Below, piece by piece: positions 1-64,000 of a DNA stretch of 64,000 bases. Numbering within the stretch: position 1 is the stretch's first letter; the number at the start of each line of letters is the position of its first letter. The notes under the pieces were generated by a model. It saw only the letters and a list, made by a program, of their open reading frames with translations. It was not told the DNA's origin and did not search any database. A program made the position numbers and the translations under genes. This DNA comes from Bugula neritina (lineage: Eukaryota; Bryozoa; Gymnolaemata; Cheilostomatida; Bugulidae), in contig OZ037767.1 of NCBI GenBank assembly GCA_964035545.1, positions 2,860,680-2,924,679 on the forward strand. Reading direction: 5' to 3'.

Positions 1-1016
1 ACAGACTGAGCCTGGTAGAAACCCAGAGAACCAACAACTTTGAACTTGTTGGCTGCTTTTATCTCTTTCAGCAAGCGCTGGGCATCAGAGAAGACGGCTT
101 TAGCCTCTTCACCTAAGAGAGCACAAAACTGGTTTCATCATTTGTCTAATATGCTGTACTTCCGAGCTGCTACTAAATAGAGTAAAATGTTAACTGAAAA
201 CAAGCACCGGATGAGTAATCTAACTAACTATCATAATAACCATCAATGTAAACAATTTTATATCATACCATTGCATCTCATAACATATACCTTAACAATG
301 CATACCGTATCATATACTATATCATATAATATGTCATTACATATCATATCACAAGGAAAGACATGAAGCAAACACCATACAGCAACAAGCTATATAAATT
401 AAAGAAGCTTTGAAATACACACCAACTGTAGCATCGTTGAATATTTTAGGATACCCTCTGTTGGGGTATTTCCCCCGCAACTGCCACACATCAAAGAACG
501 GTTTCCAATCAATATACTTGATGACATCGTCTAAACTAACGTCTAAGAAATGTCGGCGACCAATAAAAGTTGGTGTAACTACAATCAATGACATCATTTC
601 CTACTGAAGAAAGTGATCTTGTAATGCAGAAATTGAATAAATTTGACATGATTTTCATGCATTTTTTTGTTAACGCAGCGTTTATAAGCTGCAAGGTTGT
701 TGCAAGGTACTAATTTGTTGTGACACCCACCAAGCAGGATTTGTCACTACATGCTGCGACAAATCATAGCTTAGAAACAAATAAATTTAAAGTTAGTGGA
801 CACAATGTCTTTATGTTATAAAAGAAACAGATGGTCTGATTTATGTAAATTATATATTTTATTGTTATGTATCTACTAGAGGGGTTTGTTATTCTACTAG
901 ACAAGTGGGAGAGATCCACATCTACTAGAAAGAAACATACCAGTACCAGGGTACTCTGACCAATCAATATGAAACTTCTTGTCACGAGCCTGTCCAAGAG
1001 TCAAGAATTTCCTGTC
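1..1016 (-). CDS. MTR: MTR exons 22-24: start of the AdoMet-activation domain, cut by the window edge
   Basis: Exons: 941-1016, 423-578, and 1-112 (continuing past base 1). The translation contains [30 protein letters not shown] and [11 protein letters not shown], followed by the helix before [11 protein letters not shown]. This is the first part of the C-terminal domain that binds AdoMet and the reductase and re-methylates oxidised cob(II)alamin. The AdoMet RxxxGY-type residues nearer the C-terminus are outside the window. Exon 23 has a GTGTGT donor, which preserves the phase-1 join to exon 24. Confidence 0.93.
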
Positions 1017-4000
1017 CTGTGAATACATATTATAAACACAATAGACCTAACACACCAGTTGAGGTTTGTTTTAATCCAGTCTTATGCTCACCTAACATTC
1101 TAATGACTGTGTTTATATATATAAACTTGAATTAACTTAGAATTCAACAATGATCTACACATATACTTACTCTTAAGGTGTCATAGTGGTCTACGCGTAT
1201 GTCTTCATACTCCTCCTTGATATCTTCAGTGTAGTCCTCTCTGTTGCTAGACTGGTCCATCAGAGCAGAGCACTGTAGAGGCCAAATGCATTTATTGATG
1301 ACAAACATAAGACAACTCCATATAAAAACACTACACAATACTGTCAACAACATGTAAGGGTCAAATAATTCAATATATTATTATTAGAATATGAAAATAG
1401 AACACAATAATATATTACATACATTGTTATTACACATTAAATACACATTGATTATAAAATTTCGTAAGTTTTCCAATACTGTGAGAGGTTGAGACAAAAC
1501 AGATACCTAAAGTAAATAAATGAAATCCAGTAAAAATTATATACTAAATAATAATACTAATACTAAAACATTGTATTGAGGTAATCTATTACACATAATA
1601 CAATATAATAAATAATATAACATACAGTATACGGTAAAAATTAGAAGTGCAAAGTTTACATATTCAACATAATACAATCATATGGGAACTTTATTACTTA
1701 CTGTTATTCTTTAGTATATTTGAATAAAACCTGTTGGAAGAACTTCAAAACTTTGCTAACGAAACTACAGATGTGTACACTTACACTCAGAAGCACAGAG
1801 CCAGATTAATTAAAATACAAGTTGTAAGACAAGATTATAAGACTGCAGTGAAAACTTCTAATTTACTTACAACCACTACACTCTTTGAGGCATCTAGCAC
1901 GTGTATCGTAGGAGAGGAATAATGGGGAGCTATTTTCACAGCGGTGTGAGCTTTAGAAGTTGTGGCGCCCCCTATGAGCAGAGGAATCGTCATTCCTTGT
2001 CTCTCCATCTCCTTTGCCACTCTCACCATTTCATCTAGAGATGGAGTGATCAGGCCGGACAGCCCTGCCAAACAATTCAGAGCAGAGAAATAAAATAAAA
2101 CACGTATGCTGACATAGCTGTTTAATTAGTGGCTAAAATTTGTGGTATTTCAGTAAGTTGAACAGGACTGACATGGTTTATTTCACCAGAACAGTACAAT
2201 AACAAAATATCACGTATGCTGGACTTGAAACTAACCAATGATATCCGCGCCCACTTCAACAGCTTTTCTGAGGATAACCTCACAGGGGGTCATAACTCCT
2301 AAATCTATCACCCTGCAAACATATTTATTATTCATATATATTCCATAGTCTACACTCTTCAGCTTACCCAACCTGTAAAATGTTAGCACTACCAGAATAA
2401 CAGCATGATTAAACAGCAAGAGAGGATTATAAAATACATTAAATTCTCGTTTAGCATAGAAAAATAAATATGAGTATGAATGAGTAGAAAACTCCTGCAA
2501 ATCCTTAACCCTGTGCTAGCAACTCACTTATAGTTGTTACAGCCTAACACCACCGCTACGATATTCTTTCCAATATCATGGACGTCTCCTTTCACCGTGG
2601 CTATGACTATTGTACCGTTGTAAGATCGTTCCTACAAAAGTGATAATAAGTTTTACTGCGTGAATAAATGGCTAAAACACTCTAAACATAAATGACAAAG
2701 AATCAATTACTTTGCAGTGCATGAATGATCCTCAGAACACCACATATTAGATTATACGGCAAGAAGAAACGAGATAATTATCAAGTAATAACTAACAGAA
2801 ACATCCTCATTTGCTGCCTCTTTCTCCGCCTCCATGAAAGGTATGAGGTGTCCGACAGCTTTCTTCATCACTCTGGCAGCCTTAATAACCTGAGGTAGAA
2901 ACATCTTTCCAGCTCCAAACAGTTCTCCCACCGTACTCATACCCTGGAATATACACTCTCTAACTCATACCACTACAGTATTAACTCTCCAACTCATACC
3001 AGTACAGTATTAACTCTCTAACTCATACCACTACAGTATTAACTCTCCAACTCATACCCCTAAAGTATTAACTCTCTAACTCATACCACTACAGTATTAA
3101 CTCTCCAACTCATACCACTACAGTAATAACTCTGTATACTCTGATATATACACTACAGTATTAACTCTACTGTTACGGCCCTAAACACATAACAAGAGCT
3201 ACAACTAGCAGATGACTGAGACTACTTCCACTTGGTACTACAAGCTGTAGTAGTCTTAGTTATAGTTAATTCTAGTAATAACTAAACATGACTCATCACT
3301 TGAAAAAGTTACTCAAATAACCCACGAAACAATTGACAGACAAAATCTCATAAATCTGACCTTCATCAGCGGCAGTTCAATGACATTTAAAGGTCGCGGG
3401 TACTTGTCTTTACATAGCCTGGCTTCTTCGGTATCAGCAACAATGTGGGTATCAATACCCTGTAATATGTAATGTTAGAATCATCTCCCCTGAGCAGCAT
3501 TCTGAGACAAGTCATAAAAACAGCTTGCATTCTAATAATTGTGACATGATAACAATATCCAGAACTAACTGCAATGAGAAAAAAACTCAGGCAAGTTTAC
3601 AATCACTATTCCCTGTGAGAACCCCTGATAGGAAGGGCTTTTCAAACCACAGCTGTTCCACTAACCGCAATGAGAAAGGTTCATACAATATCTACAGCTT
3701 GAATCCCTCCAGCTAAAACTTCACAAAGACAGCTTCTCATACTACAGGAGACTGAATTTAAACATGTGAAAAGCTCCCCATACTGCATTCCTGCTATTAA
3801 TAAGGGCACCCAGCACCCCCTCAACTTTGTACCTTGACTATGGCATAATGTAGCCTGTCTTCCACGCTTTCATTCCTCCATTGTTCAGTCTGTGCAGCCT
3901 CCACCGTATTGGACACTCGGTGACTCTAAGAAACACAGGCTATGGTAGAGTCTCACTAGTTTAGTAAGCTGGTAAAAGAGTACACATGTTCAAGGAATAA

Positions 4001-7000
4001 TAACTCCTTATAAACAAGTATATTCTACATAATATACTTGTATACATCACCTCACCTGAGTATACAGCACACTCACCTGAGTATACAGTACACTCACCTG
4101 GGCATACAGTACACCTCACCTGAGTATACAGTACACTCACCTGAGCATACAGTACACCTCACCTGAGTATGCAGTACACTCACCTGAGTATACAGTACAC
4201 TCACCTGAGTATACAGTACACTCACCTGAGTATACAGTACATTCACCTGAGTATACAGTACACTCACCTGGGCATACAGTACACCTCACCTGAGTATACA
4301 GTACTCTCACCTGAGTATACAGTACACTCACCTGAGTATACAGTACACTCACCTGGGCATATTGCAGCAACTTCTCCGTACCATCTGGATCTCTGTTCCA
4401 GAGGAGATTTTCACAGAGTTCAAGGAGCTCAGGGTCAATGTCACTGTAGAGGGGCAGCTGGCCAGCGTGTACGATGCCCATGTCCATCCCCGCCTGAATT
4501 CAGAAGTTATAGACATTAGGCTATGACAAGATATGGCAAGGAGTGTGTACATCTGTACACAGCCTAGCTTACACTCTGTACCTGTACTTTGGATATAAAT
4601 ACACCTGTTGTGTGTAAGGTAACTAATGTACTATTAATATAAGGGTATTTCTGGGGAATTGTCTGCCCTATTTCATGTGACTTGTGAGTCATAATTGACG
4701 GGAATTGTGAGTCATAATTGAGGGGAATTGTGGGACATATTTTTAGAGAAGTGTAAGATACAGGTAAGGCAAAAACCGTCTATAAAATACAATTTTGTAT
4801 TTAGTCTAATGTCCTAACATTTATCAACTTTCCTTAACCATCAGACAATCGGAACAACCATATAACATTATATCCAATAAGATAACATATAACATAACAT
4901 TATATCCAATAAGATATCAAATAACATAACATTATAACATAACATAACATATAACATGCATTTATATCACTATATTGTTACGTACAGGTAGATATTATAT
5001 ACGACAAGCTGAAGCACACACAACTATCATATAAATACCACGAGTATACTCTTTACCTGTAGTCTTCAATCAGAAATATCACAATAGTCTATTTATATAT
5101 TATAAAAACACATTTCACTGTACTACCACAGCAAATTTTTTATTAAATTTCATATTTATACTTTAACTTTAGGAATTTAAATGTACATATTTATGCGTAC
5201 ATTAATTATAAAATAAACCATTTAGATAATTTTAATGAAACCTTCAGCTATACAGCTGGCGTGACACATATCTGTGTTTATAAATTTGCAGTGAAATATT
5301 GAAATACCTACAATTCAGACCTGAGTGCAGGAGGAGACATCAACCCGGATATGGAGAGAAGAGAGATAAAGAGAACAATGAAATGACCTGCATACACCAC
5401 TGGTTCATAGTTTCATTATCCAAAGATTAACAATGGTAATCCTTTGACAGTTAATCTAATGTTTACTTTATACACAGCTGAGAACTCTATGCCGGTAGAC
5501 TAGCGGTATCAGACAGCTCCAGAGATAATGCAACTGAAATTCATATATTTAATAGGGCCTACGGTGCAAGGAAGCCCCAAATCCCCTGGTCTGCGTAATC
5601 TGGTCTCAAACTCAAGAGGAGTGCGGTTAGATGCTAGCCATTGTACGCAACGATTGTGGTGCGAAAAGAAATGTCCATTTACGTCACACAGCAATTTTAA
5701 ACGAACTAAACCTAAACTATTTTTCTGCTCCTTAAGAGACCTTTAAAAAAGGTCAAAGAGCTTTACAGGGTTGGTGGCGTGCAATTCAAAAATGACCAAC
5801 AATAGAAATAAATACTAAAACCAAGCTTTAAACCTGTAGCAACCCAACTACTTTTCCCAACAATCTCAGTGATCACGGCATCCATCGGCAATCAGAAGCG
5901 GAGAGAATTAATTCCAATTTTTTCACAACATAAGAACTGAATCTCTGACAGCTCTGGCTGGGTGAGCATTGCCTTTGGCTTTTATGCAAATCACTTCAAA
6001 AAATGACATAAATTAATAAACTCATATTTAATTGATAAAGAAATAAAGCTGATGAGCAATTTCTGAAAGGGTGTATTTAATAAAATTATTGATTAATATA
6101 CAAAGTCAAGGTGATATGGGTATGAAGCCATCATATTGGAGTTTATTAAATAGCGGCAATGACCTTGCCATGGTTATTGCCAGGTGAACGACTGTAAAAA
6201 CACCTCCTACTAGGTAAAATGCCTTTTAGATCCATTCTTTTCCTGACCCAGGTTTATATTTCTACACTAACTTTTGAACAAAAATTTTAGACTTAGAAGT
6301 TGACCTAAAAATAAAATATTTCAATACTAATAACTTGATTATAAAGTTTTGTATAATTTATATAAATTAAATGTTGATAATACACGCAGCCTAACCACAA
6401 CAATATTTTAATATTAGCCTCTGAGATAGATAACTTAGTTGCTGAGATACCAAGAAATTTGCATTTTATAATCTAACAACATAGTTATGTCTGAAAATGT
6501 ATTTTCTTTAATTTCTGGTCCACATCCTGGAAGATAAGATGTTGTGGGCTGGTGTGGTTTAGTGCTAATAACTTCATTCATTACCACAGTATTGAAGATT
6601 GAAACTATTCGAATTTAGCTTGATCCACCCACAAAGGTTACCAACCAAGATTAGCATAATTCTGTGTTTTAAGAAATGCCAGTCTGTGCAATTGGTTTAT
6701 TGAAAGAAAATGGTGTTGAAAGATGAATTATTTGACATTTGCATTTAATAATAATAATTTACAAAGTTTTACATCAACTTCAGATTTGATAGTTAAATTG
6801 CGTTACTTATTTTCTTTTAAATTTCATTTGATTATATAATACAACTATTATATTGAGCATGTGCAATAACAATTATATTACATCATAAAACTATTATGTT
6901 TAGAACATACAAGAGCTAGTATATTATAATATAACAATTATAATATATTTATTATATTGTGTAACTTGGAGAATGCATGTCTTCAACTTAGCCCTTCCAG

Positions 7001-10000
7001 CCATTTATTCAAAAAAGCAAAAAGTTATGGAATTAAAATTTAATTAAGTAATTAAAATAAAACGTACTTCCTACATAATTAAATAGAAGCCACCTGAAAG
7101 CAGTAAAACCATATCTAACGTTAAGGTAACCTCAGGTGATACAGCTGGGAGCTACAGCAGTTCTAAATATCAGGTTATTTCATGTCGTGTCATGCAAAGA
7201 GATGGGAGAAATATTTTCCTATTAAAACGGGCATTCATTACCCAACAGTTTTTTGCATAAAAAAGTCACACATCGGTAATTAACCGTTCTTATAAGGTGC
7301 GGCCGGGGCATTATCCGAACTGCCATTGGCTGGGCACGCAATAGTACTTGACCAATATCCCGCGTAGATTTCCCACAATAGAGAATTTCAAGGCCTTCGG
7401 TAGTATTGTTAAATGAGCTGGGTTTACGCTCAAGGTTACCACCAGCCTAAATTAAGTTCAAGGTAACGCAATCGGATCACATATAAGCAATAGAAAAGAT
7501 TCATTAATGAACAAAAAAGTTACTGATTTAATAATTAATAAATCAAACAGACTGGCACCGTAATACTAACCGAAGTTATTAAAGAAATTTCAAACAACAT
7601 TTTGAGCAAAAAACTACAATATTGACGCGTGTCAATAAATAAGATTATAGGTAAATAGAGTACTTTCTTGGTAAAATAAGAAGCGGCTACAGGAGGGTAA
7701 AATATAAGGGGGCGGTGCTTGCGATCAACCAGGGAAGAGCTACGATGACCTCATAACTAGAAGATTCACCAAACAATATTCATAAAGAAGAGAAATTGTC
7801 TCCACAACGTTTAGAGCAATCGGCAAGAGGAAAAAAGGCTGAGATAGCAAGCAAATGGCTTAAAAATTACTAACCTAGTCAAAAACAAGAACACACACAA
7901 ATATTTAAATGTTGTTGAACAGATACAGAGGTTATCAACGGTTGATGTGCGGAGAAATAAAGCTAAACAACAGATACAATACAAAGATATGTACTAGAAG
8001 TATTATGATCAACAAGGATGCTATTGGAAACAACTTATTAAGAAACTCAAACTTGTATAACCCTGATGCATCTAGTAAATCATATTAGCCTTCTAAACAA
8101 CATAGTTAAAATTCTTGAAATTATTAAAAACCTACAACTATATAAAGGATTAATTACTAATAAAAAACATACTAATTTAAACAACGCAGCTCTATAAACC
8201 ACCAGTATTTTTAAATCACAGGAATTTAAAAAACATTAAATCTCAAATATGTTGGCGATAAAACATAAATTATAAAATCCTAATTTTTGACTTAAATAAT
8301 AACTGGAGAAGATTCATAGCACTCTGACAACACTAAATGTATTGAAGCTATCATAATTTCCATAGTCTAAAATTCCCTGGTGGAGAGAAGGAGACCTGGC
8401 AGTCAGTACTAACCTTAATGGCGTGGTAGAGGAATACAGCGTGCATAGCCTGCCTCACGTTCTCTATCCCTCGGAAGGAGAAGCTGAAGTTGGAAACTCC
8501 ACCCGAGACTCTTGCATCTGGGAGATTGCTCTGCAGACAAAAGAAGATAACTCTGCTGATGACATGAAATTAGAGCAGATACTGTAGTTTCTAAGAAGGA
8601 GAGTTTTATAGTTTCCTTCTCACCATTTTATAGATGCAGGAGCTTAACTTTAAACAGATATTTTAATAATCTGCATTTTATGAAACAACATAGTATGTAT
8701 ACTAGTTGCAACTACAATAGTTATCTTCTCATGTTGCAACAGGGCAGTGAATAATAAATGAATGTTTTTAATTGAATTGTCAAATTTTGTATTATTTCCA
8801 AGTATCTTTATTTTTGGTATTTTATTATATTTTGTGAAAATTTCTACATTTTACTTGAAATAAAAAATAGAGATTTTATTACATTTATTGTAACTGAACA
8901 ATGCATTTACCAGAATTACCAATTATTACATTATCAATTATTACATTACCAATTATTACATTACCAATTGTATTTAAGGCATACATATATATAAATTGCT
9001 TGAAGTGCACAGACAAAGACTAATATTGAAGAAATGCTGGCTTTAGTACACACAGATATGGCCTGGAATAATTGCAGCTCAACTTCAAAAAAACATTTTA
9101 AATGACAAATTTTTCATTCCGCTTTGGCACACGCTTGTATACCACTCTGCAGTGACTAGTCTCCCTTAATAGTGCTGAGCAATAAACAGTTTTAATATCA
9201 GTTTATCAGTTCTTTGAAGTGGTGGTATTGAACTCTGACCTTTATGTGAGTTTTATTACACAACCTGTTGCTATGATTACATAATTACAGCACGAATAAA
9301 CCACAGAGCACACTTCTCTTACATAATGACAATATGATTATATAATTAGTTTAAAATGGCAATCAGGTGAAGTGATTAGCTTATCCACCAATGCCAAGAA
9401 TATGTCAGCTTCCAGAGGAGAGAATATAGTGCGTGCAGCTACTGTCTGCTGCAGAGGGGAAGAAGCAGACGGATGAGTCAGAGAGATGAAGGCTAGCAGA
9501 ACTGATAAGGGAAACTCAGGGAATAACTTCAGTCATGTGACTGAGTTACAAACAAAATATGTAGCACTTTTAATAAAAACGTGCTCAGATACAAAAAATA
9601 TTACTTTAAATTGTTAAGCTTGTAGCCGGTCATGAATAAAAATTCAACCCACCAAAAAGCAATTAGTTCTCATTTTTATGATGCAAATCAATTGATAATA
9701 CAAACTTTCTCATCACTACCTAAACCATAAAATTTAAAAATTTAATTTTCCACAGTTACAGGACCACATGCAAAATGTTTTAAACATAAAATGATTTGTA
9801 CACAAAAACCAAATTTAAAAGGTCTTATGTCAAGCTGCACCTGTTGCTAAACTCTCAGTACGTGTAAGTTGACTTATTGAATCAGGGCCAAAATAAACTC
9901 AGTCAAGCCAAGAACTAATGAATTCCTAGTATTGATAATGTAGGATTTCACCAGATAAATTTGCAACTGTGATTAGCATATTATGATTTCACCTCATTGT

Positions 10001-13000
10001 TATACCGCATGAGAAACCAGAAAAATACAGAGAGAGTAAAATTGGCTACATGGAAACACCCTGCATCGCCAGCATGGGAAAATTGAAAAAATATTTCACA
10101 TTAAAATATATTCAAAGCAGAAAGTAAGGTATGCGAACAACTATTTGCAATAAATTCAAATTAATGGAATTCAAGAGTATCTAATTAAAATATAAGTAAA
10201 TGTCAACTGAAAGATATTTACTGAAAGATGAGCCTGTGGCCATACGCCAGGCCCAACCACAAGGAGTATGTTGAAACTGGGTAAATTCCTCTGTCAAACT
10301 TGAAGGTGGTACAAAAAAACTAGCTCAAGATTCCAGTGAAAATACAACTTATGCTAATTTACTGGGTGTTTGAGAGATGAATCTTAGAGGACAGTGAAGA
10401 AGTGTGAAATACTTACGAAATACGCCAATAAGTGTGAATCTATGGCAATGTTGTACATAATTACCTAATTATTTACAAAAAATAAAACCATTTCTTATTA
10501 AATATATTATATATCCCCATTCTTGTCAGCAAAAATAGTGTTTCCACTTTACCAGTAAACAAGTTTTGGAGCAGAACGTCTGGTGAGCGGCAGCAGTGGC
10601 AGCGGTATGACTCACCTTGATGAGTTTGATGGAGTCAATGAACTCCACACCATACGTGTCATGCTCTTTCATGCCAGTGGCAATCGTCAGGATGTTTGGA
10701 TCAAATATGATGTCATTAGAGTCAAAACCCACTTCCTTTACCAGCAGCCAATAAGCTCTCTCACAGATCTCGTACTTCCTGACAGCGTCAGTAGCCTACG
10801 ACGAGAAATACAGTCAGCGAGTTGCAGCTGACTCTACGTGGAAAATGAAATTAAAAAAAATAACTACATTTGGCTAAACTCTAGGAGAGTGTTGAAGTAG
10901 AATTTGGCTGAGTCACAAAAACTGTACAAAACACTCTTGTATAAAACTTGGCATTCATTTTATTTCTTACAGTTTGGTTTGAGAATAACTTTCGACTACC
11001 ATACTGAATATATTTCCTTACAAATGGAGGTATTATTATTCCAAGTAACTACATTATTATACAATCAGTAGGTCAAGGCCTTGCGGGGTGGCCATAGGTG
11101 ACTAGAGACTGACCTGGCCCACTTCATCAAACGCCATGACTACCACAGCTGCTCCGTGTTGGCGAATAATTCGGGCCTTTTCCAGGAAATCTTCCGTACC
11201 TTCTTTCAGACTGATACTGTTGACAATACATCGGCCCTGGTAACACTTTAGCCCCGCCTCCACCACGGCAAAATTACTCGAGTCTATACAAAGGGGTACC
11301 TAAAATATACCATCATAAAATACTCCTTTAATAGAATAGCAATTGTCGTGGAGAGCTTTCGGAGGCCATTAAAATAGACATGACACTAGATAATTGTATA
11401 GTATTTAATAGTAAGTTGATATATTTTTAATTACAGGAATAAAATTGATAATCCAGATTGCCCTCTGTGTGACATAGACTCGAGACCATTTAGCTGGGTT
11501 TGATTGATGTGATAGCCCAGACTGTTCCCATCAAGGTTGGTCTAATAACTAATTTGTCAACTACACACATTGGAAAGATAACAGAACATTACTTTTAGGT
11601 AGCATTAGAATATTTCACACGTAAATTATGTTGTATTATTTATATTACATTGTATTATAACACTATTTAGTTTTGAGTAAACAGAAAAATGAAGGCATGT
11701 AGCTTGCTGCCAAACAACCTATCTTATCCAATGTTGAAATGTAGAGCATGTCTCCGTGGATGTTGAAAAACAAAAATTTAAATTAAAATTTGTAGCCAGT
11801 GAATCTAGAAAAAGTTGGGGTTGGGGTTAAAGCCTGCCAGCATCAATGCACACCTTTCACTTAAAACCCATTGACTAAATAAAATATTCCAGTGATTGAT
11901 CGAGTAATTAATATCTGTCACCACAGCTTGATTAGAGATATTTAAAGTAAATCAAAATTTAAAGTCATTTTCATTAATTACTTCACAACCATATTCAGCC
12001 ATATTCTGTGTTTTGTAAATCACTTTATAAACTATTAGATTATTACTAAAAGGTGTGTGAATATATATAGATCCCACACAGCAACAATAGTATCGATTAC
12101 GCAATGCCAAGCAGAGTACAAACTAATTATATTACATCGCAGCTCTCTTATGATGTCACCAATCACTGGTGGAAGGTGAGAAAAGGCTGATATAATAATA
12201 CTCATGCCTTTAGCCCTGTGTGCTAATGCAGCATATATGTTGTTAGACAGAGAGTGGAGCGGAGAGAGAAAATATTTAGTATAAAACCACAAAACTCTCA
12301 TAAAGTAAAAAACAAAGCATAAAACAATGATGAAGAATGCAAGGGCATTGATGGGCTACCCTACAGGGCTGTAGACACTAATTTATTTCTGTATCCTCAT
12401 GTCTACCACACTATTAATTGGCTATCAACTTTTATAAATTAAAATGACTTGTAAAAAATGTAAAGCATGAATTGACCATTTAGCGAGCCATTCAACCTAC
12501 TTTGATATAGCCCTAAATTCTACCCTAAACCCAGATAGAGTAACAAGAGAGAGGCAAAATGTGAAATCGAAAACTTCTTTGGAGAACATAATCAACAGGA
12601 TATAAAACTGAAGAAAATGACGTTGATAAGTGACCAGCTGACTAAAAAGGTCAACCTGATGTTGATATGCGTCTCTCTTCCGCCCTGTTTGGCTACTTGA
12701 ATCAGGATGAGAATTTCTAGTCTCACAACTTTAAAACAGCCATGCAGATTAACCCTTGACCTGTCCGGCAGCTTTAGCAGACTGTACACTGCAACAAACA
12801 CACTCCAGTTTCCTTACTTCAAAGGTAGGGGCGGTTTGCGTGTCCAGACAAGGGTTTTTATCCTGTCTGATGAAGCAGCCTACGCTGACGCAGTAGAAAT
12901 GCTGACGTGCTGCCTCAAGTACACCCAACAGTTGCTGACCCTTCCCATTACGTCTGAACAGAAGCTGCCTACAACCCAATGACTCACCATTTCCTTTTTC

Positions 13001-16000
13001 CAGGTCAAGGCCGACTCAAAAAATTCTGCAAATTAGCAGAAGTAGAAAAACTATTCTATATTAACGGGATAACTTGATTATTTACTTCAGACAGACAAAT
13101 TTTCTAGAACTTGGTGTCACAGTCCCTTCAGTGGGGGAAAAGATTGGCGAAACTTATTGAAACCAGCCATTGTAACCTTAGAAATGTTCAAACAAAAAGG
13201 CTAAAATGGAACAGTAGAAAACAAAGCAGAGTTAGCTAGCAGCTACCGTAGGATAGAATCAATCTTATACATTACCTTAGAGATACTTGGCTCAGAGGAA
13301 ATGTAGTTTACAAACGTAGACATCACGGACACGCCGTCTAACATGCCGTCGTCAACATTGACGTCTAAAATCTGAGCCCCACTTTCAACTTGCTCCTTAG
13401 CAATGTTCAGCGCTTCCTGAAATGACACAGTCAGTTGTAGTTGAATACTTCCAGTTTTTGAGTACTGACAGCAGTGACAGCAAAAGCTGTCTTGAAATGA
13501 CTACCAAAGATGTGTACCGAATAGTTACCCTACCAGTACATGCATGTATCAAGAAAATATACATTATTTATACAAAAAATGGTAATTTCAAAACAAATAA
13601 CTTTGATGCAGCCTACTGAAGTAGTTTTACATTTCATTCCCATAGACTTAAAGAATCCCTGACACACTTTACTTATATAGCACGAAAATATTCATCTATA
13701 TCTTAGCTATCACTAGACCACCCCTTTGAGGGTGGATGGCTAGACTATTTTGTTTTATAACAAGATTAGTGCATGCATGTCCAGAAAACTTTCGGATTTC
13801 TAAGCTCTCAGTGCACACGTATTACGCCGGTTTCCGGTCTGCTTCGAGTCCTAGTTACTATATAACTAATAGTAATAATTGCATACTTTCACAGCATTTT
13901 ATTTTTAGCCACTGCAACACACAGATAAATCACTAAACTGACATAAATTTTAAAACACAGAGTACAACTAAGGCTCAATGAAAAAAACAAATGATACCAT
14001 TTTATTATTGATATTAAGAGCTAAAGTTACTTCCGTTAGAAATTTTGAGCATCGGAAAAATGAAATAGCCTCACCCTCACGATGTAATTAGAACGGGTGG
14101 CTAAGTACGGGGATAACACGATATTGTTGAAAGAAATTAGCTAAATCCAACGAGTGGTAAACTTTTCTATAAAACATTACAAATAATTGCATATTCAATT
14201 ATGTAACTTATTACGCTTCCAAATAGATTATCATTACCGTAACCGGATATTACCAATATAACCTGTGCCTAGTAGTACTACTACTAGTAGTAGTCGCTCG
14301 CTATCTATATAAATTAGATTTCATATTCATATTGCCATTGGACTCTAATGAACAAACTTATTACCTATATTACTAGTTACACTTACTGTCGACATGACTA
14401 CACGAATGGCTTCAAGTTCTAAAGGCAAATGCAAAAGAAGAGTGTGTGAAGCTGCAATGTGTTCGTACAAGGAAAAACACATGTTTAAACGGCCTGCTGA
14501 TACTGCGTGTGGTGAAAAATGGACCAAGTTTGTCAATACGAAAAGAAAAAACTTTCTGCCTGATAACAACTCTCGTTTGTGTTTTCAGCATTTTGGTGAT
14601 GAACAATTTACAAACATGGGCATGTATAAAACAAAACTCATTAACATGTAAGTGAATAACTCACTCAAACTCATAGTCATAGTGATACTGACTAATGACT
14701 TAGTGATTGTGATATAATTAGACGATAGGCTAATGATAGTTTTTTTAATGTTGATTTTCAACAATAAGTATAACTATAACTATCAACTAGTATCAAGTAT
14801 TACTACAAGTTGGTATAAGTCAATAGGATTGTCATGACCGTGTTGATTCAATTTCATGTGACTATGACATAAACTTGCAAGTACAAGTTTGCATTTATGA
14901 TTTACACGATAACCATTATTGTAAGGAAATTCATTTATAATGGCGATAATATGAAAGACTTATGATTATCAGAATGTGTCATAGTCACTTGGATACATAC
15001 CATTAATATTATGATTCATACGCACTGATACTCATGCTATGAGTATGATACTGGTAATGGTGCCCATCATCAATACCAGTAAAAATTAATGGTAAATATT
15101 GTTCACTTATTGAAAGAATAAAAATTCATTGTCTTTGATTTACTCTTTAGATTGCATTTAGAGAAAACAGCAGTCCCAACTATTCATTTAGTGGAAACTG
15201 AGGGTGCAACTGGATGCACTCCATTAACTCCTCGGAAACAAAGTCAGCAGGCGGCCACTATCACACCTAAAGAAGCTCGCTGGTTAAAAAGAACAGACCC
15301 TGGTTTTCTGTAAGGATTATAATATTGAAAATGCGATCTTGAGCAATAAAATTGAAATATGATATAGACAGCAATTGAGATTTTCTGCAGCTGTTTCAAT
15401 AATACTTTTCCAGTTACCTTCATATATAATAATATTTTAGAGCTTTGCCAAGTCAAACAAAAAAACCAGCTCTCCATCGTAAGCCAGAAAAGAAGGGCCT
15501 ACAGAAAGGAATAGGACACAACAAATATGTGCAAACACCTAAAAGGATGCAGAAAAAGATTAGAAGCAAAGCTGTTCAATGCTGGTATATAGAAATATGG
15601 CGAAATAGTATTGTTCACTTAGCTCAAAAACTGAATTCATAGCTTTTCTACATATTTATTTTTATTTAAAATGCATGTTCTAATGCAACAAAAAACCAAA
15701 TATTTTTGTGTAATGGAAATAATATTTTTAATTTTCCACCTCAAGGTGTGTCAAAAATAAATTTGGACAATATATCTACTTGTAGTCTCAGTTTCCATTG
15801 AAATGTAGATATTGTAGAATATGATCTTAGAGTCACTTGAAAAGTTCAGCGCAAAAATAGTCACCATATTGAAGTATATTCACCATTATTGCAACTCAAA
15901 CTCAACGGTAAATTAATTTCAAAGGTCAGGGAGATTGCAAATAATGAGGTTTATTCTCATAGTAAGCTGTACACACTACAAGAGGCAGTAGCAACTGACT

Positions 16001-19000
16001 GCTACTAAAAATCACCAGAGTGTTAATGTTCATAAATCTTCATTGTACACGAATTTGCTGAACATCCATTCAGCAAATTCTTCCTCATCTTCAGTTGGGG
16101 GGAATGTAGCTTGCACCCAATCGTATAAGCAAGCTGGTAAAGGGCGTCTCTCACCCTTTTTAATATCTGGAAACAGCCAGAACACCAAAAACCGGTAGCT
16201 GCAGAACCTTTTTTTAGTGTTGAGAGAATGGGCCTTCTCATCAAACAAATCATCTACCAAAATAAATGATTGGCTAAATAATCAAGTAAGACTATCTAGA
16301 AAAACTAACAATGACAGTTACTGATCTACAGTAGCAATTGACTAACCATGATATCTCAGGTAGCTGCTGTATGCAACTTCTAATACAGCTGGTTGCGTCA
16401 ATTGCTGTACTCCCGGGTGCTGTGTTATACATTCCATGCTGCTATCTAATCGAAGGTTTGCAGCATGATCACGGCAACAAACAGACTGTTCCACTGTAGG
16501 CTGATTTTGGCAGCGGTGGCAAGTGCACCACTCCGTGGCTGGCCTTATATTTTTCTACAAAACAAACAAGCTTTTCTAAAAACGTTATTACCAGTATCAT
16601 CCACATTAAGTCCATTGATTACTGTGTCTAAATTTGTTTCCTGTATGTTTCTTTGTATTGAAAATTGAGTCCAATGAGGCTGAAGTTTGAAAATACTTTA
16701 AAATCATGGGTTTTAAAATATTCCAAGTTTGCATTACTGTTCAAACTATTTTTATATTTATAGTTGAAAATTAATTAGATTTTTTATATCAAAACAAACT
16801 CATAATTTTTGCTATGAAATAAACTAATTTTCAGAAATTTTAAAATATTTTATTGTTGTTAGTACTATATGTTATACTATAAAAGCAGAAATTCAGAGAA
16901 ATAGGGGGCTTAGAAATAAAATACTAAATGCTATCATCGTGAATGCAAGTTTCACATGATTATGTATGTGATTAACTTATTTTGTTAAGGATCGGTATAA
17001 CCACAATTACAATAAAAGTGAATAATAATTATCATTATTATGCATTTATAAAAATACGGTCTTTCCCTTGACTTAAATTATCAGGTAAATCTAACTACAA
17101 ATAATTAATACTAATACCTGTATTGGTAGTAGTAATAACAAAATTAGTATTGATCAAATATTTAATTACTTGACTGGAATTTGTAATCATTAAATTTAAT
17201 GATTATCACTTTATTATTAATAATATTATTATTATATAAACCGATAGCAATCATCAAATATTTAGCTTGTAATTTGATATCATGCTTGCTCTAAAGCTTT
17301 AGTAGCACAAAACTCAGCTATATTAACTAATTAAGCCAGGATCAATACGAGCATTGGCATTGAGCATTGGAATTTCGATTACAAAATGAAAATGAAATAT
17401 TATAATTATAATAATTTATAACTTATACTAGCTTATACTTATAACTTAAAGTTAAAGTATTACTATTAGTATTAGTATTACTATTAGTATTACGGTATTA
17501 GTAACACTATAGTTTATAAAATTAAATCGTACTGATACTGTAAAATTATAAATATTATCACCTGTTGCTCATCAGTAACAGTAAAATCCTTGTCATGACT
17601 ATCATCTCCATTTTCATCTTGATACGTAAACGGCTCAAACTGATAGCCCATTACTTCAGAAATCTCAGTGACAGCGTGAGTGTGATTGTCATAGTCATAC
17701 TCATTGCGATTCTCACTGTGCTCTAAGTATTCTTCGTCAGAGCCAGATATGTTCATATTGATATCGTATTTATGTTATTTCTGTATTAGGTTTATCTTTA
17801 TCACAATTACACTGCACAGACTCGGACACGGTAAGTTGGTAGCTATGTATTTATTGCCGCGAAATTTGTTTATGAAATAAAACCTAAATTCCACAAAAAA
17901 ATACTAATTGGGGGCTAGACAGACGTCCGATAAATTAAAAATGCTAAAACTAAGGTTACATGCAACGGAAAATATAGCCAATACTTAATTTCCGAATGTC
18001 TTACAGGCGGCGTTTCCATCTATTTCTCGCAACTGCGGTGTAATACGTCACAGAAGGGCGAAAAAAATTCTCGAAGTTTTTTGGACATGCATGCACTAAA
18101 ACTGTTATAAAACAAAATTGTTTAGACCTGAAACCCTAAAAGAGTGTTAAAATGATAGCTAAGACATAGATGAATATTTTCATGCTATATAAGTAAAGTG
18201 TGTCAGGAATTCTTTAATCACTTCAAGTTTACAGTTTTGGTGCATAACTAAGTAAAGCAAAATACATTTATTTAGTAAAAACAAGTAAAGAATATGAGAT
18301 GAATTATTAACAGTAAATCACCAAACTAGTAAGTGACTTGATTTACCTGTATTAGTAAGTTACTAGACCTACATGTACCCTGTACTAGTAAGTTACTAGA
18401 CCTACATGTACCCTGTATTAGTAAGTTACTAGACTTATCTGTGCTTTGTATTGTAAGTAATTTGTACCTTACCTCGTACTTCCCTTCACGAACCAGCCTG
18501 GCAAACCTCCTAGATCCAGCCACATTGCATCTCTCACCAATGTTTACAAACAGAGTGTGTTTACCAACATACATGGGCTCCAAACCTACAAACAGCAACA
18601 GCTGTGTATCACAACAGGCCAAGTATATAGCACCTGAAGTGATGCACATAACACCTTGGATCATGTATATAACACCTCTGATCATGTGTACAGCACCTCA
18701 GGTCATGTATGCCACACCCCAGGCCATGTATATAACACCTTAGATGATGCATATAGCACCCCAGGTCATGCATAAGAAAAATACCAACACTAGTTCACTG
18801 CATGCAGACAAAATCAAAATTTGATTAAAAAACAGACAGTGCCACAGAAATTATGCACCAAAGTTGACAAGTCTACAGCAAAATTTTAAAAAAAATCATT
18901 TATTTATTAATTTATCAACACAATCAACAGCAGATGAAAAAGAACAAGATTGATGCATCGCGTGGTGATAGAATGCTAAGCATGCACAGACGGCGTGGAA

Positions 19001-22000
19001 TTTCACAGCCAGGGTGTACCAGATTGCGCACCAGTTTTGCAATATACAAACAATCTATTCACTTTTCTATGTCTAAGAAATGTCAAAATACGGAAAGAGC
19101 GATACCATCTGTGCCAGGTGTGGCCCTGCAATTTCTTCACGCCAGTAGTAAGTGAACTAAGTTGATTCAGAAGTGAGTAGTATTATTTAGGTTTACATTA
19201 TACATTACGGAGGCAGCTAGGATATGGCAAGTAAGAGAGAGTTTGTGTTGCTGACTTTCATTATATACACTGTGGTCAAACCAAACCCACTTTTCTGGCT
19301 CAGCAAAAGATCTCCAAGGAAGGTTAGAAAAATATTATGGACACAAAGAAAACACAACACCAAATGTTATGTTCATTAACTGAGGGTGGAGCGTTCATTC
19401 ATAAAGTGGGAGATGAGAATACATGAAATTCTCTGGTGAGATAAGCTGTGCTGATAAAGTCTGCCACTGACAAACAACCTGTCAGCCACCTGTCAGACGT
19501 TGCTTCTCTCCTCTCTACCCACTACCCCTTTTTATCTCTATTGTATGTGCCACTGAAAGGGGTATTTCATAACAGTGCTTGCATCAGACCAGTATGATGT
19601 CTAGCCTGAACCCTAACCACCTAAGAGAGGAGTTTGGTTAGAAGTCATTGTGACACCCACTGAACTGAAACTATAACCCTGGAAAGGACATCCTGTAGCT
19701 TTATAATGTAACCCCGCTTCCAAAGAGCAGCCATCTTGGTGGATTGCTAGCTTCACTTTGAAGTGAGATTTCTGAGCAGTTTATAACGTGACCCGTTCAT
19801 TTTTTTACGTCAACTCGAGCCTCTTTTCGAGAAGTATTTTAATTTTAGCCAGTTTGCCGCCATTGTTAAATTTTCAATTGTCGTAGTTTGTCACTAATAG
19901 TAAGCATTACTAGGGGGGTTATAGTTCAATGGTGACACCAACAAGGTTTATTCCGTTTCAACTACATGAACTTTAATCTTTATTTCCTGGTTATAACTTA
20001 CTAATGAAAAAATCCTTCCCTAATGCTACATATTTGTGAAAGAAACAGTTATTAGATTTTAGAAAAGCTTATTAGTATTTCTAGAGTCAATCCAGAAAAC
20101 CCATTTAAAAAGTTCCACAGGCATTCGAGACATTTCAGAAGAAAACTATGAAACAGTCTTTCCACCAGTTAAACACCAAGTGCCTTCAACTTTTTATAAG
20201 AATTTTCTACTAAAACAAAAATTGTTCTTCTTTTTGAACAAAAAGCTAAACGAAAAATTTTATTTTTTTGGAACTCTGGTACTGATCTGATGAAACTTGA
20301 GAAGCACTTGATATCACGAGTTCACAGCTACTCAAATTGACCAGCAGCTGAGTAAGCTGGTGGGTGGAATAGTGAAGAGACGTACTAACAGCAGCTGCCA
20401 CTATTATTAAGGCAGCAACAGTTCAAATCCACATGACCCTGGCTCATCCTAAACAACTGCCAGATAAATAAGACAAAGCTTATAATAGGCTAACTAAGTG
20501 CCAATTCAGCGAATCAAATTCATTGAAACATGATCTAGCATATCACATTCACAAAAATAGATGGTAAATGAATTGAGTGTTTTCTCCCAAAGGCTATATA
20601 AATGATGGGCAGGGAGTGATATGAACTCATTGTACATGGGATACCACAAGAACTAGAGCTTTATATTCACACACATTTGCACTCATCAACACAGTCATCA
20701 TGAGGACGGCAGCTAAAGTGATTATATCCTTGCTCCTGCTACTCCATTACATTGTAAGTATATTGTAGTATTACATTAATGTACAGTTGAAACGTGCGTG
20801 CTTGCATAATACACAGCTTATAGTTGTGGTATAGAAATTGTCCAATAGATATGCTATTACATAACCATCATCAATACAGCGTGACATAATCACTGGGCCG
20901 TGCTGCGGTCTATACATACTTTATTACACAGCTGGGTAGTAGTAGGGACGGCTGACTGTCAATCGGCATATTGAGTGAAAGTAAACACTTACATACAAAA
21001 AAGTTTTGATATACCTTTTTATAACATAATCTGAATTAAAATATTAGAATGAAACATGTGTTACAGGTAAGCGCTAATCACTAATATATTTACTAAAAGA
21101 ACCGGTACTGTACTTCACAGATTGAAAAGCAGTGGACATTTTTATACATTTAAAGCTAAATTAAACTGAAAGATGAAAAAAATTACAAATGTAACTTAAA
21201 TCTAAGAAACAGGAGATGTAGGGGCTTTAAAAATTGTTTTAAAATAAGCAAAATTGGTAGTCTAGATTTACTTTACACAATAGAAAATAGAAATTTTTTA
21301 AACAATTGGCAAATGGAATACATTTGACGAATGCCTCAACACTTAGAATTACAAGTTAAGATTTGTATGAAAAACTGCTGTTATTGATAAATAAGGTAAT
21401 GCAGTGGATCCAAAAATTAGAGTGAAACCAACAGCACCGTATTTACTATGTGAGTTTGGTGACAGCTGTTGTTTTCCTGTCTAAAATGTAATACTATCAG
21501 CAATACGGCTACAAGTTGACCGCTCAGTGCTAACTCTAACATCCTGTTATATGCTTTATTCAATGCACTGAACCATCCGCTGACCTTAGTTCAAACAGCG
21601 GCAGCATACTGCTTGCTGTCCTTCAATAATTCTTCAGAAACTTACTTTTTACTGACAAGCCAACAAGATTTTCAAGTTTTTAAGTTTTTCTGATTTTACA
21701 GACAATTTCTTTTACTGTACGCATGGTTTTTAAAGCCAACAGCATTTGAAAACCGACAATTTTTACTGCACTTTCTTAGGCCTTTAAAACAAAAATCAGC
21801 TAGACAAATATTAGAGGAATAGTGATGATGTTTACAGGAGATGAACACAGCGTTAGTACCAGACAGACCTAGTGAGTGCCCAGAGTTCTGGGAGAGTCAG
21901 ATGGAGTGCTCATGTCTTCATGGATGCTTTTTATGTTCCTTCACAACAGAAGACTACGACATAGAACAGTGTCTGCAAGTGTGCAAGGTAAGCCCCACTG

Positions 22001-25000
22001 TCTCCCCCCCCCATCCTGTCTCCCTCCCATCCATTGAATAACAACACTGCCATTACTATTGAGCATGTTCATTATAAGGTTAATATTTTTTTCACAATCA
22101 GCTTTTCGTGAAAATATCAACAGAATTTAGCTTCAGATTTCAAAAAGAATTAATAAAACTAGTTGAAAGATCAATGTAAAAATTAGTTTAGATTGAAATT
22201 CCAAAAACATTTTGTGTTCGATAATTGCAAAAACTGTATTTATAAGCTTAGCTTTATCACTACAATATTTACTATTGGTTTCAGCACTCACCGCCTATCA
22301 CATTTAATAAATAAGGAAAAGGTGAAAGTGGATTGTTGTGATTGAAAATCGTTTTGATTTTAAGACGGGCTGGGTGATGGCTGCTTCCAACAAATCATGA
22401 ATAATTTGTACCATAGTTTTCACACTGTCTGGCAACAACTAGACATATTTTGCTACAGATGAGCAAAATATGTACAAAATATGTACAAAATATGTAAACC
22501 ATACTGGCTAATTAATTCAAAAAATGATATAAATACGATATCAAAATATTAAAACATAAGTGATCAAAATTTTTTAATGTCTGTGAGCAAAAAATTTGAA
22601 TTTTTTCACTTAAAAGACGAGCCAGCTTGTCTCCACGTGCAGGATGTGTATCCAGAATCTGACACTTGAAGTTTAAACTCAAATCTTGCCCAAAACAGCA
22701 CAAATGACTTTTTACAATTTATAGGATTTCCAGAAAAACTTTCTTCATTATTTTAAATTCATTACACTCCATTTAAATGAGATTTCCATCTAAATAACAC
22801 ATGGCAATACATGTCCAAGACTGCACGAAAGAAACCATCTAATTTACCAATTCCAATATTTTTACATTACATAAAAAACCATATTGCATGACGAGTATAA
22901 GCCATGTTTATATCTTGCAGGACACTGGAGCTTTGGTGGTAGACCATCCAGCCTGCATGGGCACTAACTACGATGATTCGAAAAGAAGAAAACGAAGGCA
23001 TATAAACAAAAAAATTGATTTACGAAAGCTTCTATCATTGCCGTCACAGTAACCTAACTCCAGTCACAAAGAGCTGCACCACAGGAAACATAGTCAAGTC
23101 GACCAATGAAACTACATACAGGGCATCAGCTCTACTCTATCTGTGATAGCAAACAGAAAGGCCAAGAATTTGCCCAGCATTGGCTGGGACCTGCCTAGTA
23201 GAAATCTAGTAGTTTCTTTGGGAACTGCGGAATCTAGGATGGAAGATAATGACAATAGCAGACTCGGGTAACCAATGACTGAAGTAAGAAGCAGAAGCAA
23301 AGCTGGTGTACAGGTGCATTGTTATGTTAATCAACTCAGCTGTGGCTAGAGCAGAATATATTATTATATTTATTTTTTGGGGCGGCTATTAGCAGCTGCT
23401 AAACAGAATCTCAACAAACTCTCAATGATATTGTTTAGATATGCAATGCTGAAATTGGCAACAACAAATCCTTAAGGACATTTATCCATACTACTATATT
23501 TAGTACACACACCACTGTAAATATACATATTTATATGTAAATATAATGTATATATTTATACTGCGTTTTGGCTCTAACTAGCAGACAATTATATTTTTCA
23601 CATGATGTGTATATGTGATATTTTCTTGGCCAACGTTATTTTTCCGAAATCATAACTATTTTTTGCAGTTTCATTTATTAAGCCATTGGCTGACAAGAGG
23701 AAGTACTATTATTGCTCACAATCACTTGCACACACCTGCTGGCAATTGATACAAATGTTGCGTATTATATGCATAAATATTGTGCGGTTTATATTGTAAA
23801 TACATAATTCACCATAAAAAACTTTCTAATGTTGTTATTACAAATCCAAATATAGAAGGAGGTGGTGTGACAGCACTGGTAGTACAAGCTGATACTGGTA
23901 TAGCCCGCCAAGTCTCCTACATCCAGGCACTTTCAGACTCCAGATTTCATTTTCTTAGTTGCTCACGGCTCTGGAACGTAGCCAAGCCAGACAGGATCGG
24001 CTATTGACAGGGAAATTAAATCTTTCATATAACATCCTCTTAATCCATTCAGTTGAATAAGATTAGCATCTGATAATGTGCAGACCAGACTGAGAACTGG
24101 TCTTCCAAAGGTTGTTGTTGGTGCATTCAACTCATGGGGTCAACCACCTGACCTTTTAGAGGTCATGCCAAGAGCCAACACTCAAACGGAGAGAAAATTT
24201 TCACCTCTCTGTACCAGGGCTACACAGTAACTCGTCTCCCCATATCTATATATAAGTGCTGCCTAAAACCCATCACAACTGCTGCCACAATTATCACCTG
24301 ATGTCAAAGTGAAAGTGTTTACTTTGGATGACCATAAGATAACACCAACAGGTTCATAGAATAATATTATAACTACTATGTTGCCCCATGTGATTCATTG
24401 AAGATTATTATTAAAATAAATTATTACAAATAGTGGAAAGTTGGAGCAAAAAATAAGTTGGCCACAGCTAGCTGACTCAACACGTGTTCGTGGAGCTGCC
24501 TCTACAGCTTAACGGCAGCAGGGTAACTAAAGTGCATGCAAAACTCTTGATCCATGGTTTTAGACTATTCTTTCTGTAGTCCAACATGACAGCATAACTG
24601 CTACATAAAATAACTCTTGAGCCAGGCTCATAAAATCATGCCAGGAGAAATGATAAATCACAGAGTACTATAATTACCTTTAGAAGCAAATTTCTAGAAA
24701 GGACAACTCTTAAATATAAGTGAAATTTTTTTTTCAATAATCACAAGAAAAATGGAAGATAACGAAAAGACTATGAAGAATATGAGATTTAACACAGCAC
24801 TGTGTGAGGCTGTCACAGTACACTACCCTATAACACTGACACCTAACTGCTTAATGTGTAGAAACATAACTAAGAAACTTTTTAGTTGATACGAGAACTT
24901 AGGAAGCATGGGTTTTTGTTCAGAAAATCAGTAATCAACAAACAATTTTATTAACTACAAAAAACTACAAAAAATTTTGAAACTCAGTTTTGAGGCAAAT

Positions 25001-28000
25001 GGCGGCCAACTGGAGAAGAAGTAAGATTAGTTTCTTAAGACAAGAGATAATGTTACATTCTCCATTCTATGACATAATACATTAGAGTTGAAGATGCAGA
25101 CCTAATTCATCAAAACTTTGAGTTGAAGCAACTTTTTGATGAAGAAATAGGCTAATAGAAAGATTTGGATTAAGGATTAGGGCATGTATAAAGTGTGCGG
25201 TAATGTAAACTTGTATTAGCATAGAAGCCCTGTATCTCATTGGTTCTGGTTTCAATAATCAATCACGCTAACAGGCTACGGGGAGAATGCACAAGCCTAG
25301 CGGGCCTATAAAATGAACAAAGTGGGGCCAGTCACGTTCATAATTTCGAGAGAGAGAGAGAGAGTTGAAAGATACAGCAATTGCTGCCTCGTACAGAACG
25401 GAATCACTCTTAGGATTTGTGATCATGAAAATGACTTACATAGCTCTAGCAATGCTAATAATAGTCACAGTCACGGTAAGTTCATAATTAAACTGTAAGT
25501 TAAGGCTGTAAGTTATGGAAAGATATTGGCGGTAATTATATTTCAGAATTCTGTTGTGTATAGCTACATCAGCACATCATTTCTTTATCTAGATCAATGT
25601 AATGATCATACTAACTAGTTGTAATACACTGAAATAGCTGGGAGATCGCAAGCGGGAGATAACTCCCAAAATTTAGTCCAATTTATAGAACCTTATAAAT
25701 TAAAAGTTGAAAGGTTATTCATATACAGTGCACTTTTTGAATGGAATCTATGCTTAGCATTATTTTATAAAATGTATTAAGATATGTTAGTAAAAGTTTT
25801 AAAACTCTGGAGACATGGTCTTAATATACAGTTTTAGAGATTATTTCATCAAATAAACTGATATGAGAGAAAATCTCACAGTTCTGTTTAGAACATTTTT
25901 ATCTACTTCTATAATATATCTGACGATATGCCAAAAAGTGGAAGGTTTTAAATTTTTCCAGAAATGTTATATTTTAAACTATAATGCTCTATTGCTAGGA
26001 ATTTATGTATATAACATAATGTCTTATAAACTGGCACTCAATGTAATATAATACTCTGTTTAAATATATTATAATGTAATGTGATACAATATAAGTTTAT
26101 CATAATAAATCATAATACAATATATTGTATTATAATACAATGGACTACACTCTACAGTATAATTTATCATAGCATAATGTGACAGACTATAGTATAACAT
26201 ATTATACTATAGAGTATAGTATATTATAGTGTAGTAAACAATATTGTATCAGAATGTGATATAATATAATAATATATTGCAATTTAATATAATATTATAC
26301 TATAATATATTACAACACAATATTGAAGGTACAGGAAACAGCTACAAAGCCATATGGCTACCCGTGCCCTTCCTATTGGCTGCAGAAACTCAAATGCAAA
26401 TGTTTCCAGGGCTGTCAGCAGTGTAAGACGTACTACAGTGGTTATAAAATAGAGCTGTGTCTGGCAGCGTGTGAAGTAAGTGCTGCCAATGCTTTAAAAT
26501 TATTATTTTGTATTTAATCCAATGGTGTAATACAATAATATGTATTTACGTATCTATGTACATAAATACTTTCCCAAACCAAGAATAAGTTATAAATATA
26601 TTCCAGAGTAATGAATGTTTCTTCTACAAAATAAAAAATTGAAAATAAAATGATGTTTTTTCAAAGTCAATTTTTTTACAAAAATTCTAATACTTGTAGA
26701 AAACACAGGCTAATATCATAGACCTCCCGACCACGTCAACAATTGACTACGGAGTTGGCTGTGCTGTGGGCCTCAACTACACCACCCCACCCTCTAGCAG
26801 AACTCAAACTATTAAATTTGGACATCATCGATAGTTGACGAACTATAATTATGTCTAGATTACTACAAGTATTATGTTTTAATAACTTATCTCTATTTAA
26901 AAACAGTTGCACCAGAAGCTTTTATTTTTGTATTTCTACTAATTCAGCCAATTTTTAAATTAAATTAAAAAACTCTGAAAATGGCACAAAAAATATCAGA
27001 AAGGCAAATGCTTTTGGAACCACTGTTAGCTTACTGGCAGTGTATTTTGATGTATCAGATATTATAATACCCCACGCAGCTGCACCACAATGCAATCAGA
27101 CACAAATTTATTGATATTCTTATATATAACCAATTATTACTCTGTATTTAATATTCAATATCCTCATTTGAAGGTTGTAGTGAAGCCATTTTATGTATGT
27201 ATAATCAAATTTATATTTATTTTGTGCTGTGCATTAACTTTAACTTGACTAAATAAAAGGTCTGTTTTTCACATGCTACGCATTTGCTGAGCGGCACGCT
27301 TACTCATGCCATACTGATAATTTTGAACACTGAGCAATATTAATTGCAATCCAATAACTTGTATAATATGCTGTAGTTTGTCAACAAGATTTATGTCTTT
27401 TTTAAAATGCTATACAACAATGTTGAGCTAAAGAGTATTTAAACCTATTTAAATTATTCATTTATTTTTAATTACTGTAATTACACAAGTATGCAGAGCT
27501 AAATACACTCTGGAAAACCAAATCAAAACTTGCCACATGATTGAATCTGATAAAGTAGTATAAATGATAAATTAATATGCCATAGACTGAGATTAGGCAT
27601 AGCTGGATGGGAGAGGGCCTTAGAGAGGTGCCCGTATTCTTCATCAGGAGATAGGGAACCAGTGGGCACAGTAAATTCATTACAATGGAAAAAAAAATTG
27701 CTATCAAGTTTCAAAAACTCTGGAACTTGTAGCTGGTAGCACCATTGAGCATTACAATTCAAACTCACCTCAACAACCTGCATGATAAACTACTAGATAA
27801 TATAAAAACAATATAATAATTTAGACTGAACTATTTTGTAATCAAAGAGCTGGGCGCTCACTGAGTCTACATGGCATACATATATACTATATTCCATAAC
27901 ATAGTAACACAAGACAAAAAATTATTTTCAATGAGCACTTTAGCCAAAGAGAGTACAACTAAATTTATATGAGCAATAAAGGGTTATGGTAATGATGTGG

Positions 28001-31000
28001 GACTTCAGCAACACCACCCTGCCCCATTCTACCCTTACTCCAACCCTGCCCCTACCCCTGCCCCTGCTCCAACCCTTACCCTACCCCTACCCCAACCCCT
28101 ACATTCAGTTCACCAATGTTCAACAGTGCCACCTCTTCAGTTCTAAGAATTACCTGCTAATGAGTATGACATACAACACACATTTTTAATGACACACATA
28201 TTTATATAGTCAGCACTACTATAAGTTAGCTATTCTCAAAAAACAACAAAGCAAATTTTTTCCCAATGGTTAGGCAGTTTCCGGCACTATAATAGGTTAA
28301 TGGGGAGACAACTATAAAAAATTGGTTATGACAGTTTTGTAGCTTACACTGGCAATATATAAGGTCAAGTGTCAAATGCATTTATAGAGCAGCATCAAAA
28401 GATACACCAGCAGCAACAAGTTAATCAATATGTTTTTACGGATGGAAAATAAAATTTCCAAAAATCTTATGCAAATATAGTTTGAGATTTTCAAATACCA
28501 ATTTCAAAAATGAGATCTTTCAGAAGAGCAGCACAAACTACCGAAAAAAATGTGAATCAACACGTTTTTATTATTGCTTGCGGTGAGCAAAACAATACAT
28601 GTTTGGAGAAAAGGTGTTAAAACCCGGAGGATTAGAAACTAACAAAGACCGATTTTTACCGCAATGTCTTGAATTTAGCCTTGAATCCGCTTACATATGA
28701 CTTGTTGATTTCATGTATCCAATCAGCAAGCAGAGCTAACATAATCTACCCAATCAGCACGCAGAGCTAACACATCTTATGCTAATTCTCTTCAGAATAA
28801 TTTGCATTAAATCATATGTTTTACTTATACATACTAGAATAGAAATACATTGTCCGTACCGTGAAATATGCACTGTGTAAACACACTCTCAAGGTCACAA
28901 AAGGAGGCAATAAATGAAAGCACCTAAATACTTTTAGTCTTACATTATAAAATGAGGATACTAAATTTATACCAATATTGTTAAAATAGTTTTAATTTGT
29001 GCCATAAAAATTAAAAATATGTATTTGGAGTTATCTCCCTTTTACACAACTTCAAAAAAATTGCTATGGTTGTTGGAAAGTAATACAGATACTATTTTTA
29101 TAAATTATTCAATTACTGTTTCATTACGAAATTCAAATCCAATTAGAAAATGAACATTAGATTTCCTTTAGTAAAAGGAAGCCATAATATAGTAATGTCA
29201 GTTTTTCAGGATAAAAACATTGTAGCACTTCCACTAAATGCATCTATCTCAATAAACTAAAAAACATACTACGTTCAGCACACTCAATGTTTTTCTAGTT
29301 AAATTAAAGGAAAGTGAACAATCAGCAGACGTAGAGCTGTTGACTGACGATTCCAAGAGCCCATAGAAAAGTGCGGAGTTACAAGCTGTACAAGGATATA
29401 TAAAATACTTAGAAAGGCAGCTGAACACGTAGCTACAATGAGCCAGGAGAAGAGACAGCATATAGGGAGGTCGGCAGCAAAGAGTTGTTGGTTTGGACAA
29501 TGCGTATCCTTCTGCTAGTGCTTCTAACTTTCGTAAGTATAAACATTACGCTCAAACACAAGAAATTATAACTAACCTCATTTTCTTATTAAAATAATTA
29601 ATATTATGCAGTATTTTCTGCATGCATCTATATAACCCTGCTGTACTGAGGTGTGCACTTGAGTTTTGTATGTTTATGAAAGAAAATGCTGTAAATAGGT
29701 GTTGGAACTTTATGCAAATGTCTCCATACTAATGAATTATTATGTTAATTGCTAATTAATAATTTTATAAGCTCCAATTGAGTGTTAAATACACTTTTCT
29801 AAAAGTATTGTTCTCTTGCCAATCAACACACAAGCATGAGTTGCTGCAAGTTCTAGAAACGAAATTTTACACCCCCTCCCCCCCTTCTATCAAATTACTT
29901 TATATGCTGAATATATTGTTTGTTTCTGCCGTTAACTTCGATAACCTACGTTAGAGAAAATACAGGAGGGTGTTTCAAGCCCGAGCAAAATCAATTTAAG
30001 AGAATGTAAAACAAACTCAAAACTATTTAGAGTTTAGAAATAGCGGAGAAAAATTGGTAGGCATGTATCTTGCAGGGCCTTGACTTGTGGGTATCGGAAA
30101 GCTGTACAGAATGGTGGGGCAGATACCCTATTAAATGTAGCTGCCTGAGGGGATGCCTTAACTGTGACCTTCATATGACAGGATATAATATTACTATATG
30201 TCATATGGAGTGTAAGGTGTGTAATATAATATTACTATATGTCATATGGAGTGTAAGGTGTGTAATATAATATTACTATATGTTATATGGAGTACAAGGT
30301 GTGTAATATAATATTACTATGTGTTATTTAAAGTGCAAGGTGTGTAATACAATACTACTATATGCTATGTCATATGACAAAACATATGCTACTAGCTACC
30401 TATGTCATAGTATTTACCATTTTCATGTTTCATTTACAGAGAACAAGACAGAATTACGTTGACAGTATGTTAATAAACAGCTGTGGCTACGGACTGGGCA
30501 TCATACCTATACGAGATCCAAGGGAGATTACTCCTTATGACAGAGCAAAGAATGAAGGCAACATGTGGAGCAAACTGATAGCACAAAGTGCTAGAGATTC
30601 AAGTAATAACAGTAACTAGTTTAGGGTGGTGTGACTATTACCCAGCTTAGAAACCACATTATAATATAGGAAGGCAGGCTAAATCAAAAGGAAGGGTATG
30701 AAAACTTATATATAACAGTTAATGGAATATAAAAATGTTATTCAACAGTTATCAACAATACAGATGATGCTATAACTTTTTCAACTAAGCTGAGTTGTAC
30801 ATTAGGAACATGAGAACAGACTAGTGTTTTCAATATGCCAGCTGTGGAGCCATGTATTTTTAGAACATAAGTTAGTTTAATTCAAAAGCACACATGATGT
30901 TATTTTATAATAAGCCCATAGTAACACAACTGCCAAAGAAAATCCCTGTATATCATACAGACCAAAATATCACCCACCAAAGTTGGAATTATACAAATAC

Positions 31001-34000
31001 TCAAATATTATTACTACAAGTGGGCAAATACAACACTAGGGAAGTTTTTTCAAAGGTTTTGCCACTGCTTCATAGCTTTAAACATCACAAAGGTAGTTCT
31101 CCTATTTCTTGGCCCAACTTAATGGAATAATTCCAGAAACTCGAGTAACAAATGGCCAATATAGGAGGTAACAAACGAGAACATGACTTGACGTGCTTCT
31201 AAGATGTCTAAAAGATGTCTACCGTGTGGATATGGAAACATGTTATGACTAGAATTATAAAATAAATATTGTTATTGCTGTGAGACACGAGCTGTGACAG
31301 ACAGATGCCAAAATACTGCCTGAATCCATGCGTGGATGCCGAAATAGAGATTGCACCATTTCCATAACAATTGATAAGCTACCCCCTCCAAGACTGGGCC
31401 TACATAATATTAATTCCCATTGATAAATGAACTATAAGAAGGGTGGTGTTTGGGACGCCCTGCCTTCCAGGAACTGCTGAATGAAAAACTGCTGTCACTA
31501 AGTTGAGGTTTGCAAAAAGCAGCCACAAAACACTTTCAGTTTTGAATGGAAAGTAAATAACGACAGTGCAAGACATTGTTTACATCAAAACTCATCTGCA
31601 AGCGTGCATGACCTTCATCTCTGGGAAGTCAAGGTCAACTGAGGTGCCAAAAAGTCTTCTTAGAAAACAACTGTGTGTTGAGTAAACAGGCTGCATGTCT
31701 ATTAAACATGCAGCAAAGCCTGACTCACTGCAACAGACACTTTGCAAAGCCAAAATCACTTGCAATAAACTAAAAACTTAGCCATTGAAGTGAAGCAAGT
31801 TCTAGCAAATTTGCAAGTTTCTCATTATAAATTGGTTTTGATAAAAACCCTGTACCTCTGCACCTAATAGACGGAACAGCTCTGGTGTGACAGAATTACC
31901 TTATCTAATTAGAAATTAACCATAATTTATTTTAATGCTAATTATAACCATTGTGCGAGTTGATGGGTCTATCACCCTCACAACCATAATGTTCTTATAT
32001 CAATATTTAAATGAGCATTACTGTTAATTAGCTGTAATCCTATAATGATATACTAAGTCACCAAAGACAAGGTAGGATAAAAAGTGTGAAGCAGATAATC
32101 TAATCTTCCGTTAAGCACATAGGAGTCACACCTCACGACCCACAACAATAGAATATCAAATATTTAAAATATTCATTTTTTATAATCAGAATAATGATGG
32201 TAATGGGGAATTCACGATGTACATTAAGTGCACTTCTGCTTTGTACTGACTTAGCATATAGCAGACAATGGTGTAGAAATAGAGTGAATAAGCAACTGCT
32301 AAGAATCGCCTTCTCTCTGTTGACCTTGTGTTATAGCTTTGGTTAGGATATAGGAATTAAATTTGGTCATCTTTTCTGGTAAATTTAATTTTGGCAAACC
32401 TTAAAAATAAGAAATTCTACACACGTTAAAACTGATGTCAGCCATTGATGATTAAATAATGAATATATTTTAGGCTGAAGCCACATTTCCTCAAAATTTA
32501 TTGACTTTTGCAGAGATGATCACATAACATGCTGTGACAGTCATGTGACATGCTGTGACAGTCATCTGATATATTGTGACAGTGAGTTCAACAAGTGTTT
32601 ATCAAGACTTAATAATAAATTGACAAGTAAAAATGACGGAAACAACTGCACGAAAGAGAAGACAATTCCATTTAACTCACAAATAGGCTATTTACATGAG
32701 CTTGAATGAAAATCTTTATGAAAATATTATGCTCTAAATTACAGACTATCCTTGAATGAGGATAGTGAGCGTGTGTCTATCTTTTACTTGGTGAATGCTT
32801 GTACCCATTAATTCTCCATGACATATAATACTTTTATTAATGTGCACAAAAATGTATAATACTCTTACGAAGTTATGACATCTCATAATATTGAACTGGA
32901 TTTTTAGGAGTTGTGGTACCTGGTAAAGTGCAACCAGAGGGTTTGGAATTGTAAAATTTTGTCATGTAGCATAATAATGGTTGGGAGTTGAGACATTTTG
33001 TAGAATGAAGCCAAAGCTGGTATATCTGTCATGTTGAGACTCACAATACTATCTTATGTGCTTTCTAGTATCACACGTCAAATTTTAGGTCACAATTGTT
33101 TTATATATACAAAGAGCGATAACTCTCAATACAAATAATACCTTGGCCTAAACTTTTTGGAATATGTAGTAGGTAGATTATTTGTAAAACTTGCAACTCA
33201 AACTAAACTCCGTCAATTTGTAGGACCACAGAATGTGATAAAGTTTTAAATCGCCCAAAAGTGAAAAGCATTGTAACTAAAATAATAAAAAAAAACTAAT
33301 ACTGTGAGAAGTTATGCTCTCAACAGTGGACCCGATCATTGAAGAATCATAACACGGTGATGAAGAAGATTGCTACACTTCCAATCTTAGGGTTATGTGA
33401 ATAGATTTTTTGGGTCGCTGTTTGGAAACAGTTGCATCGAATGAAACCACAGCCATAAGTTCATGCAGACCCCAACCACAGATTAATTCGAGCATCCATT
33501 TACATAAGCAATGGAAACGCAGTGATATATAGCAATAGCCCAATAACTATAACAAACCAACTCACCACAAAGTTTCATGCAGCCCTCCCGAATAGCAGTG
33601 GGCAGTTCCCGAGGTTTACAAGTCCTCACGGCTTCAGCTATGGCTTGTATGTGATCGGGAGTTGTCCCACAACAGCCACCGACAATGTTTACCAGACCGT
33701 CTTCTGCAAAGCTCTTCAAACATAGTATTATAACATGTGTTATCTAGCAGAGTGCTAAACTCTTAGCTTGAGCTCTCTAAACCCCCCTCTCTCCCCGCCT
33801 TTTTTTCAACCCTTTTTACCACCTATCCCTTTCTCCACCCTGTCTCTCATTATCTGCCGCCCTTCTCTCTACCTCCCTCCCCATTTCTTTGTCTCTCCTT
33901 TATTTTAACCTCTCCCTCTCTCTCTCTTTTTATATCCTATTTCCATCTCCCTACCTCTCACAGAAACCATTAGACAGGGAAACACACCCAATCATATTCA

Positions 34001-37000
34001 AATAAATTATATACCTATTTGCTATGACTTCTTTAACTCTAATAGACACTATTGGCCCATCTATTTGCTAATACATTCTTATATCTTGGGTTGTTATTAA
34101 ATACTAGATTTTTTCAAGAGTTATGCTAAGTTAGTACTTGTATAAACAAGGGGGCACACTAAATCCCCCCCCCCCTTAAACCAGTGCTGACTCTACTTAC
34201 TTTGATATATCCAGCAGTCATCTCAGGGGTCTCATCATATTCACCAAAGGTGTTGGGTAGACCAGCATTAGGGTAACACAGCACGTAATCTGTGGTGTTC
34301 AGAGATATGTTAGCTATGAAAGGCCTCATCTCATTGGCTCCCAGGGCGCAATTCAGCCCAACACTATGAAATGATGCAAAAAGTTAATACATCTGGATTT
34401 ACCAGGAGATTTTGTAAGAAAAGTAAGGGATTCACATAATTTAAAGACAGGTTGGATAAGCACCCCTGACTAAATAGAACACAGGCTAAGATATGTAGAG
34501 TACCTAGAGTCCCCACGATAAGTCTCAATTTAAAGCATATTGATTGTATACAAAGGTAATACACCAACACCTTTACATATTGAGACTGTTATCTGGAGGG
34601 ACAGAAGTTAGTTTGAGGTTTGAGAAAGATCCCTTGTGCAATCATAGTACATGAGAAATAATAATATGACGATATGACATAATATGATATATTATGATGA
34701 TATAGCCTAGGGCCACACTGTGCGTATTTTCGCATGCAAAAATTGAAATCACAAGTAGCAAAGGTGTCCACTGTGCGCGTTGAGAAAACATTCGCACTTG
34801 TCGCTCTGCATTTTCAACGCAAGTGCGAATCGTCTCTGTCGTCGTCACCTAATTGGCTGGTAGTTATTAAGCGAGCCCAATTTCTTTATTTTAGTACTAA
34901 ATTCCAGTAAATTGCGTTTTATTGAAAGCGAGTGCGATTTAAAAATGAAAGCTTTATTTATCACGCATCACTGACGCTACAGTGGACACCTTTGCTACTT
35001 GTGATTTCAATTTTCGCATGCGAAAATACGCACCGTGTGGCCCTAGGCATAATGTAAAAGACTTACGCAAGGGGGTTGGCATGGCTAGTACTGATGAGAA
35101 AAGCTTCACTCATTTGTCCAGACAGGGTGCGTCCACTCAAGTCTACTACAGTACCTGATACCTGAAACAAGCAGACGTTAAGTGGACAGCAGGCAGAGAA
35201 ACGCTATTACTGTAAGTAAGGGAGAACGACTACTGTTGATAAAACGACTGCAGGTAATAATTTTTATGCTTAGACTTTATCACAAGTACTTTATCACAAG
35301 TACAACTGTAAGTGAGCTTATGTGAAACATTTTGTAATATCTTTACAACTTCTTTACATAATTCTCCTTCAAACTGCCACAGTATTAGCAGTACGTAAAA
35401 ACACACCCCTTAACCACACTTTGCATATACACATAGACAATATTACAGTGCAGGTAAGATGGCAGCAGTGAGAATCGCTGACTACAGCTGAACCTACAAA
35501 TATTGGCAGAGTGGTGTTGAGTTCAGTGAAAACATTTTCAATGGCAAACAGAGCCGCCTTTGCATTGGCCGTGTCAAAGATTGTCTCGACCAATAAAACA
35601 TCGGCACCGCCTTCAATCAGTCCTTGCGCCTGAGTTGTGTATGCAGCTACCAGCTCATCAAAAGCTGCAAAGAGAAATGAATTAACTATTTACAACTAAT
35701 ATACAACAACTTGTGAGCAGCTAGACAAATGATTATATATAATCATAAACCTGCAGAGTGTGCATTATAAAAACTAAGTTCTACTGGTCAGCTTTAGGTA
35801 TTTTAATGACTGTATCTGAAAAAAAGATACAAAAATTAATAATGCATTAAAACAAATCATGGAATATTTGGATGAAAGTGAGACAATAATAAGAGCACTA
35901 TACTAGTCTAAATAAAGTCTACAAAAGCTGATGAATTTAAGTAACACAAAACAAATCCCTGATCCTGATAACATGACGACTCTCATTTCTGTACTTCAAC
36001 ATGACAAAATAAGAAATGATAGTTTCTGGACCACAAAAAGGAATTACAACTCCCACTCAACTGGATGGGATATTTATATAAAGCAAACAGTAAACACTTA
36101 CTAATATTTCTAAACTCTGGCTGCTCCACTGAAGGAGATATGGAAAGAGTGCGGTTGGTGGGTCCTAAAGCCCCGGCAACGTAACGCCTCACCCCTAAAG
36201 AAAATGGGCTAGGTAATATATAGCATAGTGCAGGTAGGTAATGTATACAATACAGTATTACAGGTAGGTAATGTATACACTACAGTAGTAGAGATGACAG
36301 GGACTAATGTGCCAAAAAGTTTTACTAAATCATTGTCCCCTTAAACTGATGGGCGAACTTCATTAGCTGCTCAAAACAGGAGATCCTTCAAATATTGATT
36401 GATTTATTATTGCTGTTTCATTTCAACTTATCTTGTCAGCTTCAACCATTAATCTCAATGAAGACTCATAAAGCACACATCATATTATAATACATCATGG
36501 AACAAATAATATATTATGTAAACGTGTATGAAGAAATAACATATGAGCAGGCAATGACTTGCGTTAAAGTATTATAAACTTTGTAACAATTTATATCAGC
36601 GTAGTGACCCGCAACTGGACATGAGTTGAGTCATTATAGCTCGTTGAAGCCACAGGTAGAATTACTGATATAAACAGAAAGAAATAGAATTTACCTGTAG
36701 CCTGCGTGACTTCCTCTACGGCCTCCTTGGCTATCCTGGCGCTCTCGTAGTTGAGTCTATATGCCAAGTGCTCGAGAGCGTAATCTGCCTGGGCTACAGT
36801 TGTGGAGCTAAAGGTGTTGGTCTCAATAAAGTCTGCCCCGGCCCGCAAATATTGCTAAAAATCAACAAATAAAGAAACTCTACTAGCATGCTATTCCTGC
36901 GGTCATGTTTCATTTTGGCTGTCAACACTCATGCGGTTGATTTAACTGCATGGTCCATCCAAGACCTTTATGCGTGTTGTATAAGAAATAGGGCTACACT

Positions 37001-39291
37001 AGACTATTTGAACTTGTACACACAGTAATATTGGGGTACAGCTACACGTACATCACTACTAACAGCTTACTGAGCATCATTTACATTGCATGAAAATTTG
37101 AACCATTTCTATTTGCGGTTGAATGGGAGAAATAAAACTTTGTCAATGAAATTATTTAGGGGAATTTAGGCAACCTATGTAGCTACTAAAAATAGAACTT
37201 TGACCCAATAGCCCAAGTAACCCCACTAGGTGGGGCAAAGTCACTAAGTCATAAAGTTTCCAGCCTTCCCGAGTACAGAGTTCAGAATAAAAAACAATTA
37301 AGGAATTAGTGTGGAAAATTTTGCACATTATAGGAGGTCATGCTAGGTTGACAGGCTGATACTGTGTGTATTTGTCCACTGATAGATAACACAGCACACC
37401 CTGGTGGCGTGTTGTCAACATTAGCAAGGCAATTCACTAGAGCAGTAATATATCAAAGCTGAAATTCCACATATGACAGTTAATATATAATATATTGAAG
37501 GTAGTGTGTAATACAATGGAACAACAATGTGTAATATAGTGTAACTATGATGTAATATATTGGAGCTAAGACATACTAGATTGAAGTTAGGGTGTAATAT
37601 ACTGGAGTTAAAATGTAGCACCATAAGTAGCATATTAAAGTTAAAGAGTTATATTTTGAAGGTATTGGGTATATTATTGAATTCAGCTGTAAAAGATGCA
37701 CACCGCATGGCAATGTCATGTAGTCTCAGAATCTGGAAAACCCCAGAAATTTCTATAGTAAATTTATTATCCACCTCTTGTAGCTAATGCCACAGTCAAA
37801 ATTTTCTAGTATGTAAACAACTAGGATAGAATAGGCTAGATGTAAGAGAAATAATTATCTAATTTTTGTTCAGATGAAATCAGGAAAAAGTGCACGGACA
37901 AAATAACTTTCGCAATGATCAAATTAATAAATAGTGAGTCCATAGATACACTCACGCTTAGATTGATGGAAAAACAGTGGCACATTATTTGCATAGCTGT
38001 TATCTGCCCACATTATAGATCCAAGTGTTAATCACAAAACAGAAACTGGTCATGACAATATATTACAGGTGATATTTTTAAAAAAAAATTCAAGAACTCC
38101 TTAAAAGATTTATTATTTGAAGAAAAAACCTACTAATCAGGTTGGAGTACGAAGGAAATAATCGAGAGAGCGCTGAAACTGTTGACAGGGAAGACAACTC
38201 ACTAAATGTATGTCTTTGATATATGCAGGTTGAGTAATGCTGAGCACATCATTGTTTCCCGAGAGAGGTTTAGGATGGTCGGATAACTCCTCTCCCCTGA
38301 AATCTTCCTCGGTCAGTTTGAGTCTCTGAATCATAGTACCCATAGCTCCGTCCATCACCATGATCCTCTGGGACAGAGTTTTCTGCAGAGCTGCAAATAC
38401 TGATATCTTAGGGCACGTTTCTATAAACCCCTTTCACGATAAGTATATTTCACAAGGTTACTAGACTTAACCGTAAAGTGCAACGGATATTATCAATGAA
38501 GCTATCATTTTTTATAAATACAAGATAGATGAGAATAATTAAAGGTCATTGAACAGTTCTTCATATCATTAGAAAACTTGAAGTTTGCTCATTCTAATTC
38601 TAAAAATGTTTAGCAAATTGAAAAAACTATATTATACAAAACAGGAAAACAACTTGTCCAATAAGGTATGATGTAATCATACATAATGCAGTTACATAAC
38701 ACATGTGCTTTATTATAACATATAATCCAATTTGCTGAAGTGTATATCCCTATGCAAAGTAGGATTCTCAACCACAAACTTTGTAGTGGCATGGAAACGA
38801 GACAAGGTAGCAGAAGATGTTTTGGCTTGTGTCGTGAAAAACAGACATATAGAATTTAGACACTTTTAAAGTCAACACCTGTAACCATCTTTTACCAACC
38901 TGAAACTTTTACAAAACTGAGTGAGTGTAAGGGTTGACACCTCATGACTCTTAGCATTTTTTTTCACTAAAAACCTGAAACTTTTACATTTCTACTGAGC
39001 TTTAGAAAAAAAGTTTTACATGTGAAACGACTGGCATTGTAATTTATTTAATATTCTTCCAACTTTGCATCTTAGTGCTTCATAAATAAATGGGCAAAAA
39101 ATTCAATGATGATAAACTAGAAATTCTTTCTTCGCCCTCAAACAAATCAACAAGTAAAAAAATTTGGGATTTTTAAAATAAAACAAAAAAATTGTTCCCT
39201 GTCACAAGACACCCAACAACAACAAAATACCTAACACGACAGCACATTTAAAAATACTCAGCCTACCTGCTTTGACATCCATATGATCCAT
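1..39291 (-). CDS. MTR: Methionine synthase (B12-dependent), 24 exons, C-terminus beyond the window
   Basis: Cytosolic cobalamin-dependent methyltransferase; it makes methionine from homocysteine using 5-methyltetrahydrofolate. I joined 24 minus-strand exons by hand. All have GT-AG borders and compatible phases, giving about 1,025 codons that match animal MTR over almost its whole length. Visible landmarks are the zinc ligands in GLNC (about residue 248) and GGCC (about 311-312), the cobalamin base-off motif DVHDIG (His about 770) and GGATTS. Only the last ~200 residues of the AdoMet-activation domain lie beyond base 1. The start ATG at 39,291 gives a short N-terminus (MDHMDVKA). The frame is open for some codons upstream and an AG acceptor lies nearby, so an upstream exon is possible. 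Introns 8 and 9 contain other genes. PIGT lies head-to-head 2.3 kb away. Identity is certain; the exact start is not. Confidence 0.96.
1171..4493 (-). CDS. MTR: MTR exons 14-21: cobalamin cap and B12-binding domains
   Basis: Exons: 4353-4493, 3833-3925, 3361-3459, 2797-2943, 2528-2631, 2236-2312, 1871-2064, 1171-1272. Exons 14-17 encode the four-helix cap ([46 protein letters not shown]). Exons 18-21 encode the Rossmann-type cobalamin domain with [49 protein letters not shown] and [11 protein letters not shown]. The DxHxxG histidine that replaces the dimethylbenzimidazole ligand is intact. One small departure from human is [10 protein letters not shown] for IVGVVLGCNN. The exon 14 donor begins a 15-copy repeat of itself, and the exon 17 acceptor is preceded by a six-copy repeat containing the first nine bases of the exon. 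Confidence 0.95.
2956..3129 (-). repeat. 29-bp minisatellite upstream of the MTR exon 17 acceptor
   Basis: Six consecutive 29-bp units, alternating two variants (ctctct/ctctcc), so the higher-order period is 58 bp. Read on the gene strand, each unit begins GGTATGAGT, the same nine bases that begin exon 17. The array starts 13 bp from the exon. Confidence 0.9.
4051..4352 (-). repeat. MTR: 21-bp minisatellite copying the MTR exon 14 splice donor
   Basis: Fourteen intronic units of 21 bp (three or four are 22 bp) follow the real donor. On the gene strand each unit contains CAG followed by GTGAGT, GTGAGG or a close variant, so with the real site about 15 donor-like sequences stand in a row. The 21-bp period is a multiple of three, so the exon frame runs on as QVSVLYT repeats until the first 22-bp unit shifts it. 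Confidence 0.92.
4494..8413 (-). other. MTR intron 13, no gene recognised
   Basis: A 3.9-kb AT-rich intron. It holds a tract of ATAACAT-type repeats (about 4860-4975), a direct duplication near 4680-4735, and a block of more balanced composition at about 5530-5750 with short overlapping open frames on both strands that match no family I recognise. A second GC-richer patch lies at about 7290-7400. Confidence 0.6.
8414..18585 (-). CDS. MTR: MTR exons 9-13: methyltetrahydrofolate (pterin)-binding domain
   Basis: Exons: 18473-18585, 13276-13416, 11114-11299, 10616-10795, 8414-8530. The second TIM barrel binds 5-methyl-THF. Recognisable family stretches are [77 protein letters not shown] and [13 protein letters not shown]. 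All internal phases are 0 after exon 9. Exon 9 is bracketed by two minisatellites (18347-18437 on its donor side, 18623-18769 on its acceptor side). Its reading frame stays open for about 49 codons past the donor. The intron between exons 9 and 10 is almost entirely a DNA transposon. Confidence 0.95.
8531..10615 (-). other. MTR intron 12, no gene recognised
   Basis: A 2.1-kb AT-rich intron. The only structure seen is a short 15-bp tandem repeat (aattattacattacc, about three copies) near 8917-8965. Confidence 0.6.
11300..13275 (-). other. MTR intron 10, with a GC-richer block of unknown nature
   Basis: A 2-kb intron. About 12640-13000 is clearly less AT-rich than its surroundings and is open on both strands for 76-91 codons. 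Neither frame resembles a family I know and no splice plan emerges. It may be a worn mobile-element fragment. Confidence 0.5.
13652..13829 (+). repeat. Left terminal inverted repeat of the THAP/P2X7-like transposon
   Basis: Aligns to the reverse complement of 18035-18213. The outer 30 bases differ at one position. The inner part shares ATTTTGTTTTATAACA, TTAGTGCATGCATGTCCA and CGTATTAC, with indels. A private insertion on this side (CCACCCCTTTGAGGGTGG) is itself a small hairpin. Confidence 0.88.
14394..15642 (+). CDS. THAP zinc-finger protein (204 aa, three exons) inside the transposon
   Basis: Exons 14394-14647, 15151-15309 and 15441-15642 join in phase to a complete 204-residue protein. The N-terminal THAP domain shows every hallmark: CEAAMC (C-x4-C), 39 residues, then CFQH (C-x2-H), the conserved Pro and KW between them, and AVPTI closing the domain in exon 2. 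THAP domains bind DNA through this C2CH zinc site and are typical of P-element and Kolobok transposases as well as host regulators. The remaining ~110 residues are Lys/Arg-rich and carry no catalytic domain I can see. A second in-frame Met lies four codons downstream of the first. It lies inside inverted repeats, opposite the P2X7-like gene, so it is probably a transposon protein: an accessory DNA-binder or a truncated transposase. Confidence 0.85.
16030..17756 (-). CDS. P2X7 cytoplasmic-domain-like zinc-binding protein (208 aa, three exons)
   Basis: Exons 17562-17756, 16347-16554 and 16030-16253 join without frame loss to 208 residues. Exon 1 is acidic and ends in a GYQFEPF motif. Exon 2 carries EWCTCHRCQ, then CCRD, then ECITQHPG and PAVLEVAY, the cysteine pattern of the P2X7 C-terminal ('ballast') domain, which binds zinc. 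Exon 3 has YRFLVFWLF, then [17 protein letters not shown], the conserved tail of the same domain. No channel segment or transmembrane helix is present, so it is a stand-alone domain, a form often annotated 'P2X purinoceptor 7-like' in invertebrates. It lies within the transposon's inverted repeats and converges on the THAP gene, which suggests mobile-element cargo or an element protein. Its biochemical role is unknown. Confidence 0.82.
18035..18213 (-). repeat. Right terminal inverted repeat of the THAP/P2X7-like transposon
   Basis: Partner of the left arm at 13652-13829. It is followed directly by the TTAA target duplication at 18214-18217. Confidence 0.88.
18347..18437 (-). repeat. 33-bp tandem repeat downstream of the MTR exon 9 donor
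   Basis: Two full units and one partial unit of 33 bp, 36-126 bases into the intron. The exon 9 frame reads through the donor and the whole array as repeated (S)[10 protein letters not shown] before stopping. A period of 11 codons keeps it open. Confidence 0.85.
18623..18769 (-). repeat. 21-bp minisatellite upstream of the MTR exon 9 acceptor
   Basis: Seven consecutive 21-bp units (consensus gtatataacaccttggatcat), diverged at several positions. It begins 38 bases from the exon on the acceptor side. Confidence 0.85.
18770..20594. other. Part of MTR intron 8, no gene; possible tRNA-like promoter boxes
   Basis: No coding region recognised. Near 20345-20420 there is an A-box-like GAGTAAGCTGG followed about 55 bases later by a good B-box GTTCAAATCC. 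This spacing could mark a tRNA-derived SINE, but no clover-leaf closes. Confidence 0.35.
20595..20602 (+). promoter_or_regulatory. TATA box of cysteine-rich peptide gene 1
   Basis: TATATAAA, 105 bases before the ATG. The other two peptide genes have equivalent boxes at 118 and 103 bases. Confidence 0.6.
20700..23052 (+). CDS. Secreted cysteine-rich peptide precursor 1 (eclosion-hormone-like spacing), nested antisense in MTR intron 8
   Basis: Exons 20700-20753 (signal peptide), 21838-21987 (cysteine core) and 22921-23052 (tail) are all phase 0 and give 111 residues. [17 protein letters not shown] is a clear secretory signal. The core is C-PEF-W-x5-C-x-C-x2-G-C-x2-C-x11-C-x3-C, with an eighth Cys 12 residues on, so four disulfides are possible. 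A KRRKRR furin-type site follows and would release a basic 17-residue C-terminal peptide beginning HINKK; this site is absent from the two sister genes. The C-x3-C-x2-C-x11-C-x3-C-xn-C part matches the eclosion hormone cysteine spacing closely, with two extra N-terminal cysteines. Hormone or neuropeptide is my inference; another secreted cysteine-knot type is possible. No poly(A) signal was found close by. Confidence 0.78.
23053..25306. other. Spacer between peptide genes 1 and 2
   Basis: No gene recognised. A short block of more balanced composition at about 23855-24250 shows no family match. The rest is AT-rich intron sequence. Confidence 0.5.
25307..25313 (+). promoter_or_regulatory. TATA box of cysteine-rich peptide gene 2
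   Basis: TATAAAA, preceded by a GC-rich cgggcc, 118 bases before the ATG at 25425. A (GA)n tract lies between box and start. Confidence 0.6.
25425..26834 (+). CDS. Secreted cysteine-rich peptide precursor 2 (eclosion-hormone-like spacing)
   Basis: Exons 25425-25475, 26335-26475 and 26700-26834, all phase 0, give 108 residues. The signal peptide is [17 protein letters not shown]. The core is CPSYW-x5[11 protein letters not shown]11-C-LAA-C, with the eighth Cys 21 residues later in GVGCAVG. QQC followed by a Lys and aromatics, then LCLAAC, is the segment most like eclosion hormone. The tail is shorter on basic residues than that of gene 1 and has no dibasic site. It has the same exon plan as genes 1 and 3, 2.4 kb downstream of gene 1. 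An AATAAA lies 418 bases past the stop. Intron 1 contains a degenerate TATAATA-rich tract (about 26040-26310) running up to the exon 2 acceptor. Confidence 0.78.
26040..26320. repeat. Degenerate TATAATA-type AT repeat
   Basis: About 280 bases of almost pure A/T with irregular TATAATA, TACAATA and palindromic ATATATTGTATTATAATAC elements. It lies directly before exon 2 of peptide gene 2. Confidence 0.7.
27252..27257 (+). terminator. Possible poly(A) signal of peptide gene 2
   Basis: AATAAA on the plus strand, 418 bases downstream of the stop codon. It is followed by a T-rich stretch (ctgtttttc). Confidence 0.4.
27258..29396. other. Spacer between peptide genes 2 and 3
   Basis: No gene recognised. 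It holds a C-rich CCCTRCC tract (about 28000-28105) and a direct duplication containing CCAATCAGC (about 28716-28765). Confidence 0.55.
29397..29404 (+). promoter_or_regulatory. TATA box of cysteine-rich peptide gene 3
   Basis: TATATAAA, 103 bases before the ATG, matching the position in gene 1. Confidence 0.6.
29500..30619 (+). CDS. Secreted cysteine-rich peptide precursor 3 (eclosion-hormone-like spacing)
   Basis: Exons 29500-29532, 30076-30216 and 30440-30619, all phase 0, give 117 residues. The signal sequence [11 protein letters not shown] is short and must continue into exon 2. The core is CTEWW-x6[11 protein letters not shown]11-C-HME-C, with the eighth Cys 15 residues on in SCGYGLG. 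The tail of about 40 residues is polar and unlike those of genes 1 and 2, so only the exon 2 core is conserved across the cluster. The end of exon 2 with its GTGTGT donor is copied three more times into the intron, so the true 3' splice choice needs a transcript. A candidate AATAAA lies at 31261. Confidence 0.78.
30184..30365 (+). repeat. 41-bp tandem repeat copying the end of peptide gene 3 exon 2 and its donor
   Basis: The last ~33 exon bases plus the first bases of the intron form a 41-bp unit repeated about four times, decaying rightwards. AAG/GTGTGT recurs at 30216, 30257, 30298 and 30339. Use of the next donor would add 41 bases and shift the frame to an early stop. Confidence 0.9.
31267..33565. 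other. Remainder of MTR intron 8, no gene recognised
   Basis: AT-rich sequence. A short direct duplication (catgctgtgacagtcat, twice) lies near 32528-32565. No coding or RNA gene is evident. Confidence 0.6.
33566..39291 (-). CDS. MTR: MTR exons 1-8: homocysteine-binding (zinc) domain
   Basis: Exons, in transcription order: 39267-39291, 38203-38390, 36695-36854, 36102-36194, 35498-35664, 35067-35161, 34201-34363, 33566-33713. The translation follows the homocysteine S-methyltransferase TIM barrel: [73 protein letters not shown] and [13 protein letters not shown]. The three Cys zinc ligands known from the family (one in GLNC, two in GGCC) are all present. Intron 6 holds a short inverted-repeat element (34705-35048). 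Intron 7 holds a long pyrimidine-rich tract. The exon 8 acceptor has a poor pyrimidine tract but keeps frame and homology. Intron 8, after this block, is 15 kb and hosts three antisense peptide genes. Confidence 0.95.
33780..33962 (+). repeat. Pyrimidine-rich tract in MTR intron 7
   Basis: About 180 bases, nearly all C and T on the plus strand, with CTCTCT and CCC runs. On the MTR transcript it reads as a purine-rich stretch shortly upstream of exon 8. Confidence 0.8.
34705..35048. mobile_element. MITE-like element, 344 bp with 70-bp inverted ends, in MTR intron 6
   Basis: The left arm 34705-34774 (beginning GCCTAGGGCCACAC) matches the reverse complement of 34979-35048 with very few mismatches. 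A second, shorter hairpin (attcgcacttg ... caagtgcgaat) lies inside. There is no open frame. The arms are GC-richer than the flanks. No convincing target duplication is seen, so the superfamily is uncertain. The TAGGGCCAC start is loosely hAT-like. Confidence 0.8.
36855..38202 (-). other. MTR intron 2, no gene recognised
   Basis: AT-rich, with a degenerate repeat of about 30 bp built on TGTAATATATTGGAG at about 37440-37680. Confidence 0.55.
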
Positions 39292-41562
39292 TCTGGCGCT
39301 TCCCTCTGAATCTGTCCGAGAAAAAAATAAATTGAAACAAATATATATCTATATAAAGATGATTCGACATTTACAACTGAATATTATATAGTCCTAGCGA
39401 AAATAACAATATCATAATTTTTTCCAGTATTATAATTGGTGAACACTATTAATTGATAACAATTATACTTATAGCTTAAATTATTCTTTATCTTAGGTAA
39501 ATTGCTAAGTTTGCAGGTGATAATACTAATAAGTAATTGCATCATAATTACTATTACTATTAGTATTACTAAACTTACCTATAATTTCATTATATTTATT
39601 ATTTATCATCAATCATAATCATATTTAAATTATCGTTGCTACACTCCCATATACAAATAGTTTACTATACTAATAATAAATATTATTATAATTACAAATT
39701 ATATATTGTTAGCCTTATTAATATTATATATAATAATATATTATTATACTGCATAAACTTAAAGTGACAATCATAATTATTTTAGTTTTACTCAATATCA
39801 TGACAAATTTCAATTCAATGAGACTGGGTGACAGTATCATACTGATAGTGATGGTGTATCAGAATAAAAGTAATAACCACAATCACAATGACAATAGTTA
39901 TTAATTACATTATCATTATGAACATGTTGAACTTGATCACTAGTTGATGTTACATGAAGTTGAACATCATAATTATCAAGCTCAGCATGAACATGAGCAC
40001 CAGATTCAGTATTAGCATCATACTAAGTCTAACTATGAGTATGGAGTTGAGAAATCACTATCAGTAGAGTATCAGCATCACATTGACATTTTGATTCGCA
40101 GTTCACTATCACTATGATCTTGAGCTTGAAGTATGTCTATGATAATGATCATAAATAAAATTATTTTCGATTACGAATTACTATTAAATTTAGTATGAAA
40201 TTAAATATCAAAACCACTGCATGAATGTCCAATTTTACAGCTAAATGAACTTTGTAAAAAATGTTATGCTTATTAACACGTTGTTTTTTAATCAGGTTTC
40301 ACCGGTGTTGACGAAAACGCGAGTATTAAATGCATGTTTTATAGTTGCTCCATTGTGTTTATATTACACTCCAGAATAAAAGAAAAAATAGTTTTATAAG
40401 CAGCCTCAAGTTGGGAGCGACAGAGTGCAGTGGTTTGCAGTTCTCAAGTTTAAAGCTGGGAGTTTTAGTAAACGCCAACTCTAAACATGAGAATTTTAAA
40501 CTACTGCACTTATTCACCCTCGATTTTGAGCTGTTTATAGAATTATTTACACAGAAGCACACGCAATCTCCAATAAGTTGTGTTCTTATTATTTTACGAA
40601 AGCCTTAAAGACTGCTCGATAATACTAAAAAAAATTAAATTAAAATAGCAGGTTATAAAACATTTGTAAGTTGTACTCGCTACCGATGAATATAATCTTC
40701 GTGGTAGCTTGAAATTGTGACGTTTGACGCCGTATCGAAACATTAGGTGCAAAAAGATCCATTTCAATGCAAATCATTTTTCAGTACCCGGGAGCTAAGG
40801 TTGCGGACTAGTACATTTCCAAACTTCTCTGCTGAAATGTTTTTTTTTTCAATTTTCTCGCTTTTATCCCTTCATTGATAATTTAAATTTCTAAATAAGT
40901 GTAACATTAGCTAGTAAGTGTAACTAATAGTAATACTATAACATTAACTGTCATAAAGTATTATTACTATTACTATTAGTATTAGAAATAGAAATCATAG
41001 TAAAACTAAAAGTAAAACTAAATCACTAATCAGTAAAACTAAATCAAAATCAAAATGTAGTACTAGTAGACTAATACTAATTTAATACTAATAGTAATAC
41101 TAGTAATACTAAATCTAATAGTAATATTTATTTAATAGTAATACTTATGGTTATGACATTGATTGCTTAATTTCAAATTAGTCAAATTTGCATAATCATA
41201 ATCATAATGGTCATGTATAAAAATTCAAAATAAAAATTGGTACAAGCATGTAGTGTGTGCACCTGCACCACAGCAATGGCCTTCAAACCATGTTTTCAGC
41301 TTGCTGCTAACCACAGTCCTTAGCCTGCTTAAAAACCCTTCTTACCATTAGAGGTTTTCACAATGATAATGGCTTTAAACAAAAATGTGTTTATATGGGT
41401 TGAAGCAATAAGAAACTTAATGACTAACCAAGTTGGGTCATGATTTAGCCAAAGAAAAGTCAAGTCCGTATTTATTTGAAATGACTTGCAAGTAGTCTAA
41501 TATAATATAATTCCTATGTTGTAGAAGCTGTTGGGCTAGCCAAATAGTCAGAAGTTGAAATC
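39292..41562. other. Intergenic region between divergent MTR and PIGT
   Basis: Must contain the 5' regions of both genes. About 39390-40160 and 40900-41220 are degenerate low-complexity tracts built on ACTAATAGTAATA and ATGAGTAT-like words. Between them, about 40290-40820 has CpG-containing sequence (ttgacgaaaacgcgag, gtgacgtttgacgccg) that could be a promoter for MTR. No core promoter motif is clear. Confidence 0.45.
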
Positions 41563-43461
41563 ATGAGGCATCTCATGCTCCTTGTTGCTACACTGCATCT
41601 GCTCAACACTGCTCATGTGTATGGCAATGACAGATTTACTGAATCCTTGCAGCTTGAGCCGCTAGACAACCACCTGGTTCTTGGCCAATTTAAATTCTCA
41701 GTTACATCTTCTCCAAATGTTCTAATCACTGGACATTATCACCTTTTTCCAAAGTCACTCGGAGAAATTCTTCACAAATATCATATTCAAGAACTGGAGC
41801 TGTCTCTCACACAAGGACTCTGGAGGTACTCCCGGTGGGGAATACCTTCAGATGGAGTAGCTAACCCACCAGGCGCATCTATTCTCGTCCTATTTGACTC
41901 TGATTTACCTTTAGAAGATGTTGACAAGCACTGGAAAGGGTTGATTAATTCCTTGGCAGGTTTTATATGCGCCTCATTAAACTATGCAGACAAAACTGTA
42001 GCTACGAGTCCTCAATACACATTCACACCACGTGGTGCATTCAACGCCAACAAAACTTTCCAACATTCTCACCTTAGATACGCCAACCTTCCTCAAGAAA
42101 ATGTATGTACAGAAAACCTCACTCCATGGAAGAAGTTATTACCATGTGGTGGACAGGCAGGCTTATCATCGCTACTTAACTCCAAACCACTTTTTGATTC
42201 GAATTATCATTCCATGTCTATTATAGTTAGACCTCAGTGTAAGAATAGTGAATGTGATAGTATAAACTTAAACCTTACTTTAGGCTTATCTGTTGTTTTG
42301 GCTCATCCAAGGAAAGACTATTTCACACTAAGCTTTCTGTTTCGAAACTCTGTAGGCCGTGAATGCCACATTGCAGAGAGCAGTACTGTAGTTGTAAAGT
42401 TTCCTACGGTGGGCAAACTTTCCCTCAACCTGGAATCTCCCCCAGACCATACTGTGTCTAGTGAGCAACACACCTTGGTTAGTTATAAAGTTACTTCCAA
42501 CTTTAACCTTAAGGCTAGCTATAAAGTAAAACCTACATATGGGGCTGTAGCGCCACCAGTTTTGCACACCTTGAGGTATTTGTCAGGGTATGGCCAGGAG
42601 TACGGTTCTATTGTGTGCGAAATTACCAACAACGCGGAAGAGGTGATACAGATAGTGTATATGGAGTACATACCTTGGTTTCTTCGTATCTACCTTCACA
42701 CTCTGAGTATCACTAGCAGTGGGAGTAAAGTGCCAGTGTCAAAGGTAAGTTTTATATTTAAATGTTACCCTTGCAGTGTTTTTATATATAAATACCTTCT
42801 TATTAATATATATGCACATGTTTTGATGAAATTTTAGTTGCTTTATTCACCTGGCCTGGAGAGGAAAAAGCCATCCACATTTGAACTGCTACTAAATTTG
42901 CCGGCTAATGCAACAACTGTAATCAGGTTTGATGTTGAAAAGCTTTTCCTCAAGTGGACAGAATACCCACCAGATGCCAACCTTGGTTTTCATGTACCAG
43001 CAGCTATAATAACGGGTGTCATACCAGATGCCCCAGCAGGCTCCTCTATACAGATGCTGAGAGAAGGCTATGGCGTAGTTAGGTTTTACACTGAGAAGTT
43101 GGTTGTGTTGTTGCCAACACCAGATTTCAGTATGCCATATAATGTTATCTGTTTAGCTTGCACTGTGGTCGCACTTGCCTTCGGCTCCATACACAATCTC
43201 ACTACTAAGATATTGATAAGACCAAAAGAGAAGAAGATCTCCATTATGCAACGCGTTATTCGTAAAGTAAAAAAGGTTTTGGGTTTCAAAGTTGAAAAGG
43301 CTGTCCCATCTACACAGGAAGTACAATCTTCAACAGACAAAGCCCCCGCTGGTGAGACAACTCCCAGATATGAAACTTCTGTGGACAGTGAACCAACCGT
43401 GGACAGTGAAGTTTCACTAGAAGATAGTAAAGTGACTCTATCTACTACTCAAAATGACTGA
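41563..43461 (+). CDS. PIGT: GPI transamidase component PIG-T
   Basis: Subunit of the ER-membrane complex that cleaves the C-terminal signal of proproteins and attaches the GPI anchor. Exons 41563-42744 and 42838-43461 give 601 residues, near the 578 of human. Seen are the signal peptide MRHLMLLVATLHLLNTAHVYG, the block CTENLTPWKKLLPCGG, RYVSGYG-like RYLSGYG, WFLRIYLHTL, LLKWTEY-like FLKWTEYPPD, and DFSMPYNVICL running into one transmembrane helix at about residues 498-518. The Cys at position 182 corresponds to the family's Cys that forms a disulfide with the catalytic subunit PIGK. The cytoplasmic tail (~80 residues) is longer than in human, Ser/Thr/Glu-rich and ends in acidic repeats. One 93-bp intron splits the gene, unlike the many introns of its neighbour MTR. 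Confidence 0.96.
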
Positions 43462-43828
43462 TCACTGTAACTACACTATGCAGAAGATCTCATTTAACAT
43501 AAGTGCAGTGAACAAATATTTCTAATCCTAGCCTATAAGTTTACTATACGTTTGTTTATATTCAGAAATTTATAGTCATTGCAATTTTATTATTTTATCA
43601 AGTATTTTTTCTTTCAAGTATCATTTTGTTGAATCATTTTATTTGTTTTGAGTCATGTCTTTTCTAGCCGCTTCGTAAATATTGAAAAATTCAACTTGCG
43701 TTTTTATGCTAGTGAATCATCAACTGGTAAATATTAAATAAGACTTACAGCTTTTCACCATGTTATCCTTTTAATGTTAGCAGACAACCAAAGAATGTCT
43801 TGTTCAACTATTGTATAAATTTGTATAA

Positions 43829-43834
43829 AATAAA
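43829..43834 (+). terminator. PIGT: PIGT poly(A) signal
   Basis: AATAAA 368 bases past the stop, followed by a T-rich stretch. It leaves about 330 bases before the stop of the converging gene. Confidence 0.65.
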
Positions 43835-44162
43835 CTAAAATTTTAAAGTTTGCTTACTATTTTTTATAAAATATAATGCAAGGTGATAAAAGTTTATAAA
43901 TTTATAGAAAAATGTCTACAAGCACCCAAGTAGAGACTGCATATATTGAATATGCAAGTCAACAGAAGCTGCTGGCGAATTTCACAGAAACCACAATAAT
44001 AAATAATATATACAAAATATATACACAAATAAAAGCCAATATTAAAGATATACTAGAGGCCTCCGTTGGTTCATCTTTAATTGTATTATATATAAAACTG
44101 AAGGCGCGGAGTTTTGGAAACTAGCTATTCGAGTATTATACACGGGATATATATACAGAAAC

Positions 44163-47100
44163 TCAATACTGCCAACTTTGCGAGTCTGTGCCTTGCGAGT
44201 TGGAATATTGTGCTGCAAATGGTGACATATTGAAGTTAGTACTCGTAGTGTAAGATAACGGTTGGCTATGTGAGCCAAACTGAAGCGCAGATTCCCGAGT
44301 AGGTAACTGTGAACTGAAGTAAGCGTCTGAATTAACAGATCTTTGATCCAATGACCGACTAACAGTACAGTCCTGGTGCATAGCTTCGGCGTGAGAAGTT
44401 TCCTGAGTGTATGCTGGGACAGACTTATCTGTGGCTAGCACATAACTATTGGACTCCAACATAGATGAATTTATAGTCCGAAGGGAACTGTCCAGCTTGC
44501 TGGGCTGTAGAATAGGTTTCACTGCTGAGCTAGAAGTATGGTGAGTAGTAGTTAGAAGTAATCTAGAAGAGTTACCACCAGTAACTTTAGGTGGATATTG
44601 CGGGGACGTGAGCTCACGCTCCACCCCAACATTAGACCTAGAACTAGATAGCCAACTGCTGCTCTGGTCAATGGAGCTTCTCAACTGACCGTTGCCTGGC
44701 CAGCCGAAGTTGGTGGGAGACTTGAGCATGCTGCTGTAAAAGTTCTGCTTGGTTATTAGAGACGAGAGCTGAGAGTTTTGCTGCTCTATCTCCTTCTGCT
44801 GCTTTTCAAGCTGCTGCTTCAACTCTATGAGCTGCTTGTTCTGCTTGTCTACAGTCTGAAAATACTTCAGCAGTTTAATATCTCAATTTCACTATATAAT
44901 ATACATAGGTATATATGATCTTTTATTAGCTCTATATAATATCTATATATAATACCTATATATAATATCTTTATATACTATCAAATTAGTTATATATAAT
45001 GTTTTACACAATATATAAATATCTTCTTCTTTTAATTTATAATATCTATAATCTGACATAACATCTTAGTCAATAATGATATTTGTAATATCAATGCTTA
45101 GTAATTATATTTAAAAGCTAGAGTTCCAGACCAGTGAAGTTGGCAAATATTGAAATACTAAATTCTAATCAATTGCACCCAAGCATAGTTTAAAATCAAG
45201 CCGATGTCATTCAGAGGTAATAAAATATTGTCTAAACAATAGCAATAATACTAATAACACTAAAAATAAAGTAATATATCATTGCGTAGATGATCATACC
45301 TGTCTTAACTCTACTTCGTCAGCATGGTGTTGAGGTAACGCCCACACAGTAGCCTGGTCTTCATCTGGGCTCTCTTCTCCTTCCTCTACCATTCCTCTCT
45401 GAGATCTCCAATACTTTACTAAACCTAACATAGAGTTCACACACTGAACTTGCTAGAGAGAGGACATGAATTACACATACATATTAGGCTCGATCTAATA
45501 TTATATAACATGCTTATATATTACAGTTATGGTGCTAGTTATGGTAAAACTAATTCTTGATAACTCACCCTGCACTAAGCTGATGATGAAGTTAGAAACT
45601 TACATGTAGATATTCTTCATACATGCACTATATTCAATGAACAATGCACCCACATACCGTGCTCTTGCATTCCAAGTACTCCGCCATTTTTTCTCATTTT
45701 CTTTGTAACTTTTGAGATGGTGGCAGCGCTTGAACCCGTAACCATAGCAATAAATTTGTAACAGTTGGTTTTAGCACCAGCTAAAAGAGAACAAACAGTT
45801 CAAAGCATATAACTGTATACAAACTAAACTCAACACTGATTAATATGCGAGTAAATAATAAAATTAGCATCAAATATAACACATTTGATACAACCTCAGC
45901 CATCGCATACAGACCTAAATTTATAAGACGTTTATATAACACAAGTAAGCTGCAGATACTGAAAATTAGGCTGCCAGAAGAACACTACATTTGTAAATCA
46001 AATGTTTGACCTTGACACAGCGGAGTACAAACTCACCACTGGGTGTGAGCAGCTCAGCAATAGCCTGCTGTAACCCTCGCCTGCTCTCCTGAGAGAGCTG
46101 ACGCCATTTGACTACTCGGTTCAGGTGCGTTCTGGTGATCCTGGTGCACCTATCCCGGCAGCACTGGTGTTTCCACAACTGAGTCACAGGGAGGAGTTTG
46201 ACATCAGTTTGACCTCCAACACGAGTTCTCCTCTGCCGACATATTACCAAAGCGGTGACATCAACAGCAGTCACTTTACACAGCAAATCTTTTTAGTTAC
46301 AAAAAAGACTTTAATTTTTTAATATTCAAGTGTTTCAAATCTAGCGCAAAAGAGAAGGCAACTTTCATACATTAAAATGACGCTAATAGCCAATTATTAG
46401 GTGTCATTCAACTAGTAAAATAGAAAAGAAATCTGTGTAAAATGCGGTTCACATCGGTCTGAAATCAGTTTGTGGTGTTGAGGAACGCATTACAATGTGG
46501 TTTATGCTAATCCCGCTTTATTTTGTGTCCTAAAAATTAGCTTTTGAGTAATTAGATTACTTTCATCATGATTCCAGTCTGTAGAAGTGAATAAAACTAA
46601 AACAAATTATATATTATACCTTTTTTTAACACTATTTTCTTATATAAAAATATTGAAAATTTCATTTAATATAAATAACACCTGTTCTGTGAGTAGACGT
46701 TTATGCAGAAAATTATTCGAGTAATGAAGTAATTTCTGAACTGTGTGTTCACACAGGTTCAGATTATTCTTCAGCTTTTCCCTCTCCTTCAGCACAAAGT
46801 CTTCATACAGCTGGCTTCTCTTCTTGCCATTACCAAGGCCCACTTTCCTACATAAATAAGGGACCCTAGATACAAGTAATAGGTAGAAAGAGTGTACAAA
46901 CTTTATTTAATGATGTAGATTAAGAGTCAAATCTCGGGAAAGAAGAAAGAATAAAACAAGAGAACAAATTGATTAAACATAAATAATCATAGGGCTGATG
47001 CGATATAAACGAGACTCATATATTCTGCTCATCAAATTTATGTTCATGTTTCATACTAGCATTCCGTAGATTTCTAATTAAAACAGGTAGCAAGGTTAGA

Positions 47101-48897
47101 GAGCTACCTGGTTTTTACCCCAGCAGGCAAATTATCTACTTTGAGCTGCCGCAAGTCATCAGCTTTCTTCGAGACATTTACGATAACCTTGACCTCCTCA
47201 CAGAGTTTAGCAAAGTCAAGAGACTTCAGATAGTTAGTCATGCAGTGACATTGGTTTGACGGGTTGTGGCAGGTGAGTTGTGCAGCTGTGAATACAATAT
47301 GGTGACAGCTTGCTAACAACTTATACGAAAAAAATTATGATTGCGTTGAAAAAACTTAAACATTAAGGTTTTAGGCACATGAATTTTATTAAGTATTATA
47401 CAGCTACACCACTTTATGCGCGAATTGAGATTTCTGTTAAAAACATTTAAAGTAGAGAAATCAATGCACTAGGATACACATAACTATATATAGAATTCAA
47501 AATACAATGTAAGGCAATACCCTAATCAAGTAACTTCAAAACAAGAGAACATAATAAATTTGTTTAGACTGATTTGCAACAAACCTTCAGGAGTTTTCGT
47601 CAAAGTGACAACAGATTTTGTAAACTCTATAATTTCTCTTTCAGCTGCTGAATGACACCTGCCATTGGTGTCACCTTTACTGTTAGCAGTTGACTCCTCA
47701 GCAGGTGCTCTGCCAACAAGCTTGGCCTGATCATGCTGTGTACCTAGAAACAAGGATAAAGTGTAGCAGAGGAATGCAGTTGGAAGAGAGAAACTAGAAA
47801 CTCCAAGCGACTAACACATACCATCAGTCTACTGCAAAAAACTCTGCATTAGGGACAAATTTACATTGCATTAAATTTAACTGCCATGGTTGTTTTGGGA
47901 ATTCAACTTTAGATGAAAGGGGAGAAGATCTTAACATCAAATGGAAAAATGGATTTAAGTAATTTCAAGTTTGTGCAGGTTTTGAAAGAAAAAATCTGAA
48001 GCTAAGAGTAGAATGACAGTGTGATGCATCTGCAAAATAAGTAGCCAAACATTTGTTAAATGGAAACCAAATATACAAAAGTAAAGAAGAATAAATAAAT
48101 AACTTCACACTATTTTCAATTCCATACAACTCACAAAAGACCGTATCTGAATCAAAGAAATACCTTTTGACACTCTCAGGGTGAAGAAATGTAAATATGA
48201 TTGTAGCAAGTGAGCAAATGACTTGTTCTAGAACAAAGGAAGAACGTAGTCGTATCTCACTTATGAGTATGAATGGCACTCACCACAGGGGCGACACAGA
48301 ACAAGATGGCTACCACTTTGAGAATATCTTATACTCGGATACACAACATTAACACTCTTTCTCGTGCCACGGTACCGGCTGTCCAGAAATGTTGAGCTGC
48401 ATTTCTCACAAGAAAATAACGAGCCTACAACCAAGATAGCAGTTGGTGTGCAATAATAACATAGCATGATTATAAATTGATAATAAAAATGAAAGAAAAA
48501 CTTTTAGCTTTAATTCTGTCTAATATAATTACTAATTAGATGTAGTTTTTATCTAATATCTGCTTTTATTCTGTCTAATATAATTAGATATATAGCATAA
48601 CACTTAGAGTGTAAATTGCTTCAGTAAATACCACACAGATGTGCAAAAAATGAATGCTCCATTTTAAATTATTTTTCTAGATGAACTATGGAGCGATTAA
48701 CAATATTCTTACATTAATAAATGCCATCAACCAAACAACAAAAAACAGACTCACATACCATCACTTAGAACATCACCATATACAATCGAGTCTTCACTTC
48801 CAGTGTTTTTCTTCTGTACACTTGATAACCTCCTCCTAACAGATGGGGGAGGACTGAATCGAACAGGTTTGTTGCGTGAACGTTTACTTCTTTCCAT
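44163..48897 (-). CDS. Unrecognised nine-exon gene: Cys-pair motif, HTH-like segment, Gln-rich coiled coil (647 aa)
   Basis: Exons 48759-48897, 48284-48424, 47585-47743, 47108-47285, 46682-46847, 46037-46232, 45658-45780, 45300-45448 and 44163-44855 join in phase to 647 residues. I do not recognise the family. The N-terminus is basic (MERSKRSRNKPVRFSPPPS). Residues 52-93 form C-x2-C-x34-C-x2-C, possibly a zinc ribbon. CHNPSNQCHC follows at the start of exon 4. Around 336-358, FIAMVTGSSAATISKVTKKM looks like a helix-turn-helix. Residues 421-455 are a Gln/Glu/Lys heptad coiled coil, and the last 190 residues are Ser/Thr-rich and disordered. Exon 6 and exon 8 acceptors were chosen to keep phase and are the least sure joins. 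A nuclear or scaffold role is a guess. ATTAAA near 44075 could be its poly(A) signal. Confidence 0.72.
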
Positions 48898-48949
48898 CAA
48901 CTGCAAAGTTATTTAGAAAATAATCACCCCAAAAACCAGCAGTCAAAAA

Positions 48950-49650
48950 TAATAATTATACAACATCATTGATTATTCATGGAATTTTATAAATTTATAA
49001 TTATCTGAGACTAAGTAAATGTAAGTCTTAATCTAGTATAAATCTTAGTTTTACTCGTAGTCTATTAACTAGCACTATGACTGTAACTGCAATTGCATGA
49101 ATACAAGAATGAGTATCAGTATGACATCGACTGAAAGTCAATGACTGACTATCACTGTGACTATGAGACTTTGACTATGAGTATTAGTATGACAGTGACT
49201 ATCATTATGAGATTGAGCATGACTATGAGTATAACTGCAACATCAACTATCACTGTCAGTAGCACTAGATCACAGCATCAGCATGAGCATCAGACTCACT
49301 CTCAGAGTCAGTATTACTATGATTTTCACCGGAGTCTATCACTATTAGTGAGTCACTAATACCATAATAGTACTACTAGTAGTAATACTACCCATATCAC
49401 TATCAGTATGAGCATCACTGATCAGCGATCTTTAAGTTTATGTCTAAAGACTAATGTAAATCAAAATGACTAATACTAATAGGCTACAGTAACACCAATA
49501 GTAATACTAAAAAATAATAAACTTAAAGCTTTAGCTATAGAGTAATTTTACTGGTACTTAACTTACAGTTAGTGTTACACTGATCTCACTTTGACAGTTT
49601 GACTTTAATTTTCATTTTGCTTGAATTTAAAATCAAATTCAAAATTAATG
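48950..49650. repeat. Degenerate low-complexity island (ACTATGAGTATGA / CTAATAGTAATA type)
   Basis: About 600-700 bases of loosely periodic words such as actatgagtat, gactatcactg and taatactaatag, with no fixed unit. Similar islands occur at about 14660-15070, 17090-17530, 39390-40160, 40900-41220 and 55440-56110. The BEL element is inserted at the right edge of this one. Confidence 0.55.
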
Positions 49651-49739
49651 AGAGTATTACTCACTGTGTAGCAGTTTTGTTAGGTCTGCTAGTAACCGCA
49701 AGCTTATCAGAGTAGGTTTAGGAATTCAACTGATGTCTT

Positions 49740-51212
49740 GTGAGTGTAGTTATTAGTATTTTATTCCAACTTATAACACTTTTGCTCACGAAGCTACACC
49801 GCAATGAAAATAAGACCTGGTGTGTTAAACCATGTTCCGCAGAGAGTCTCCATGAAGCTGAGACGAGAATTATCTCAGCCGTCCAGCAGAGCCACTACAA
49901 AGAGGACTACAGTACAGTAAAACAAGGACAGCAATTGTCAAAATCTAAACCTCTTGCTAAACTTAACCCATTCATTGATGGAGCCGGGATTATGCGTGTA
50001 GGTGGGAGGTTGCAGAGATCACAGGTGCTCAGCTATGAAGAGAAGCACCCCATAATTCTCCCTCGTGATGCACATGTAACGTCTCTAATAGTCCGGCACT
50101 ATCACAACAGCATTTATCACCTAGGGAGAACATCTACACTAAATGCAATTAGAACTGCAGGGTACTGGATCGTCGGAGCCACAAGACTTGTGAAGTCTAT
50201 GTTGAGCAAATGCGTCACCTGCAACAGGCTGCGTGGCAAGCCTATTACCCAAATCATGTCAATGCTACCCACAGAAAGACTAAATCCACAACCACCATTT
50301 ACAAATATAGGCATAGACTGCTTCGGACCCTTTACCGTTAAAGACAGGCGGTCAGAAGTAAAAAGATGGGGCCTCCTTGTCACGTGCATGTACTTCCGAG
50401 CTGTGCATATAGAGTTGTTGCCGGATATGACAACAGATTCATTTCTGAACGCTTTAAGAACACTGATCTGCATCAGAGGAGCAATAAATATGATTTACTG
50501 TGACAGAGGGACCAACTTTGTTGGAGCCGACAACGAGCTCACAAGAGAACTCCATGCGATGGACCAAGGGTCATCTGCACTAACAACATTTTTAAAGGAA
50601 AATCGAATCACCTTCCAGTTCAACGCGCCACATTCGAGCCATGCTGGGGGTGTTTGGGAACGCCAAATTCGTAGTGTACGATCTGTACTGGAAGGTATGA
50701 AATTTACAGGTAAGTACAACAGGCTGGATACACCGGGGCTCCGTACTGCCTTCTATGAGGCAATGGCTACGGTCAATAGCCGACCATTGGCGATAAACAG
50801 CTTGAATGACCCTGAGGCACCTATACTCACTCCAAATCATCTACTGACATCAAAATCAAGACAGATAGGACCCCCACCAGGAAAATTTGAGACCACGGAG
50901 ATCTATGGAAGAAAAATGTGGAGAAAGGCTCAACAGTTTGCTGAAGAATTCTGGAGACTATGGAAAGTTGAATACATGCAGCAGATTACAAAGCGACAAA
51001 GGTGGGAGAACCAAACACGTGATGTTCATACAGGAGATCTAGTCATGCTTATAGAAGAGAACGTATTGCGAAATGAATGGCCCTATGGATTGGTCAAGGA
51101 AACGTTGAAAAGTGCTGATGGCAGGGTCAGAAGAGTGAAAGTAAAGACTAACACTGGGACAACACTAGAGCGTCCGATACAGAAGCTAGTGCTGCTACAG
51201 GAGCAAGAGTAG
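49740..51212 (+). pseudogene. BEL/Pao pol fragment: integrase plus C-terminal DUF5641-like domain
   Basis: A 490-codon open frame without an ATG at its border (it opens on GTG). Family similarity starts around 49845. Order: RVGGRLQ region; zinc-binding HHCC (HYHNSIYH ... CVTC); the catalytic core with Asp in IDCFGPF, Asp in YCDRGTNFVGA and Glu in GGVWERQIRSV; then PRPLAINSLNDPEAPILTP-type and GDLVMLIEENVLRNEWPYG segments of the C-terminal domain. The D,D,E triad is complete and no stop interrupts it, but the protein lacks everything upstream in pol, so the element is non-autonomous. No spliced leader or promoter is evident. Confidence 0.85.
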
Positions 51213-51403
51213 TTATAGTAGCTAGCGACATCCAACTGCCGCTGTATGAGGATTACAGTGCATAGTTATAATATCCATATTTTATAATAGCCATTATAAA
51301 GTTTCATGTCATTTTTATAAAAAAAAAAATAAAATAAAATAAATAAATAAAAGCTAAAATAAAATTGTAAACTCTCTTAATTTTTGTAAAATTAAGGTGG
51401 GAG

Positions 51404-51754
51404 TGTAGCAGTAGCTGGCAGCATGTTTACATGCACACTGTGTGTATGCGTGTTTCCTAGTCCATCGTCATAGCATATTAATAGCCCCTAAACAAAACAA
51501 TAAATTTCTACAACTGCGCAACAAAAGCCACAATCAATGAATCAAGTGTATTGCAAAAGTCTAAGACAACAAATCTGCCAGAATATTTCTGTTCCCTTAT
51601 TTGGAATTACTTGGGGCTGGTGGTGCAATTTGGGTGACCAATGGGATCTGGAACACATCATTTTGTTTAGGGGCTATTAATATGCTATGACGATGGACTA
51701 GGAAACACGCATACACACAGTGTGCATGTAAACATGCTGCCAGCTACTGCTACA
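51404..51754 (+). repeat. 3' LTR (351 bp) with 94-bp perfect inverted terminal arms
   Basis: Starts TGTAGCAGTAGC right after the polypurine tract and ends GCTACTGCTACA at the target duplication. The first 94 bases (51404-51497) are an exact reverse complement of the last 94 (51661-51754), around a 163-base centre. Ordinary LTRs have inverted ends of only a few bases. Confidence 0.8.
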
Positions 51755-51759
51755 CACTG

Positions 51760-52835
51760 TGACTGTGAGTCTCAGTCTGTTAGTTGTCAAATTGGACTTG
51801 GCAACTTGCAAAGTTTTAGCTTTACTCAAAAAGATTCAGCACGGCCACTGGCACTAGGCACTAGGCATTTCAAATTCTCTGTCTTTGCTCAGACCCCAGC
51901 ACTAGCAGCACCTACTAATACTTTATACTATCAAAGGGTTAAACTTAAATCACTCAAAGGGTTAATAAATCACTCTGCCTACTATCATCAATTAAACCAG
52001 CAAAAATTGTTATCGTTATTTTTGAGAAACAGTGTGAGTGTGAATATCATACTTAATAATTTTAATAACCTTGCGGGGAAACTCAGTCCTACATCTAAAT
52101 CATTATCATTATGACTAGTCGAGGATACTGAGAGACGAGTGCTAAAGTTTTTCACAAATGGCTTAATTTGAGTCGATAACGCCGTTTAAAAGCTTGTAAG
52201 GACAACTCTGAATATACCCTTTATACATACAAATTGATAATAATATGGTTGAGTATACGCCATAGGGTCTACAAATCTATATATAATTATTAACTATAAT
52301 TTGCTAGTTTCTGTTGAATTTATCAGCTATTCGGTCACTAATAAAGTTAGCTTACAAAGATTTTTCTTATCAGTTTATATTTGTAGCTTACGTTAAGTTT
52401 CTATAGTTTTGATGGCTGACACTTTAAAACAAAAAAGTGACAGCTATAGCAACCTGCCAACACTTACAATCACTAAACCTGAGTCAATTTTTATTACTAT
52501 TTCTGAGCAAGGAGAACATCTGTAATACCTTTGAGGGCATAGGCTACCAAATTCAAATTACTATCAATAGAGTCATTAGACTTAGGAATTATCTGATCAC
52601 TAATTTTTGATTGACCATAGGACATAACTAAAATCGAACTGCACTGCAAAATTATGTATCATAATTGATTATAATTGTATTATAAACAATAAAACAACCT
52701 AAATACAACATTTAAAAAACATTGATTATTAAATTCAAAAATACATCAAAAATTGCATAGAAATAATACCTTATAGCATACTTTTCATAACAAATAAAAA
52801 AGACTTTGAAAAAAAAAAGTTTAATGTATAGTAAA
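51760..52835. other. Intergenic region between the BEL element and the 3' end of MOCS1
   Basis: No gene recognised. The first part is open for 130 codons on the plus strand but begins inside the LTR and looks like chance. Confidence 0.5.
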
Positions 52836-53659
52836 TCAAATCTTAGCGTTATCATAATCAGACTTTCCACCAGTCTTAAACAACAGTTCGATGTCAGAAA
52901 TAATAATGTCATGAGTGATGGCCTTACACATGTCATAGATGGTAAGGGCGGCCAGTGAAACAGCCGTCAAAGCTTCCATTTCCACACCAGTAGAAGACTC
53001 AGTCTTAACCTCACTGTATAAAATAACACTGTGGCTGTCCGCCACAAGGTCAAAATCTACAGACACCTTAGAGAGGTTAATACTGTGACACAGTGGAATT
53101 AGGTTGCTGGTCTTTTTAGCTCCAGTAATCCCAGCAATACGTGCTACAGAGAGCACGTCCCCTTTAGCTAACTGGTTTTCTATAACAAGGTTATATGCTT
53201 GTTTACCAAGATACACACGAGCTGTAGCCTTGGCAATACGCACTGCAGGTAGTTTACCAGACACGTCAACCATATTAGCTTTACCTGCAGAGTCTGTGTG
53301 AGTTAAGGAAGAAGTTCCAGAATATGTGTCACGATTTGATTGGTTAGAAAGTAATGATCCAACATTACTCAGTACAGACGCTATAGACATTTCTGGTGCC
53401 TCGCCAAACCTCTCTCGATACTGATCATTCCAATAATCTCCGGAATATTTACACTCTGCAGATACTATGTCATCAGGTTTAGCTGTGACATCATCAGATT
53501 TAGCTGTGACATCATCAGATTTAGCTGTTAGATGACGCACATGATTAGAGCCATCAAATACATGACTATTATGATTGGAAGAGTTAGACTTGGTAGAATA
53601 AAGTCTGGCAGATGAGAATTGGCGAGTTTTCAACTTGGGCAGATAACTGGATACCCATT
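52836..53659 (-). CDS. MOCS1: MOCS1B: cyclic pyranopterin monophosphate synthase (MoaC), single exon
   Basis: The acceptor TTTTTTAG at 53660 opens a 274-codon exon. The first ~40 residues ([15 protein letters not shown], then [10 protein letters not shown]) look like an internal mitochondrial targeting segment. A linker with three copies of AKSDDVT-like octapeptides follows. The MoaC domain shows [63 protein letters not shown] and a closing GGKS. The active-site Asp and Lys of DMCKA are present. MOCS1B completes pyranopterin formation after the MOCS1A step. The frame is also open upstream of the acceptor (to 53759), so the long ORF start there is not the biological one. Confidence 0.93.
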
Positions 53660-56600
53660 CTAAAAAACATGATGCCAAAAACTCTACGATTTTTACAAGC
53701 TGTACAATTATCATAGAAAAGTAATTTTTATGTTCAAAGATGATTCTGCTCCAATTCATTAAGTTTCCTTCACATTTTAAGTAGAAACCAATTTTGAGAT
53801 ACTAAGTTTCAGTAGTTACAACAATACGAAGCTATGCCCAAAAACACATTTTTTTTCAAATTTAAATTAATTTACTTAGAATTAGTTAAAACCAAATTAC
53901 TAGCACCAAAAACATGTAGCCTATGCAATTTGGTTTGAGTATTTAACTGCATAGAAAGTCTATCATCCCTTTTTTAAGCAATTATGAAACTGTACAATTA
54001 CTTATAGTCATTATTAAAATATCTATGTAAGAATTAAAATCTTTAACATGTAACTCATAAAAGAGAAGGCGCGTTTAAAAGCATTCTAATCGAGCTAATA
54101 ATTTTATTTTGAAATGTATTACATATATTAATATATTCAGCAACAAAGACTTCTATATGTAATTATACCTAAAATAAAATCTACCAAAACACAATTAAAC
54201 AGAAAACAAAATTAATTGAAATTAAAATTTATAAAATTTCAAATGTTTGTCATACATTCGTCGTGTCACCCACCAATTAAACTAATTGATCGGTTTATAC
54301 ATAGTTGAGCTTGTAGTAGAGCAATATTACATGAAACAGAGGTGACAACTCTGAAAAGGTAATTGCAAGTGTCATAAATGATTTATAAACATACATGACC
54401 ACAAAATATTCTTTTCAAAATCTTGCAAAAGACCAAAACACGACTTCATAGTATTGGTTTAAAAGCTTCTAAGTAATAACTGGCAGTGCTTCAAACATAT
54501 TATAAGAAACTTTCAGCTTAGCAAGCACTTTAGAGTCAGAATTTTCAAATTCACTACTTTGCATAGAGTTTTTAATAGAATTTACTTACTCAATAGACTG
54601 CAAGGTTCTGTTGAGCTGATTTTACTATATGACGCGAAATTTGCTAAATAGGTGGGGGGTAAAGTAGGGCCTGGACTTTTCTACAACAATGAAAAAAGAA
54701 ATAGTAATGCTTCTAAAAGGATATGACAAAACGCAGATTATAATGCAGGCTATTTGAACATTGACAATTCTAAGTATTTCACAGTTATATTGTATTTTTA
54801 CAACTCTTATCGAAAATCCTGGAGAAAAAAAAGTTTTGCAGGCTACTAGTAACTTAACTTAATGAAAATCTATTGCGGACAATATATTAAACAGATGCAC
54901 ATAATATATGAAGGCGGGTGAGTTTTAATAACTTTATTACTCACACTTTGGCTATCATGTTGATTTTCAGCATGCAAGATATTTTTCTCTCTCGCTGAGC
55001 TATGATGATTGCTAAAATTCAGCCCTCTACCAATCATTGACTTCAAACTCCATTGTGGCTGTGGAGAAGCATAAACGCGCGTAAGGTGGCGTAGACATCT
55101 TTCACCTGTTGCAAGATGTCATATACGACTTACAATATTTGAATTTAATAAATATATCAGAAAAAGAACTATAAAGCATAGAAACGGTTATAATCACTAC
55201 ACCTTATTCAGTAGTTTATTTACTAGCAAGCATAACTTGCCAAGTCTCATTTTTATGATGAGAGCTAAAGAAACAAACTTGCAATACTACAAAAAGTTTC
55301 AGCTAACACAATACTTTTCAACCCTAAAGACTCATCATTCACTTAAACTTACCACTCATAACTTGAGACTGACTCGGGCTTTTTGTACAACTCCAGGTTA
55401 CTATAAACACATAAATCAGTGGTAGTATCCACCAGAATATAATCAAGCGTACTAGCAATACTAATAGCACTAGTAGAGCTATAACTATGACTAAATCGCA
55501 ATATATTAGTATTATATAATAACTTAGCCTATAAGTATCTTTATGAGTACTTTATCTGTATTAAACGTTCACTTTGACTTTCACTTAGAGTTAGTAATCT
55601 TAATTTTGTTTTTTAAAGCTAATATTACTAGTTTAGCATTTGCACGGCATTATGAGTATTTGATTAAAATTGAGTTATTACTTGAAGATGATAGTCGAGA
55701 GCCATAACTCAAACTGTAACATAAACTGTAAAATTAAACATAAATAGAAGTTGATTATTACGTAAGACTCAACACTAATACTAATAGTTACTAATAGTAA
55801 TAATAATAGACTAGGTCTAATAGTAATACTAATAGTTAATCTTTATCTCATGAGTCAAACTTAATGTTATCATTATGATCATCATCATGATCATCATCAA
55901 GTGATCATCATCATCATCATCCTGATGATGATCTCCTAAAACTTTTACTAAAAGTAAAGCTTAATAATTATAATCATAATGGGCATAACTTAAAAATTTA
56001 AAATGATATATCATTCATGACTAATTGATGTTGATGCTGCACATTTATTGAGTTGTGCTATTACAAAGGCTTTAAAAAGTTTAGCCAACACAATGATCAT
56101 GATAGTGATGGTGAATATCATCGCAACAGTCACTGGGTGTAAAAAGTAATTGTTGAACTCCTTCTGTAGGTGAAAAGAGTTATTGGAAATTCATTTCAGT
56201 ATTTTTACCGAGCATCGACGCGTCAAAACTACAAAAATATTATTTCGCGAACGCGGCTCCAGAGTTATCTTCCTTTAACTGATATGGCTACATCGCTCGC
56301 CCCTGAATATGCATTACAAATTATGCATTTTTTGTGTACTTCTGAACTATTTACATTCATACTGAAGCAGAATAAATGTATTAGCTAACAGCAATAATAC
56401 ATGCTTGTATAAAATATCATCTTTGACCTCAAGAAAAAATGAGATAGCAAAGGTTTGCCAACACAATAGCTATGTTTTAAATTAGCTTTTTAAACTTATA
56501 TACCTTTCCAATCTTACAATAAAGCATATTTCCTGATATTTAGAAAATAGAGAACTAAGCAACTAGTTTAGAAGGCTCCATTAGCAAAACAGGAGGATTA

Positions 56601-59600
56601 CCTTCTCTCCCCACCCCCAAAGAAAGCTCATATTTTCACCGCATTACAGTCCAGTGGTGCTACAGCTAGATAGGCATATGCATCGTACATAATAATATGA
56701 TCATGGTAGGAAACAACAAAACAAAACTATTAATCATAAAAATTTCATCTTTTATTTTTATTGCATTTGATTTGAAAATTTGTCATAGATAATCATATAA
56801 AAATATGCAATAAACAATTTTCCTTATATTTTATAATACAAACTTTGCACCATAATAACATGTATCGTAGTACATATGGAATGTAAATCATTTACAAAGG
56901 GAATTTCAGGCCAACTTATCCAGCAAATCAAGAAAATAAAAACAGAATATGAAAATAATACAATATTTGTACACAAATTTTCAATAGCTTATTTTATAAA
57001 TTTTTGTCACCAAATTTGGTTTAAAAAACATAAAACTAAAGACTAATAGGATATAAAAATTATAATTATAATTGTCCTTTAAAAATGTATTTTTACTGAA
57101 ACCAGCAACAACTGGCAAATAAATTCGGTAACTTTTGATTAGAGCAGTCAGAAAGCTCAAGTATTAACAAAACATCATGAAAGCAACCTATGAACAATAA
57201 TGTACAAACATCAGTATGTTGCATAATTTTGCATAAAATAATACCACTCAAATCACCTATCAATAAAAACACACTACACTGCGATGAACAGATTTCAATA
57301 AACTTTAATAAATATTAAAAATTAATGATTTATTAAAATATTATTATTGAAAACACTAAACCTCTAAGAACAGATAACTCTTACTTTGATCAAAATATTA
57401 TGAGAGCACTTGCTAACAACTTGCTAAAATGGTGTCAAATGACAAAATCAGCAAAAACAAAGCGTAGAAAATGCCAAAACCATTATTAGCGTTAGCAAGG
57501 CATAAATTAAAAGTATTGCATATAATCACATTCATGCTGCAGAAAAATATTTTTCAAAATAAAGCTTGCTAAATTTGAAATTCTTTACCCCTTTTACGGC
57601 AAAGAAAATTCTCCATCTCTTGAAAAACTTGACGACTGCATTAGATTGCGTAAACGCAGCTTCACAGCATGCGCTCACCGCTCTAATATATTTATTGTCT
57701 GTGACACCATCATCTGAGTGATATATTCAAATGAAAGCTGTACCACCTGCTATACGTACATCATATCAGCCACCAATTAGTATCATTGGTCTGTTCTTCA
57801 TATTTGTTAGATTACTCATACCTGAAACAATACAACAACACTTATAGTCGAGTACAACACAATCGAGATAAGACTTTGAAGAACTGTTGAGTGATACCCA
57901 TTGCTGCTGCTTGTTGCTATTGTTACTTATTGCTATGGTAATATATTAAAGTTTAAGTAGATTTCAGATATAATAGTCCAATTCCACCATCTAGAATTTT
58001 AGAACCTAAATAGTACTAGAACTTTAGGAGTTTCACAAAAGAAAAAAATTCCAGTCAAAAACAATTTCAAGATTTTACAGCATAAAGATGCATAAACTAT
58101 TATATATAACAGGTTACATTTACCAGCATGCTGTTTTTTCTTTTTTTTCACAGCTTTTCCTATGATGTCTAGAAGTTCATCGTCTGGTAAGTCAGACCTC
58201 AAAGCATCTCTCAAAGAAACCTCAGCATTACCAAACAAACACACCTGAATTAACAAGTAAAGATTGGAGTAAAACTTGTGAGGTACTCCACACCAGTGTG
58301 CAGTATTTGAGTGATGGTTGCACTGATATTAATTTTTTTCACAACATACAATACAGATCTTTTAAAAAATGCTTCACCAAAGTTAATCAATGCTACACTA
58401 TTTTTAAATTATAATTTATTGAGCAAATAAGTGTTAGAACACTTATTGAGACCCTGTCCATATATCCCACCTTCAAATTACCATCTGCTGTAATTCTCAG
58501 CCTATTACAGCCACCGCAGAAATGCTCACTCATTGAGGTAATGAAACCAATTTTACCGGCAAATCCAGGTGCAGTGAAAGACTAAAATACAGACAACATA
58601 GAGATGAATTACGCAGTATTACATCCCAATGTAACTGCATGCATATAGTTTTTTACCAAAAGTGTATTCTGTGCAAACATGAATTTAGGTGATTTTAACT
58701 CATGCAAGTTTCTCTAAAATTAGTAAGACAACTCCAACTAGATTAGAAAAATATGTTTGCTATAAAAAGAAAAAGATAACTCCAACATTTATAAAGAATG
58801 CCAATTTTATAAGGTTCAAGTAATTCTACAGTACAATTAGTTTTAATTGGTTAAAATAATGTAATTATTAAAAATCCAGAAAAAAAGTTTTATAAAAAGT
58901 TTATGATGTCCTTTGAGAACCATTCACCTTGGATGTATCAGTGGAGTCATTGGACAGTCTATAGAGGTTAGGAAACTCTTTCCGTATCAACTCTAACATC
59001 TCCATGTAGCTGAACATTTTCATCTGACTCCATTTGTTTCCATCAAAAGGCATGTACTCTATGAACCTCACGTCTATTGGCTAAACCAAGATAAATATGC
59101 AACTACAAAATTATCTATTACGACATAATCAAAGCCTAAAAGAAAGCTAATACTCCAAGAGTAGACAATCACCTCAAAAGTAAATTGCACAGATCTATGA
59201 GCTGTACCTTATCCAGAAAAGTTCAATAAGGAAAAATATATAGTAATGTTGAATTATTTTTACTGCATATTTAAAATAAAATATTATGAGCATAAATCTA
59301 AGAACTTTGGTTAGCAGGTAAAGAGAGTCCAGTTGTTTGAAATATATATAATATAGTTATCTATGAAGTAGTTTAAAGCAAATAGAGTTACCCCAGTCCT
59401 GGTTTTTAGTGAAAAAAATTAATTAAAGATGCATAGTTTATCAATAGCTGAGAAAATAAATTATTCAGTTTTACTCTAAATACTTAATATAAAACATGGC
59501 AGGTTGAGATAAGTTGTGACCTGAGCAACCAGATGACAGAAAATTGAGTCATCAAACTCACCAAAGTCTGCGCAAGTTTTACGAAGCCCACAATCTCGTC

Positions 59601-61954
59601 TTCATTCAATCCTCTCATCACCACACAATTGAGTTTGATCCTAGCAAAACCGCTGTCAATGGCAGCGTGTATTCCATCCATCACATTTTGCCAACCTACA
59701 TGGTCAGCATAAATTCAGTTACTGAACAGAAAAATCAAAATGAATATGAAACTTTTGAAACAATATAAATTTAATAAATTAGTAAACGATGTTGAAGAAG
59801 AATCACTAGGCTTATCATTAGGTTTCATCGACTTAAAAAAATATTTTCCTCAACTTAGTACTAAGTTAGTAGTGTACTGAGTTGTACTAAGTTAAAATAG
59901 TATTGAGTTAAAACTCTAAGTTACCACAGGATTGAGAAAAATATATTTCCTTTGATTCAGCAAACAATTAACTTAGTTCTATTAAATGGTGCAAGTCTGC
60001 ATCTGCGCTGAAAATGAAATCATGACTCTACACTATACGTTTTTACAATTGCTAAAATATGTATTCAATACAAATGCATGAAACCCTATTAGAAAATCTC
60101 AAAGTGAGTCAAAATTAAATAATTCAAAAAGGTATGCAACCTGGAAAAAAATTACAGCAGCTCAAATGAAAAACTAGGTACTCTGTTATTAGTGTTCAGG
60201 AGTGACAAAATATAAAAAGGTGTGTCAGTTTTTATAGCAACCCAACCAGAGTAATTATTTTTCAAAATTAATTTTTTTATTGCACAAAAACAGTTAGACA
60301 CTTAGAATATTCAACAAAAACTCTGGCTTCAGCTATCGGCAGCTCATATTTAGTGAAAACAAGTACTTGACTATTTTATTTGATGGAAATTAATACAAGA
60401 AATGAAATATGAAAAACCTAACCATTTCTTCTCGTGACAAACTGGAACTTTTTGGGTTCTAAGGTGTCGAGTGAAATGTTGATATGATCAAGCCCTGCTT
60501 GCTTCAACGCCTTTGCTTTTCGTTTCAATGTTATACCATTCGTAGTCATACCAATGGTCTTCAGTCCCTCCGACTTCAACTCGTTCAAAGATTCTATACA
60601 TGTAGGAATAACTGGCTATATTTCTATGAATTATTACATTGCAAGAAAATATGAATATAAAGATTCATGAAAGAAAAATTAGCAATCTGAAAATTTGGCC
60701 ATTAATTAAACTGGAATCTAATTCAAAAAGAAAACTTCAGCACTCTAACACTGAAAATAGTTTGTCTAAGAAACCTAACAGAGATCATATTGGAGAACAC
60801 AGAATCAAGTTTTAAAAATATTCTGAATTGCGAGCCTCTGTTTTTGTGATACACAAACCCCTACAATGTCAAATTTCCACTTTATGGTAATACACACTAA
60901 ATATGCTGGATGCAAGAATTTCTCCTAAAGTTAACAAATAACAATACTAACAGATATACCTATGATTTGCAGCAGATCTTTACGAACCATGGGTTCTCCA
61001 CCAGTTAATCGGATCTTATCAACTCCTTCAGCAACAAACAGCTGAGCTAATTTCAAAACCTCGGCATTAGATAAAAGTTTTTCCTTTTTGGTTAATTCAA
61101 CTCCTTCTTCTGGCATACAATATTTACCTGTATAGATTATATATACATATATATGCACATGATACTATTTACCTTTATATAATATATAGACAAACAAGCA
61201 AGCACGCACATATTAAAACATGACTTACATCGTAAATTGCAGCGCTCCGTTAAAGAAATTCTAAGATATGTATGATGTCTGGAAAAAGAGTCTACTAAGA
61301 AATGTGAGAAAGGTAAAATGGTGCTTGGATTTTCCTACAACATAAAAACCATCAAATATATTTCAACAATGCATCAAGATGATGACGTCCTATAGATGAT
61401 CCAATAGGTAAATAAATGAGCTGCAAAACTGAAGTTTTTTTTTACATTTATTACAAACCTTTCCATTTTTAATTCTGATATGGCATATGTTACTAGAAAA
61501 TTTAGTGCTGACAAAAAAAATTTTAATAACTCAAATTCTTCAACTTTTTTGAAAACATAACTTTTTCTATTGCATTCTTTAGCATGTCTCAACTTCTTCA
61601 TTACAATGCCTGCATTACTAATTACAACATTAAAAGCAAGTAATTTTAGTTTTGGTTGTAAATACCGGCAACTGCAATTTATTGATAGCAATTTTATAAC
61701 CAGTTGTTTTACTAAGTGTAAAAATAAGTTTCTTTTACCATTTGATGGCTATTTTGATCTTCAACTTGTATTTCGCTGTTCAGTTTTTGTCTACCTATAT
61801 TATCAGATGAAATTTTTTGGCCAATAAAAGTTGAACTGTTTGACTTCGTACTCCATAGTGACCGATGAAATGTAATTCGTGACTCAAAGTGATCGAAATG
61901 CTGCAAACATCTTTTCCTTGTTGCAGCAGCCGAAGGTAGCAGTTTAAATGCCAT
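52836..61954 (-). CDS. MOCS1: Molybdenum cofactor biosynthesis protein 1, MOCS1A-MOCS1B (MoaA and MoaC parts)
   Basis: Makes cyclic pyranopterin monophosphate from GTP, the first step of molybdenum-cofactor synthesis, in mitochondria. Nine exons encode the MoaA-like radical-SAM half and end in Gly-Gly-stop. A tenth exon, 4.1 kb further on, encodes the MoaC-like half. As in other animals, the two halves can be joined by skipping exon 9: exon 8 ends in phase 1 (GCT G) and the MOCS1B exon begins in phase 1 (AA TGG), so skipping keeps frame and deletes the Gly-Gly end. Including exon 9 gives MOCS1A alone. The start ATG at 61954 gives an N-terminus rich in Arg, Ser and hydrophobics and without acidic residues, which fits a mitochondrial presequence. 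All exon phases close. Identity is secure; isoform use is inferred. Confidence 0.95.
53660..57765 (-). other. MOCS1 intron between the MOCS1A stop exon and the MOCS1B exon
   Basis: A 4.1-kb AT-rich stretch. It holds a degenerate CTAATAGTAATA/ATCATCATGATC low-complexity island at about 55440-56110 and no recognisable extra exon. The MOCS1A 3' UTR would occupy its first bases. Confidence 0.55.
57691..57696 (-). terminator. MOCS1: Possible MOCS1A-specific poly(A) signal
   Basis: AATAAA on the minus strand, 70 bases past the MOCS1A stop and far upstream of the MOCS1B exon. It could end a MOCS1A-only transcript. Confidence 0.45.
57766..61954 (-). CDS. MOCS1: MOCS1A: GTP 3',8-cyclase (radical SAM), exons 1-9
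   Basis: Exons: 61739-61954, 61229-61334, 60960-61127, 60423-60593, 59562-59695, 58928-59080, 58471-58581, 58124-58244, 57766-57821, about 411 residues. The radical-SAM cluster motif is CNLRCKYC, with an intron interrupting the middle Cys codon. [37 protein letters not shown] and [13 protein letters not shown] follow. The second iron-sulfur site is [18 protein letters not shown] (C-x2-C-x13-C), split between exons 7 and 8. The protein ends RPMILIGG and stop; this free Gly-Gly tail is essential for the cyclase in the family. Exon 2 has a TTTCTTAG decoy; the real acceptor lies further upstream at 61334 and restores phase 0. Confidence 0.95.
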
Positions 61955-63661
61955 TCCAATCTACAAGTTTAATTAAAAACACAAAATATATAAAGCTCAT
62001 ATAATTAGTGTTAAACAATCAACATGTATATGCAAATGTTTGACTTAGCATTTTGTAACAAGGCTTGTATTTTATTAATATTTTTGTTATTGTAATTAGA
62101 AAGGGGGTAAGCGCAATACTTGCCTGACTTAAACCAAAGAGTGTCACCATAGCAAACAAATCGTATAGGCAGACATATTGAAAGTTAGGCAGCAAGTTAC
62201 TTAGAATTACAGTATTGAAATTTTACATAACTTTATACCTACTTGGCACTTGGGTTTATCTGTAAACCTTGTGAGTGTAACTTGATTAAATTTATTAGAA
62301 GTATAAGCATAAAAATTGCAATAGTAAGATGCTTAAAACTTGCAGTTCAAATTTACTAATGATTTAGTTCTTTTGAAAACTGTTCAAATACTTTACATTT
62401 CACTTGAAAACACATCATCATGATGATGATCATGATCAGCTATTGCTAAACTACAATTCAAATTGATTAAACAAGAACATAAACTCTTAATAGTATTCGT
62501 TGCGAACAACCATCAGTTTAGTGATAAGAATTAGAAAAATTTAAAACTCATAACTCATAGCTAAGCTTCACTTATTTAAAATTACGAGACAAAACTTGTA
62601 TGCCGAGGTTGAAAATAAATTAAAATTATTTAAAATGATGGCAAAACAGAAATAACTGGGTGTATGTGATAGCTCATTATCTTGGGTTGCAGGTATAACG
62701 GTTAAGATTATTTCTTCAATGTGTATTTATGTGAGAATCCGTAACATTTACGACACTAATTGGTGTTAAAACAGTATTTTTATAAAGGAGAGAGTAACTC
62801 GTAGACTTCCTTTAAGAGGATACTCGCGTCTTTTTAAAAAGAGGAAACATGTGCTTTTTGCAAAAGTTAACTCCTAATGAGATTGCTGACTGATGGCTAA
62901 TAGTAATTGTCATTAGGGTCGTGTCATTGAGTAATTGCATAGTTGTTCATTACTTCATATTCTTAAGTTAAAATTGAGTGTAAGTGTTAGTTTTAGTTTA
63001 TTTTGAAGTTAATCATAAAATAATCATTATTTAGTCTTCATAAAAAGTAATTATTTTTTAATTAATTACATGTTTTAAATATTTTATTAACACATTGACA
63101 TTATGATTATTTTAAAATCATGAATTATTACATTTACTTCTAACATGGTATTTACATCAACATTTTTTATATGAAACTTGTAAGGTTGTAAATGTATACT
63201 TAAAGTTAATGATGATCTTAGAGTTGATGTTATACTTGGTCTTATAGAAGTATCGATATCCACGTCGATACTCCTCCATATTCATATTGACTTTTCTACT
63301 GTGGCATGTGCTGCTATGTTAATTGCTGTTAAACAGATTAGATACTGAAAATTTAATAGCTATGCTAAGCACCTAACGCAATCAAATTATGTATGCAATT
63401 AGATTTTTACCTGGTTTCTCTTTCTTGCTCACAGTTTATGTCTCATGTATATCGGTTTTATTGGTATTTTACTCACCGATTTACATATAAATTTGTTTGT
63501 TTTAGTCACCTCTGACCAGGTCGAACTTCAGTACATAAGAGATAGAGGATTAATTAAAGTTTTGAAGCTGGCTCATCAGATCAAAAGGCTCTCATCTTAG
63601 TACCTCCTTATAGCTTGATCTCCAATAGTCAGTATAATCTTTATGATGAAAGCATTGAATG

Positions 63662-63743
<82 letters not shown>

Positions 63744-64000
63744 AGAAGCAAAATGCTATTCTCCTTAATCTAGAAGCGTATGTTACGGTAAGTACACAAA
63801 AATTGTGTAATTCATAGATGTCCAATAATCATAGCGGTAACTTATGTTGAAATGTGTATACTATTCTGAAGCTAAATATCATATCCTTGCTAGCTAAGTG
63901 TATGCTCTTTGTTATGATGCATACGGAGATAACAAGGTATAGCTATAAATAGTTGGAATACATGTAAACGCTAAATACAAGAAATTATTGGGCCCTAAAT
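61955..64000. other. Upstream of MOCS1, no gene recognised
   Basis: AT-rich intergenic sequence with a short ATCATCATGATGATGATCATGATC hairpin-like run near 62410. No coding region or promoter motif could be supported. Confidence 0.5.
63663..63740. repeat. (TA)39 microsatellite
   Basis: 78 uninterrupted bases of alternating T and A. Confidence 0.97.

Follow-up and report, generated by a model that had tools for sequence, protein, structure and literature searches.

A recently active, non-autonomous Kolobok element carrying THAP and KolX genes in Bugula neritina

Our analysis identifies, in a 64,000-nucleotide stretch of Bugula neritina DNA (the window, meaning the whole stretch that was analysed), a recently active, non-autonomous Kolobok transposon that has lost its DDE core. 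With high confidence we read it as an internally deleted Kolobok of the Kol0 type, probably produced by gap repair and then mobilised in trans. The element carries a THAP gene and, convergent to it, a gene for the P2X7-like protein KolX. That the P2X7-like protein originated in a transposon, and that KolX is associated with Kolobok, has already been published (Kojima & Bao 2022, PMC9587614).

Structure of the element and its copies

The features of the window element are as follows, in window coordinates.

13652..18213, 4562 bp: whole element, non-autonomous Kolobok (Kol0-type) internal-deletion derivative of deletion class A
13648..13651: left TTAA target-site duplication
13652..13830, plus strand: left terminal inverted repeat, starting AGAATCCCTGACACAC, inner limit approximate
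14394..14647, plus strand: THAP exon 1, 5' exon of the transposase gene (predicted)
15151..15309, plus strand: THAP exon 2, containing AVPTI (predicted)
15441..15642, plus strand: THAP exon 3 (predicted)
15811..15813: deletion junction relative to the longer copy L017, 3-bp microhomology; L017 has a further 2.85 kb there, with DDE exons
16030..16253, minus strand: KolX (P2RX7_C) exon 3 (predicted)
16347..16554, minus strand: KolX (P2RX7_C) exon 2, with WCxCxxC (predicted)
17562..17756, minus strand: KolX exon 1, acidic N-terminal part, start codon at 17756 (predicted)
18034..18213, minus strand: right terminal inverted repeat, reading inward AGAATTCCTGACACAC, inner limit approximate
18214..18217: right TTAA target-site duplication

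A previous reading of the window, made from the sequence alone (the sequence-only reading), had described TTAA at both borders, a single difference between the outer 30 bases of the two ends, inverted ends of about 180 bp, two convergent three-exon genes of 204 and 208 aa, and no visible transposase. The TTAA copies are present, and base-by-base reading of the left and right ends found the one mismatch. The figure of about 180 bp is fair but generous, because a left-end query aligned with the window's own right end over bases 1-140 (84%) and with the right ends of two other copies over bases 1-178 (80-81%); the gap-free inverted arms measure 144 nt at 85% identity, with the TTAA counted in. 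In the genome searches with the element ends, 40 candidates were scored each time, out of 254 and 305 respectively. Just beyond the right border lie tandem repeats of 33 bp (18346-18450) and 21 bp (18603-18791).

Both genes have open models with domain matches. The predicted THAP model comprises three exons with GT-AG introns and an open frame of 204 aa, and it matches PF05485 (E=2.2e-7); an AVPTIF box has been described for Kolobok THAP domains (PMC6004289). The KolX model, on the minus strand, likewise has three predicted exons and an open frame, of 208 aa. It shows the similarity to the P2X7 ballast that is a trait of the Kol0 lineage, with a match to PF20478, P2RX7_C (E=8e-14), and an alignment of residues 68-197, covering WCxCxxC, the C-Y-R block and LPxC, with the P2X7 PDB chain 6u9v (E=8.4e-5). 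A transposase core is indeed absent from the window copy, since its longest stop-to-stop frame, of 99 aa, is the THAP exon, and none of the DDE motifs occurs in it.

For the copy count, the 216-Mb assembly was searched with a pattern consisting of TTAA and the 30-base terminus, with up to 3 mismatches allowed, within the TTAA too. This search yielded 66 ends, against 0 for a reversed-pattern control, and all strings matched start with TTAA. Pairing by eye gave 25 elements, all with TTAA at both ends by the pattern search, while 16 ends stayed unpaired at this number of mismatches. In 22/22 elements read base by base (the window and 21 loci), TTAA stands on both sides and the termini are AG...CT, that is, of 5'-RR ... 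YY-3' type; their flanks look unrelated within the 24 bases printed. The sequence-only reading had named further copies with the same ends, TTAA borders and gene pair as the check on its proposal, and ends that occur nowhere else or never flank these genes as the outcome against it. That outcome was not seen: both genes, or clear parts of both, are present in 22/25 paired copies. Both are lost in L028 (1152 bp) and L035 (400 bp), and L031 retains fragments of THAP exon 1 and of KolX exon 1.

The KolX protein was used as the genome query because a search with the Pfam model PF20478 gave no match in the genome and likewise none in its 14 control genomes. At least 171 KolX-like matches were found (150 of 236 candidates scored), and many of them, among the matches listed, are dispersed repeats with equal scores. 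This agrees with the earlier suggestion that the P2X7-like expansion is partly transposon-borne, which was already in print (PMC9587614). At G000:C6:12940873-12946177, six tandem KolX-like matches with 47-51% identity and a spacing of about 1 kb may represent a ballast gene that is host-resident or has been amplified in tandem. A further dispersed repeat, L043:1136-5181, bears a relic of KolX exon 3; it has four copies at 93-100% (L043 counted) and at least 32 more at 72-74% among 40 of 1513 candidates scored, the other L043 search having scored 40 of 133.

Transposase-bearing relatives and the deletion of the core

One copy with the same ends and TTAA, L017 (G000:C8:9090471-9097889, 7419 bp), contains an extra 2.85 kb between THAP and KolX, at position 2160-2162 of the window element. 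This segment encodes TTDRH (the second D), FDTWH (the DxxH motif) and TSELESFH (the catalytic E), with a zinc knuckle between DxxH and E, HIANEHTFDYPEFSSCEH, of the pattern H..N.H..C.H. L017 gave no match to the first-D pattern, its first-D exon being missing, and its KolX is frameshifted. A phase-2 donor at element position 1922, in THAP exon 3, is predicted to join in frame with an acceptor at 2787, so that the frame would run on uninterrupted into the first downstream transposase exon.

A divergent locus, L050+L042 (about G000:C6:5892398-5900766, with a weak right end), has the same order of THAP exons, DDE core and convergent KolX. Its THAP exon 1 was recovered by tblastn (35% over 69 aa, E=7.7e-7) and the later exons by eye, and DGRCDSPG, TTDRH, DTWH and TSELEAFH supply all three catalytic positions by motif. 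The zinc-finger pattern of L017 was unmatched in L042, where a shorter H..N.H was seen by eye. Inverted-repeat searches alone did not define the ends of this locus; the left terminus of L050 is supported by 40 identical bases at the start of L043:1136, and the right border of L043 is unlike it.

Owing to the in-frame splice pair in L017 and the collinear exons in L050+L042, the THAP gene of the window most plausibly represents the 5' end of a gene for a Kolobok transposase. Its exon 3 probably closes with retained intron, which supplies the final 18 codons and the stop now that the downstream exons are gone; this is indicated by the alternative donor in the equivalent exon of L017, which is predicted to splice in frame. 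By its predicted models, the window copy retains coding capacity for two proteins, a THAP-only truncated transposase and KolX.

In Pfam, six DDE pieces from L017 and L049 gave only matches below the cut-off, MULE (E=0.0079) among them, and NCBIfam returned nothing for two DDE pieces. The search for copies with a DDE core, which the sequence-only reading had proposed, succeeded in part: relatives exist, partial in L017 and divergent in L050+L042, but the genome searches found no copy in which an intact transposase is combined with these ends. With no first-D motif and a frameshifted KolX, L017 is not an intact autonomous copy; the transposase acting at present may come from a related family, or its source may have been lost or be missing from the assembly. 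L049:1437-2259 holds a further Kolobok-like transposase that has a zinc knuckle and TTSELESFH; it lies downstream of frames that we take to resemble a different transposon type.

With L017 as the reference, 21/22 compared copies (window counted) are without DDE exons, L017 being the exception. Eight distinct deletion structures occur among the 21, every one of them removing the DDE exons:

Class A deletion, L017 2150/4997: seven copies, window counted
Deletion 2390/4946: eight copies, L018 ending at 2387
Single deletion structures: L015 (two gaps), L016, L019, L022, L027 and L032

L019 has additionally lost 36 bases at the KolX end, and L032 about three. These eight structures, out of 11 distinct structures in all, retain most of both flanking genes. 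The seven class-A copies show only 0-0.62% substitution differences and therefore moved recently. Abortive gap repair after excision of a cut-and-paste element probably removed the DDE exons and would have left the ends, the THAP exons and KolX in place; the 3-bp microhomology at the junction is consistent with such an event. The derivative would then have been cut and pasted into TTAA sites by a transposase supplied in trans.

Constraint on the two genes

Within the family, no sign of selection was detected among 20 copies (L030 and L032 standing outside this test), in which the three codon positions show similar differences, for positions 1/2/3 at 0.0076/0.0109/0.0130 in KolX and 0.0121/0.0134/0.0142 in THAP. 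THAP is intact in 13/22 copies, and the KolX frame in 12/20 (11/20 with the GT donor). Both genes, GT donor included, are intact in 6/20 copies, five of them in class A, so that intact pairs make up 5/7 of class A versus 1/13 of the other copies scored for both genes; these counts omit L029, L033, L034 and L038, and for KolX also L030 and L032, which have a missing exon.

Comparison with the divergent relatives gave a different picture. For THAP versus L039, dN/dS is about 0.2 by NG86 (0.146/0.742; 0.103/0.534) and 0.20-0.28 by YN00, and for KolX versus L042, where dN/dS is not computable, the changed third positions (41/63 and 43/73) far exceed the changes at positions 1+2 (35/126 and 31/146). 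So both genes appear to have been under constraint over the long history of the lineage, whereas among the present copies none is detectable.

A likeness exists to KP of the Drosophila P element, in which an internal deletion also leaves the DNA-binding part of the transposase as a short protein; KP retains the THAP part of the P transposase. Repression has been reported for KP, which is a known self-encoded repressor (PMC8700633, PMC7313671), whereas any such role of the window derivative is putative and the derivative additionally retains KolX. An alternative that is compatible with our main reading, and that we regard as unlikely, takes this likeness further and holds that the two-gene element is maintained, with selection favouring deletion derivatives that retain both genes, the THAP-only protein repressing in the manner of KP or helping by binding the ends, and KolX having an accessory part. 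The precedent of KP, the retention of most of both genes in 8/11 deletion structures and the richness of young class A in intact pairs would fit, but the DDE exons are central, where internal deletions would fall regardless, and the intactness of class A may merely reflect its youth. The even codon-position differences and the low number of copies with both genes intact also speak against maintenance, as do L028, L035 and L031, which lack most or all of both genes. Less likely again, in our estimation, is that the THAP-only truncated transposase and KolX have been selected as a self-encoded regulator that originated repeatedly, as eight deletion structures, and is now out-multiplying its parent. 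A KP-like repressor role of the THAP-only product is possible, although the selection test does not support it.

Relation to known transposons and window surroundings

Kolobok elements have TTAA duplications, RR/YY ends and a DDD/E transposase in which a C/DxxH motif sits between the second D and the E, with a zinc finger before the last E in almost all lineages; in the Kol0 lineage the transposase is accompanied by a second encoded protein, KolX, whose fold is that of the P2X7 cytoplasmic ballast, and P2X7 was concluded to be a fusion of a P2X4-like gene with KolX (PMC9587614). By these published traits we take the window family to be of the Kol0 type: it shares TTAA, RR/YY ends and KolX, and its relatives carry DDE motifs with DxxH, partial in L017 and complete by motif in L042, the difference being that the window copy, like the other 20 copies lacking it, has no DDE core. 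In the Kolobok of Xenopus, THAP with an AVPTIF-type box, DDE and an H2CH zinc finger are joined in one transposase (PMC6004289), as we infer for L017 and L042; the accessible text of that paper mentions no THAP-only derivative. A THAP-plus-KolX derivative without transposase was likewise not found among the papers listed in the literature searches, which gives weak evidence of absence.

Capture of host THAP and P2X7-like genes between transposon ends would accommodate the introns and open frames of both window genes, but we consider it very improbable. Both genes belong to the transposon lineage, because L017 and L050+L042 have them on either side of the DDE core, with order and orientation unchanged, and the presence of KolX within Kol0 elements has been published (PMC9587614). 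Least credible of all is that a piggyBac-type element captured THAP and P2X7-like genes. Such an element would share the TTAA duplications, but the AG...CT ends are of the Kolobok 5'-RR/YY-3' type used to separate Kolobok from piggyBac (PMC9587614), the DDE pieces of the relatives bear the Kolobok DxxH motif and zinc finger, and no piggyBac domain was among the Pfam matches of the six pieces from L017 and L049.

The suggestion of the sequence-only reading that the gene pair may form a previously undescribed two-gene element is not supported: relatives with a DDE core exist, the THAP exons are most likely those of the transposase, and the origin of KolX was published in 2022 (PMC9587614). The ballast domain has been described across animals (PMC7016195), in a paper whose main text uses words beginning 'transpos-' 0 times. 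Within a single genome, by way of very young copies with clean TTAA borders, our findings show P2X7-type ballast genes being carried by Kolobok elements; this agrees with the proposal, already in the literature, of a transposon origin for the P2X7 tail. The nearly identical class-A copies offer practical material for asking about the role of KolX.

Elsewhere in the window, positions 49734-51209 hold a retrotransposon integrase region with Integrase_H2C2 and DUF5641, which we take to be BEL/Pao-like. Host-type genes lie at 41548-43461, where two frames encode Gpi16, a GPI transamidase subunit, and at 52839-53801, where MoaC is encoded.
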